Shown here: piece after piece, positions 1 through 45,364 of the stretch
How the letters are laid out: each line of letters starts with the position of its first letter
Numbering within the stretch: position 1 is the first letter of the stretch
Source: a virus
Direction: 5' to 3' (one strand)
IMG/VR virus record: IMGVR_UViG_3300047471_000357
Coordinates: 1-45,364 of that record
DNA: 45,364 nt
Translations under genes and position numbers: made by a program
The notes under the pieces: model-generated
Told to the model about the DNA's origin: nothing
The model's input: the letters and a program-made list of their open reading frames with translations, nothing else
Database searches by the model: none

Positions 1-127
1 CCTGCCGTTCCGCCGCCCGCCGCCGACATGGTTTGTACCTGCGCGGTCAATTGCCCCATGGCGTTGTTCACGTCGTCGAACATTTCCGCGACGAGGTGGC
101 CCTTGAGCGTCCCCTGCACGCCCACCA
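1..127. repeat. Terminal direct repeat (left copy)
   Basis: The first 127 bases are identical to 45238-45364. Joining the ends restores one open reading frame (the small collagen-like protein), so the repeat marks circular closure. The odd length of 127 equals a common maximum assembler k-mer. It is therefore more likely an assembly overlap of a circular or circularly permuted genome than a true packaged terminal repeat. The unique genome length is 45,237 bp. Confidence 0.95.
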
Positions 128-152
128 CGGAGGCGGTGCGCAGGTAATTCAT
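1..152 (-). CDS. Small collagen-like virion protein, N-terminal part (split by window ends)
   Basis: This is the 5' part of a gene that continues at 45237 and stops at 45126 once the contig is circularised. The ATG at 152-150 gives an N-terminus MNYLRTASVVGVQGTLKGHL, about 87 residues in total. The N-terminal part is probably a helical or coiled segment (FDDVNNAMGQLTAQVQTM) and the C-terminal half carries a short Gly-X-Y run. It lies 31 bases after the stop of the gene at 44796-45125's neighbour on the circle and before the large tail protein at 184-4590, so a virion fibre or tail accessory role is inferred. No family with a defined function is recognised. Confidence 0.75.
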   Translation of the reverse strand, partial: MNYLRTASVVGVQGTLKGHLVAEMFDDVNNAMGQLTAQVQTMSAAGGGTA

Positions 153-183
153 GTTTCTGAGGCGTATCGGTCCTGGCATGGCG

Positions 184-3100
184 TTACGGGCCGAACACGC
201 TGCCGCGCACCGGGAATATCATGTCCCGCCGTCCGGAAACGATCAGATGCGTGACCGCCATGGCTGCAGACAGTGACGGCGCGACCGCTTGCGGCCGGAT
301 TCTGAACGCCACGCGGTTGCCCCGCACCAGTGGATGCCATTCATAGTCAAATCCGGTATCGAGCAGCGCCAGAGTCGGAGTCAGCGGCAATATCTGCTGC
401 GAATTGCTCAAAGCATCCACGTAGGGCGTGATTTGCAGCTTCCCGACGCCCGTAATGTGCGCGGTCAGGTAGTTGAACAGTTTGCGGTGCAGCGACAGGA
501 TGGGCTGCTGCTCGACGTCGGGCGCAAAGAAGAAGTAGGTAACATAATAGCTGGCAATGCCGCCGTAATCGGCGTCCACGCAGTTCCAAGACGCTGCGGG
601 AGGGTTCAGGGGCGGGTAATTGTAGATGTCCAGCGTGTACAGTTCGCCAAAACCAGAAGCGCCACCAGGAAATACACCATTGCCGCCCCCTAGGGTCATT
701 TGTCTAGAGATGATCGTCCGGTTAGGATTGTTTTGCGGCCGTGCGCACATGTCTCCGCACGTCAGGGGCAGATTCCAGCGGCTCCAACGTCTGCCGAGGT
801 CCGTGCAGATCAGCCTGCCGCTATATTGCGAGACGTGCACCGGGTCCGGCACGTTGTAAGCCGCATCCGACAGCCGGTAGCTCATCGCCAGCACTTGCGT
901 CGGTGCCGTGCCTACGTTTGTGACGTTGCCCACCGGAATGCCGAAGTACAGCATGCGCTGAACAGGGTCATTCTTGACCCAGATAGTCGTCTGCGCCGTC
1001 CAGTTGATTGATTCCCAGGTTGGCGCGAGCTCCTGGGTAATCTTTTTGCATGATGGATCGCCCACAAAGGCTCGGCCGCCATACCTGCCCGCCCAGTAGG
1101 CCACATCTTCGGCAAAGTCCACCGCGTTTGGCCCTGACGCTCCGCAGGCAGCGGAATACTGCACCACGGACCATCCATCCGGCTCGGTTGTGCCGTTGTT
1201 CTGCGACTGGAACAGGCTTTGATCGGACAGGATGTACAGATAGCCGCGCTGACGAAACGCTCCGACAATCGGTTCCGAGGGCGTGACCGACATCACACCG
1301 CTTACCGAGTCATAGGCGAAGGGGTTTTCCACATACGATAGCCGCATCTGATCGAAGCTGACCGGGTTCTGCACCGGAATCAGTTCCAGTTCGTCAATGG
1401 TCAGATCGACCGTCGTATTCGAACCGTAAAAGCGCAGCTTGGCATCCGCAGGCAGGTTGGTCGGCAGGCTGGCGGAGAGTTGCTGCGTATACCAGGACGG
1501 GTCAAGCGTCATGCTGCTGATCGGGAAGCTGGCCGTGGCCAAAGGTCCTTGCGATGGTGAGAAGATTTGCGCCACCAGCGCGCCACTGCCGCCCAGCGCC
1601 GAGACTGCCGCTTGCAGCCGCACAAAGTAAGCCGTCGCACCTGCCAGAATGGGCGCACCATAGACATCCGTGGCGCAGCCCTGCTCAATGAGGCTGTTCG
1701 TGCCTGCAGGGATCAGGTAGGAGAAGCCCGGAAAGGCATTGGCCGGGTCATCCGACACCAGCACGCCTGCGCCGTCTCCTGCGCTGGTGCTCCATCCCAA
1801 GGGAGTCGTGCCCGCCGGACTTAATGCCGCATAAGCATAGGTCCCGCTCATGCCCGCAAAGGGCACGGTCAGCTTCAGGCTGGTTCCCGATGTCACCGAC
1901 GCGATGGTATAGGACACTCCCGCAATGACCAGAGGCGCACCGGCCCAGTGGGAGTTGAAGTGCGAGCCAGTTGCCCAGGCCACGGTCGCGCTGCCCGCCG
2001 TAACCGTCACGGTTCCCACCAGCGGCACATACCCGCCGTCCATGGTCATGTTCAGGAAGTTCTTGATGTTGTTGATCTCGCCCCACCATGCGAGTCTGCC
2101 CTGATACTCGATGACGCCGAGGCAGGGCGCGAGCACTACCTGGTTAAACAGGTTGTTTCCCGCAATGTCGATCTGCGTGCCGTCGGTCAGTTGCGTATCG
2201 GAAAAGTCCAGAACTGCCGAAGTCGTGACGTTATCGTCAATGACCGTTCCCGTAGCCACGATCGGGGCCGAGGCGCCCAGCTGCGGAATAGTGACCGGCG
2301 AGATGTAGTAATAGTGCGCGCCCTCGGCTGGCGTGAAGGCGATGATTCGCCGCACTGTCCCCGGAGGTCCGATCGGTATATTCGTGGCCTGAATCAGGCT
2401 GGTGCCGCCCGATACGGCCAGGCCCACGGGAATGGACGGCGCCGTGATCGCCCCATCATCCGAAGCAAACATCACCACCGCATTGCGTGGCCCTGCGGCT
2501 GCCTGCGCCTGCACCCGGGCCTGGGGAGTATTCGGGTCAGAATCAACGTTCAGCACCGCATCCGGCCCCAACTGTGCAAACTGGAAGAACCAGCCATTAT
2601 CCGGGTCAAAGCCCACAGCCGTGATCTGCGCCGCATTGCCATAGGTCCCAAAGGCGGGACTCCATGTCTGGTGCACGCTGCCGCCTGCGCTCGAGGCCGC
2701 CGCAACCGCATTCAGCGAGGTAAACGTGAACACGGTATGCCCTGCCGATGAGGAAAGCACCTGGTACACGGTCTGATAGCCGGTCGGAAAGTCAGCCGTA
2801 TCGGTCGGGGCAATATAGAGCGAGGCGCCCACTGGCAGATTTGACAGTTGCGTGTCGATCGTCACCGTCACCAGGCCCGACACGTCCCTTTGAATCAATG
2901 ACAGATTCCAGCTGGGTCCCTGCACCAGCGAGTTATTCGCATTGAGAATGGATATCCAGAAGCCGACATCGAGGAACGCGTCGGCAGGCGATTCCGAGCC
3001 GACGTAGGCAGTCACGATGTTGCCTTGCCGCGTCATGTAGTTGCCTGAACTCGATGCCACCGTACCCGTGGCAAACGCGCTGGCGAGGGTCGAGTTGATC

Positions 3101-4590
3101 TGCGTGTTGGTCGTGAACAGGACCGTAAACGTATCGCCGTTGATCGCCACGATCGTGCTCGTCAGGTTGGCGATGTCTCCCGCAGGCGAGGGGAAGCCGG
3201 TCACGGTAATGGATGAGTTCAGCCAGTTTGTCGGCACCGGCGTCAGACAGGTGTAAACCAGTTCTGTCCAGAATGTTCCCACCGGCGTGCTGCCTGCGGG
3301 CTGCACCTTGAGCGCGACCGTCAGGCCATTGAATCCTGCCAGGATGCTCGCGTTCCAGGTGGGAGAATAGCTTCCTGCGGTGCTGACCTGCTGATAGGCC
3401 ACCGCCATGATGGTCTGCGAACTCGGACTTGCGGCAATCTGCACGTTGGCCGACACCGTGTAGCCAGCGGGCGGCACCTGATCGGGATAAGGCGGCGCCG
3501 AGGTCAACGACACCGGGCTGTAGATCGAGTAGCTGAAAATCCAATCATTCGCGTTGCTCGTCGTGACCGTGCCGGTATTGAAGCTCGACGGCGGTGCAGT
3601 CAGGGCTTGGGTATTCGCGGCAAAGGCGTCCAGCGGCGCAGGAGTCACCAGTCCCGCAAGTTCATGGTAGGCAATCGCACAATAGCCGCTGGCTGGTGTG
3701 GTCAGTGCCGCCATGGTCACGGTGACCGTGAGCGTGCCGTTGCCGATATTCTGTGCGAGGTAGGCGTATTGCTGCGGCTGGCTGGTGAGTTGCCCATGAG
3801 CGATGCGCGTGTAGGCGTTGCCCTGGCTGTCGGTGATGTTCAGGATTTGCTGGTTGCCCACGTCCACGAACAGGAACACGGAATTCCCAGTCTGAACAGC
3901 CAGCGGAAAGGTAAATACGTTCGTTTCTGCGGGCGCGTAGGCAATGCTCGTTCCCTGCTGCAGTACAGCGGGATTCGGCCCAGGAGTGGGCGGGCCAGTC
4001 TGCTCGCCTGCCGACACCACCGCATCAATCGAGATGCTTCCATGGATGGCCGAGGCCACCAGATCCAGCGGCGCAGTGTTCAGGTTGTTGAATGCGGGCG
4101 GCGCTCCGGGCGCATCGGAATTGACCCGCCGCAAGGTCTGTCCGTTGAAGTAGCGCGGCACGTCCACGCCCACAAACGGGCTTTGCGAGAACGCTGCCGA
4201 CTGCAAATAGTTGTAACCGGCATACCACTGCTTCCCGCCAAAGTTCTCGGCCTTGAACTGCACGCCCGGCGTAAACCGGCCAATAGCCGCATTGCTGGCC
4301 GGACTCACCGGATCGTTGCTGTGCAGGAAGCCTGCGGAATCAAGAAACACAGTCAGGTAGTCGCCCGTCGGTACGGGAAACTCCTTGACGCTGACAATCG
4401 TGCGCGTGCCAATTGCCGTGGGCAGTGCGCGAATCAGGGCAGGGCGGGTAAACACGCCGCCGGGAAGAAAGAAGCATTCCGCGTTATCGGGTGATGCACC
4501 GGGAGGCAGGTCCGTCGGGTTGATGTCCTCGACCAGACTGCCGAACAGGGAGAGGTCGAGAGTGAAGGAACCGCGCGGATTGAGGGCCAC
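184..4590 (-). CDS. Large tail protein (1,468 aa), candidate tail nozzle/tube protein
   Basis: A 1,468-residue protein starting with GTG one base after the tailspike stop codon. The N-terminus (DINPTDLPPGASPDN, then a segment rich in FFLPGGVFTRPAL) resembles proteins of podovirus tails that begin by reading 'opinions' of source data and form a beta-propeller-like tail tube or nozzle (T7 gp12-like or P22 gp10-like); this is an inference from pattern, not a search. The body is Ser/Thr/Ala-rich beta structure, with an inserted region at about residues 200-450 that looks like an Ig-like or jelly-roll domain. There is no signal peptide. It lies at the distal end of the structural cluster, after the tailspike, and is the largest protein in the window. 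A fibre or receptor-binding protein is the main alternative. Confidence 0.7.
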   Translation of the reverse strand: MALNPRGSFTLDLSLFGSLVEDINPTDLPPGASPDNAECFFLPGGVFTRPALIRALPTAIGTRTIVSVKEFPVPTGDYLTVFLDSAGFLHSNDPVSPASNAAIGRFTPGVQFKAENFGGKQWYAGYNYLQSAAFSQSPFVGVDVPRYFNGQTLRRVNSDAPGAPPAFNNLNTAPLDLVASAIHGSISIDAVVSAGEQTGPPTPGPNPAVLQQGTSIAYAPAETNVFTFPLAVQTGNSVFLFVDVGNQQILNITDSQGNAYTRIAHGQLTSQPQQYAYLAQNIGNGTLTVTVTMAALTTPASGYCAIAYHELAGLVTPAPLDAFAANTQALTAPPSSFNTGTVTTSNANDWIFSYSIYSPVSLTSAPPYPDQVPPAGYTVSANVQIAASPSSQTIMAVAYQQVSTAGSYSPTWNASILAGFNGLTVALKVQPAGSTPVGTFWTELVYTCLTPVPTNWLNSSITVTGFPSPAGDIANLTSTIVAINGDTFTVLFTTNTQINSTLASAFATGTVASSSGNYMTRQGNIVTAYVGSESPADAFLDVGFWISILNANNSLVQGPSWNLSLIQRDVSGLVTVTIDTQLSNLPVGASLYIAPTDTADFPTGYQTVYQVLSSSAGHTVFTFTSLNAVAAASSAGGSVHQTWSPAFGTYGNAAQITAVGFDPDNGWFFQFAQLGPDAVLNVDSDPNTPQARVQAQAAAGPRNAVVMFASDDGAITAPSIPVGLAVSGGTSLIQATNIPIGPPGTVRRIIAFTPAEGAHYYYISPVTIPQLGASAPIVATGTVIDDNVTTSAVLDFSDTQLTDGTQIDIAGNNLFNQVVLAPCLGVIEYQGRLAWWGEINNIKNFLNMTMDGGYVPLVGTVTVTAGSATVAWATGSHFNSHWAGAPLVIAGVSYTIASVTSGTSLKLTVPFAGMSGTYAYAALSPAGTTPLGWSTSAGDGAGVLVSDDPANAFPGFSYLIPAGTNSLIEQGCATDVYGAPILAGATAYFVRLQAAVSALGGSGALVAQIFSPSQGPLATASFPISSMTLDPSWYTQQLSASLPTNLPADAKLRFYGSNTTVDLTIDELELIPVQNPVSFDQMRLSYVENPFAYDSVSGVMSVTPSEPIVGAFRQRGYLYILSDQSLFQSQNNGTTEPDGWSVVQYSAACGASGPNAVDFAEDVAYWAGRYGGRAFVGDPSCKKITQELAPTWESINWTAQTTIWVKNDPVQRMLYFGIPVGNVTNVGTAPTQVLAMSYRLSDAAYNVPDPVHVSQYSGRLICTDLGRRWSRWNLPLTCGDMCARPQNNPNRTIISRQMTLGGGNGVFPGGASGFGELYTLDIYNYPPLNPPAASWNCVDADYGGIASYYVTYFFFAPDVEQQPILSLHRKLFNYLTAHITGVGKLQITPYVDALSNSQQILPLTPTLALLDTGFDYEWHPLVRGNRVAFRIRPQAVAPSLSAAMAVTHLIVSGRRDMIFPVRGSVFGP

Positions 4591-4591
4591 G

Positions 4592-7288
4592 TCAGGCCAC
4601 CAGCGGAATCCACCGCACGTTGCCGCCTACTGTGACTTTCAGATAATCCACGACTGTTTGCGGAGTCGTTGGGCCTGTGCCCGTTCCTTTCGTCGTGGTA
4701 GTTACATTCGTACCGGCGGAGCCATTGCCAAAGCCGTCAACGGTGCTGAACTTGATGCCGCCCGGCTGCACGGTCGCGGCGCCGTCAAAACTGAATGCCG
4801 TGCCGAGCAGCGTCCCGACTGTGAGCGGCGAATAGTTCGGTATCGGATAAGTAGTGAGTGTGGTCGAGCCGGTGTCGTTGACGTGCGTGGCGACGTTCTC
4901 GCCGCCTGGCGTCGTGCCCACGTAGATCGTGACCTTGCCCGTGCTGTTTGACGGGGCAGGCACCCAGGTGAGCGCGATGCTATGGTTGCTGCCGCTCAAG
5001 GTGATGCCGGACGTCTCATTCGAACCTGCCGAAACAGGCTGCAGGTTGATCTCATCGCCCGAGGCAATCTTGACGTAATACGTGCCGTTCGGAATCGACC
5101 CGCCCGCACTGGGCGCACCGGCCACGGATGTCGGTGGCGGGATGGGAACCTGTATGCCCCACAGGCTTGCATCCAGGCGACCGGCGCGCATATCGAATAC
5201 CGATGTGACTCCCGGGCCGAAGTAGTCGGTGCCGTCGTTATCGCGCATCGACGTCGCGGTTGGATCTTCCACGCCGCCGCCGCTGACAAACGTGCGCCAG
5301 GACCCGCTGGTGGGATTGCCATAGGCATAGGAAGCACTCGGTCCCACCACGGGACCGATGGAATCAAGCCCTGCGTTCGTATGCGAAACCAGTCCGCCGA
5401 TGATGAAGCTGTCAAGGTCCTGCACTCGTTGCGTGACGCTCGGATCGTCCGCCCACACGCCGTCGATGTTCACAAAGGCAGGGTCACTGACCTGCACCGC
5501 GGCGCCGTGAGATTCGGTCTGCAGCAGAAACACATTGCCGATGGTGAGTGTATTGTTGGCAGTCCCTTCGCCGTAGATCATGGGCGTGGGATGCGCCAGA
5601 TCGGCCAGCGAACACTCGACCATGGAGATGCGCGCACAGGTCACGCTGCCGACATTCTGCCCGCCGGATGCAAGTGCGGCACACTGGAACAGCGGCGAGC
5701 CGAACTGCCCTTCCAGCACGTTCATGGTAAACAGCAGTTGCCCGAAGGACTGCCCGCTGTTTGGCGGGTATCCGGAACTCACCGTGGCCGCATGCGTTTC
5801 CGCAATGCCATCCACGTTGAAGGCGTCGAAGTAGGTTGCGCCGTCCGTCCCCACTACCCAGGAAAAGCCATTGTTCTGCGAGTTCAGGAATCCGGCAATG
5901 CTGATCTCGCGCCCCACGTCCAGGGTTGCTGGAATCGTGCCGTAATAGCGCGTCAGGTTGCCGATGGCGTTATCGCAATGCGTCAGCGCAAAGTCCGGGT
6001 AGGAGTAGATGACCGCCTTGGCCCCGCCAAAGCTCCAGGTGCAGTTATCGAACTGGTAGAGAATCGACCCGGATAGCACCGAGTCGCACTGCATGATGAA
6101 CGCGGGCGGCGTCCACGAAGTCGGGTCCACCACATGCCCCATGCCCGGATTGTAAGGTCCGGTATTGTCGTGCAGCGTGGCCAGGGCGCAGTCAACCAGC
6201 TTGGTCCAGAGGTTGTTGCCGCGCGCCACCAGCGCACCGAAGTTGAACTCCGGTGTGGGACATGTTATCCAGGTCGAAAAGCCGCAATTCCGGAAAAGAT
6301 TAAATGCGCCCTGATAGCGGACCGCCATGGCCTGCGCGCTGTTCGCCGTGGTGATTACGTCCAGATTCTCTAGCGTGTGCTCGGAGTCGCTGTTGGTGGC
6401 GATCAGGTCGAATATCGGGCTGGCGGTGCCTTGAATCTTGGCCCGCGGTGCGCGCCCGAACTGATTGATGCCTCCCGCGATCGGCGTACCGTCGCCCAGC
6501 AGGTGCGCCGCGATAGTCTGCGATTGCGCAAAGTTGCCGATCGTCACTGTCGTGGCAACGAAGTAGTTCACTGCGGGCGACGGGAAATAGACTGTGCCGC
6601 CCTTGCTGGTATCGTATGCAGCCGCACCGGCGTTCTCGGTGTGCAGCGTCAGGTCCCCATGCGTGACCGCCACGGTGAAGGAAGTCGGTGTGGCCACCAG
6701 AATGGGCTGGTTGTTGACGTTCAGAGCGGCCACCGAACAGCCCTGCACCTGCACCTGATCGCCTGCCTTATACCGATTCACCGCGGTATAGGTGGCGACG
6801 TTCGAAGTCAGTTGCGTCGTGGTGATCTTGGCATAGCCGATCGAGTCATTCACCGCTGCCTGAATGGCTGCGGAGTCATCGGTCACGCCGTCGCCCTTGG
6901 CTCCGTAATCCATTACGTTCAGCCAGCCAAGGCCGTTGCCACCACCAGGAACCGTGCCGGACGATGCGCCAATCTCAATGCCGTACACCAGCTGCCCGTT
7001 GATGCCCGGTCCGAAGGCTTGGATGACGTAATAGCCGGGCGCCGCCCAGAACTGGAACGAGCCGTCCCCGGCAGCGGTATTAATCGGGGCGGTGGCCTGA
7101 TCAATCAATGCGCTGCCATAGGGATCGGAATAAATTGTTGCCAGCGGAGTGCCGGGCTGCGTCAGCGTGTTGACCGCCTGCGTGCCTCCGGTCGTGCCTG
7201 CCAGCACAATCACCGTCACGTTGGGCAGCGCTTGCCCCACGCTGTTCTGAATCGTGTCCAGCCATGTCGCCAGTGATGGCGTGCTCAT
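4592..7288 (-). CDS. Tailspike with pectate-lyase-type beta-helix
   Basis: An 898-residue protein with an N-terminal domain of about 120 residues, then the segment VMDYGAKGDGVTDDSAAIQ (about residues 125-143). That segment is the hallmark entry into Pectate_lyase_3 beta-helix domains of phage tailspikes. The following roughly 450 residues are repetitive short beta-strands rich in Asn, Gly and Thr, as expected for a right-handed parallel beta-helix. The C-terminal part contains an FN3-like stretch (about residues 720-820) and a short tail module. Its likely role is binding and cleaving host surface polysaccharide. It overlaps the upstream gene by one base at 7288 and sits between the adaptor-like gene and the large tail protein. 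The family assignment is solid; the substrate cannot be told. Confidence 0.88.
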   Translation of the reverse strand: MSTPSLATWLDTIQNSVGQALPNVTVIVLAGTTGGTQAVNTLTQPGTPLATIYSDPYGSALIDQATAPINTAAGDGSFQFWAAPGYYVIQAFGPGINGQLVYGIEIGASSGTVPGGGNGLGWLNVMDYGAKGDGVTDDSAAIQAAVNDSIGYAKITTTQLTSNVATYTAVNRYKAGDQVQVQGCSVAALNVNNQPILVATPTSFTVAVTHGDLTLHTENAGAAAYDTSKGGTVYFPSPAVNYFVATTVTIGNFAQSQTIAAHLLGDGTPIAGGINQFGRAPRAKIQGTASPIFDLIATNSDSEHTLENLDVITTANSAQAMAVRYQGAFNLFRNCGFSTWITCPTPEFNFGALVARGNNLWTKLVDCALATLHDNTGPYNPGMGHVVDPTSWTPPAFIMQCDSVLSGSILYQFDNCTWSFGGAKAVIYSYPDFALTHCDNAIGNLTRYYGTIPATLDVGREISIAGFLNSQNNGFSWVVGTDGATYFDAFNVDGIAETHAATVSSGYPPNSGQSFGQLLFTMNVLEGQFGSPLFQCAALASGGQNVGSVTCARISMVECSLADLAHPTPMIYGEGTANNTLTIGNVFLLQTESHGAAVQVSDPAFVNIDGVWADDPSVTQRVQDLDSFIIGGLVSHTNAGLDSIGPVVGPSASYAYGNPTSGSWRTFVSGGGVEDPTATSMRDNDGTDYFGPGVTSVFDMRAGRLDASLWGIQVPIPPPTSVAGAPSAGGSIPNGTYYVKIASGDEINLQPVSAGSNETSGITLSGSNHSIALTWVPAPSNSTGKVTIYVGTTPGGENVATHVNDTGSTTLTTYPIPNYSPLTVGTLLGTAFSFDGAATVQPGGIKFSTVDGFGNGSAGTNVTTTTKGTGTGPTTPQTVVDYLKVTVGGNVRWIPLVA

Positions 7289-8055
7289 CAGGCGCCTCTC
7301 CCTCTGCCTCGACCGCGCCCACGGAACGGGATGCGGCTGAATGACTGATAGGCTTCGCGCCTGGCCGTGCGGTTCACGATCAGATCAATGGCGTGCTGGT
7401 ACTTCTTTTCATACACCGCAGCCATCTCAAGCCCTCCGAGCATCGTACAAACTACATTGATGTACAGGCAGGCCAAGGCCGTCTGACAGTGCAATATGTA
7501 AACCACTGAATCAGGACCGGTTAGGTCAGGCGCATAGTACAGATACTTTAATTTAAGATCTTCCGTTTGGGACGAGCCGGGAAGATACAATGTGTCGTTG
7601 GCGAAGTCCCACACACCAAAGCGGTTCGAAGTAGGCCGCGAGGCAATCGCATCCGCAACTGGGCGCATGGGCTGCCAGGAGTTCGCCCCGGTCACGCATT
7701 CCCACAGTTCCAAGGGCTTGATGCAGTCCTGCGGCAGAGTGATATTCGGCAGCACGGTATTGCCATTGAAGTAGCCGAAAAACGATATAGTCACATTCGT
7801 ACGTGCGCTGGCTGCTTGCGTGGGCGTGATGCCGTAGATGTGCCCGAACTTCGTGAATGTCTCGACCGACTTTGAGATCAGTTCGTCCTGCAAATCACGA
7901 TAACATCCAGCCAGAAGCTTAAAGGTATACGGTTGACTGTTTGCCAGAATGTCGCCAGCCAAACCGTTGGCCGTAGCTGCATCGGCGCTGATCGAGCGCG
8001 CGAGTTCCAATATTGACTCGGCGGTATCAAACGGAGTTGCTGGGGCAATCGTCAC
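7288..8055 (-). CDS. Virion protein, candidate head-tail adaptor
   Basis: A 255-residue protein starting at GTG 8055. Its composition and length fit the podovirus adaptor or tail-tubular-A type protein that follows head genes, with an N-terminal helical part (FDTAESILELARSISADAA) and a Trp/Tyr-rich middle (ELWECVTGANSWQPM). The C-terminus ends in an unusual Arg-Gly repeat (RGRGRGRGRGA), which is positively charged and could contact nucleic acid. No Shine-Dalgarno site is visible; instead the conserved element TAACCGTTCTATC lies five bases before the GTG. The function is inferred from position between capsid and tailspike genes. It could equally be another tail accessory protein. Confidence 0.6.
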   Translation of the reverse strand: MTIAPATPFDTAESILELARSISADAATANGLAGDILANSQPYTFKLLAGCYRDLQDELISKSVETFTKFGHIYGITPTQAASARTNVTISFFGYFNGNTVLPNITLPQDCIKPLELWECVTGANSWQPMRPVADAIASRPTSNRFGVWDFANDTLYLPGSSQTEDLKLKYLYYAPDLTGPDSVVYILHCQTALACLYINVVCTMLGGLEMAAVYEKKYQHAIDLIVNRTARREAYQSFSRIPFRGRGRGRGRGA

Positions 8056-8060
8056 GAAAT

Positions 8061-8073
8061 GATAGAACGGTTA
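8061..8073 (-). promoter_or_regulatory. Conserved TAACCGTTCTATC element, copy 1
   Basis: On the minus strand this reads TAACCGTTCTATC. The first three bases are the stop codon of the upstream gene (8071-8883), and the element ends five bases before the GTG of the gene at 7288-8055. Four other copies of the core CCGTTCTATC exist, all on the minus strand. It may be a phage promoter element or a start-site or reinitiation signal; the sequence alone does not decide between these. Confidence 0.6.
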
Positions 8074-8883
8074 GTCTGGTTTCTTCGCGCCTTTGACCTG
8101 CGATTGCAGCTTGGCATATAGCTCATGGTTCAGGATCTCACCGCAGTTGCGGCACTTGGCCACGCCCCGCTTATTGTCGAAGCCGCAGAAGGCGCATTCA
8201 TCCGTTGCGTTCAGCTTGGCCCGCCGCGACACCCAATCCGGCAGGTCCGAAATAGCGCCCACCGCCTGCAAGTACAGAGCAGCCTGGCGGTGCACTTCGC
8301 TGATAGCATATTGCAGGTTTGACGAGTTGTGGTAGGCGTCGGCATCCGACACCTTTTCGAGCAGTTTGTTGCGATGCGCCAGTTCCGCCTTGTCGAGGAT
8401 CTCCTGCCGCACTGCCGTGCTCATTTCCTCGATGCGCTTGCCTGTCGTGTAGAACAGGCCGTAGGTCGTGAGATTGTTCTGCGGCCGACCGGGGTATTCC
8501 GGTGAGCACACCAGAAAGTCCTGCGCCAGTTCCAGCGGCGTTTCCACCATCAATCGCTGAATGCGGTTGCCGCCGTCAAACGTGCGCACCAGGCGCTTTT
8601 CGAGGATGATCGGGTCGGAGTATTCCTGCTCGGCGCGGCGCGGAAACATCGTCATCATGCCCAAGCCGGGATAATCCTTTTGCCACTTGAAGATGGGGCT
8701 GATGTTGTAGATGTAGACTGCTTCGATCGGTGAGGCCAATGCTTCGCGTTCGAAGCGTGTCAGCGGGCGCGTGCGGGAGAACTTATTCATGGTGCCGCCC
8801 CTGCCGGTACGAACGTCTGCGAATCCTTCCACGGCGCTCGCCGCGGCCGCAGCCTGTTGAGGTGTTGCTACGCCCTTGGCCAT
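8071..8883 (-). CDS. Conserved virion-cluster protein with C-terminal zinc ribbon
   Basis: A 270-residue protein of unrecognised family. The N-terminal region is Ala-rich, followed by a middle part of mixed alpha/beta character with several aromatic residues (IYNISPIFKWQKDYPG). The C-terminus has a four-cysteine zinc-ribbon pattern, CAFCGFDNKRGVAKCRNCG (about residues 232-250). The gene lies between the capsid protein and the tail genes, and starts at an ATG directly adjoining the upstream stop (8884). The zinc ribbon suggests binding to protein or nucleic acid; a structural or assembly role is inferred from position only. Confidence 0.7.
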   Translation of the reverse strand: MAKGVATPQQAAAAASAVEGFADVRTGRGGTMNKFSRTRPLTRFEREALASPIEAVYIYNISPIFKWQKDYPGLGMMTMFPRRAEQEYSDPIILEKRLVRTFDGGNRIQRLMVETPLELAQDFLVCSPEYPGRPQNNLTTYGLFYTTGKRIEEMSTAVRQEILDKAELAHRNKLLEKVSDADAYHNSSNLQYAISEVHRQAALYLQAVGAISDLPDWVSRRAKLNATDECAFCGFDNKRGVAKCRNCGEILNHELYAKLQSQVKGAKKPD

Positions 8884-9567
8884 TTACACGTCTCCTGTTT
8901 GGGAAAAGCCATGCTGATAGTCTGCTTCGGGAATCCACGCTTCGCGGTGCGCCAGCAGGCGAGCCTTGTATTCGTTGATGGCATTCTGTTCGGAGTAGTT
9001 TCCCGCAGGGCCGAGCGTCAATCCCGTGCGCGAGTGTCGCACAGATTGCCACATGGTTTCAAACGATTCATCCTGCCTGCGCGCAATCATTTCCTGATCG
9101 CTGCGGATGGAGTGGCGAATATCCCAGATGGATCGCTGCCGCCCGAGGTGAATCAGCTGGGCTTGAAGTAGGACCGTGCCCGGCTCAAGAGGAACATAAC
9201 CTTGCGGCCCTTGCCCAACAGAAAACACCGCAGCGCTTTCATACTCGCCGTGCACTGGGAAAGGCCCAACTTGCATAAAGCCTTCAGGTGATAGCGTGCT
9301 GCGTTCCCAGGTGTCCGGCGTGCCGTAGGTGTTCGCGGGCATCCACTTTTCAATCGCCCACCTTTGGTTCTTGATCCCATACTTGGGCACCCGCTTATAG
9401 GCAAACTCACGCTCTACTTCCCACCAGCCGCCCGCCGTATAGAAGCGTGCAGGCAGCCAGATCAAGCGCAGCAGATTCTCGCCGTACAAGTTCTGCCCGA
9501 AGCGGGCGAGGATGTCCTGATAGCTCTGCGGCGCGAGACGTGCGGCTGGAAACAGATCGTTACGCAC
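8884..9567 (-). CDS. Conserved hypothetical protein of the head-tail cluster
   Basis: A 227-residue protein with no family I can name. It is rich in aromatic residues and Arg/Glu (for example ENLLRLIWLPARFYTAGGWW). It has no signal peptide or membrane segment. The nominal start is GTG at 9567. A strong purine-rich site GGGAGGAG lies at 9588-9581, which is 13 bases before that GTG but only 7 bases before an in-frame CTG at 9573-9571, so a CTG start is possible. It is followed directly by the zinc-ribbon protein gene, and its position below the major capsid gene suggests a virion or assembly role. Confidence 0.7.
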   Translation of the reverse strand: MRNDLFPAARLAPQSYQDILARFGQNLYGENLLRLIWLPARFYTAGGWWEVEREFAYKRVPKYGIKNQRWAIEKWMPANTYGTPDTWERSTLSPEGFMQVGPFPVHGEYESAAVFSVGQGPQGYVPLEPGTVLLQAQLIHLGRQRSIWDIRHSIRSDQEMIARRQDESFETMWQSVRHSRTGLTLGPAGNYSEQNAINEYKARLLAHREAWIPEADYQHGFSQTGDV

Positions 9568-9727
9568 GAACAGGGCGATGCTCCTCCCTGTCGCAATTAT
9601 TGCGCATGATGCCGCCGCAATCAGGCTGCGGACATACGCAAATACCTTTGATAATCAAAGCTTCCGTCGCTCCGCACGTATAGCCGCACCGCAGGCAATA
9701 CACTCCCGTTCTTGGAGTATCGGACAC
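9560..9727 (-). CDS. Small zinc-ribbon protein (55 aa)
   Basis: A reading frame of 55 codons starting at GTG 9727 and ending with TAA at 9562-9560. It contains YCLRCGYTCG and CVCPQPDCGG, a paired-cysteine arrangement typical of small zinc ribbons. It overlaps the start of the next gene by eight bases, consistent with translational coupling, and lies just after the terminator that follows the capsid gene. The ribosome binding site is weak (GAG seven or more bases upstream). No function can be assigned; protein-protein or nucleic-acid contact would be typical for such folds. Confidence 0.55.
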   Translation of the reverse strand: MSDTPRTGVYCLRCGYTCGATEALIIKGICVCPQPDCGGIMRNNCDREEHRPVRA

Positions 9728-9741
9728 GCCGAAACTCTAAC

Positions 9742-9780
9742 AGAAGAATGGGGCGGCGTGGCGTAAATAGCGCCGCCCCA
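9742..9780 (-). terminator. Rho-independent terminator after the major capsid gene
   Basis: On the minus strand, TGGGGCGGCG (9780-9771) can pair perfectly with CGCCGCCCCA (9759-9750) across an 11-base loop, and is followed by TTCTTCTG. The hairpin begins eight bases after the capsid stop codon. It probably lowers read-through into the lower-copy tail genes or protects the 3' end of the capsid mRNA. Confidence 0.75.
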
Positions 9781-9788
9781 CTTGGGGA

Positions 9789-11153
9789 CTAGAAGCCTGT
9801 CGGCAGCGCCAGCGTATCGATATACGCTCCGCCGCGCGGTTTGTTGTTGGCCAGCTGCATGCCGCAGACGAAATAGAATGCCTGCGTCGGTGCCACGCCG
9901 CCATCGGAACCGTACAGCGGGAACACCGTCACACCGTCCACGTCGAACAGGGCGGGCGACTTGGTTTCGATGCGGAACCAGTATTTGAGCGAGAGGAAGT
10001 CCACGCGCGCTTGCCGGGCCTTGATGTTGGTAATCAGTTCATGGCCCGCAAACGTCTTGACGCGGTTCTTCTTGAGATAGTCCATGCGGGCATCGCCGCC
10101 CTTCGCGCCTTCCTGCTGCACGAATGCCGTGGCGACTCCGCTGGTGGTGAACAGGCCGAGCGATTCCCAGGCTGTCACTTGGTCCACGTTGGTCTGGATG
10201 ATGAACTCATCCATTTCCTCGGCTTCGGCGCCGTTCGCGCGCTGCACCAAAGATTCCAGCAAGAGAATCTGCTGCGGGATAAGCGCATTGCTTGATCCGT
10301 TCACATACTCGGCATTCAGCACGCCGGGATACGTGGTGCGCGGGATGCCGAACCAGCTGCCCGTGGTGGAACTGATGTTGATGGCTGGCACGCCATTGAG
10401 CGAAGCCGCCACGCTGGCGGTCGTGTAGCGGTCAGGCGTATAGGTCGCCGTGGCCGCACCGGATGCGCCAGAAACCAGCAGCAAGTCACCGGCAGTCGTG
10501 CCGCTCGGGTAAAACGCGCCCGAGACTTCCACCAGGTAGATGATGTTATTGGCGAGGTCCGCGGTGAGAATCAGGATCGTGCCGCGATTGCTTCCGCCAA
10601 TGCTCGAAAGCACCTGATAGGTGCTGCCCGCGCGGAAGTTGTTGGCATTCGATACCGCCAAGAAGTTCTGCCCGACCGAGGCTGGCGGAGTCGCCGTGAC
10701 ATACCCGAGATCGCCCGCACCCGAGGACGAAGCGCACAGCCCGTCCAGGTTGGTGCGGAACTCCCGCAGGTTGGTCTTGAATTCTTCTTTGAACACATTG
10801 ACGAGCGCCTTTTCCTCGCCATCGGTGGCCCATTCTGCCTCTTTGGTCACCTGGCAGGACTGCACGAAATAGACAGGCGTTGCCACGCCCTCGTCATAGA
10901 TCGAGCCGCCGCCGGTGCCCATGCTGTCGCCCGTGCCATCCGGCACAAACTGCCCGAACGTCGCGCCAGGCTGCACCAGCAGGGGAATACGGCAGAGACG
11001 CGCCGAGACTTTCAAATCGTTGCGGACCGCGATGCGCGTCAGGAAAATATCGTCCTGGTTGAACTGCGCATACACGTTGTCCTTGAGCTTTTCCATCTCC
11101 ACGCCAATGGCCGCAGCCGAATTGAGTGGATTACCGCTGAGTGCATCAGCCAC
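9789..11153 (-). CDS. Major capsid protein
   Basis: A 454-residue protein of the size and composition of HK97-fold major capsid proteins of podo-like phages. It has no Lys-rich or signal region. It is flanked upstream by the portal gene (with one tiny cysteine-rich gene between) and downstream by a strong terminator, the usual setting of the most abundant virion protein. The middle part (about residues 170-270) is Gly/Ala/Ser/Thr-rich beta structure that could be an insertion domain. Translation probably starts at GTG 11153 after AGGCGG. No scaffold gene lies next to it; the scaffold-like gene is on the plus strand at 32648. Identity rests on position, length and composition. Confidence 0.8.
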   Translation of the reverse strand: MADALSGNPLNSAAAIGVEMEKLKDNVYAQFNQDDIFLTRIAVRNDLKVSARLCRIPLLVQPGATFGQFVPDGTGDSMGTGGGSIYDEGVATPVYFVQSCQVTKEAEWATDGEEKALVNVFKEEFKTNLREFRTNLDGLCASSSGAGDLGYVTATPPASVGQNFLAVSNANNFRAGSTYQVLSSIGGSNRGTILILTADLANNIIYLVEVSGAFYPSGTTAGDLLLVSGASGAATATYTPDRYTTASVAASLNGVPAINISSTTGSWFGIPRTTYPGVLNAEYVNGSSNALIPQQILLLESLVQRANGAEAEEMDEFIIQTNVDQVTAWESLGLFTTSGVATAFVQQEGAKGGDARMDYLKKNRVKTFAGHELITNIKARQARVDFLSLKYWFRIETKSPALFDVDGVTVFPLYGSDGGVAPTQAFYFVCGMQLANNKPRGGAYIDTLALPTGF

Positions 11154-11233
11154 AAATCACCGCCTAGTTGGATTTGTCGCGGCTGACCATATCGGTTTCG
11201 GCTTATGCAGCCTCGGGTCCCGTGCCCGTCGGG

Positions 11234-11419
11234 TCATTCGCTACTGAGAAGATAGAACGGCTCTAGCACTTCGGGGAGGTAGTCCTCGGGATCTACAACG
11301 CCAATATTGCAGTGGCAATCGAGAGCGGCGCAGCCGTGCTCATCGTGGAAACCAATCGCATGGTCACACTCCGAGCATCGGCTGAAAACGTCCTCGATGA
11401 TGGCGGAGATATGTTCCAT
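11234..11419 (-). CDS. Small cysteine-rich protein (61 aa)
   Basis: A 61-residue acidic protein with cysteines and histidines in a tight cluster, CSECDHAIGFHDEHGC then DCHC. This is compatible with a small metal-binding knuckle. It lies between portal and capsid genes. Its last codons (EPFYLLSSE) contain a copy of the CCGTTCTATC core, so the coding sequence and the putative signal overlap. No function is recognised. Confidence 0.6.
   Translation of the reverse strand: MEHISAIIEDVFSRCSECDHAIGFHDEHGCAALDCHCNIGVVDPEDYLPEVLEPFYLLSSE
11251..11260 (-). promoter_or_regulatory. CCGTTCTATC element, copy 2 (upstream of capsid gene)
   Basis: The ten-base core is exact but the flank is GAG rather than TAA, because it is read as codons of the 61-residue gene. 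It lies about 97 bases upstream of the capsid start, a distance compatible with a promoter giving a capsid leader transcript, unlike the other copies, which sit 1-10 bases from start codons. Confidence 0.45.
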
Positions 11420-11471
11420 GTCCCTGTGTATAACCAGATATGCACAGGGGCACTATACACGAAATTCTGTA

Positions 11472-13928
11472 TTACTGCACGGGACCGCTGGGTGGGGCTG
11501 GCTGGCCCTCGCCAGCAATTTCCGCAGCCATGTCGGCATGCAGGTCAAGCCCGGCCTGCGCACCGACCTGCAGCTTGCCGCTTGGGCCGAGGTCCTTGAA
11601 GTTGATTGATTCCGCGGGCGTCTTGTTGTGCTCGCCGGTTCTCTTGGCAGCTGCCTTGGCCGCTTCGACCTGCACGGCTTGCGCCATCTGGCCTTGCTGC
11701 TCTTTGTTCATGGCGGCCTTGTGCATCAGCAGGTGCAAGCGGACATTCATGAAGCCGTCTTGGTTCTCGACCTTGGCCTGCAAGCCTGCGGGGCTGTTCA
11801 CCCAGTCCTGGCCCGCCTTCCATTCGATTGCGTGATTGTCAAAGTCGTCGTCAATGCCGATCGAGGGGCGCAGCATGGCTTGCGGCGGAGGTTGCGGCGG
11901 TGCAGGTTTGCCCGTGAGTTGCGCAGCTGCCGTCACGGTCATGTACAGCAGTTGCGCTTGCTGATTAGGGATGGGCGCTTGCTCTAGTAGCTGCTTGATC
12001 TCACCGAGTTGCTTTTCCGTTTCATCCGCACCAGGAATCACCAGGCCCGGTATGGCGATGACATCCTTCAGGATAACTGCATTCTTCGGCTCGTTGAGGA
12101 TGGCAGCTGCCGCCGCGTTGCCCGCAGTTGCGGCCGCCACGAGCACGTTATAGGCGTCCTGCCGGTCCTCGTGCGTGCGCGGGTAACTTTCATCGCCGTC
12201 TGGGACGCAGTAGAAGTTGCCTTCATGCAGGTCCTCTAGATCCACGATAGTTTCCATGGCACCAGGGGAACTGATCTTGACCTTGCCGTCCTCCGCTTCT
12301 GATGCGCGGAAGTAGGCGCCAATGCGGATCAGCTGCTCCATGGATTCCGAGTAGCTGCGGCGGAATGACTTCCAGGCCACGCCCTGCTGACCTCTTGAGG
12401 CATCGCGCAGCGCCAGAATCCCGCCCTTGGTTTCGTTGTTCGGGTCGGCATCGCCCAAGCCTGCGGGATAGATGCCCGTCAGGAATTGCGGGATCGGTCC
12501 CTGCAGCTGGGCATAGAAGTTCACCGCCGCCGGTTTCATATCCGGCATCGGCTCGACGAATACCTTCTGTCCCAGGTTCTCGCCTATTTCCAGTTCGCGC
12601 TTGGTTGGCCAGTGTGCGCCCGGCCCTGCCTTCTGTTTGCTTATGGCGGCGAAGTCAAACAGGCCCTTGTCCCCGTACATCGCGGGGATGGCCTTCATGA
12701 ATGTTTCCATCTGCAGGTCGGTCATGTCGTTGAAAGCGTCCTGCACCGACATGACGAGATAGCCTGCGGGTGGCGTGCTCTGCCCGTCGCCCTGAATTGG
12801 ATGGCAGACCGTCCAATGGTCATCCATCGACTCGTTGCGCGACTCGGCGTAGGTGTCGCCCACGAATGCGACGAACATGCCGTCCGGGTAGTTATCTTCG
12901 AAGAACTTGCGGTCCTCTAGCGCATCAATAGAGGCAAAGAACGATGGACGGATCCAGGTGCGCTGCCAGGTGGGCAGCTGCGCCACCGTATCGCCAGTCT
13001 GGGTCAGCAGGCGAATGCCCTGCGTTGCGGCAATACGGGTCGTGCGGTCGAAGTTGTATTCTCCGGGTCCCGGTTGTCCCCCGCTGATGGTCGCGCTGAT
13101 CCACGGATACATCGCCTTCGCCGCGGTCAGGTCAATCTCAAAGCTGAGTTGCAGGAACGGGAAGTCAGCACGCTCGCGCATGTTGATGGGCGCCTTGCAT
13201 TCCAGCACGCCATAGGCAGTCACGACTTCGCCGCCCTTGGGCTGCCGCGGCTTCTTTTCCGGAGGCTTTCCGCCCTCGCCTAAGCCTTCTTCTTCCTCGA
13301 CTACGTGGGCTTGATCGTCATAGCCGAAGCGTGCGCCATCGCAGACCCAGCGCGAATAGAAGCAGACTCGCCCATCTGTCCAGAACAGGCGTGCAGCCTG
13401 CTCGGCAAAGATGTCGATGTGGTTCTGATATTCGATCTTCTTTTTCAGAGCTTCAGCGGCAGACGCAATCCGCATCGAATCGGGGCCGTTGGGATCGGCG
13501 GCAATGAACTTGACCGATGGCGGCACGCCCACTTGCGTGATGTAGCCGCGGCCAAAGGCCTGGTAGATGTTGAATCCGTAGGTGAGGGCAATGTCGCCGG
13601 TGTCGCTCTGATCCCCGGATGAGGATGGCATGTCCCACACGGCGTTGCGTTCATCAAAATACACATCGAACATCGAGCGCCAGTAGAAACGGCCTTCACC
13701 TGCACGCTTCACCTCGTCGATGCGCGCAAACATGTCGATCTGCGCGACCTTCTGGACCATGCCGCGGGCCACGTCCTGATAATGCTTGGGCAGGCGCTCA
13801 TTGCGGAAGCCGTAGGGATGAGAACCTTCCGCGGAAGTCAGTTCGCCGGGCGCAAACGCTTCAGGGACTTCCGGCAGAGCGATGCTGTCCTGGTCGGTTG
13901 ATGTGTCGGGCTTCAGTTGCTCGGTCAT
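11472..13928 (-). CDS. Portal protein (P22-like)
   Basis: An 818-residue protein, the length of P22-type or related podovirus portals. The sequence has the expected long helical regions and an acidic low-complexity insertion (VVEEEEGLGEGG). The C-terminal approximately 150 residues are Gln/Ala-rich helix (NKEQQGQMAQAVQVEAAKAA), matching the barrel or coiled tail of such portals. Residues in the middle (WKSFRRSYSESMEQLIRIGA) look like the long stem helices. The portal forms the dodecameric ring through which DNA is packaged and ejected. The gene lies below the terminase and above the capsid gene and overlaps the LamG gene by one base (TGATG style). Confidence 0.85.
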   Translation of the reverse strand: MTEQLKPDTSTDQDSIALPEVPEAFAPGELTSAEGSHPYGFRNERLPKHYQDVARGMVQKVAQIDMFARIDEVKRAGEGRFYWRSMFDVYFDERNAVWDMPSSSGDQSDTGDIALTYGFNIYQAFGRGYITQVGVPPSVKFIAADPNGPDSMRIASAAEALKKKIEYQNHIDIFAEQAARLFWTDGRVCFYSRWVCDGARFGYDDQAHVVEEEEGLGEGGKPPEKKPRQPKGGEVVTAYGVLECKAPINMRERADFPFLQLSFEIDLTAAKAMYPWISATISGGQPGPGEYNFDRTTRIAATQGIRLLTQTGDTVAQLPTWQRTWIRPSFFASIDALEDRKFFEDNYPDGMFVAFVGDTYAESRNESMDDHWTVCHPIQGDGQSTPPAGYLVMSVQDAFNDMTDLQMETFMKAIPAMYGDKGLFDFAAISKQKAGPGAHWPTKRELEIGENLGQKVFVEPMPDMKPAAVNFYAQLQGPIPQFLTGIYPAGLGDADPNNETKGGILALRDASRGQQGVAWKSFRRSYSESMEQLIRIGAYFRASEAEDGKVKISSPGAMETIVDLEDLHEGNFYCVPDGDESYPRTHEDRQDAYNVLVAAATAGNAAAAAILNEPKNAVILKDVIAIPGLVIPGADETEKQLGEIKQLLEQAPIPNQQAQLLYMTVTAAAQLTGKPAPPQPPPQAMLRPSIGIDDDFDNHAIEWKAGQDWVNSPAGLQAKVENQDGFMNVRLHLLMHKAAMNKEQQGQMAQAVQVEAAKAAAKRTGEHNKTPAESINFKDLGPSGKLQVGAQAGLDLHADMAAEIAGEGQPAPPSGPVQ

Positions 13929-14941
13929 CAGAGTTCACCCAGAAGTTCGCCCAGGCGGGTAAACGTCACATTGCCCGTGGGAGTCCGGCCGAGGCGCGTG
14001 AAGTGCACATTCGGCGCGGGAGTCGTGCAGGTATAACCGGGGCTGCTGCCAGCCACCACGGCAGGAGGCGGAATGGAGAGCGTCAGCGTGTTGCTGCCCA
14101 CTGCGTCAGCGAGCGGCGCGGCCGAGCACATGTGCCAATAAGCCAAGGGGCTGCCCGTCGCGCCTGTGGTGCTGGCTGCGAGCGCTGCGATCTGCCCGCT
14201 GCTCAATGCTGTCGCATACACCACTGCTTCGGCTAGTTTCGCTCCGTCGAACACAAACGAGCTGCCGTCACCACCCAGAAACCACGGACCGGTCGAGGTG
14301 TCGGCATTGACCGAAGCCGTGCGCTGACCTTGATAAGTCGTCTCGACGCCGTTGATATACAGATGCACCAGGCCATCTCCTGCGGAATCCCAGGTCATGG
14401 CCACTAGCGTCCAGGTGTTGAGCGGGATTGTTTCGACGCTCTGCGAGATGGCATTGATCTGGTTCACGATGGTGCTGGGCAGCAGCGTCAGGCCGGTGCC
14501 GCTGCCGGTTATCTTGGTCGTGGGATAGGTCTGCCCCGCGGCATAGCCTTGCCCTGGGCCAGTGATGCCAACCGTGAGCACCAAGCCGCCTGACGAAGTG
14601 TTGACCGTATAGTGCGCTTGATTGTCAGCGATGTCCGGATCTCCGCCCGTGCCGATTCCGGTATCTCCGTTGGCATAGCCTGATCCCGGCGCGGCTACGG
14701 CCGTGACGCCCATGCCGCCAAAGTCCTTATCTCCCGCCGTGCCGTAGAGCGTGCCATCGTGCAGAACTTCCAGGTTGGTCAGGTAGGCGCCGACTGGATC
14801 TTTGACCATCACCGTGCCGCCGCTCGCGCCGTAGGCGGTGATGTACACCCGGGCCGCAAAGGTCATGGCCCCCATCGACGGCGAATCGACGCTCTGCGCG
14901 TATTGGTTGGCGGTGTAGTTGGCTCCGGCAAAAACCAGCAT
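13928..14941 (-). CDS. LamG/concanavalin-like domain virion protein
   Basis: A 337-residue protein. About residues 20-250 have a LamG or concanavalin A-like jelly-roll pattern, with the typical stretch TWTLVAMTWDSAGDGLVHLY followed by ING and later KLAEAVVYATALSSGQIAAL. Such domains bind carbohydrate or protein. The C-terminus has a small duplication: VHFTRLGRTPTGN followed by VTFTRLGELLGEL. The start at ATG 14941 has AAAGGGA upstream. It sits unexpectedly between portal and terminase genes; a head decoration or fibre protein is inferred. Confidence 0.7.
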   Translation of the reverse strand: MLVFAGANYTANQYAQSVDSPSMGAMTFAARVYITAYGASGGTVMVKDPVGAYLTNLEVLHDGTLYGTAGDKDFGGMGVTAVAAPGSGYANGDTGIGTGGDPDIADNQAHYTVNTSSGGLVLTVGITGPGQGYAAGQTYPTTKITGSGTGLTLLPSTIVNQINAISQSVETIPLNTWTLVAMTWDSAGDGLVHLYINGVETTYQGQRTASVNADTSTGPWFLGGDGSSFVFDGAKLAEAVVYATALSSGQIAALAASTTGATGSPLAYWHMCSAAPLADAVGSNTLTLSIPPPAVVAGSSPGYTCTTPAPNVHFTRLGRTPTGNVTFTRLGELLGEL

Positions 14942-14950
14942 TCGATCCCT

Positions 14951-15358
14951 TTAGGAAACGGCGATTCTGGCAATGACTGTGCCTGGCCCGGAAGTCGAGG
15001 CCAGCTTGATGCGCAGAAACTTGAATGCGCCGATGCCCTCGACCACGCGCAGATCACCCAGCGAGGTCGTGCTGTCGATCGTGGCATATTCCGCATCCGC
15101 ATCCACCAGCGCGCCCTGCAGTTCTGCCGTCGCGCCCGATGGCGCAGAAGGATAAGAGACTTCCCAGGTTACAATGCCCGGCCCTTTGGCCGATTGCGGC
15201 ACGGCATGCAGCGCGAACTGCGCGCCCGCACCGTCCGCAAGCGCCTCTCCCACCACCGGCGCCATCTGCCCCTGTCGCGGGTCTTGCGTGCCGAAACTCA
15301 GACCGACCTGGCCAGGGTAGAGCGCCTGAATCGGAATAATCACCTGATATGCGGGCAT
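14951..15358 (-). CDS. Hypothetical virion-cluster protein (135 aa)
   Basis: A 135-residue protein, mostly beta-strand by composition, with no cysteine and no signal peptide (starts MPAYQVIIPIQALYPGQVGL). It is placed between a 48-residue basic helix protein and the LamG protein. A structural role such as decoration is plausible, but no family is recognised. Confidence 0.65.
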   Translation of the reverse strand: MPAYQVIIPIQALYPGQVGLSFGTQDPRQGQMAPVVGEALADGAGAQFALHAVPQSAKGPGIVTWEVSYPSAPSGATAELQGALVDADAEYATIDSTTSLGDLRVVEGIGAFKFLRIKLASTSGPGTVIARIAVS

Positions 15359-15505
15359 CTATTTCTCCTTGTCCTTCGGCGCGCGCTCGGGCAGCTTCTT
15401 GCCCTTGGTCGCCTGCTCCCATTCCTTCAGATTGACACCAGCCTTCTCAAGCTCCGCCTTGTGCGCTTCCATGTAGCCTTCTTGCGCGAGCGATTTGAAT
15501 GGCAC
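15359..15505 (-). CDS. Small charged helical protein (48 aa)
   Basis: A 48-codon reading frame from GTG 15505 to TAG 15361-15359, with GGGAG seven bases before the start. The sequence is helical and rich in Lys and Glu (AHKAELEKAGVNLKEWEQ, then a Lys-rich tail ending APKDKEK). It begins three bases after the stop of the His-rich gene and ends one base before the next start. The tight packing supports reality. Function unknown. Confidence 0.65.
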   Translation of the reverse strand: MPFKSLAQEGYMEAHKAELEKAGVNLKEWEQATKGKKLPERAPKDKEK

Positions 15506-15507
15506 GG

Positions 15508-15921
15508 CTATTCTCCCGCTGGCCCGCCAACACCCATCGCCTCAAGCGAGCTTCCGCCCTCATCTCCATCAGGCTCGCCGTGCTGTTCAGATCCGCCAGC
15601 ACCCACTGCATGACCAAGGTGCGCGTGGACGTGCTCAACGGTAGGATGTCCTTTGGATTCGTGTACGTGTTCGCCGTGAGTGGTCGTAACGGCATGAGTG
15701 GTTCCATCGTGCTTTACTTCGGCTTTCTGGGCGGGACCGTGCTCGTCATGCACCTGCTGAATCTGCTCGTGGCCGCCTTCTTGCCCTTGATGGTCGTGCA
15801 TCGACTTGCCGCCCGATTGCGGCTGCTCGCCTTCACCCTTGGGCTGCTGCTGCGCGTGCCGGTGCCGCGCCAAGCCCTTGGTCACGCTGGAAGTCTTGTA
15901 ATCGTTACCATCAACCAACAT
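15508..15921 (-). CDS. Histidine-rich protein (137 aa)
   Basis: A 137-residue hydrophilic protein with 18 histidines, many as HxH or HxxH (for example HGEHVHESKGHPTVEHVHAH), plus abundant Gln, Glu and Gly. It has no hydrophobic core and is probably largely disordered, with potential to bind zinc, nickel or copper. It overlaps the HNH gene upstream by eleven bases and lies among head genes. The plus-strand frame over the same bases is the antisense shadow. It could be a virion metal-binding protein or assembly factor; no family is recognised. Confidence 0.65.
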   Translation of the reverse strand: MLVDGNDYKTSSVTKGLARHRHAQQQPKGEGEQPQSGGKSMHDHQGQEGGHEQIQQVHDEHGPAQKAEVKHDGTTHAVTTTHGEHVHESKGHPTVEHVHAHLGHAVGAGGSEQHGEPDGDEGGSSLEAMGVGGPAGE

Positions 15922-16303
15922 GCTTCACCTTCCTTTGTTTTCTAGCCCAATCTCGCGCACGAACTCGGGCACAGATACGACAGAAACGAGACCCATCGCG
16001 TTCAGTTCCAAATTCGGAATGACCAACGCGACACTTTTCCTTTTTAACGTGAGGCTGCCGCATATGCTCGCTGCGAGTCAGGATCTCCAAATGGGCCGGG
16101 TTTACGCAGCGACGATTGCGGCATTTATGGTGTATGTCCATGCCAGCGGGAATCGGGCCTACCAGAAGTTCATAGACGCGCCGATGCGCATAGAGCCTTT
16201 TGCCTTTGCGCCCCTGCGATATTTGCCCATATCCCGCAGACGTAAAGTTGCTCAGCCAATTCCAGCACCCGTCGGTCTTGTCGATCTTGTTCCAGATGTT
16301 CAT
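15911..16303 (-). CDS. Free-standing HNH endonuclease
   Basis: A 130-residue HNH protein of the phage homing-endonuclease type. Visible features are the N-terminal DGCWNWLSNFTSAGYGQIS, then YAHRRVYELL, then the nuclease core IHHKCRNRRCVNPAHLEIL (about residues 57-75) with the two catalytic or metal-binding His positions. The C-terminal half is basic and carries two more CxxC-like cysteine pairs (KCRVGH and CRICAR). Such enzymes nick or cut DNA and can spread by homing. It interrupts the terminase-to-portal cluster, and a conserved TAACCGTTCTATC element lies ten bases before the ATG. Confidence 0.85.
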   Translation of the reverse strand: MNIWNKIDKTDGCWNWLSNFTSAGYGQISQGRKGKRLYAHRRVYELLVGPIPAGMDIHHKCRNRRCVNPAHLEILTRSEHMRQPHVKKEKCRVGHSEFGTERDGSRFCRICARVRARDWARKQRKVKHVG

Positions 16304-16313
16304 TGCTCGTATG

Positions 16314-16326
16314 GATAGAACGGTTA
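16314..16326 (-). promoter_or_regulatory. Conserved TAACCGTTCTATC element, copy 3
   Basis: The element begins with the stop codon of the gene at 16324-16626 and ends ten bases before the HNH start codon. No standard ribosome binding site is seen between the element and the start (only ACGAGCA). Confidence 0.6.
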
Positions 16327-16626
16327 TTCGATAACTTCCTCAGGAATCGTGCGGGCAGCGCCCTTGATGACCTTCTCGGTGAACGTGCTGCTGGCGGAGG
16401 CGGCTTGCCGTTGCGCCTTGCGCCGTGATGGCGACACGTAGCCGGGCATGGCAGCCAGCGCCTCGGGCTTGACCTCTGGTTTGGCTACTTCCTTTTCGCC
16501 CAGGAAGGCGTCGATCTTGTCCTCGATCTGCTTGAGCAGGGCATCAAACCGCCGCTCCATCGCCTGCATCTCGCCGCGCACCCGCGCAATCTCCTGCATT
16601 GGATCCGGTCGTGGTTTCAGGAACAT
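16324..16626 (-). CDS. Coiled-coil protein (100 aa) of the terminase region
   Basis: The frame is open further upstream, but the start is taken at ATG 16626: it follows GGAGG by five bases, and the upstream bases are occupied in another frame by the HTH gene, which ends at 16638. The 100-residue product has an N-terminal heptad-like helix (MQEIARVRGEMQAMERRFDA, then LLKQIEDKIDAFLG), probably a coiled coil, and a basic C-terminal half (SPSRRKAQRQAA). Its start region (CGGAGGCACTGATGTTC) is repeated at the start of the HTH gene, and before insertion it was probably fused in order directly to the terminase gene. Function unknown. Confidence 0.65.
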   Translation of the reverse strand: MFLKPRPDPMQEIARVRGEMQAMERRFDALLKQIEDKIDAFLGEKEVAKPEVKPEALAAMPGYVSPSRRKAQRQAASASSTFTEKVIKGAARTIPEEVIE

Positions 16627-16637
16627 CAGTGCCTCCG
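16621..16637. repeat. 17-bp direct repeat, copy 1 (3' side of inserted HTH gene)
   Basis: GAACATCAGTGCCTCCG on the plus strand (CGGAGGCACTGATGTTC on the minus). It is identical to 16899-16915, 278 bp away. Each copy supplies a Shine-Dalgarno site and start codon to the following gene. Confidence 0.85.
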
Positions 16638-16904
16638 TTATCGCCAGAACTTGACTTTGAACAACTGCTCCAAAGAACTGTCGCAACTGCGCAAATGGCA
16701 GTACACCCGATGGGGGGACCTCTTGATTTCGTTGGCTATCTGCGCACATGAAAGCCCCGACAAGAATAACCTCAGAATCTGCAACTTCTGCGGGGTCATC
16801 TTTGGAGAATATTCGGCCATTGATAAAAGCCATTCGCTCTCAGTGGGCGTGAGAATCGGATGGCGTGGCCATGATGCTGAAGTGCGACTAGTCCTATAGA
16901 ACAT
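16638..16904 (-). CDS. LuxR-type HTH regulator (88 aa), probable recent insertion
   Basis: An 88-residue protein whose ATG (16904-16902) overlaps the terminase stop as TGATG. The second half has a LuxR/GerE-like helix-turn-helix: LQILRLFLSGLSCAQIANEI then KRSPHRVYCHLRS (about residues 41-73), with the usual 'L-G-S-x-x-Q-I-A ... V-x-x-H-L' spacing. It has no receiver or ligand domain, so it could bind DNA alone. The gene lies exactly between two copies of a 17-bp repeat, which suggests it was added by recombination. Assignment as HTH is good; role in phage transcription is inferred. Confidence 0.7.
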   Translation of the reverse strand: MFYRTSRTSASWPRHPILTPTESEWLLSMAEYSPKMTPQKLQILRLFLSGLSCAQIANEIKRSPHRVYCHLRSCDSSLEQLFKVKFWR

Positions 16905-16915
16905 CAGTGCCTCCG
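16899..16915. repeat. 17-bp direct repeat, copy 2 (5' side of inserted HTH gene)
   Basis: Identical to 16621-16637. It spans the end of the terminase gene and the start of the HTH gene, including the GGAGG and overlapping TGATG. Confidence 0.85.
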
Positions 16916-18580
16916 TCCTCGGAACTTGTGGCCGCCGCTGGTATAGAATGGCTGATTCAGCTTCTTTTCCTCTGCCGCCAATTGCAGCCCCTTTATATAC
17001 CTACTTGCACCCACGACGGGCAACTCCGCGAGTATTTCTTTCTGCCGCTCGGCAAACGGCGCCATGTCCTGCGGCTGGATGCGGCTGGCAATCCCGTAGC
17101 GCGCACCGTCCAGAACGTCCAGCATGGGCGAATCGCCCTCGGCATTGATATCACCGTCATGGCCCGGCTTCTTGCTGCTCATCGCCCACGGGATCGCTTC
17201 CCACAAATGTTCCAGTTCCTCGTCGATCAGCCAGCCTGCGCACTGGCTTGTCCAGGCGGCCGTGTCCAGTTCGTGTTTCTCCGCCAGCAGCGTATAGAGC
17301 AGCGTCCAGCCATCCTCACGCTTATTGAATGCAGGCACCGGGCGAGGTAGCGGCGGCTCATTCGCGCAGAACACGTTGCCCATGCGCTTGGCCCTTGAGA
17401 GCAGGTCCCCGCCAAACGTCTCCGGTGCGCCGTAGATCCTCTCGACCCGCTTCACTTCCTCAAGCGGCGTCATGCTGCAGATCTCCGCGGCGACCGCCAC
17501 CTCGCTGATGCCGTTAATGAGCAGTTCGCGGTAGGTCACTGGGAACTTGCGGGCGCTGCCATCCTTCAGGCGTAGCTCCACGAACGTGTTCCAGGTCGCG
17601 TAGCTGAAGTGCGTCTTGCCCCAGTCATAGGCGATCCAGATAGGCTGCCACTTCTGCTTGTGCATCAGCCGCACTACTTCATCATGCGGGATGCGCGTCA
17701 GTTCCTCATCGAAGATGTCGAAATACTGCCCCTCAAAGCCGCTCCATTTGCCGTATAGCCAGGCGTCACGCACGCGGCGCGGCTGGCTCATCAGCATCTT
17801 GCGATAGGCGCGGCCAGCCGAAGTGTCCGCAGAATAGGCAGGGTTATCGTCAACGAGCGACTGGATGAACAGGTAGTCCTCGGCGTTATAGCTTTCGGGG
17901 TCCTCACCGATCGGGGCGGACTTCTCGATGTCTCCGCCGAACAGGTGATTCAGCACGTCCCCGCCAATGCCGCCGGGGTTTGTTGCTCCCTTGACCTGCG
18001 CCACCACGGGCCTGCCCATGATGTCCGTGTTAATCGTCGTGCGCACCGAGCCGCTGATGAACTTCCACTGCCGGTATTCCCATTCGGACCACTCATCGAA
18101 GTGTGCGCACAGGAACTCGCCTGACAGCATCTTGCGGGTGTCCTCATCGCTGCGGGCCGAGGCAAAGCGGATGATCGAGCCGTTGGGCAGTTCCACGCGC
18201 GTATAACTCATCTCCCCGATATACCTGCCCCTGACTTCCGGGGGCATCTGTCGGAACCGGTCCACGATCGTGCTCATCAGTTCGCCCATGGTGCGGCGCA
18301 GGATGATCTGCCTACTTTTGGGAACCAGATGCGCCTTGAAGATGGCATCCCAGCAGATTGCCTCAGTCTTGCCCGGGCCGCGGCCTCCGCCAATCAGCAC
18401 ATACGGTTCGCGGGCATCGAAGTAGCGCAGTTGCTTCGGGTAGGGATGAAACAGGCAGGAGATGCAGCGCCCATAGTGGTCAGTCTGGTAGATCGAGTAG
18501 CGCGAGCCGTGCGTCTGGCTGTCGAGCGTGCAGGAGAGTTCCGGCCCGCGGTCGCCTTTAAAGTCGAAGTAGTACGGCAC
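16904..18580 (-). CDS. terL: Terminase large subunit
   Basis: A 558-residue packaging motor ATPase and nuclease. Walker A is GGGRGPGKT (residues 64-72), Walker B is CAHFDEWSE (acidic pair at about 162-163), and the coupling motif ATNPGG is at 199-204. The nuclease domain shows an Asp in IAYDWGKTH (about residue 319) and a second acidic site in DVLDGARYG (about 505). It cuts and translocates the phage genome into the procapsid with the small terminase and portal. The gene overlaps the next gene by one base (stop TGA inside TGATG) and starts one base after the upstream stop. It is the clearest phage hallmark here. Confidence 0.95.
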   Translation of the reverse strand: MPYYFDFKGDRGPELSCTLDSQTHGSRYSIYQTDHYGRCISCLFHPYPKQLRYFDAREPYVLIGGGRGPGKTEAICWDAIFKAHLVPKSRQIILRRTMGELMSTIVDRFRQMPPEVRGRYIGEMSYTRVELPNGSIIRFASARSDEDTRKMLSGEFLCAHFDEWSEWEYRQWKFISGSVRTTINTDIMGRPVVAQVKGATNPGGIGGDVLNHLFGGDIEKSAPIGEDPESYNAEDYLFIQSLVDDNPAYSADTSAGRAYRKMLMSQPRRVRDAWLYGKWSGFEGQYFDIFDEELTRIPHDEVVRLMHKQKWQPIWIAYDWGKTHFSYATWNTFVELRLKDGSARKFPVTYRELLINGISEVAVAAEICSMTPLEEVKRVERIYGAPETFGGDLLSRAKRMGNVFCANEPPLPRPVPAFNKREDGWTLLYTLLAEKHELDTAAWTSQCAGWLIDEELEHLWEAIPWAMSSKKPGHDGDINAEGDSPMLDVLDGARYGIASRIQPQDMAPFAERQKEILAELPVVGASRYIKGLQLAAEEKKLNQPFYTSGGHKFRGRRH

Positions 18581-18913
18581 TTAGTTCTTCGCGGTGTCTT
18601 GGAGTTTCTTTTGCGATTCGGCCTGCTGCCGACGCATCAGGATGTATTCGTTCCATTCGTCCGTGCGCAGATAGAAGCGTTTCCCGCCTGCACCCGTGAC
18701 GCCGCGGTGCGCCAAGAAGTCCATGAGCAGGTTCAGCCCTTGGGCAATCTGGTTCTGCTGGTCGATGATGGGGCGGATGTTGGCGTTGAAGTAGTTGCGG
18801 CAATAGTCCATCACGTCTTGCTTGGTGGCAGGCGCCGTCACGTCGATCTTGGCCGCCTGCTCCATCGCTTTGGCCAGCATCGGGTCGGTGATCAGTTGCG
18901 GGGCTTCGCTCAT
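18581..18913 (-). CDS. Hypothetical protein between terminase subunits (110 aa)
   Basis: A 110-residue mostly helical protein. It begins MSEAPQLITDPMLAKAMEQA and ends in a Gln/Lys-rich helix. The middle contains RFYLRTDEWNEYILMRR, with several aromatic and charged residues. No family is recognised. It lies between the small-terminase-like protein and TerL and overlaps the former by one base, so an accessory packaging role is possible. Confidence 0.65.
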   Translation of the reverse strand: MSEAPQLITDPMLAKAMEQAAKIDVTAPATKQDVMDYCRNYFNANIRPIIDQQNQIAQGLNLLMDFLAHRGVTGAGGKRFYLRTDEWNEYILMRRQQAESQKKLQDTAKN

Positions 18914-19236
18914 CAGTTCAGTACCTCGCCTTCGGCTGTGTCGGGCAGGCCATACGTCACCGCTGGGATTGCTGCAGTCTCGGATTGCTCAATGCGCTGC
19001 ACCGCCTTGCCTTCGCTGCGGTCTGCCAGTTCCTTGATTGCGGCAATATCGCCGTGCACCGCCATCATGCAGAGCTTATCGACAATCACCTGGGCATACG
19101 TGCGCCCGTCTGGATCACCGGGATAGAGACTCGCCAGCTTTTCCCGGGCAGCGTCAGTAAGCGGCAGCTTCTTGGGTCGGCCAGGTCCGCCCGGATTTCC
19201 TTCCTTGAACTGATGAGGCTTCAGCCATTCTGGCAT
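18913..19236 (-). CDS. Small-terminase-like DUF5681 protein
   Basis: A 107-residue protein with the N-terminal motif FKEGNPGGPGRPKKLP (about residues 10-25). This is the DUF5681-type start often found in proteins encoded immediately before TerL in phages and prophages. The remaining residues are helical. The expected role is DNA recognition for packaging, but many such proteins are only inferred to be small terminases. Located first in the packaging/head cluster. Confidence 0.7.
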   Translation of the reverse strand: MPEWLKPHQFKEGNPGGPGRPKKLPLTDAAREKLASLYPGDPDGRTYAQVIVDKLCMMAVHGDIAAIKELADRSEGKAVQRIEQSETAAIPAVTYGLPDTAEGEVLN

Positions 19237-19263
19237 TCGCGTTTCCTCTGCGTTTTAACGCCT

Positions 19264-20721
19264 TCAGGCCGCAATGTGCAAACCACAGTCCCGACAGCGT
19301 GGACCGAGCGGATGCACGATCATGCGGACACTCTTGCAACGCTTGCACTGCCCATTCCAACGCGGGGCTTTGGTTCTTCCAAGTTCTTGCTGATCATGCA
19401 CTTGCAGCATAAGGTTGGGGTCCCACTTCTGCGCGCGCTCGTTTAGGTGAATCGTCAGCTTGCCGCGGTTGAACTCCGGCCCGCGGGAATTGTCATACGT
19501 TAGGCGCGGATCATGAAACAGTTCAATCCCATGCTGCCACATCCAGTAGCCGATGTCCGTGTCCTCGCCCCAATGCGAGACTTGATCCTGGGCAATGAGC
19601 ATCGCTGCCCGTGCCGACAGCCAGTATCCCATTCCACCATGCGGAGCCGTGTGGCTTTGCTTCGGGTGCGACACGCACGGAGGGCATTCGAAGCTGCGGC
19701 CGCTGAACTCATGCAGGAAGAAACTGCTGTCCGCCAGCCGGTCTGGGAACACATAGGTATCACTGAAAATGCGGAAAATCCAGTCATAACCGTGCTCGAG
19801 CGCCCACAGGAGACTAAAGCGTGTCTTGTAGATGAGACCAAAGTAACTATCGGGGCAATCGAGAACGACTTCCTGCTCTGCCAGTGGGGCAGTGTACAGT
19901 GGTACTTTTGACAGGGCGTTCGTAGGGTCTAATGGCCCTATGCTCGGTGGGCCTGGCGAGTCCATCGGAATAGGGAAAGAAGTACTCGGGTGCAAGCCTC
20001 CCAGGAAGAACCGCAGGTCCCATCCGGGCGGCATGTATCTGCCCCAAGTATCGCGGATGTTCTGGTTCGTGCCGTTCTTGGCATCGCGCCAGCAGGTCGA
20101 GCACGCGATCAACACCTTCTTGCTGCGCCCGTAGGTTTTGCACATATCCTCAGGGTCATATATGCCTGTTTGGCTGGATAAGTGCACGCTGATCAGGTCG
20201 TTGGCTGCGGTCGGTGCGGACTCCTTGCGCCCATAGGATTGCCCCATAGAATAGCGGCGATCGTGCGTGGGAGTGATGCCGCGCGCGAGCAGCGTCTCAC
20301 CTACCCATTGATCCTGAAGTTTGTGCGATTCCTTGGCTGGGTCTATTGCCGCTTCCGCGAGTATGCGCCCAGCAGATGCAGACAGCCAATAACCAGGACC
20401 TCCGTGGCAAAAATCAAACTCAACGCCGCCCATATCGGGAGGTCGCGGGAGATCCAAGGTAGAACCGACATAATCAGCCTCCGGTGCCGTCAGCCGTGAT
20501 GGCAGCACGAACGTGTCCGCATCGCAGCGGAAGATCATCTCGTACTGTTCCTTGACCGCCCATCGCAGCATCTCCCGCGTCTTAAGTGTCAGGTCGATCC
20601 AGAGTCCATCGGGGCAGTCGAGCCGCACTTCGTCCGGTTCCAGCTTGCCCGTTACTGTCTTGCCGTAGAAGATGCGATAATCGACCGTGGGCGGCAGATC
20701 CTTCAGCCACGTATCGCGCAA
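19264..20721 (-). CDS. Tandem glycosyltransferase (two GT31-like repeats)
   Basis: A 485-residue protein made of two related halves. Half one has IRDTW-like MRDTWLKDLPP, a DxD motif in FRCDADTFVLPSRL (about residues 64-77) and GYWLSASAGRILAEAA. Half two repeats these as NIRDTWGRYMPPG, FRIFSDTYVFPDRL (second DxD degenerate) and GYWLSARAAMLIAQ. This matches the beta-1,3-galactosyltransferase or fringe-like fold. The C-terminus has a zinc ribbon with two CxxC pairs (CKRCKS and CRDCGL). The annotated start is TTG 20721, but the frame is open to about 20784 and the preceding codons read SVILIGSCGKD, matching KKVLIACSTCWRD in half two. No ATG/GTG/TTG exists there; an ATT at 20784-20782 follows AAAAGG by seven bases. 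The true start is probably upstream. Confidence 0.8.
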   Translation of the reverse strand: MRDTWLKDLPPTVDYRIFYGKTVTGKLEPDEVRLDCPDGLWIDLTLKTREMLRWAVKEQYEMIFRCDADTFVLPSRLTAPEADYVGSTLDLPRPPDMGGVEFDFCHGGPGYWLSASAGRILAEAAIDPAKESHKLQDQWVGETLLARGITPTHDRRYSMGQSYGRKESAPTAANDLISVHLSSQTGIYDPEDMCKTYGRSKKVLIACSTCWRDAKNGTNQNIRDTWGRYMPPGWDLRFFLGGLHPSTSFPIPMDSPGPPSIGPLDPTNALSKVPLYTAPLAEQEVVLDCPDSYFGLIYKTRFSLLWALEHGYDWIFRIFSDTYVFPDRLADSSFFLHEFSGRSFECPPCVSHPKQSHTAPHGGMGYWLSARAAMLIAQDQVSHWGEDTDIGYWMWQHGIELFHDPRLTYDNSRGPEFNRGKLTIHLNERAQKWDPNLMLQVHDQQELGRTKAPRWNGQCKRCKSVRMIVHPLGPRCRDCGLHIAA

Positions 20722-20771
20722 CGCCTTGACGGCGCCTGATTCGCGGTCCTTGCCGCAGCTGCCGATGAGGA

Positions 20772-21386
20772 TTACGCTTCGAATTGCAGTACCTTTTGAC
20801 TGAGACGTTTGGCCGCTATTTCGCAGTACTTTTCCTCTATCTCTATGCCGATGGCCATACGGCCTAAGTCCTTTGCGGCGCGGAGGGTTGTTCCGCTGCC
20901 CATGAATGGGTCGAGAACGTCTCCAGTGGTGCGGGATTCAAGAATGCTCCACTGAATCAACTCCAGTGGCTTTTCTGTGGGATGCCCATAGAACACTCGA
21001 CCAACTGGCCACTCGAAACGTTGGATCGGTCTATCCATATTCGTCCAAGCCAGCTCACATTTACCCATAGTCGGAACGGCGTTCAGTTTGTCCCAGACCA
21101 ACCAGCAACGGCTCAATGGCAAATTGAAATAGTTCCCTCCCCAAATAACTAACCTGTCAGCCGCTCCCATAAGAAACTCGATGTCGGGTGCCTCCATATC
21201 CCACGGGTTCCCTTCGCTGAGTAACGTCCAATGTCCGGTCCCCTTACCGCCCTTCATAACTCGCCCAATTCCATAGGGCGGATCGGTTAGCACCAACTCG
21301 CATCGCGGAATCCCCGGCAGCACTTCCCTGCAATCTCCGTGATAGATCGTGCAGCCGTCCTCTTGGTAATAGGGCTTCATATCCAC
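20772..21386 (-). CDS. Site-specific DNA methyltransferase (adenine or cytosine N4 type)
   Basis: A 204-residue enzyme that transfers a methyl group from SAM to DNA. Motif IV DPPY is at residues 35-38 and the SAM-binding motif DPFMGSGTT is at 159-167, the order typical of beta-class N6-adenine/N4-cytosine methyltransferases. It has no partner restriction gene, so protection of phage DNA from host restriction is likely. It overlaps its neighbour by ten bases and the upstream end of the glycosyltransferase frame. Confidence 0.85.
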   Translation of the reverse strand: MDMKPYYQEDGCTIYHGDCREVLPGIPRCELVLTDPPYGIGRVMKGGKGTGHWTLLSEGNPWDMEAPDIEFLMGAADRLVIWGGNYFNLPLSRCWLVWDKLNAVPTMGKCELAWTNMDRPIQRFEWPVGRVFYGHPTEKPLELIQWSILESRTTGDVLDPFMGSGTTLRAAKDLGRMAIGIEIEEKYCEIAAKRLSQKVLQFEA

Positions 21387-21922
21387 CAGATCAGGTCAGG
21401 GCCGCGCGAGGGCTGCCCGAATAGCTCATTCACTACGGCCGTAACTCCCGCATGGTAGTCCGGGTGCCCGTAATCGTGCCCGCAGAGCAAGCCGCCCTCT
21501 CTGAGCAGCGGTCGCCACGCCAAAATGTCCTCTTTGACGCTTTCGTATTCATGGTCGCCGTCGATAAACACCATGTCAAAACGCAGATTGCGGAGGTTCT
21601 GGGCCGCTTTAAGGGAATCAAGCCTGTAAGGTATAACCGTGCAGGGAGAATCGGCCATATTGCGCAGGAACGCCGGGAATGGCGGTTCTGGTGCGATGCC
21701 GAAGCTTCTGCCGATCTCTGCATCCTTCTCGCGCCCTGAATACCATGGGTCTACGGCAATCACCGTGCCGATGCAGTTGTCCGCGAGCGCGCGCGTGCTG
21801 CGCCCGTGAAACGAGCCAATCTCGGCAATGAGCCAGCGCCGCGATGCCTGCTCTGCCAGCCAGAGCAGCTCCGCCTCGGTCATCCAGCCAGGGATTGCGA
21901 GCGCTTTGCTGATGTCACGCAT
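21377..21922 (-). CDS. Class I SAM-dependent methyltransferase
   Basis: A 181-residue protein with Rossmann-like methyltransferase features: IAEIGSFHGRSTRALA (motif I, about residues 32-47), AVDPWYSGRE, and FDMVFIDGDHEYESVKED (about 114-131), the signature of the Methyltransf_24 family. The acceptor is unknown; sugars are common in this family, and its neighbours are a sugar epimerase and a glycosyltransferase. It overlaps the epimerase by 43 bases and the DNA methyltransferase by ten. Confidence 0.8.
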   Translation of the reverse strand: MRDISKALAIPGWMTEAELLWLAEQASRRWLIAEIGSFHGRSTRALADNCIGTVIAVDPWYSGREKDAEIGRSFGIAPEPPFPAFLRNMADSPCTVIPYRLDSLKAAQNLRNLRFDMVFIDGDHEYESVKEDILAWRPLLREGGLLCGHDYGHPDYHAGVTAVVNELFGQPSRGPDLIWWI

Positions 21923-22770
21923 GGAAACGAATCCTCGATCATCTTGTCCAGATCGTACTCTGCCACAAAGCCAAGTGCCTGCTTGGCGCGTGCGGGATTG
22001 CTGTGCAGGTGCATGGCATCGCCCGGCCGCTTGGCCACGTACTCCACCGGCACGCCCAGTTTCTCCGCGATGTCGTTCATCGAGTACTCATGCCCCGTCG
22101 ATACGTTGATCGTCTCCGAGCGGATATCCGAGAACAGCGCCAGTTCGAAGGCGCGCGCCACGTCCTTGACATGCACCCAGTCACGGGATTGCGTGCCGTC
22201 GCCCGTGATCTGCACCTTGCCCAGCTTGGCATAGGTCTGATCGAGCGCGGCAAACGCGCACAGTTGATATTCCGTGATCGACTGCCCCGGCCCGCCAATG
22301 TTCGATGGCCGCAGGCCCATGCAGGAAACGCCCATGCTGGCATACAGCCGCACCAGTTCTTCGCAGGTCTGCTTAGTCGTGCGATACACGGTCAGGCAAT
22401 CGGAAAGCGTGATGTTCGAAGAACAGACGATGACGCGCTTGAGCGAATAGCTGCGGGCAATCTCTAGAATATTAACCGTTCCGGTTACGTTTACGTCCCA
22501 AGCCGTGCGCGGAAAGTCCCTGCAGATCAGGTTGCGGCCATAAGCCGCCAGATGAACGATGTGCGTTATTTTCTTTTCTTGAATGGCCCACAGCAAATCC
22601 TTGTGCGCCCGCACGTCTCCAATGAATTCCCCGGCATATTGCGTGTCGCCGCCGCACTTCTCATCTAAGTTATCAAAGCTGACAACTAACTCAACTTTGG
22701 GATTCGCTCTGAGCCGTGCAACGACTTGCCTGCCGAGGAATCCCGCCGCGCCTGTACACAGAACTCGCAT
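21880..22770 (-). CDS. NAD-dependent NDP-sugar epimerase/dehydratase
   Basis: A 296-residue short-chain-dehydrogenase-type enzyme. The N-terminal Rossmann motif is TGAAGFLG (residues 6-13). The catalytic triad pattern is SSN (117-119) with Y129-R-T-T-K133. A nucleotide-sugar role is inferred from family. The start is ATG 22770; the longer frame (to 23136) would run through the plus-strand sigma-like gene and is not used. The C-terminal overlap with the methyltransferase suggests one operon producing a modified sugar. It is divergent from the sigma-like gene with only 21 bases between starts. Confidence 0.85.
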   Translation of the reverse strand: MRVLCTGAAGFLGRQVVARLRANPKVELVVSFDNLDEKCGGDTQYAGEFIGDVRAHKDLLWAIQEKKITHIVHLAAYGRNLICRDFPRTAWDVNVTGTVNILEIARSYSLKRVIVCSSNITLSDCLTVYRTTKQTCEELVRLYASMGVSCMGLRPSNIGGPGQSITEYQLCAFAALDQTYAKLGKVQITGDGTQSRDWVHVKDVARAFELALFSDIRSETINVSTGHEYSMNDIAEKLGVPVEYVAKRPGDAMHLHSNPARAKQALGFVAEYDLDKMIEDSFPCVTSAKRSQSLAG

Positions 22771-22791
22771 GGGTGTGCTATATAACATACA

Positions 22792-23307
22792 GTGAAACGC
22801 CGACGCTACTACGGAAAAGAATTGATTCGCAGCAATCCCGTTTTGCTCCGCAAATATGGCAAGCTGGTCCGCTTCGTGGCTGACAAGTACGTGCGCTCGT
22901 TCCGCCTCACCCGGGAGCAGGGCGAGGACCTGTACCATTCCCTGCTGGCGGAAATGTTCAAGGCCAAGCGCGGCTATCGCAACTATAAAGGCATCTCGCT
23001 GATCCTGAAGCATAAGATGCGCGACATCATCGCACCGGCCATCAAGCATGAGCACGTTCTGCCCATCATGGAAATAGATTCGCCGCGCGTGGCGCCGACG
23101 ACGGTGCAGCTGGACGTGCAGGAGATGCTGCCGCACCTGGACGCGTTGCCCTTCTCGCAGCGGTTAGTGTTGGAATTGAACTTCGGGTTGGATGGCAGTG
23201 ATCCGTTTGGCGTCGAGCAGATTGCCCGCAAGCTCAAAAGGCCGACGGACTGGGTGACACGGCGCCGCGCGGAGGCGCTGGCAACATTGCGTTCCCGGTT
23301 AAGCTGA
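22792..23307 (+). CDS. Sigma-factor-like transcription protein (171 aa)
   Basis: A 171-residue plus-strand protein starting at GTG 22792. The end, LPFSQRLVLELNFGLDGSDP followed by GVEQIARKLKRPTDWVTRRR, closely follows region 4 of sigma-70 factors (the 'R-x-V-L-x-L-R-F-G-L ... I-A ... R-x-x-A-L' pattern). The middle (about residues 40-85), EDLYHSLLAEMFKAKRGYRN, resembles region 2. The size is close to T4 gp55 (185 aa). It would direct host RNA polymerase to phage promoters; a link to the CCGTTCTATC elements is only a hypothesis. Its 3' end overlaps the convergent RusA-like gene by 74 bases. Confidence 0.7.
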   Translation: MKRRRYYGKELIRSNPVLLRKYGKLVRFVADKYVRSFRLTREQGEDLYHSLLAEMFKAKRGYRNYKGISLILKHKMRDIIAPAIKHEHVLPIMEIDSPRVAPTTVQLDVQEMLPHLDALPFSQRLVLELNFGLDGSDPFGVEQIARKLKRPTDWVTRRRAEALATLRSRLS

Positions 23308-23638
23308 TTACCGTTATCTTTTGCGATCCCTTCCTCTGTGAAACGTGCAATTCGATATGCTCCGCCGTGTCGTCCGCCAATATCTCAAGGTTCACCAGAC
23401 TATCGAGTATAACCTTGGCGGCAGACACCAGGTTATCGGGGTCATAGAACTGCTTGTGCTGGATGCAGATATTCACCTCGACCTTGCCGCATAGTTTGGG
23501 CAGATGCTTCGACTTGATGTGCCAGCCCCAGTTATCCCGCAGCCGTTGGTACACGAACCGATTGCGATACTTTCGCCGCAATTGATTCGCACCCGGCGGC
23601 ACCATCGGAACACAGAAGGCATACTCTTTACAGGCCAC
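23234..23638 (-). CDS. RusA-family Holliday junction resolvase-like protein
   Basis: A 134-residue protein with the RusA signature YDPDNLVSAAKVILDSLV (Y65-D66-P67-D68-N69-L70 and K75) and ILADDTAEHIELHV (D89-D90). These Asp residues coordinate metal in RusA, which cuts Holliday junctions. The start is GTG 23638, overlapping the upstream gene by 11 bases. It lies in the recombination block with YqaJ and Erf-like proteins, consistent with resolving concatemer branches before packaging. The last 25 residues (Pro/Ala-rich) are outside the domain. Confidence 0.8.
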   Translation of the reverse strand: MACKEYAFCVPMVPPGANQLRRKYRNRFVYQRLRDNWGWHIKSKHLPKLCGKVEVNICIQHKQFYDPDNLVSAAKVILDSLVNLEILADDTAEHIELHVSQRKGSQKITVISLTGNAMLPAPPRGAVSPSPSAF

Positions 23639-23951
23639 GGGGCAAAGGCCTCCCGCAAGCTTTGCAGCACTGCCTCTTTATCTTCTCAAGTGTGCTTTTC
23701 GGTCCGTCCGTATAAAGCAGGTGAATGATAGTCGTATGGTGGCGGTTGAGCATTTTACCGATCTGCGTGAACGATGCCCCATTGATGCGGGCCAGCCGCA
23801 CAAACTCCCGCCGGATGGCCACCAGTGCCCATGAATTACCCCCACCACAGACTTCCTGCGGCGATCGCCCCGCCTGCAGGCAGACTACTTTCAGAATGGC
23901 TTCGAACTTGTCCTTGGCTTCCATGCCGTTAATTATCCTGCTCTCTCCCAT
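23628..23951 (-). CDS. Stand-alone DnaA domain IV-like DNA-binding protein
   Basis: A protein of about 107 residues (ATG 23951; an ATG at 23924 or TTG at 23966 are alternatives). The core WALVAIRREFVRLARINGAS then FTQIGKMLNRHHTTIIHLL follows the C-terminal DnaA domain (Bac_DnaA_C), including the 'I-G-x-x-x-x-R-x-H-T-T-V' helix-turn-helix signature. No ATPase domain is present. The C-terminus has CCKACG, possibly a metal knuckle. Directly upstream is a gene-free region with two perfect DnaA boxes, so binding at a phage origin is the natural inference. Confidence 0.75.
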   Translation of the reverse strand: MGESRIINGMEAKDKFEAILKVVCLQAGRSPQEVCGGGNSWALVAIRREFVRLARINGASFTQIGKMLNRHHTTIIHLLYTDGPKSTLEKIKRQCCKACGRPLPRGL

Positions 23952-23977
23952 GCGTACCCCTGTCAAGAATTAACATT

Positions 23978-23989
23978 TCCACATGTGGA
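23978..23989. repeat. 12-bp palindrome in the origin region
   Basis: TCCACATGTGGA is a perfect inverted repeat immediately upstream of the DnaA-like gene, and could be an operator or additional protein-binding site. Confidence 0.5.
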
Positions 23990-24002
23990 CCAATTTTGCC
24001 AC

Positions 24003-24011
24003 TTATCCACA
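24003..24011 (+). promoter_or_regulatory. DnaA box 1
   Basis: TTATCCACA matches the consensus bacterial DnaA box exactly. It is followed immediately by the TTTCCAAAGG tandem repeat. Confidence 0.7.
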
Positions 24012-24014
24012 GTT

Positions 24015-24035
24015 TTTCCAAAGGATTTCCAAAGG
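24015..24035. repeat. 11-bp tandem direct repeat in the origin region
   Basis: TTTCCAAAGG occurs at 24015-24024 and again at 24026-24035, a period of 11 bases close to one helical turn, directly after DnaA box 1. Confidence 0.6.
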
Positions 24036-24103
24036 CTTAAAATTCCATTAAGTCGCATATGTATCATGTACTTAACACCACTTTGTAACGAAAGTACCCA
24101 GTT

Positions 24104-24112
24104 TTATCCACA
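24104..24112 (+). promoter_or_regulatory. DnaA box 2
   Basis: A second exact TTATCCACA in the same orientation, 101 bases from the first. Confidence 0.7.
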
Positions 24113-24225
24113 GGCCTAAATTGGTTCTCCCCCAAAATCCGGTGTTATATTTCTTTGGAATCTTTCGTTGTTTTCGTCCCCCACTCCGTAAAAGAACAAA
24201 GAGCGGCTGCTAAGAGTCAACTTCC

Positions 24226-24498
24226 TCAAAAGTGCCCCGGGCAGCCGTGCAGATCATACTCGACGTGGCAGGACTTGCATAAGATCCACACATTATCGAG
24301 TGTGTCGCTGCCGCCCCTGCCGCGGGGCTTCTTGTGCGACAGTTCCAGCCACCATTGCGAGCCGCACTTTACGCAGCGGCCGCCGTCCCGGCTCATCGCC
24401 TGGCTGCGCAGCTTGGCCATGCCCTTAGCATTGAGGCGTATCGGCTTGTGCTTCGGAAAGGCGGCCTCGGTATAGGTGCCGTCCGTCATCTCACTCAC
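24226..24498 (-). CDS. HNH endonuclease (90 aa)
   Basis: A compact HNH nuclease with a zinc-binding frame: CVKCGSQWWLELSHKKP, then DNVWILCKSCHVEYDLH. The catalytic-type histidine is in LSHKK and the CxxC pairs bind the structural zinc. The start is taken as GTG 24498, five bases after GGAGG (24508-24504); ATG 24489 is an alternative. It begins eight bases before the end of the preceding gene. HNH proteins near packaging genes can aid cos cleavage, but this one sits beside the putative origin, so homing or recombination is as likely. Confidence 0.8.
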   Translation of the reverse strand: MSEMTDGTYTEAAFPKHKPIRLNAKGMAKLRSQAMSRDGGRCVKCGSQWWLELSHKKPRGRGGSDTLDNVWILCKSCHVEYDLHGCPGHF

Positions 24499-24730
24499 GT
24501 TCACCTCCCGCAGCTTTCCGAATCGCGTTATATTCCCCACACATATAAGCACTCGCCAATTCCTTGGCTAGAAATTTTGCCTGTTGATCGGCATCCATTT
24601 TGAATACCTTGAAGAAGCGGAGAATGGTTTCCGCTTTCCATGCGTACTTCTTGGCCAGTTCATCTTGCTGACGCTTGGCTCGTCCCGCGATCTGTCTCAC
24701 CTCCCGCGCACGCGGTTCAGTCTGGGTCAT
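24491..24730 (-). CDS. Small helical protein (79 aa)
   Basis: A 79-residue protein from ATG 24730 (overlaps the upstream TGA as ATGA, with GGAG eight bases before). It is rich in Arg, Lys, Gln and Ala and predicted helical, for example AKRQQDELAKKYAWKAETIL. No domain is recognised. It belongs to a chain of overlapping small early genes. Confidence 0.65.
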   Translation of the reverse strand: MTQTEPRAREVRQIAGRAKRQQDELAKKYAWKAETILRFFKVFKMDADQQAKFLAKELASAYMCGEYNAIRKAAGGERE

Positions 24731-24999
24731 GGCTTCCACTCCACCAGGGGCTGGGTGCGGATGGCGTTAATAGCTAAGCATTTACCGCAGCCGCACGGAT
24801 CGAATTCGCCTTTTTGAACGTCGCAATCATGTGCCAACAACTTGAGCGCCGCCTCCCGTTGCTGCCTCGCCCCATCCATGAAGGCGGATTTGCGGGCTTC
24901 CTGTAACCTGAGAAATTCTGCCGCTGGTGACTCATTCGGGATGCCACATTCCCTTGACTGTGCTGCCGCTGCTCGTTGTTCTGCCGTTGGCTCACTCAC
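24727..24999 (-). CDS. Small cysteine-containing protein (90 aa)
   Basis: A 90-residue protein; the start GTG 24999 is chosen because it overlaps the upstream stop as GTGA and follows AGGAG by six bases. The C-terminal part has CDVQKGEFDPCGCGKC, a compact metal-knuckle-like cluster. The N-terminus is Gln/Ala-rich helix. Unrecognised. Confidence 0.6.
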   Translation of the reverse strand: MSEPTAEQRAAAAQSRECGIPNESPAAEFLRLQEARKSAFMDGARQQREAALKLLAHDCDVQKGEFDPCGCGKCLAINAIRTQPLVEWKP

Positions 25000-25196
25000 T
25001 TTTGGCTCCTGGCTGCCATCGACTGTTCCACCTGCCACTTAGCGTGGCGCAGCGATTCCTCATGGGTATATATCCACGCCTCTTGAAGTGCCGCGATAGT
25101 GTCATCTAAGTTCCAATTGTTGCGAACGGCTTCTTTTGCGTATTCCATCGCGGCATTGGTCACTTGAGCGTAACCTGGGTTCCGTCCGATGCTCAC
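24996..25196 (-). CDS. Small hypothetical protein (66 aa)
   Basis: A 66-residue protein from GTG 25196, overlapping the upstream TGA (GTGA). The longer upstream open frame overlaps the previous gene and is not used. Sequence features: AMEYAKEAVRNNWNLDDTIA then ALQEAWIYTHEESLRHAKW, helical with many aromatic residues. Function unknown. Confidence 0.6.
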   Translation of the reverse strand: MSIGRNPGYAQVTNAAMEYAKEAVRNNWNLDDTIAALQEAWIYTHEESLRHAKWQVEQSMAARSQK

Positions 25197-25852
25197 CGCC
25201 TGCCTCCCTTCGCGGATTCGATGCTGTCGGCAATAGCGGCTTGCTCGGCGGCCCTCGCCTTCCGAATCCATTCCTCTAGTTTCCTGGCACCAGCTACTTC
25301 AAGTCCGGGGCATTCCCTGTAGACACGCGCATACGCCTCGGCTTCGACATTCTTCTTGATGCGCTCCAGCGATGGCTCCTTTAGAGCATTCGTCCAAGAG
25401 CCTAGAAAGGTCGCTAGGTCGCTCGGAGTGGCCAGCCCGCACGCATCTTTCCACGCCTGAACAGCCTCTTTGCGTATGCGCTCCAGCACGCCTGCGGAGT
25501 CGGGGGTGAGGGGCAGCGCGGCAATGTGTTCTCGCCATTGGTCCTTGATGGATACTTCACCGAAGTTGAAATCGAGTCCGCAGCTACAAGCAAATTGAGA
25601 AACTTCATCGTTGAACCATGTGCGCGTCAGGCAATGCTTGGTAGCTTCTCCGCGTGCAGCCAGTTCCCCGGCGAGCTTGGCGTCGGCGGTAGCGGCGGTG
25701 ATGAGGGGCAATAACTTTTCAACATCATGTCTGTAACGATTCCGCAAGTTCTCGTACTGCTCATCCCTGAGATAATCACCGTCAGGGGGCACAAGAATGT
25801 CAAGCATCCGCCCAACTAGCTCCTGCTCCCCCGCGCTGTGTTTGTCGGTCAT
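25193..25852 (-). CDS. Hypothetical protein (219 aa) of the recombination block
   Basis: A 219-residue, largely helical protein rich in Glu, Arg and Ala. It has a Cys cluster in the middle (FACSCGLDF, about residues 85-93) and no membrane segment. It starts at ATG 25852 in ATGA overlap with the YqaJ gene. It could be a nuclease- or recombinase-associated protein, but no family is recognised. Confidence 0.6.
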   Translation of the reverse strand: MTDKHSAGEQELVGRMLDILVPPDGDYLRDEQYENLRNRYRHDVEKLLPLITAATADAKLAGELAARGEATKHCLTRTWFNDEVSQFACSCGLDFNFGEVSIKDQWREHIAALPLTPDSAGVLERIRKEAVQAWKDACGLATPSDLATFLGSWTNALKEPSLERIKKNVEAEAYARVYRECPGLEVAGARKLEEWIRKARAAEQAAIADSIESAKGGRR

Positions 25853-26499
25853 GGCTTCCCGCCCACATCCAGGAGTTTGGCGCCGCTCACCTGGTTCAGA
25901 ATGGCCGCCACCTCATCGAGAAACTTCCACACCTCTTTTTCCATCTCGGCAATGCGGGCATCATCCCGCTGGAAACGTCTGACGAATAGCTGCAAGCCCT
26001 TGGGCAGGCGCGGATCGAAGCTCACGAAGTCGCACCACTGGCGCTCCGCACAGACCATCTCAGCGAGCATCTGCCATTCGTATTGAGACGGAACGATACC
26101 GGCGATGACGTACTCGATGTGCGTGGCAGTCTGCGGGCACTTGAACTCTACCAGGCCATCGCTGCCCACCAAGCCATCCGGTGAAGCGCCGAATCGCTCG
26201 ATCGTGGGATGCAGGGCAAATCCGACCTTCTCGACTTCCGCTACCTCGATTCCGTAGGCCTCGCGGGCAAAGGGTTCGTTGTCGATGCCCCACTCCATCG
26301 CCTGCGTAACGAAGTGCTCGGTGGCCTTTCCAGTCAGAATCTCGCAGATCAGCTGCGCCTTGTAGTCCTTGCGCTTCTGCGATTCCCCGCCGCCCTTTAG
26401 CTTGTTCATAACGTCCGCCACGCGGCTGCCCGTCACGCAGCCAATGCGCATTTGCAGCCATTCCGCGGTTTGCTGCTCGACGCCTTCAACGATTGGCAC
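25849..26499 (-). CDS. YqaJ-like viral exonuclease (lambda Exo family)
   Basis: A 216-residue nuclease of the PD-(D/E)XK superfamily. It shows RIGCVTGSR (residues 18-26), the conserved helix Glu in WGIDNEPFAREAYG (E75), and the core GASPDGLVGSDGLVEFKCP with D108, E118 and K120. Such enzymes resect double-stranded ends 5' to 3' so that an annealing protein can act. The start is GTG 26499 with GGAG seven bases before. It overlaps the Erf-like gene, forming the classic exonuclease plus annealing-protein pair. Confidence 0.88.
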   Translation of the reverse strand: MPIVEGVEQQTAEWLQMRIGCVTGSRVADVMNKLKGGGESQKRKDYKAQLICEILTGKATEHFVTQAMEWGIDNEPFAREAYGIEVAEVEKVGFALHPTIERFGASPDGLVGSDGLVEFKCPQTATHIEYVIAGIVPSQYEWQMLAEMVCAERQWCDFVSFDPRLPKGLQLFVRRFQRDDARIAEMEKEVWKFLDEVAAILNQVSGAKLLDVGGKP

Positions 26500-27229
26500 T
26501 GGCTATCTCCTTTTTGCGGGCATCGTGCACGGCGACAATTCGCGCCATGGCGGTGCCGTCCTGATGTTCACGCGCTTCATTGAACGCCTTGGCAAATACT
26601 ACCTTCAGATCCTCCGGTGTCGTTACGTCGCCCATCTGGCGGCAGTATTCTTCGATCGCGTCCGTCGCCATGCCCTTGCCGTTGGCAATGGTCTGCCCGT
26701 CGTTGTCGTTCTGCTCGGCCAGTCCGCACGCTGCCTTGAGCGTGTAGCGTTCCAGGTAGGTCACGGCCGAGGCGATGGCCTGAATGGCGTTCTTGTCGCC
26801 TGAATTGTCGGGTGCCGCCATGAGTGTGGTTTCCTCGCTGTGGCCGAGTTCATGGGTGAGCACGCACGTGACCCAGATGACATCCTTCTCCTGCTTGACG
26901 GTCCAGCGGTGCGTGATGCCCACCTGCGTGAGTCCGGCCGTGATGGCATCGCAGACGTGATCGAGCGTGGCATGCTTGTAGGTAACGACTCCGCCGGTTT
27001 TCTTGTTGTATTTGACCGTGGCATTCCTGGTGATGACGGTGGGGTTGGCCTTGAACTTGTTCATCGCCGCCGTATAGGCCTTCTTGGCCTCGGCTGCCTC
27101 CCATTCCTTTTTGAACGCCAGCAGGGCCATCAGCTTGGAGACATCCATATCAGGTGTGGCAATGGCACGTTCAACGAGAGAAATAAAACCGTTATCCTGC
27201 TCGGGCATCTTGGTCAGTTTGTCGCTCAT
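26486..27229 (-). CDS. Erf-family single-strand annealing recombinase
   Basis: A 247-residue protein from ATG 27229 (ATGA overlap with the preceding stop). The N-terminal half has YKHATLDHVCDAITAGLTQV, and SAVTYLERYTLKAACGLA lies at about residues 157-174. Both segments are hallmarks of Erf/Rad52-like annealing proteins (ERF superfamily). The C-terminal part is charged and helical. It promotes annealing of complementary single strands and probably works with the YqaJ exonuclease for circularisation or concatemer formation. Confidence 0.87.
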   Translation of the reverse strand: MSDKLTKMPEQDNGFISLVERAIATPDMDVSKLMALLAFKKEWEAAEAKKAYTAAMNKFKANPTVITRNATVKYNKKTGGVVTYKHATLDHVCDAITAGLTQVGITHRWTVKQEKDVIWVTCVLTHELGHSEETTLMAAPDNSGDKNAIQAIASAVTYLERYTLKAACGLAEQNDNDGQTIANGKGMATDAIEEYCRQMGDVTTPEDLKVVFAKAFNEAREHQDGTAMARIVAVHDARKKEIASANR

Positions 27230-27408
27230 GAGCGTTCCACTTTCTTGCCGCACTTGGGGCAGTATTTGTCGTGCGGGCTTAGGTTCCTTCCGCAGGTGCA
27301 CATATCCCTGGGGACCATCTCGGTTCCGTCGCGGTAGCAGAACTTGTCGTCACCGCTGGCGAGGGTGTTCTTGCACATCGGGCAGATCAGCAGCGTTTGT
27401 TTGCTCAT
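27226..27408 (-). CDS. Zinc-ribbon protein (60 aa)
   Basis: A 60-residue protein from ATG 27408 (GGGAG about seven bases upstream); longer frames in this reading frame overlap other genes. It contains CPMCKNTLASGDDKFC and later CTCGRNLSPHDKYCPKCG, which is two treble-clef or zinc-ribbon cysteine sets, typical of small nucleic acid- or protein-binding zinc proteins. Confidence 0.75.
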   Translation of the reverse strand: MSKQTLLICPMCKNTLASGDDKFCYRDGTEMVPRDMCTCGRNLSPHDKYCPKCGKKVERS

Positions 27409-27500
27409 CGTTTGCTCCCTAGGCGATACAGCATGCGGAACAGCAGAAAAACGAATATGCCGATGGCGGCGAAGTAGCCTACTGCGATGAGTTCGATCAT
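27405..27500 (-). CDS. Single-pass membrane peptide (31 aa)
   Basis: A 31-residue peptide with one hydrophobic helix (MIELIAVGYFAAIGIFVFLL) and a basic tail (RLGSKR). It starts at ATG 27500, overlapping the neighbouring stop, and ends in ATGA overlap with the zinc-ribbon gene. The chain of overlaps supports reality. Function unknown. Confidence 0.55.
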   Translation of the reverse strand: MIELIAVGYFAAIGIFVFLLFRMLYRLGSKR

Positions 27501-27577
27501 ACGCGCCCCCGAATCTCGGCAAACAGCAGCACGCCAATGGCGATCAATGCATGGGCAAAGGCGATGGTTACAATCAT
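27497..27577 (-). CDS. Tiny hydrophobic peptide (26 aa)
   Basis: A 26-residue, mainly hydrophobic peptide (MIVTIAFAHALIAIGVLLFA then EIRGRV), one helix long. It overlaps both neighbours by four bases (ATGA). Its size makes it less certain than the adjacent genes. Confidence 0.5.
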   Translation of the reverse strand: MIVTIAFAHALIAIGVLLFAEIRGRV

Positions 27578-27759
27578 GCTGCACCTTCCTCGCGCATATC
27601 CTGCTCGCGCGCTTCCACGCAGGATTCGTGCGCAAACTGGATGACCGTGCCGAAGGGATTCTCGACTATGACCTCGCCAGCGCGGATCAGGTTCCCGCAA
27701 ATGTCGCAGTGCTCGTCCTCGATGTTCGATGGTGCGCGGAAGTACACTTGAGCGTCCAT
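27574..27759 (-). CDS. Small zinc-finger protein (61 aa)
   Basis: A 61-residue acidic protein with CDICGNLI and a later FAHESC, a pattern compatible with a treble-clef or zinc-binding HxxxC site. It overlaps the tiny hydrophobic gene by four bases and adjoins the larger upstream gene. Function unknown. Confidence 0.65.
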   Translation of the reverse strand: MDAQVYFRAPSNIEDEHCDICGNLIRAGEVIVENPFGTVIQFAHESCVEAREQDMREEGAA

Positions 27760-28301
27760 TATCGTGCCTCCTGACCTTTCTGAATAATCTTGCCGAGAAA
27801 CGATTCGATGCGTTGAATCTCCTGCTGTAACTTAGGCAGCTTGGCCGCAACGTTTTTGTCGCAGCTTTGAACGTGTTCGACCAGTGATTTGACGCGATAG
27901 TGTGGAGCAGTTTCGTTCTTCTCATCTACAGTCGGATGAAAGAAGAAAGATTCGAAGCAAATACACTTGCCCTCGGAGTCGGCGATAAAGTACAGCCCTG
28001 AGCCGTAATACTCTTGGCCGCGTGGCGCTTGCGACAGTGGCGCGGAGAGGATTGCAAGGTAGTCTTGCAGCTTGATCAGCCGCTTAGAGTTCTTGCTGAA
28101 CAGGGTCTTGAGCGCGGGCGCATTCGCCAGAATTTTGTTGATGCACTCTGAGCCGTAATCCTGTACTGAGCCATCGCAGTACGTGACCGTGAACACATGC
28201 TTAATTCCCGTACCGCAACGGTCGCACGTTCCGGCAGGCTGAGAATGGTCGCCCGCTTTGTGAACCTGCTGGCTGTATCCGACCTTGAGTATGCCGTTCA
28301 T
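27759..28301 (-). CDS. Hypothetical zinc-binding protein (180 aa)
   Basis: A 180-residue protein starting at ATG 28301 (a longer in-frame ATG at about 28376 is possible, but neither start has a clear ribosome site). It carries CDRCGTGIKHVFTVTYCDGS and SECINKIL, a treble-clef-like cysteine arrangement, then a helical C-terminal half with a Lys/Glu pattern (KLPKLQQEIQRIESFLGKII) that may form a coiled coil. The family is not recognised. Confidence 0.65.
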   Translation of the reverse strand: MNGILKVGYSQQVHKAGDHSQPAGTCDRCGTGIKHVFTVTYCDGSVQDYGSECINKILANAPALKTLFSKNSKRLIKLQDYLAILSAPLSQAPRGQEYYGSGLYFIADSEGKCICFESFFFHPTVDEKNETAPHYRVKSLVEHVQSCDKNVAAKLPKLQQEIQRIESFLGKIIQKGQEAR

Positions 28302-28363
28302 TGGTGTTGGGTGATATTGGCATGCGTATGTGGAAAACGTCAAGTACCGTTTTGCACATAGTA

Positions 28364-28558
28364 CTACGTGTGCCATATCCGCCAACAGGCCCAGCAAAAT
28401 GCTGCCAATCCAGCAATCCAGGCAGCGCCCACGACGTACTCGATCCAGCTGGTGCGGTCCTCCCGCATGGCTATCTGGATGTGCCCCGACCCTTGGCATT
28501 CGGGGCAGTTGGAGTCGTATCCGTGGCAGTTGTCGCAGACGAGCGTAACGATTCGCAT
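28364..28558 (-). CDS. DnaJ-type zinc finger with membrane anchor (64 aa)
   Basis: A 64-residue protein from ATG 28558 with GAGG five bases upstream. The N-terminus CDNCHGYDSNCPECQGSG (residues 8-25) is the CxxC...CxxCxGxG motif of DnaJ-like zinc knuckles. The C-terminus YVVGAAWIAGLAAFCWACW is a likely transmembrane helix. The second plus-strand gene downstream is divergent. A membrane-tethered zinc protein of unknown role. Confidence 0.6.
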   Translation of the reverse strand: MRIVTLVCDNCHGYDSNCPECQGSGHIQIAMREDRTSWIEYVVGAAWIAGLAAFCWACWRIWHT

Positions 28559-28740
28559 TTTTTCCTCAACAGTTCTTTGCGCAGTAGTTTGATTTTGTAG
28601 GTCAGCGGGCAGGGCATCCGCAGTATTCCGACTTCGGGGCCATCTTCGACGTTATGCATGCGCGGCAGGATGATGCATGTAGTCCTAGGACGCAAGGTTC
28701 AATGTTCTGTGGTACTCTCCGCATTCCACAGGAGGCTCAA

Positions 28741-29139
28741 ATGAGCGGATTCACCAGCGTGCTTAAGAAGATCGGGCAGGGATTATTGCAGGCGGGAACG
28801 GTTGCCACCAGCGTGATGGGCTTGCCGTTTGTCAGTCAGTTGCTCTCCGGCGCAAGCGGCGCGCTCGGGCATGTGCCCGGAACAGTCACCACCGCAGTCA
28901 GCGACTTCAATTCTGTCGCGCAGGTTCTTTCGCTGATGGAAGTGGCGTTTCCGGCAACCGGCACAGGCAGTCAGAAACTCGCTGCGGCCTCGCCAGTCGT
29001 GGGGCAGATCGTGCTCGCCTGGGCGCAATCGAATCTTCCGGGGCACAATAAACTGCGCTCTGATCCCGCTGTTTTCCAGCAGCACGTCACTGCGTTTACC
29101 AGCAGTTTTGCCGACATCATGAACGACTTCGGGGATTAG
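28741..29139 (+). CDS. Hypothetical plus-strand protein near lysis genes (132 aa)
   Basis: A 132-residue protein; ATG 28741 follows GGAGG by seven bases and replaces a longer upstream frame. The sequence is Ala/Gly/Ser/Val-rich (GQGLLQAGTVATSVMGLPFV), with alternating hydrophobic residues but no clear transmembrane helix. Its end touches the convergent endolysin gene by four bases. It may be a small virion or membrane-associated protein; no family is recognised. Confidence 0.6.
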   Translation: MSGFTSVLKKIGQGLLQAGTVATSVMGLPFVSQLLSGASGALGHVPGTVTTAVSDFNSVAQVLSLMEVAFPATGTGSQKLAAASPVVGQIVLAWAQSNLPGHNKLRSDPAVFQQHVTAFTSSFADIMNDFGD

Positions 29140-29537
29140 TCCGCAAGGATAGGCGAATCATCGGGAACCACGACGGGCGCCCAGATCTGTTTTAGCTGGG
29201 TGCTTGCCGTCACGGTCAAGGGCAGCGCCTTCGTGAGCCAGTCCGCAATAAACTGAATGTATTTGTCGGTGGGATTATTGTCCGAGGGCGGCGAGTACTT
29301 GTACATCAGGTCCTTCAGCGTGCTATCTGGGCCAAGTCCTGTTTTCGTGTTGCCGGTGAACTTTCCCCGCAGGTCTGACAGTAATGCGGAGTAGCCTTCG
29401 ACAAGTGTTTGGAATACGCGATAGTTTCCCGCCGAGTCGCGCAGGTTGCCGGGGTTGCGATTCACGTATGACTTATTGGGTGGCTTCCACCCCTCAAACT
29501 GCATGATGGCGTCAGCGGTGCATTCCAGGCCGTTCAA
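29136..29537 (-). CDS. Candidate endolysin (lysozyme-like)
   Basis: A 133-residue protein with the N-terminal pattern AIMQFEGWKPPNKSYVNRNP then GNLR, typical of phage lysozyme-like peptidoglycan hydrolases ('FEGW ... NPGNLR', with a catalytic Glu in FEGW). The start is TTG 29537 (TTGA overlap with the holin-like stop), since the motif lies close to the N-terminus. Cell-wall degradation at lysis is inferred. There is no signal peptide, so it needs a holin. It follows a two-helix membrane peptide, as in a holin-endolysin cassette. Confidence 0.65.
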   Translation of the reverse strand: MNGLECTADAIMQFEGWKPPNKSYVNRNPGNLRDSAGNYRVFQTLVEGYSALLSDLRGKFTGNTKTGLGPDSTLKDLMYKYSPPSDNNPTDKYIQFIADWLTKALPLTVTASTQLKQIWAPVVVPDDSPILAD

Positions 29538-29701
29538 AAGAACATCGCCAAGGTCAGGCAGAATAGACCCAGACCGACAAACTTCAAACGAAAAGGTTCA
29601 ATCGGCTGCGGCCAGCCGAATCCCGCGATGGCAAAGAACACCAGCGCAAACGTCAAGCAAACCAAGCGAGGGGTAGGCAACTGCTCGTTATATCGGAACA
29701 T
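29534..29701 (-). CDS. Candidate holin (55 aa, two membrane segments)
   Basis: A 55-codon frame from ATG 29701 to TGA 29536-29534. The product has two hydrophobic helices: VCLTFALVFFAIAGFGW (about residues 14-30) and FVGLGLFCLTLAMFF (about 41-55), joined by a Pro/charged turn. It overlaps the start of the endolysin-like gene, the usual holin position. Class cannot be fixed without topology data. Confidence 0.6.
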   Translation of the reverse strand: MFRYNEQLPTPRLVCLTFALVFFAIAGFGWPQPIEPFRLKFVGLGLFCLTLAMFF

Positions 29702-29713
29702 GGCTGGAATCTC

Positions 29714-30373
29714 CTAAGCGGGCGGTTGACAAAACAAGCCGAATCCGTAATTGCTGCCGCACATGGTACTCTTATCGGGCGCTAGTTGATAGCCTCCGTT
29801 GCCTTGCGAGTTACCGTCCGCATAGAACACGCCCCACGGCTCGGCCACCATCTCGGCACCAACCGGAGCGCTGGTGGACTTGTACTTTACCCACACGCCA
29901 TTTTCGGCGTACTCGACAAACGAGTTCGGGTCAGGATTCACGCCAGCCTGCCCGGGCACCTTGGGCTTGGCCATCATGGCATCAAACGAAGTCCAGTTCA
30001 CCGTCGGCTGCGCGTCCGTGTTGGTCATGACGAAGTGATACCAGGTGCCCGCCTTGAGCACCGGGAAGCTAGGGAATCCAATCAGCGGAAACCCGCCGTT
30101 ATTGACCCACATAGGATATTGCGGATCTTCGATCAGGAATCCGGTGGCGATCGGCGCGTTCGGCTTGCCATTGAGGTCCGACCATATCTCGTAGCGATTG
30201 CGGCCGTCGGTTCCAGCGGCATACCCGGAACCTTTGGTCATCAGATAAAAGCGGATTGCCGCCACAGGCGCGGAGAACAGCGCCTTGAATCCCACGCCCA
30301 CGCGCAGATTCGCAGGTCCCCCGATCGTGATGTTGTTCAATCCTAAATCGGGATCGCCGGGATAGAGTGTCAT
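29714..30373 (-). CDS. Hypothetical beta-rich protein (219 aa)
   Basis: A 219-residue protein beginning MTLYPGDPDLGLNNITIGGP. It is Gly/Asn/Pro/aromatic-rich with many short beta-like stretches (YEIWSDLNGKPNAPIATGFL), and ends with two cysteines (CGSNYGFGLFCQPPA). It has no signal peptide. It starts in ATGA overlap with a small membrane protein. A fibre-like or carbohydrate-binding role is possible; unrecognised. Confidence 0.6.
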   Translation of the reverse strand: MTLYPGDPDLGLNNITIGGPANLRVGVGFKALFSAPVAAIRFYLMTKGSGYAAGTDGRNRYEIWSDLNGKPNAPIATGFLIEDPQYPMWVNNGGFPLIGFPSFPVLKAGTWYHFVMTNTDAQPTVNWTSFDAMMAKPKVPGQAGVNPDPNSFVEYAENGVWVKYKSTSAPVGAEMVAEPWGVFYADGNSQGNGGYQLAPDKSTMCGSNYGFGLFCQPPA

Positions 30374-30558
30374 GGCCTCACCTTCGTGCGCGTCGGCAGT
30401 TCATCTAGGCGAATCTCATGAATGCGGCAGTACCAGGTCATCAGTATTTCGTGCTCGATGTCATAGCGGGACAGCTTGCGGTCAATGCGAAACAGGGAAA
30501 TCAAGATGATGCCCAGCGTGACGATGCTGCCGAGCGATATTGTGGGGTCGAAGTGCAT
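30370..30558 (-). CDS. Single-pass membrane protein (62 aa)
   Basis: A 62-residue protein with one N-terminal transmembrane helix (ISLGSIVTLGIILISLF, about residues 7-23) and a charged cytoplasmic or periplasmic tail. The topology is reminiscent of i-spanin or Rz-type proteins, but there is no lipobox partner here. It lies in the lysis region; function is inferred only from position. Confidence 0.55.
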   Translation of the reverse strand: MHFDPTISLGSIVTLGIILISLFRIDRKLSRYDIEHEILMTWYCRIHEIRLDELPTRTKVRP

Positions 30559-30656
30559 CGGTCAATCCGCCCGATAATGCGCCGATGCTTCCAGAACCGC
30601 CACGCGGCCAAGACACCGACCGCCACATAGAGAACTGTGTCGAATGTGATCGTCAT
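30501..30656 (-). CDS. Small membrane peptide (51 aa), overlapping frame
   Basis: A 51-codon frame from ATG 30656 to TGA 30503-30501, overlapping the next gene by 58 bases in a different frame. The first half has a hydrophobic helix (VLYVAVGVLAAW) followed by a basic stretch (RFWKHRRIIGRIDR); the second half, in the overlap, is low-complexity Ser/Arg. It may be real up to the overlap or a chance frame; the position in the lysis region makes a membrane protein plausible. Confidence 0.35.
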   Translation of the reverse strand: MTITFDTVLYVAVGVLAAWRFWKHRRIIGRIDRCTSTPQYRSAASSRWASS

Positions 30657-30726
30657 TGAATGGCATTTTCCACGGGCACCCCTAGCCTAAACAATCAGCA
30701 GATTCTCGTATGTCCGAAAGCGCACA

Positions 30727-31026
30727 TCATGGAGCTTTCGGTATATCCGCCATGGCATCCTTGGCCGCTTCGATGCCCTTGGAAAATCCTTGCGCCTCCT
30801 TTGGGTCGGTGGGCGTCTCCCCGACTGCACTATAAAGTTTGACGCTGATCTGCCGCAGATTCAACGAGCCATAATAGGCAATCACCATGAGCAGGGTGTT
30901 ATATCGCCGCTTGGTCACATCCGAACAGTTCGCAAACACTTCCCGCGGTGGTAGCAAGATATTCACTACCGACCAGAACAGCACCCAGTAAGCGAAGTAG
31001 TTGAGAATCTGCTGAATTGAGATCAT
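30727..31026 (-). CDS. Membrane-associated hypothetical protein (99 aa)
   Basis: A 99-residue protein from ATG 31026, overlapping the secreted-protein stop by one base. Residues about 6-30 form a hydrophobic segment (ILNYFAYWVLFWSVVNILLP), and the tail is helical and charged. A possible holin or antiholin on size; the longer upstream frame is a shadow of the secreted protein. Confidence 0.6.
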   Translation of the reverse strand: MISIQQILNYFAYWVLFWSVVNILLPPREVFANCSDVTKRRYNTLLMVIAYYGSLNLRQISVKLYSAVGETPTDPKEAQGFSKGIEAAKDAMADIPKAP

Positions 31027-32249
31027 CAGGGCGCTACCGCCGTCCCGCTCGCGGTCTGGCCATTCGGGCCGGTCGCACTCACAGGAAATCGCGTTCCCGT
31101 TGGATTGTTCGTCTGCGTTAGCGTGCAGACCATGCCCGTGCAGGTCATCGACAACGTGGCCACGGGTGCGGTGATTGTGACTACTGCGCTGCCGGACTTG
31201 GTTGGGTCCGCCACGCTGGTAGCCTTGGCCGAGAAGGCGGTCCCGGGTGTCGTACCTGCCTTGTAGAGACCAGTCGCGTCGATCGTGCCGCCGGTGGCAG
31301 TCCACGTCACGGCCGTGTTCATGGTGCCGCCGACGATAGCTTGGAACTGCTGAATCGCGCTCTCAGCCAGCGTGGTCGTCGCCGGAGAAACCGTGACGGT
31401 GACAGGCTGTGTGCCGGTCGGCAGGAAGTTCACATCCACCCAGTAATTCGCGGTGGGCGAGGAAAGTTTGGTCGGATAGGCCGAGGTCGAGCCATAGGCA
31501 TACACGCCCGCGCTTACAGGTGCGGTCAACGGACCCACGACGAGCGGCGTCGTGAACGCTGGCTCGTTCCAAGCGTACTGCGCCGTGTGGATGCTGGCGG
31601 TGTAGACCATGCCCGGCGTGATGATGATGGGCGAGGGGAAGGTGAACGTCTGCCAGCCCGATACCGTCTCGTTGGTGAACGTGCCGTTGCCAAGGCTATT
31701 GCCGTTGGGATTCCAGAGATGCGCGGTGTGCGGGCCGGTCGCGTTGGTCGCCTTGAAGAACTTGATACCGACAATCTCCCCGGGCACCGACGTTGAGAAC
31801 TTGATGCCAAGTTCGACGGAGTTGCCGTCGTTGCCGGTCACGTTCGCGGGAAGCTGCGTGTTGGGCCAGAAACTAAGCGTGCTGCCGCCGCCGCCGGTAC
31901 TGCCGCCTGGAATCGTCGCGGGCACTTCCACTGAGTTGGCCGACTCCGCCCCGAGCGAGTCTATCGCCGTGATGACGTAGTAGTAGGTCTGCCCCGCGGC
32001 GATCGACGTATCGAGATACGACAGCGTCGTGATGACCGACGTGTTGAGCGTGACGTATGGCCCGCCGCTGGTGTTGCTGCGCTTGGCGTTATAGGTGACG
32101 TTCGGTGTGACCGAGGCGAGCCAGGTCAGCGATACGGAGTGCGTGGTGACTTGCGCCGCCGGAGACGCCGGAGGCATCGCCGCAGCACGTGCCGCGGAGA
32201 ATGGAACAAGCAGCAGTGTCAGGAGCGCCAGCTTTAGAGTGTGCGACAT
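31026..32249 (-). CDS. Secreted FN3/DUF4082/Ig-like protein
   Basis: A 407-residue protein with a Sec signal peptide: KLALLTLLLVPFSAARA (about residues 6-22), cleaved probably after the ARA site. It is followed by an FN3 module (SLTWLASVTPNVTYNAKR to about residue 110), a DUF4082-type domain (about residues 125-240, with SVELGIKFSTSVPGEIVGIK) and an Ig-like C-terminal repeat (about 275-400). Exported by the host Sec pathway, it would sit at the cell envelope or outside; superinfection exclusion, adhesion or virion decoration are all possible. This is rare for a phage protein not in the tail. Confidence 0.75.
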   Translation of the reverse strand: MSHTLKLALLTLLLVPFSAARAAAMPPASPAAQVTTHSVSLTWLASVTPNVTYNAKRSNTSGGPYVTLNTSVITTLSYLDTSIAAGQTYYYVITAIDSLGAESANSVEVPATIPGGSTGGGGSTLSFWPNTQLPANVTGNDGNSVELGIKFSTSVPGEIVGIKFFKATNATGPHTAHLWNPNGNSLGNGTFTNETVSGWQTFTFPSPIIITPGMVYTASIHTAQYAWNEPAFTTPLVVGPLTAPVSAGVYAYGSTSAYPTKLSSPTANYWVDVNFLPTGTQPVTVTVSPATTTLAESAIQQFQAIVGGTMNTAVTWTATGGTIDATGLYKAGTTPGTAFSAKATSVADPTKSGSAVVTITAPVATLSMTCTGMVCTLTQTNNPTGTRFPVSATGPNGQTASGTAVAP

Positions 32250-32581
32250 ATTCGTATGATGTCCTTCCGCGTGCCGCCTGTGAGTGCGAGTCGTCGGAGC
32301 AACTCTCCGACGTGAAACTTGACTGTGCGCTCTGCGATGTTCAGAGCATTGCCAATCTCTTTGTTCGATAGCTCCTGCATGACCAAATTCAACACTTCCC
32401 GCTCGCGCACCGTTAGCTGCACGTCTATGGGAGACGCCGTTCGCTCGTCAATTTCGCGCTGAATGGCTTTGATCTGCGCTGGCAATTCTACCAGTTGCTT
32501 ATGGCGCAGGGCATCGCGCTGGGCAATGAGGTCATCGAGGCTCCGACGCGCCGGATTGAGGATTGCAAGATTCTGCTTCAT
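32234..32581 (-). CDS. LuxR-type HTH regulator (115 aa)
   Basis: A 115-residue protein from ATG 32581. The N-terminal half is a charged coiled-coil-like helix; about residues 56-98 form a LuxR/GerE helix-turn-helix (LTVREREVLNLVMQELSNKE then IGNALNIAERTVKFHVGELL). It has no receiver or autoinducer domain. A conserved TAACCGTTCTATC element lies seven bases before the start, and the scaffold-like gene is divergent from the same region, so it may regulate the plus-strand chaperonin operon or its own promoter. Confidence 0.8.
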   Translation of the reverse strand: MKQNLAILNPARRSLDDLIAQRDALRHKQLVELPAQIKAIQREIDERTASPIDVQLTVREREVLNLVMQELSNKEIGNALNIAERTVKFHVGELLRRLALTGGTRKDIIRICRTL

Positions 32582-32588
32582 TCCTAGA

Positions 32589-32601
32589 GATAGAACGGTT
32601 A
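32589..32601 (-). promoter_or_regulatory. Conserved TAACCGTTCTATC element, copy 4 (intergenic)
   Basis: This copy lies in the divergent region between the LuxR-type gene and the plus-strand operon and is not part of any upstream stop codon. It ends seven bases before the regulator's ATG, showing that the motif is not merely a by-product of coding sequence. Confidence 0.65.
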
Positions 32602-32647
32602 TGCTACCGCCTTCAAATCGCTCCCATGCGGAGCGGCGAGGTACGAA

Positions 32648-33991
32648 ATGCCAGATGCCCCAGTAATCACTCCGTCGGCCCCTGTGTCTGCGCCTGCGGC
32701 ACCCGCACCTGTAATTACCACAGGTGGCGGCAGTCCCGCTCATGTTCCCGAGGCTCCCGTTGTCGATACGCCTGCGGTTGAAACGCCGGATAAGTTTGAG
32801 TTTTCCTTTGACGGCGACACCGAAAAGTACGAGTTCAAAGAGGACACGCCCGCCGAAGAATCGCCCAGCTATGACGCGAGCAAGCCCTTCGATGCCAAGT
32901 GGGAAGAACTGCTCAAGGCTGACCCCGAAGCACTGAAAGCCGTGAAGCAGGGCCACTATGAATTGCGGCAATGGAAAGGTTCTGGCTTCAAGACGCCCGC
33001 CGAACTGAAAGCCTACCGCGACCGCATCGACAAGCTGGGCGGACCGGAAAAGATGGAAGCCGAGTCAAAGGAATGGTCAACCGTTCTGAACCAGTTCCGG
33101 CAGGGCGATGAAGCCGTGCTTGACAGTTGGTTCAAGGACAATCCTGACGGCATGGCCAAGCTGTCCGGCCCCATGCTCGACCGCTTGCAGAAGCAGGCTC
33201 CACAGGTCTGGGCGCACCACATGGCCACTACGTTTATGGCGACCCTCCTGCGCCCGAATGCTCAGGGCCTTTCTTCCTTGGCTGCATTCAACCAGTTGTA
33301 CGACATCGTGGGAGAGAATTCCGGCGCGCGCAAGTTGCTAGATCAAATCGCCGAAACAATCAATGCTGTAGATAAGGCTGCGAAAAGCAGTCCAGAGGCA
33401 AAATCCAAGTCGGTCGACAGTGACCGCAAGCAACTTGATGTTGAGCGGCACACGCTCTATTTGCAGAAGGTCAACGTATCGGCGGAGCCGCTGATTAACT
33501 CCGCCGCCAAGCAAGCCCTTAAAGTTGCACTCAAGGGCCGCAAGGTTTCGAGCGAAGTCGAGGCCGACCTGCTCGCAGACATCAAAAAAGGCTTCAACGA
33601 ATTGCAGAAAGCCGATGGAACCTTTCAGGAGAATGCCCGTGACCTGCTCCGCTCGCAAGATACCGACCGCTTCCTGCGCGTTCTCAAGTCAGCGATTGCG
33701 CGCAATCTGCCCCGTGCGGCGCTGCGCGAGGTGCGCAAGTATCGCGGCATCAGCGGCGACAACCAGCAGCGCAAAGCTGAAGGACAGGCACGACAGGAGT
33801 CCGCGGGCGGCGCAGCTACGCAAGGCCAGCGCGTGCGCTACAGCGGCGCAATGAAGCAAGGCGGCCCGGACCCCGCCATCATCGACTATGCGGGAATGCG
33901 CGCGCAGTTCGGCCGCAAGGGCACCGAGGAAATGCTTGGCCGCAGAGAGTTCTTCAAGAAGGGCGGAGGCAGCACGGTGTTTTTCTGGTGA
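32648..33991 (+). CDS. Candidate capsid scaffolding protein (447 aa)
   Basis: A 447-residue protein with the typical scaffold composition: a Pro/Ala-rich acidic N-terminus (about residues 1-80), long charged helices in the middle (for example KAAKSSPEAKSKSVDSDRKQ) and a basic C-terminal helix region. It contains no membrane or signal segment. No scaffold gene lies beside the capsid gene, and this is the best candidate. Start ATG 32648 has GAGG six bases upstream. It overlaps the next gene by four bases (GTGA), making it the first gene of the plus-strand chaperonin operon. Confidence 0.6.
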   Translation: MPDAPVITPSAPVSAPAAPAPVITTGGGSPAHVPEAPVVDTPAVETPDKFEFSFDGDTEKYEFKEDTPAEESPSYDASKPFDAKWEELLKADPEALKAVKQGHYELRQWKGSGFKTPAELKAYRDRIDKLGGPEKMEAESKEWSTVLNQFRQGDEAVLDSWFKDNPDGMAKLSGPMLDRLQKQAPQVWAHHMATTFMATLLRPNAQGLSSLAAFNQLYDIVGENSGARKLLDQIAETINAVDKAAKSSPEAKSKSVDSDRKQLDVERHTLYLQKVNVSAEPLINSAAKQALKVALKGRKVSSEVEADLLADIKKGFNELQKADGTFQENARDLLRSQDTDRFLRVLKSAIARNLPRAALREVRKYRGISGDNQQRKAEGQARQESAGGAATQGQRVRYSGAMKQGGPDPAIIDYAGMRAQFGRKGTEEMLGRREFFKKGGGSTVFFW

Positions 33992-34776
33992 GCACGCGGA
34001 GTCAATTTTGGTCTGACGGCGGCGGTACACAGTCTGCTGCCATTGCCGCATTGATAATTCAGGGGAAACTGCCGCGCCCTGACTTAATCGCCATATCTGA
34101 CACTGAGCGCGAGAAAACGCATGTCTGGGAATACCTGGATCAGGTGATCTCGCCAGCGCTGGCCGCGGTCGGATTGAAGGTTGAGCGCGTTCCGAAAAGT
34201 GAGTTCGCGCGGGAGGACTTGTGGGAGGACTGGGGAAACAAAGACGAGCCGCAAATGCTGATGCCGGTGTTCATTGCCAATGCCGACGGCTCGACCGGAA
34301 GGCTTAAGACTCTTTGCTCGTCGCGCTGGAAACGCCGAGTCATGCAACGCTGGCTCCGCAAGCAGGGCGTGAAACAGTGCGACGCTTGGATTGGATTCAG
34401 CCTCGACGAAATGCGTCGCGTTCGGACTTCCGACGAACAGTGGTACCAGTTCCGCTACCCGCTCGTGTTCGACGTTCCGATGCGCCGCAGCGAATGCATT
34501 TCAGTCGTAGAAGCGATGGGCTGGCCGACCCCGCCGCGGAGTGCCTGCTATATGTGCCCGAACCGCGTGAACGCGGAGTGGGCAGACATGCAGCGGAACT
34601 GGCCCGCAGACTTCTCCAAGGCAGTAGCATTGGAGCGCGAGATGCAAATTCGCCGCCCAGATTTCTTTCTGCATCGGGCCTTGAAGACTTTGGACCAGAT
34701 TGACTTTGAAGGAGGCCAATTCTCGATGCTCGCAGGAGATGGCGAAATGTCCTGTACCGAAGGATGCTTCACATGA
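33988..34776 (+). CDS. PP-loop protein, PAPS reductase-like
   Basis: A 262-residue protein with the PP-loop motif SDGGGTQS (residues 9-16), typical of the PAPS reductase/ATP pyrophosphatase fold. Cysteines at 110, 131 and 170, a CxxC at 187-190 (SACYMCPNR) and a CxxxC near the C-terminus suggest an iron-sulfur or redox site. Sulfur transfer, for example in DNA phosphorothioation (DndC-like) or tRNA modification, is possible, but no partner genes are here. It starts at GTG 33988 and ends in ATGA overlap with groEL, so it is co-translated with the chaperonin genes. Confidence 0.75.
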   Translation: MSTRSQFWSDGGGTQSAAIAALIIQGKLPRPDLIAISDTEREKTHVWEYLDQVISPALAAVGLKVERVPKSEFAREDLWEDWGNKDEPQMLMPVFIANADGSTGRLKTLCSSRWKRRVMQRWLRKQGVKQCDAWIGFSLDEMRRVRTSDEQWYQFRYPLVFDVPMRRSECISVVEAMGWPTPPRSACYMCPNRVNAEWADMQRNWPADFSKAVALEREMQIRRPDFFLHRALKTLDQIDFEGGQFSMLAGDGEMSCTEGCFT

Positions 34777-36377
34777 GCAAACAGATCCTCTACGGCAGTG
34801 AAGCACGCGAAAAGATACTGGCCGGAGTGAATGCCCTGACCGATGCAGTTGCCGCAACGCTCGGCCCGGCCGGACGCAATGCCATCATCTACAATCGGCA
34901 CGACTGGCCGCTCTCAACCCGCGATGGCGTGACCGTGGCGAAAAGCATCTCGTTCGAAGATCTAGCCATGGATGCGGGCGCGCAGCTGGTGAAGCAGGCC
35001 GCCGCCAATACCGCCGAGCAGGCTGGCGATGGCACGACCACTTCCACCATTCTGGCGCGGGCCATCTACCGCGAGGGCATCCGTTTGATTGGCGAGAAAA
35101 CCAATCCCGTGGCACTCAAGCGCGGCATCGAGAAAGCTGTCGACTTCATCTGCAAGAAGGGCGGCGAACTCGATAAGCACGCGCAGCCAGTCATCGGTGA
35201 TGGCATTGTCGCCGTTGCCACTATTTCGGCCAACAACGATGCGGAGATTGGCTGCCTCATCGCGCAAGCCATTCGCAAGGCGGGGCGGGATGGCGTCATC
35301 ACAGTCGAGGAAAGCCGCACGCTCGAAACATCTCTGGAATCCGTCGAGGGCATGAAGCTGGATAGCGGTTACATCTCGCCCTACTTCGTGAACAATCCCG
35401 AGCGGCAAGAGGCTGTTTTAGAGGACTGCTTTCTATTGATCTGCGAGCAGAAGCTAGGCTCGCTGTCCACGGTCAAATCCCTGCTTGAGCAGGTCGCGCA
35501 ATCGGGCAAGCCTTTGTTTGTGATTGCGGAGGATGTCGAAGGCGAAGTGCTGCCAGTGCTGGTAGTGAATCAGATGCAGGGCAGGCTGGCATCCTGTGCG
35601 GTCAAGGCTCCCGGTGTCGGGGCATTCCGCAAGGAACTGCTGGGCGATATCGCCGCGCTGACGGGCGGGCGGGCAGTAGTGAACGATCTGGGCGCCACGC
35701 CAGAGAACGTCAAGCTGGCAGACTTGGGGCGGGCCAAGAAGATCATCGTGTCCCGCACTGCCACCACGATTATCGCGGATGATTCGAACAAGTCTGCAGT
35801 CGATGGGCGCATCTCGGCCATCCGCACGCAAATGAATCTGGGCGGCTCGGAATACGAAAAGGACCGCCTGCAGGAACGACTCGCCAAGCTATCGGGTGGC
35901 GTGTCCATTATCAAAGTGGGGGCAGGCTCGCAAGTTGAGATGAGCGAGAAGAAAGCCCGTATCGAGGATGCCCTGTTTGCCACGCGCTGCGCGGTCGAGG
36001 AAGGCATTGTGCCGGGCGGCGGCGTCACGCTGGCGCGGCTTGTCGGCATGTTTTACGATTCCGGCGTTGAATCTCAGGGCATGGGCCTTGTGATGAACGC
36101 GATGCAACAGCCGTTAATCGCCGTCGCCAATAATGCCGGTGAAGATGGCATGGACGTGCTAGACAAGGTTCTGCTAAATGGAAATTTCAATTTCGGCTTC
36201 AACGCACTGACCGGCGAATACGGAGACATGCTGGCAATGGGCATCCTCGATCCGGTCAAGGTAGTCCGCGTGGCGCTGCAGAATGCCGCATCCGTCGCCG
36301 CCACCATGCTCTTGACCGAGACGCTGATTATCGAATCCATCGAAGAAAAGAAAGCAGCCAAGCTGCCGGGAAGGTAA
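34773..36377 (+). CDS. groEL: Phage-encoded chaperonin GroEL (Cpn60)
   Basis: A full-length GroEL of 534 residues (ATG 34773, overlapping the upstream TGA as ATGA, with GAAGGA eight bases before). Conserved ATP-site motifs are all present: TLGPAGRN (29-36), the Asp of DGVTVA (51), GDGTTT (85-90, Asp 86), catalytic-type Asp 399 in RIEDALFATR, GGG at 415-417, and Asp 493 in GILDPVKV. The apical substrate/GroES-binding site GYISPYFVNNPE (199-210) is conserved. The C-terminus lacks the GGM repeat of bacterial GroEL and ends KKAAKLPGR. It should form an ATP-driven folding ring; capsid protein is the likely client. Phage EL is a known precedent, but in a far larger genome. Confidence 0.97.
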   Translation: MSKQILYGSEAREKILAGVNALTDAVAATLGPAGRNAIIYNRHDWPLSTRDGVTVAKSISFEDLAMDAGAQLVKQAAANTAEQAGDGTTTSTILARAIYREGIRLIGEKTNPVALKRGIEKAVDFICKKGGELDKHAQPVIGDGIVAVATISANNDAEIGCLIAQAIRKAGRDGVITVEESRTLETSLESVEGMKLDSGYISPYFVNNPERQEAVLEDCFLLICEQKLGSLSTVKSLLEQVAQSGKPLFVIAEDVEGEVLPVLVVNQMQGRLASCAVKAPGVGAFRKELLGDIAALTGGRAVVNDLGATPENVKLADLGRAKKIIVSRTATTIIADDSNKSAVDGRISAIRTQMNLGGSEYEKDRLQERLAKLSGGVSIIKVGAGSQVEMSEKKARIEDALFATRCAVEEGIVPGGGVTLARLVGMFYDSGVESQGMGLVMNAMQQPLIAVANNAGEDGMDVLDKVLLNGNFNFGFNALTGEYGDMLAMGILDPVKVVRVALQNAASVAATMLLTETLIIESIEEKKAAKLPGR

Positions 36378-36379
36378 CT

Positions 36380-36976
36380 ATGTCAGGGGACAAACTCGCA
36401 TCGGGCGGACGCTCCGCCACATTCACGCAAGCCGCGGGGCAGAACGAACTTGACCACGATCTGAAAACGCAGTCGATGCCCTACTGCCTAGAGCATTGGG
36501 CGATCGACGAGGCGGAGTACAAGCGGCTGTGCTTTCTGATCTCTAGGCGGGAGCCGCTGCCGCAAGTCGGGCGCCGCTATCGAATCGAAGTCGTTGCAGA
36601 TTTAATGATTCCACGTGAAACATCGGAACCTCAACCTATTGCCCCCACAGTAGGTTACGAGGGCCAACCCGTCGGAGACTCCGTGCTCGTCACCCGCGTC
36701 GAACGCGAGCACAGCAGCAACTTAGTGCTGCCCGACAGCATGAAGGCCAAAAGCGAGATTGGCTTTATCGTGGCCGTGGGCGAGAAGGTCGCGGACTTCA
36801 AGGTGGGGCAGATGGTCATGTGGGACAAATTCGCAAGTCACGGGGCGGATATTGAACTGGTGGATGCGGATGGCGTCGAGCGCAAGCTACTACTGCTAAA
36901 GAGCTTCGACATCCTCATGGCGCTGCGGAAAGTTACCGTTTCGGGCCAAACGGCACCCGAGCCTTCGCAGGCTTAG
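36380..36976 (+). CDS. groES: Phage-encoded GroES-like co-chaperonin with N-terminal extension
   Basis: A 198-residue protein beginning two bases after the groEL stop, with GGAAGG upstream. Residues about 97-183 align with GroES (VGDSVLVTRVEREHSSNLVL and the end LLLLKSFDILMALR); the mobile loop holds NLVL (114-117), equivalent to the IVL tripeptide that docks on GroEL. The first about 95 residues are absent from bacterial GroES and have no recognised domain. The cap likely works with the GroEL above, as T4 gp31 does with host GroEL. The gene overlaps the convergent gene at 36933-38345 by 44 bases. Confidence 0.88.
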   Translation: MSGDKLASGGRSATFTQAAGQNELDHDLKTQSMPYCLEHWAIDEAEYKRLCFLISRREPLPQVGRRYRIEVVADLMIPRETSEPQPIAPTVGYEGQPVGDSVLVTRVEREHSSNLVLPDSMKAKSEIGFIVAVGEKVADFKVGQMVMWDKFASHGADIELVDADGVERKLLLLKSFDILMALRKVTVSGQTAPEPSQA

Positions 36977-38345
36977 AGCGCGGCGGGGCTTCCTTCAGGA
37001 TTTGCTCGGGCGTCATGCCCTTTTCCTTCAGCAGGATCTCAAACGCTTCCTGGCGGGTGAAGTCATTCGGGTCTGCCGTCTTGCCCGTTGAGCCCACGCG
37101 CTTGGTGCCCATGTCCTCGCCTGACTTGCGCAGCACTTCCCGCAACTGCTCATTCTCCAATGCGTGCAAATCCTCGGTCATCTGCGGGCTGCCCTTGGTG
37201 GCTTCCAGAACTGCGGCGCCGTCCGAATGGATGATTTGCCGGTCCATCGGGTGCACGGTTTCTTCCTTCACCTGGGCAGGCGTGCGCTCCGGTGAAACTG
37301 GCTGCTCCTTGAGCGGCACGTCCTTTTCGAGCGGGTTGGAACCAGGCACGCGATTCTTCATGTTTTCGAGCAAGGTTTCATTCCTTGATGGCGTTTGGAT
37401 GCGCGGCCCAGCGGCGGGTTGCTGCTCCGCTTCGCTCACGTCCGCGCCCAGCGGCTTGAGTTTACTCCGCATGGCGGCCTGTTCGCTTAGTTTCTGCTGG
37501 GCATAGCCTGCGGCCTGCTCCTCCGGCACGCTGTCCGGTATCGACACCTTCACCCCGCCCGGCCCTTCCGCCCATTTGATGCCCATGGAGTCGCGGGAGA
37601 ATATCGGCTTGCCCGGTTCGGGCGGCTTGACGCCAAACTGCTCATTCATGGCCTGGGTAACCAGCTTACCAGTTGGAACTGGCTTAGGTTTAGGCGTGGC
37701 TGGCCCTGCGGCTTGATTTGCCGCAACGGGCGCAGATTCCGGCACTGCGGGAGCAGCAGGAGGCGGCGGAGGCCCTGGCGGCTTAATCGCGGGAGTATCG
37801 CCAAGAGAAAAGTAGTCTTTGAACGCATCGACGCCCTTGCCGATGGCAGACTTGCCCGAATTGATCATGCTGCCGCCGAAGTCTATGGCCTTGCCAAGAA
37901 TCTGGCCGCCCATCTCGCCTTCCATCCCGGTAATGGCTTTGTCTTTGACAGCGCCATAGTCGGGACTGCCGACAGGCTGACCTGTGACCTTTCTGGCTCC
38001 CGCACCGGCGACCTGTTCAGCGGATTCTTCGGCTGCCCCGCCCAGTCCCGCGCCGAGCACAGGGGCGATTGCTCCATAGGCGCCCATGAGTCCCGCAGCT
38101 GGTGCAGCCAGAGCGGCCCCTGCACCCATTGCCGCGACTCCTGGCGTGACCTTGAGTCCTTCAGTGACAACCTGGTTGACCGGGCTTGCGGCTCGCGTGG
38201 CGGGCGTAACGCCAGGCTGCGCTTGCGCATTGCGCCTTGCGGCATTATGCATCGGCCCGGCCAGATCAGGAGGTGGTGTGTCGGGTGTAATCGTTACGGA
38301 GGGCGCGGCGTCCGTGTCCGGCGTGATGGTTACTTCGCCTGCCAT
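36933..38345 (-). CDS. Candidate internal virion/DNA ejection protein (470 aa)
   Basis: A 470-residue protein with an imperfect N-terminal repeat (VTITPDTDAAPS then VTITPDTPPP), a long Ala/Gly-rich hydrophobic stretch (about residues 70-160, for example AAMGAGAALAAPAAGLMGAY) and Pro/Gln-rich disordered segments. Such composition is typical of podovirus ejection proteins that form a trans-envelope channel; this is inference by composition. It overlaps the preceding gene by 16 bases and converges with GroES. Confidence 0.6.
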   Translation of the reverse strand: MAGEVTITPDTDAAPSVTITPDTPPPDLAGPMHNAARRNAQAQPGVTPATRAASPVNQVVTEGLKVTPGVAAMGAGAALAAPAAGLMGAYGAIAPVLGAGLGGAAEESAEQVAGAGARKVTGQPVGSPDYGAVKDKAITGMEGEMGGQILGKAIDFGGSMINSGKSAIGKGVDAFKDYFSLGDTPAIKPPGPPPPPAAPAVPESAPVAANQAAGPATPKPKPVPTGKLVTQAMNEQFGVKPPEPGKPIFSRDSMGIKWAEGPGGVKVSIPDSVPEEQAAGYAQQKLSEQAAMRSKLKPLGADVSEAEQQPAAGPRIQTPSRNETLLENMKNRVPGSNPLEKDVPLKEQPVSPERTPAQVKEETVHPMDRQIIHSDGAAVLEATKGSPQMTEDLHALENEQLREVLRKSGEDMGTKRVGSTGKTADPNDFTRQEAFEILLKEKGMTPEQILKEAPPRSKPAKARVPFGPKR

Positions 38346-40072
38346 TTGCCGCCCTTGACGACATACTTCTTGCCATCATTTCCAGTGCCGGTCGCGCCTT
38401 CCTTGAGTCCGCTGGCCTGCCCGCCGGGAACATGCGCTTCCGCGGCTTTGGCCTTGGCCTGGTAAGGAGTCGCCTTCGTGTAGTTCTGGTAGTGCTCCGG
38501 GTACTTGCTCATCAACTCGGTCTGCGTTTCCTGCAGGTTGGCGAGTTGATGCGTGGCCGTCTTGCTGTCCGGCGTGGCCCCGTTCGGGATCTGATCCGCA
38601 ATGGCTTTGAATGCTTGCGCCGAGCCGCGGCCCATCTTGCCGCCCTGCATCTCCATCTGCATGGCGACGACTTTATCCTTCATCGACTTGTAATCAGCGA
38701 TGTAGTTGCGCACCGCTTCCGCCGTCTTGGAATCAAGCGCGTTGTTCTGCAGGTATGTATTGATCATGTCGCCCAGTCCGGAAGGCAACGGAATGCTGCC
38801 GCCCGTCCCCGCGATGAGCAAACCAGCTGACGCGCGATCGATCTGTTCCAGCGTCGTGGCCATGACGGCGCGCGCCGCGGCGTTGTCGAAGATCTCCGGA
38901 TGGTCGTTCACGTCCGCATGGATCTTGTTGAGCGATTCCTGAATGATGTTACCGGTGCGCGCCTCAGTCACCAGGGCATCAGCGTCCTTGACCGGAGTTG
39001 CTTCGACGCCAGCCGGAACCTTGTCGCCGCTCGCCAGCTGCACCTTTCCGTCTGGGTCCGTGTACGTGTAGAACTTGCTAGCCTTCTTTTCCGCTGCGGC
39101 TGCTCTGCGGTCGGCTTCTGTATCGGCATGCCGCCCGGCGGTCGCGGCGGAGATTTCGGCGTCCTTTTCCATCGTGTCGGCCCGTTCCCGAATCTTGGCC
39201 AGGTCGGCAATGGTGGGATTCTGACCAAGTTCGGAAGTTAGCGATTGCACTTGGCCAGGAGTGAGCTTGGGATGCTGCGTTTGCACGTCTTTCGGGAATG
39301 CCGCCACCTGTTCCGGAGCCGCTTTGGTGTTGGCGTCGGTCGGCACGGCTGGCTTGGTAAACGCCGGTTGCGCGCCTGCTGCGGGAGCTTGCGCCCCTGC
39401 TGGACCTGCGGCGGCGGCTGGCGGATTCACCGGAGCATACTGGCCCATGGATTCATCCATCTGCATATAGCCGCCGCGGCCATCCGAGAAAACTTCTCCG
39501 GTAAACTTAGCCTTGGGATGCTGCAATAGATACGTTTCGGCGGCTGTCTTTTGCATCTGCCCCGGGATAGCGGCAGTCTCCGCCTTGGCCTTTTCCGTGG
39601 TGGCCTCGCGTGCGGCTGTTTCCGAGGGCTGCGCGGCTTCGGCGGCGCGTTCCTTCTGAATCTCAGGATAGTTCTTGGCCCCCGCTTCGGCACCCGCACC
39701 AACGCCTGCCCCAATCTTGGCCAGGATGCGCAGAAACGGATTCTGGATGTTGCTGGCATTCGCCATAGCCATGGCGAAAGGATTCTGCCGCTGCACGGCG
39801 CTCAATTGCGATATGGCGGTTTCGCCAGGCGTGTTGACGTGCTGGGCGGGTTGCAATTGCGGACCAGCGGCCCTAACTGCGGGAAGATCGCCAGGAATGG
39901 ATGGCGCGGCAGCTGGCGGAGCGGCTGCGGCTACTTCGTGAATGGCTGGCGGCGCAGAGGGCGTAATTGATGGAGCATCAGGCGATGTCTCATCCTCGTC
40001 ATCGGGGACAGGAATGCCTTTGTGCTCTACATCATCATCCGGCCCTGCGATTGCCGTTGTTTCTTCGGCCAT
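38330..40072 (-). CDS. Candidate internal virion protein (580 aa)
   Basis: A 580-residue low-complexity protein. The N-terminal part is Pro/Ala-rich (about residues 30-80), then come charged helices (ERAAEAAQPSETAAREATTE) and a long Ala/Lys/Gln-rich region, with a Gly-rich C-terminus. No enzyme motif is seen. Its start codon directly adjoins the upstream stop. It belongs to the same three-gene unit as 36933-38345 and 40073-40828; an internal or ejection protein is inferred. Confidence 0.6.
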   Translation of the reverse strand: MAEETTAIAGPDDDVEHKGIPVPDDEDETSPDAPSITPSAPPAIHEVAAAAPPAAAPSIPGDLPAVRAAGPQLQPAQHVNTPGETAISQLSAVQRQNPFAMAMANASNIQNPFLRILAKIGAGVGAGAEAGAKNYPEIQKERAAEAAQPSETAAREATTEKAKAETAAIPGQMQKTAAETYLLQHPKAKFTGEVFSDGRGGYMQMDESMGQYAPVNPPAAAAGPAGAQAPAAGAQPAFTKPAVPTDANTKAAPEQVAAFPKDVQTQHPKLTPGQVQSLTSELGQNPTIADLAKIRERADTMEKDAEISAATAGRHADTEADRRAAAAEKKASKFYTYTDPDGKVQLASGDKVPAGVEATPVKDADALVTEARTGNIIQESLNKIHADVNDHPEIFDNAAARAVMATTLEQIDRASAGLLIAGTGGSIPLPSGLGDMINTYLQNNALDSKTAEAVRNYIADYKSMKDKVVAMQMEMQGGKMGRGSAQAFKAIADQIPNGATPDSKTATHQLANLQETQTELMSKYPEHYQNYTKATPYQAKAKAAEAHVPGGQASGLKEGATGTGNDGKKYVVKGGKWQAK

Positions 40073-40828
40073 CTAAATCGCTCCGACTTTTGCGCCAATA
40101 TTTCCGAGTCCCGGTATTGCCCCAAGTCCACCGCCCACCATGCCAGCGATACCCCCTACACCTTGCCCAAGATTGCTGATAGCCTGGCCGAATGGCCCGA
40201 GCGGTCCGCCCGTTGCCGAGTAGGCTTTCGTATAATCCTCGATCGCATTATTCGACAGCCCGAGACTCGACAGCGCGGCAGACATATCCTTGCCGCCGAG
40301 TTCTCCCAAGCCTGTCGCCCCTGCCTGCTGCTGCTTGAGCTTTTCTCCCAGGTTCTCGGTATTGATGCCCAGCGCGTTGTCGGATTGCTGCTGCATCCCC
40401 GACCGTGCCACAGCATCAATGATTGATCCACTAGAGGACGGATTCCCGAGGCGAGAAGCCCGAAGCTTGGCGGCTTCGTCCCCGGCCCCAACCGCCCCGG
40501 ACACCGCCTGCCCGCCACTACTAAGCAGTTCGTTGGTGCCTTGCGTGCCAAACCCCTGCGGGTTGGTTGTCTCCGCGGTCAGGAACGGCAGCAGTTGATT
40601 CTGAATGCCCTGTTCCTGCGTGGCATACCCGGAACTCAGTTTGTCGGCGGTGTTGATGTTCTGCTGCGCCTGCTCCATGCCGCCCTTGCACTCCGCGACC
40701 GGCCCGCAATACTCAAACTGTCCGTCATGCGCGACGAGTTCGAATGTCTGCAGATCAAAGGAAGGATTGACGGTGATCAGCCGAGAATGTTTCTGGTGGT
40801 TATCCAAAATGTCTCCCATCCGCGCCAC
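40073..40828 (-). CDS. Candidate virion protein, Gly/Gln-rich (251 aa)
   Basis: A 251-residue protein; the nominal GTG start at 40828 lies inside the upstream GNAT-like gene, and a start nearer to ATG 40686 (MEQAQQNINTADKLSSG) is possible. The bulk is Gly/Ser/Ala/Gln-rich with helix-breaking repeats, ending in a Gly-rich hydrophobic tail (AGMVGGGLGAIPGLG). It is typical of podovirus structural or ejection proteins; no family is recognised. Confidence 0.55.
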   Translation of the reverse strand: MARMGDILDNHQKHSRLITVNPSFDLQTFELVAHDGQFEYCGPVAECKGGMEQAQQNINTADKLSSGYATQEQGIQNQLLPFLTAETTNPQGFGTQGTNELLSSGGQAVSGAVGAGDEAAKLRASRLGNPSSSGSIIDAVARSGMQQQSDNALGINTENLGEKLKQQQAGATGLGELGGKDMSAALSSLGLSNNAIEDYTKAYSATGGPLGPFGQAISNLGQGVGGIAGMVGGGLGAIPGLGNIGAKVGAI

Positions 40829-41175
40829 CAGCCAAAACGCATGAGGCAGCGGCCAAAGCGCGGGTAGCGTGGATCGACGTTGGCAAAGCCGCGATCAAAT
40901 CCCGCCGCGCGCACGTCCTCCGCAACCGGCCGGTGCAGCGTGACAAAGAGCTTGGCCCGGATGTGCGGGCTGCCCCATTCCGGATCCATGACCGAAATAA
41001 TCTCCGCCGCTTGCCTTGCGCCCGCCCATGCGACGATTTGCCCCGCTTCCATTGCGACCCACGAAGAAAGCAGTTTCTCGTCAGCCAGATCCGGACAGTC
41101 AAAGCCGTACCCGCCGCGCGCCCACAAGCTGCGAATCGCTTCGTAGTCATCGGGTTCAGTTCGTCGCCATCGCAT
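40777..41175 (-). CDS. GNAT-like acetyltransferase-fold protein (132 aa)
   Basis: A 132-residue protein with a GNAT-like N-terminus (MRWRRTEPDDYEAIRSLWAR) and a middle beta-alpha region (GQIVAWAGARQAAEIISVM). The acetyl-CoA motif is not clear, so the activity is uncertain. The conserved element TAACCGTTCTATC ends one base before its ATG, leaving no space for a Shine-Dalgarno site. Overlaps with the next gene suggest co-expression with virion genes; such proteins occur in podovirus structural clusters. Confidence 0.6.
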   Translation of the reverse strand: MRWRRTEPDDYEAIRSLWARGGYGFDCPDLADEKLLSSWVAMEAGQIVAWAGARQAAEIISVMDPEWGSPHIRAKLFVTLHRPVAEDVRAAGFDRGFANVDPRYPRFGRCLMRFGWWRGWETFWITTRNILG

Positions 41176-41176
41176 A

Positions 41177-41189
41177 GATAGAACGGTTT
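41177..41189 (-). promoter_or_regulatory. AAACCGTTCTATC element, copy 5
   Basis: The minus strand reads TAAAACCGTTCTATCT before the ATG of the GNAT-like gene, with one base between. The upstream glycosyltransferase stop codon (TAA, 41191-41189) is at its left edge. The ten-base core is identical to the other copies. Confidence 0.6.
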
Positions 41190-42418
41190 TATATCTCCAA
41201 GGCTCCGCAGGGGCGATAGCCGTCCTTGCAGTTGATCAGGTGAGCGATGACCCAGTTCACGCCCTCGGCGTTCTTTTCCGTCGTGAACAGCCGCGGCGCC
41301 TGGAATCTGACCGGCGTGTCGATGTACTGCGCCCAGTGCTGGCGCGTGTAGTAATAGAAGGAATTTTCATTCCAGAACGATACGTGCGTCGGATCTTGAA
41401 ACGCTCCGCGGCCGTCCGTCGAAGGCACCTGAATAAACGCCCAACCGCCCGGCGCAAGAACCCGGCTGAGTTCCCGCATGGTATGCAGCGGGTCCTTCAA
41501 ATGCTCAAACGTGTCCATGGCGCGGATGATGCCCACGCTAGAAGTTTTGAAAGGCCACTTATTATCAAGGTTCGCCACGATGTCCGGCTTGCCGCGCAGA
41601 TCCACCGTCTCGTATCCCTTCTTGGCATACATTCGTCCGCCCAGTTCGATCTTGCGTAGTCCGTTTGAGCAAGCCCATTGCTCGGTGAGCGATTCAATGA
41701 ACTGATCGTAGATGCGGTAGACGTTCTGCTGGATCTCATCGTTGTAGCGCAGCCAGGAGTTTTGACCGTGGACGCGGTACACGTACAAACCCTTGTCGAT
41801 GTGCTGGAATTTGCATTTCCCGTACAGGCGGCACATGAGGTCCAGGTCATCCAGAATCCGCATCTCTTTGTTGTAGCCGCCCACTTGTTGATAAGTCGCG
41901 GCGCGAAAGGCTCTGAGGTGATTGGGGGCAAACCAGATACGCGAAACTGATTCCGGCGTCGGCGGAAAAGAGACGTGCTCGTCCAGCTTGACTCCTGCAT
42001 ATTCCACCTCCCGATACTTCCAGCCGTAGATTTCCGAGAAGCGTAGCGTCTGGATCAGCGTGCCATCCGGCTGCACATGCGCATGAATCGTGTTCGAATA
42101 GACAAAGCCCACTTCGGGATCTTCAAATGCCTGCTTCACTTCCGCCACCGCTTCCGGCAGAAGCAAATCGTCGTGATCCATTTCGAGCAGGATGTCGCCC
42201 GTGCACAGGTCGCATGCTGCCGCCTTAAGAGGACCTACCCACGGCTGCGACTTGTAAACATAGTGGCACTTTACGCGGTCATCGTGAAAGTCGATCGGCT
42301 CGGCGCCGTTGTTGAACAGCACGACCCATTCCCAGTCTGGATCGGTTTGCGCTTTCAGGCTGTCATAGACTTGCGGCAGAAAAGAACTGTCGTGCGTGGG
42401 CGTAAAGATCGAAACCAT
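41189..42418 (-). CDS. GT2 glycosyltransferase fused to SAM methyltransferase
   Basis: A 409-residue two-domain protein. The N-terminal GT2 (GT-A fold) domain starts MVSIFTPTHDSSFLPQVYDS and has a metal-binding DHDD (81-84) and a W/Y-rich acceptor region. The C-terminal domain (about residues 255-400) is a class I methyltransferase-like region (IIRAMDTFEHLKDPLHTMRE then LSRVLAPGGWAFIQV). It would transfer a sugar and probably methylate it or the acceptor. It starts in TGATG overlap with a small membrane peptide gene and lies just below collagen-like fibre genes, suggesting modification of virion proteins; phage DNA or host surface glycans are alternatives. Confidence 0.8.
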   Translation of the reverse strand: MVSIFTPTHDSSFLPQVYDSLKAQTDPDWEWVVLFNNGAEPIDFHDDRVKCHYVYKSQPWVGPLKAAACDLCTGDILLEMDHDDLLLPEAVAEVKQAFEDPEVGFVYSNTIHAHVQPDGTLIQTLRFSEIYGWKYREVEYAGVKLDEHVSFPPTPESVSRIWFAPNHLRAFRAATYQQVGGYNKEMRILDDLDLMCRLYGKCKFQHIDKGLYVYRVHGQNSWLRYNDEIQQNVYRIYDQFIESLTEQWACSNGLRKIELGGRMYAKKGYETVDLRGKPDIVANLDNKWPFKTSSVGIIRAMDTFEHLKDPLHTMRELSRVLAPGGWAFIQVPSTDGRGAFQDPTHVSFWNENSFYYYTRQHWAQYIDTPVRFQAPRLFTTEKNAEGVNWVIAHLINCKDGYRPCGALEI

Positions 42419-42591
42419 CAGTCCTTCCTTTTTACCCGATAATCATGGTGCGGAGTCCATCCACCGTCATACATCCCCTCCATGGAAGGAGGATTGTAGA
42501 GCCTGTCAGTCGCATCCGATGGTTCTGCGCTGCTAGGTCGTTGTCGCCCCTTGAATGAGAGCAATATCAAGATAACCCAGATTATTTCCAT
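42418..42591 (-). CDS. Small signal-anchor peptide (57 aa)
   Basis: A 57-codon frame from ATG 42591 to TGA 42420-42418, with GGAG six bases upstream. It overlaps the next start as TGATG and begins three bases after the preceding stop. The N-terminus is a short hydrophobic helix (MEIIWVILILLSF) followed by a polar, Pro/Asp-rich tail. It may be a membrane-anchored peptide. The close packing supports it; function unknown. Confidence 0.6.
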   Translation of the reverse strand: MEIIWVILILLSFKGRQRPSSAEPSDATDRLYNPPSMEGMYDGGWTPHHDYRVKRKD

Positions 42592-42594
42592 GAA

Positions 42595-43302
42595 TCACTC
42601 CAAAGCGATGTCTCCGCTGAGGTCCTCTAGCTCGATGTTGCCTGTGCCGCCTTCCAGCTGGATGTGCCCCGCGAGGGGCTTGATGGTAACGCCTGCCTGC
42701 AGGTAAGCGCCAGTAGAACCCGTCCAGGCTGAGGTCTGCGCCACGCCCGAGTTGCCTAGCAGGATTTTCCATTCGGTCAGGTCGTTGTTGCCGTCATCGC
42801 AGCCCTTGGTATAAGGCGCGGCGGCGTTGGTGGCCGAGTCTGAGAGTGCGAACCACACCCCGTCATTATTGTTGGCAGGCGTGACGGAAAGATTCGCATA
42901 GGTGGTGTCGCTGAAAGCGGAGTTGTGCGCGTCGAACGTGGTGGTGCCGCCCACGCGGTCATTGCCCGTGAACTCATCGGCCAGTTGCTCGTCGAAGGAG
43001 GATGATGTCGCCGTGCCGCCGGACCAGGTAACGGTAAACGTTGCCAGACTGGTATTCGGTGCAATCGCCGCGAACACTGCTGCGTAACCTGTTGCGGAGT
43101 CGCCAAAAATAGTAACGATGTTGGTGAACGTCCAGCCGGTTGCGGCGAGAGTCACGGTTGTGAGCGTGCCGGATGAGGGCTTGAGTTGCACGAAAAACAA
43201 AATGGCGTCGTTCGCGTTGGTGGCGGTGCCGGTGAACGTCTGCACCAGCGTGTTGCCGCCTGCGCGCGCCTGGTGAAACACCTTGACCCAACTGACGGCC
43301 AT
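42595..43302 (-). CDS. Beta-rich virion protein (235 aa)
   Basis: A 235-residue Thr/Ser/Ala-rich protein with jelly-roll-like beta-strand alternation (TLTTVTLAATGWTFTNIVTI) and no cysteine pair of note. The C-terminal about 35 residues (GHIQLEGGTGNIELEDLSGD) are repetitive. It lies directly after the collagen-like fibre in the same operon. Likely a fibre tip, adhesin or decoration; no family is recognised. Confidence 0.65.
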   Translation of the reverse strand: MAVSWVKVFHQARAGGNTLVQTFTGTATNANDAILFFVQLKPSSGTLTTVTLAATGWTFTNIVTIFGDSATGYAAVFAAIAPNTSLATFTVTWSGGTATSSSFDEQLADEFTGNDRVGGTTTFDAHNSAFSDTTYANLSVTPANNNDGVWFALSDSATNAAAPYTKGCDDGNNDLTEWKILLGNSGVAQTSAWTGSTGAYLQAGVTIKPLAGHIQLEGGTGNIELEDLSGDIALE

Positions 43303-44796
43303 TTAGGAGATCCTGGTGACGCGAAGGTAGCTATTCGTCTTGAGAAACCAGGCTTGCGAGGCCTGCACGCCTTTGACCTGCACACCGAGCGTTGGTGATC
43401 CGGAACCCGGCGCGACGACGATGCCCGAGACAATCACGCTCTGCGGCCCCACCACTACGTTCAACGGAGTTGTGACCGAGATTCCCTGCGCGACCTGATT
43501 GAATGACAGTGCAGCAGCGGCACTCTGATAGCCCAATACGATGCCCTGAATGTTGGCGCCGGACACGCTGCACTGCACCCCGACCTGTACGCCCTGCACG
43601 CCAGCTGCGGCTTGCAGTCCGAGGCGTCCGTAGTATTCGTAGGTCGCGCTCTGCGCCAGGCTGATCCCAGCAAATACGTCCGTGACAGTCTGGGCGTTGG
43701 CCGTGGTCTGGTTGCCCTGCACCGAGAATACAGGAATCACGCCGGTGAGATTGACGTTTGCCCCGCTGCGCGCCACCACCGCCTGATCGCCAATCTGCGA
43801 GGGCAGACCGTTCGACATCGCGGATATTTTCGTGTCGCCTGCGGTGCCGCTGGCCTGGTTTCCCTGATTGCCTTGATTCCCTTGGTTGCCTTGATTTCCC
43901 TGGTTGCCCTGCGGACCTTGCGCGCCACCAGAACCGACTGCGCCGATGATTGCAAAGCCCACCGCCACGTTCGCCCCATTGGCAAAAGGCGTGTTCGCGG
44001 AAGTGTGCGAGGTTCCGGTGCAAACATAATAGTTTCCCGACAGCACCGCGGACGTGAAGGTGAACAGGAAGAACTTGCTGTTATCCGTTTCGACAAACAC
44101 CTGGAAGGTGCTGCCATAAGCAGAAGTCACCGAACTCAGGATGTTGGTCAGATCGACGCCGTTGCGGTCCTTCGACGTGATGTACATGTTGCTGGCCGAA
44201 GATGGAGCGGCGTTATCGAGGCGCACGGTGCCGTCATTGCTCGACGGGGCGCTGGTGCTGGTGCTGAAGGTGTAGAGCAGCGAGACGGCGCCGGTCGCAC
44301 CTTGATTCCCCTGATTGCCCTGCGTCCCCTGGTTGCCCTGGTTGCCTTGATTACCCTGATTACCCTGGTTTCCTTGGTTGCCCTGCGATCCGGTCGCGCC
44401 GGTGGTTCCCTGCGTGCCTTGCGTGCCTTGCGTACCCTGATTGCCTTGATTGCCCTGTGAACCCGTTGCGCCGGTCGTGCCTTGGGTTCCTTGCGTCCCT
44501 TGAGTTCCCTGTGTCCCCTGGGTCCCCTGCGCGCCTTGGTCGCCCTGATTCCCCTGTGCGCCAGCCGCACCCGTGGTTCCCTGGAATCCTTGATGTCCTT
44601 GCGTGCCCTGATCGCCCTGCGTGCCTTGAGGTCCAGCGGCTCCCTGATCGCCCTGATGGCCCTGGGTGCCTTGCGTACCTTGGACTCCCTGCGTCCCCTG
44701 ACTTCCTTGCGGTCCGGTAGAGCCTTGCGTCCCCTGATGCCCTTGCGGGCCTTGCGGCCCCTGGATGGATACGATCGGGTAAGAGTCTAAAGACAT
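43303..44796 (-). CDS. Collagen-like tail fibre protein (497 aa)
   Basis: A 497-residue protein with 12 leading residues then about 53 Gly-X-Y triplets (residues about 13-171), mostly GTQ, GNQ and GPQ, and a second block of GNQ triplets at about residues 290-315. Proline is rare, and Gln fills the Y position, unlike animal collagen. The rest is beta-rich (VSLLYTFSTSTSAPSSNDGT). Collagen-like triple helices form trimeric stalks of phage fibres. It follows a small beta protein in TGATG overlap. Thr in the X position could be a glycosylation site. Confidence 0.8.
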   Translation of the reverse strand: MSLDSYPIVSIQGPQGPQGHQGTQGSTGPQGSQGTQGVQGTQGTQGHQGDQGAAGPQGTQGDQGTQGHQGFQGTTGAAGAQGNQGDQGAQGTQGTQGTQGTQGTQGTTGATGSQGNQGNQGTQGTQGTQGTTGATGSQGNQGNQGNQGNQGNQGNQGTQGNQGNQGATGAVSLLYTFSTSTSAPSSNDGTVRLDNAAPSSASNMYITSKDRNGVDLTNILSSVTSAYGSTFQVFVETDNSKFFLFTFTSAVLSGNYYVCTGTSHTSANTPFANGANVAVGFAIIGAVGSGGAQGPQGNQGNQGNQGNQGNQGNQASGTAGDTKISAMSNGLPSQIGDQAVVARSGANVNLTGVIPVFSVQGNQTTANAQTVTDVFAGISLAQSATYEYYGRLGLQAAAGVQGVQVGVQCSVSGANIQGIVLGYQSAAAALSFNQVAQGISVTTPLNVVVGPQSVIVSGIVVAPGSGSPTLGVQVKGVQASQAWFLKTNSYLRVTRIS

Positions 44797-45125
44797 CAGC
44801 TATTCTCCTGCCCAAAGAGATTGAAGGATGAGGTGCCATTCGCGGACGTGACCTTGATCACATCGCCATTTGCCAGCGTCAGGCCCGCCGTCAGGTCCAC
44901 GGTGCCGTTCGGCATCACCGGCAGCCCGGCGAAAACAAGCTGTTTCGGGTCGTCGCCCACTCCGCCGATGTTGATTCGCACGGTCACGGCATCAGCAACC
45001 GAATTATCCGAGTTGCACACCAGCAGCGAGGAAATGACCACCGATGACGTGGCGCAGGTGTAGAGCGTCGTCTGCGCTGCCGCGCTCGGTGCCAGTTGCG
45101 CCAGGACTCGGTAGATCGCCGCCAT
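44796..45125 (-). CDS. Small beta-structured virion protein (109 aa)
   Basis: A 109-residue protein with an ordered beta pattern (SVADAVTVRINIGGVGDDPK, then VMPNGTVDLTAGLTLANGDV). It closely resembles small capsid- or fibre-associated proteins of many environmental phages. It starts one base before the stop of the collagen-like small protein and ends in TGATG overlap with the collagen-like fibre. Assignment as virion component is inferred from context. Confidence 0.65.
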   Translation of the reverse strand: MAAIYRVLAQLAPSAAAQTTLYTCATSSVVISSLLVCNSDNSVADAVTVRINIGGVGDDPKQLVFAGLPVMPNGTVDLTAGLTLANGDVIKVTSANGTSSFNLFGQENS

Positions 45126-45364
45126 CTATCCTCCCATCACTAAAAAGTCCATGGCAAAGTCGCCGCTGCCGCTGCCCCCGCCGCCTTGCGGTCCCTGCGC
45201 GCCTTGCGGACCCGTTGCTCCTGCCGGTCCCTGCGGTCCTGCCGTTCCGCCGCCCGCCGCCGACATGGTTTGTACCTGCGCGGTCAATTGCCCCATGGCG
45301 TTGTTCACGTCGTCGAACATTTCCGCGACGAGGTGGCCCTTGAGCGTCCCCTGCACGCCCACCA
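45126..45364 (-). CDS. Small collagen-like virion protein, C-terminal part (split by window ends)
   Basis: This is the 3' part of the gene that starts at 152 on the circle. The visible part holds FDDVNNAMGQLTAQVQTM, a Gly-X-Y block (GPQGPAGATGPQGAQGPQGG) and a C-terminus ending DFAMDFLVMGG. The stop is TAG 45128-45126. The gene ends one base before the start of the 109-residue protein. As in the first fragment, a fibre or tail accessory role is inferred. Confidence 0.75.
   Translation of the reverse strand, partial: VGVQGTLKGHLVAEMFDDVNNAMGQLTAQVQTMSAAGGGTAGPQGPAGATGPQGAQGPQGGGGSGSGDFAMDFLVMGG
45238..45364. repeat. Terminal direct repeat (right copy)
   Basis: Identical to bases 1-127; see the left copy. 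It supports circular closure of the contig. Confidence 0.95.

Follow-up and report, generated by a model that had tools for sequence, protein, structure and literature searches.

The DNA analysed here, called the window below, is a complete phage genome of 45,364 nucleotides (IMG/VR record IMGVR_UViG_3300047471_000357). A 127-bp exact repeat occupies both ends of the record, which can therefore be closed into a circle of 45,237 bp; since the record of a related phage, G003, ends in a terminal repeat of equal length (127 bp), the repeat is most likely an assembler overlap. On the minus strand the genome carries the gene of P0001, a small stand-alone protein resembling domain IV of DnaA, and between this gene and the next one upstream, which encodes an HNH endonuclease, lies an AT-rich non-coding gap that is a candidate replication origin (Table 1). 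The gene of a RusA-like Holliday junction resolvase overlaps that of P0001 by 11 bp in the same transcript direction, and a YqaJ exonuclease and an ERF single-strand annealing protein belong to the same early module. Close relatives of the annealing protein, the exonuclease, the resolvase and a 219-aa ORF of the same region (25193-25852) were sought in IMG/VR and none was found. The 219-aa product was also compared with an ORF of another related phage, G004, suspected of encoding a helicase loader, and no similarity was seen.

Table 1. Features of the locus, with further genes and loci mentioned in the text (positions in the window unless a contig is named).
Feature	Position	Strand	Evidence or remark
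Galactosyltransferase-like protein	19264-20721	-	
Sigma-70 region-4-like protein	22792..23307	+	phrog_351, E=3e-4; homologues in all three relatives
RusA-like Holliday junction resolvase	23234..23638	-	phrog_1682, E=1.8e-8
P0001, stand-alone DnaA domain IV-like protein	23628..23966	-	PF08299 and structural matches
AT-rich non-coding gap, candidate replication origin	23967..24225		GC, stability, repeats
Palindrome TCCACATGTGGA	23978..23989		two inverted TCCACA box cores, head to head
Inverted 8-mers ACCAATTT (23989) / AAATTGGT (24118)	23989..24125		flank both boxes; genome's sole copies
Perfect DnaA box 1, TTATCCACA	24003..24011	+	followed by G
11-bp tandem repeat TTTCCAAAGGA, x1.9	24015..24035	+	two TTCCAAAG copies one helical turn apart
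Candidate unwinding element	24036..24096		lies between the boxes; no other 60 bp of the genome are less stable (nearest-neighbour stability)
Inverted 8-mers AACGAAAG (24087) / CTTTCGTT (24162)	24087..24169		genome's sole copies
Perfect DnaA box 2, TTATCCACA	24104..24112	+	same orientation as box 1, 101 bp from it
Third copy of TTCCAAAG	24153..24160	-	inverted
HNH endonuclease	24226..24552	-	PF01844, E=8.8e-7
YqaJ exonuclease	25849..26499	-	PF09588, E=3.7e-24
ERF single-strand annealing protein	26486..27301	-	PF04404, E=4.9e-14
PAPS reductase-like protein	33988-34776	+	
GroEL-like and GroES-like proteins, adjacent genes	34764-36976	+	
Long runs of 9-bp based repeats	43854-45239		
NRHHTTII-class DnaA domain IV proteins, examples	L002:3875-4303, L003:1300-1602, L004:3785-4243		
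O/DnaD-like gene of G001	L030:1913-2572		33-bp tandem repeat inside (2218-2290)

The domain assignment of P0001 is supported by both sequence and predicted structure. Read from a TTG codon its ORF comprises 112 aa, while an AGGGG placed 5 nt upstream of the ATG at 23951 suggests that translation more likely begins there, giving a protein of 107 aa. The Pfam family Bac_DnaA_C (PF08299) matches it with E=7.4e-8 and 32.8 bits, the curated cut-off being 31.5. An AF2 model was obtained at moderate confidence (mean pLDDT 70), and the top eight Foldseek matches of this model are all DnaA, with weak E-values of 0.06-0.8; in VIA-align the six best structures are again DnaA (Z 10.1-10.9, with 73-85 residues aligned at rmsd 2.9-6.8), and the next, an unrelated chain, follows at 6.9. 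Structural comparison of the predicted model thus gives P0001 the fold of DnaA domain IV. It is not a full DnaA initiator: domain IV alone is matched, the AAA+ domain III and domain I are absent, and TIGR00362 scores 18 bits against a cut-off of 343.9. PDB sequence matches reaching 3.5e-17, which would have made P0001 TAL-effector-like, proved to be an artefact, being sums of many repeat matches of less than 11 bits each.

The initial annotation had described the protein as the DNA-binding part of DnaA only, and the PF08299 match and the DnaA-only top structures bear this out. It had also remarked that the phage shows no polymerase, primase or helicase. Indeed none of these, nor any O-like protein, turned up when Pfam and/or PHROGs were run on the main ORFs, a set that covers the early region and, elsewhere, the ORFs of about 500 aa or more with part of the smaller ones; several ORFs are matchless. 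Among the early ORFs, no O-like or DnaD-like protein was found.

The gap itself measures 259 bp and has a GC content of 39.8% in a genome of 59%. It holds the 200 bp of lowest GC in the whole genome (37% vs 59%, z -5.6) as well as its least stable 100 bp, which begin at 24008. Only two perfect TTATCCACA boxes occur genome-wide, both of them here, and when the gap was shuffled 20,000 times with its dinucleotides kept, no such pair arose (mean 0.0032; P<5e-5). Four of the genome's 12 TCCACA cores also fall within this 0.6% of its length, a count reached by no shuffle out of 20,000. All three genomic copies of TTCCAAAG lie in the gap, two of them 11 bp apart and the third inverted, and its repeated 8-mers exceed those of the shuffles (P about 0.004). 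The initial annotation, which spoke of some 260 bases with two perfect boxes, an 11-bp tandem repeat and a palindrome, was accurate on each element and on its position. Perfect boxes are therefore found beside an AT-rich stretch of low stability, as in origins of the P1 oriR/pSC101 type. As a single strand the gap folds in no unusual way (z -0.73), and Rfam gives no match.

Does P0001 itself read these boxes? Its residues, numbered by alignment to E. coli DnaA, include R407, H434, T435 and T436, but R399 is replaced by N, P423 by T and D433 by H, and R442 and K443 are lost, so that the box-reading set R399, P423, D433, H434 and T435 has become N, T, H, H and T. Neither Lys nor Arg occurs anywhere in the 399 loop, so the loss of R399 does not depend on the details of the alignment. 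This arginine, present in all 15 other phage DnaA domain IV proteins compared, is the residue that reads the 5′ TTA of the box, and the E. coli R399A mutant shows a defect in binding to boxes (PMC5742627). From its residues, P0001 is accordingly judged unlikely to bind TTATCCACA. P0001 has in common with a class of phage DnaA domain IV proteins the motif NRHHTTII, which replaces GGRDHTTV (D433H), a change that suggests altered box reading. The only relatives recovered for it from IMG/VR were four distant proteins of this class, and no homologues were found in GTDB genomes, phage records or plasmids.

These substitutions bear on the proposal, made in the initial annotation, that P0001 might compete with host DnaA and so switch replication to the phage. 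In a wider form, the boxes would titrate host DnaA, or P0001 would compete at oriC, and host replication would be turned off. Perfect high-affinity boxes and a DnaA-like binding domain are what such a sink or switch would use. However, two boxes per genome would titrate little unless the copy number were high, and a protein devoid of R399, P423 and D433 is poorly equipped to read a box, which disfavours competition with host DnaA there; we hold this explanation to be quite improbable.

A likelier role for P0001 would be at other repeats, such as TTCCAAAG, or as a transcription factor comparable to GafA. The latter possibility is the main rival to an origin: the gap would be a promoter or operator, and P0001 would belong with the transcription factors of the GafA/GafY type, working with RNA polymerase, perhaps together with the neighbouring sigma-region-4-like protein. 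GafA, compared here through its published description, is an activator of GTA promoters with a DnaA domain IV-like DNA-binding domain outside any DnaA; this N-terminal domain likewise lacks R399 (E8), and the sigma-like other half of the protein binds GafA's own promoter region (PMC9638019). A sigma-like HTH is also predicted for GafZ (PMC11150451). The gene of P0001 is two genes away from the sigma-like gene, and the 11-bp spacing of the repeats would suit an operator. GafA is however a protein of 382 aa with two DNA-binding domains, against about 107 aa for P0001, in which H434, T435 and T436 are kept. The sigma-like or omega-binding part that is paired with or fused to GafA/GafY might correspond to the nearby sigma-like gene, which lies on the opposite strand; as this gene is kept in three of three relatives that lack any DnaA domain IV, the two do not form an obligate pair. 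In the gap, the minus strand shows no sigma-70-like promoter, and the two perfect DnaA boxes would be left unexplained. We therefore regard a GafA-like factor and its operator as possible, on the doubtful side.

Comparison with related phages sheds light on how the locus came to be there. In three phages whose TerL is 60-68% identical (G001, G003 and G004), most virion genes are found again, as are the sigma-like gene and the GroEL/GroES pair. None of the early genes at 23.2-32.2 kb has a counterpart in any of the three, and neither a DnaA domain IV protein nor a pair of perfect DnaA boxes was found in them; the phage's early and replication module thus appears to have been swapped in. G003 instead encodes an O-like initiator (phrog_678, 7e-15), and its resolvase, at the position that RusA holds in the phage, is RuvC-like. 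G001 has a weaker O/DnaD-like match (phrog_270, 9e-4) beside its sigma-like gene, 5.7-6.3 kb upstream of TerL, compared with 5.0-5.6 kb for P0001 and the gap, and in G004 no initiator was recognised. From this we infer an exchange of the whole early and replication module, in which P0001 and the gap would stand in for an O-type initiator and its origin. The sigma-70 region-4-like gene forms the conserved edge of the exchanged module, and its product is possibly a late-gene regulator.

Several other genes were noted in passing. The GroEL-like and GroES-like genes, adjacent and kept in three of three relatives, are unusual in a genome of 45 kb. The PAPS reductase-like protein has a counterpart 80% identical in G003 and is absent from G001 and G004, the galactosyltransferase-like protein beside the terminase region is conserved in the relatives, and the long runs of 9-bp based repeats perhaps encode a collagen-like or similar repetitive protein. 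TerL matches in GTDB are distant clostridial ones only and give no host assignment.

Stand-alone DnaA domain IV proteins are already annotated in phages of Pelagibacter, Flavobacterium, Sulfitobacter, Microcystis, Rhizobium and Aurantimonas, among others; what was not met elsewhere is the combination with a pair of boxes. None of 12 reference phages encoding the domain has a perfect box pair, and none has a perfect box near the gene. In IMG/VR, where at least 120 loci have a box pair like this one, the DNA examined encodes a DnaA domain IV at 0 of the 120 listed. On contig L003, from an unrelated virus, the DnaA domain IV gene overlaps an O-like initiator gene (1300-2296), and a single perfect DnaA box follows its stop codon by 34 nt. 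Without recurrence the two features need not be linked: their pairing in this genome may be functional, yet it does not appear to be a conserved module.

The cumulative GC skew, whose minimum the initial annotation expected near 24.1 kb if an origin were there, offers no help. The minimum lies at 26,735, and around 24.1 kb there is no switch, the values being negative to either side. As the skew minima of the relatives are not at their O-like genes, skew is uninformative in this group. The displaced minimum and the isolated pairing would nevertheless agree with mere coincidence, that is, an AT-rich regulatory gap whose boxes are inherited or fortuitous, next to an incidental HTH gene, with the origin elsewhere. 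The shuffle statistics for boxes, cores and repeats, together with the overlap with the genome's site of lowest stability, argue against this explanation, which like the sink or switch is less likely and which we consider improbable.

In our best reading, to which we give a probability of about one half, the gap holds an origin built on host DnaA boxes, with P0001, of altered specificity, as an accessory or regulatory protein. The gap is most likely the phage replication origin. Host DnaA would bind the two perfect boxes, aided by the inverted TCCACA pair, and would open the AT-rich DNA that separates them, bringing the helicase and replisome of the host to the site; the phage itself would supply exonuclease, annealing protein and resolvase for making recombination-dependent concatemers. 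P0001 would be the module's own DNA-binding protein, encoded near the site of the O-like initiator in a related phage. Lacking the minor-groove arginine, it would probably bind other repeats of the gap, the best candidate being the three copies of TTCCAAAG, and would help or regulate initiation or its own transcript. The earlier suggestion that the phage may recruit host DnaA machinery thus stands as the most economical account of an AT-rich gap with boxes and inverted cores, a genome with no phage replisome and a position near the O-like slot of the relatives, while the skew check proposed in its favour failed. Counted against the origin reading are the presence of only two strong boxes and the fact that no relatives carrying the phage's own early module were found. 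A bolder version, which we offer tentatively, is a hybrid origin where host DnaA would occupy TTATCCACA and a respecialised phage DnaA domain IV the adjacent TTCCAAAG, so that a phage initiator would have evolved from the DnaA DNA-binding domain alone and, in this group of related phages, would have changed places with an O-like one.

Phages without replication enzymes must capture the host replisome, and small DnaA domain IV genes are annotated in many phages without a known mechanism. Such a gene beside a recognisable AT-rich DnaA-box region, with relatives that carry another early module, allows direct tests of the role of the domain and of a switch between origins of the O and DnaA-box types.

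Among known systems, pelagiphages of the HTVC010P type (HTVC035P gp24, HTVC100P gp21, HTVC010P gp46) also encode a stand-alone DnaA domain IV, and share an early operon order of nuclease, annealing protein, small genes and DnaA domain IV last. In HTVC035P and HTVC100P the annotation of the protein reads “DNA replication initiation”, and HTVC010P has no annotated replisome gene. These proteins differ in their length of about 175-185 aa and in keeping R399 and D433, and their upstream gap has no DnaA boxes. Origins of the lambda O type, with repeats inside the initiator gene, have possible counterparts in the same general region of two of the related phages, one of which has tandem repeats inside its O/DnaD-like gene, a lambda-ori-like arrangement; our phage, in contrast, has no O-like protein, and the DnaA boxes of its candidate origin lie in non-coding DNA. 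Host DnaA boxes also serve the iteron origins of the phage/plasmid P1 (oriR), pSC101 and RK2, whose Rep proteins are winged-helix initiators with proven iterons. Compared with these, the phage protein is DnaA domain IV-like, and its putative repeats amount to only two tandem copies and one inverted; the likeness lies in the association of an AT-rich stretch, host DnaA boxes and short repeats with a small element-coded DNA-binding protein alongside.
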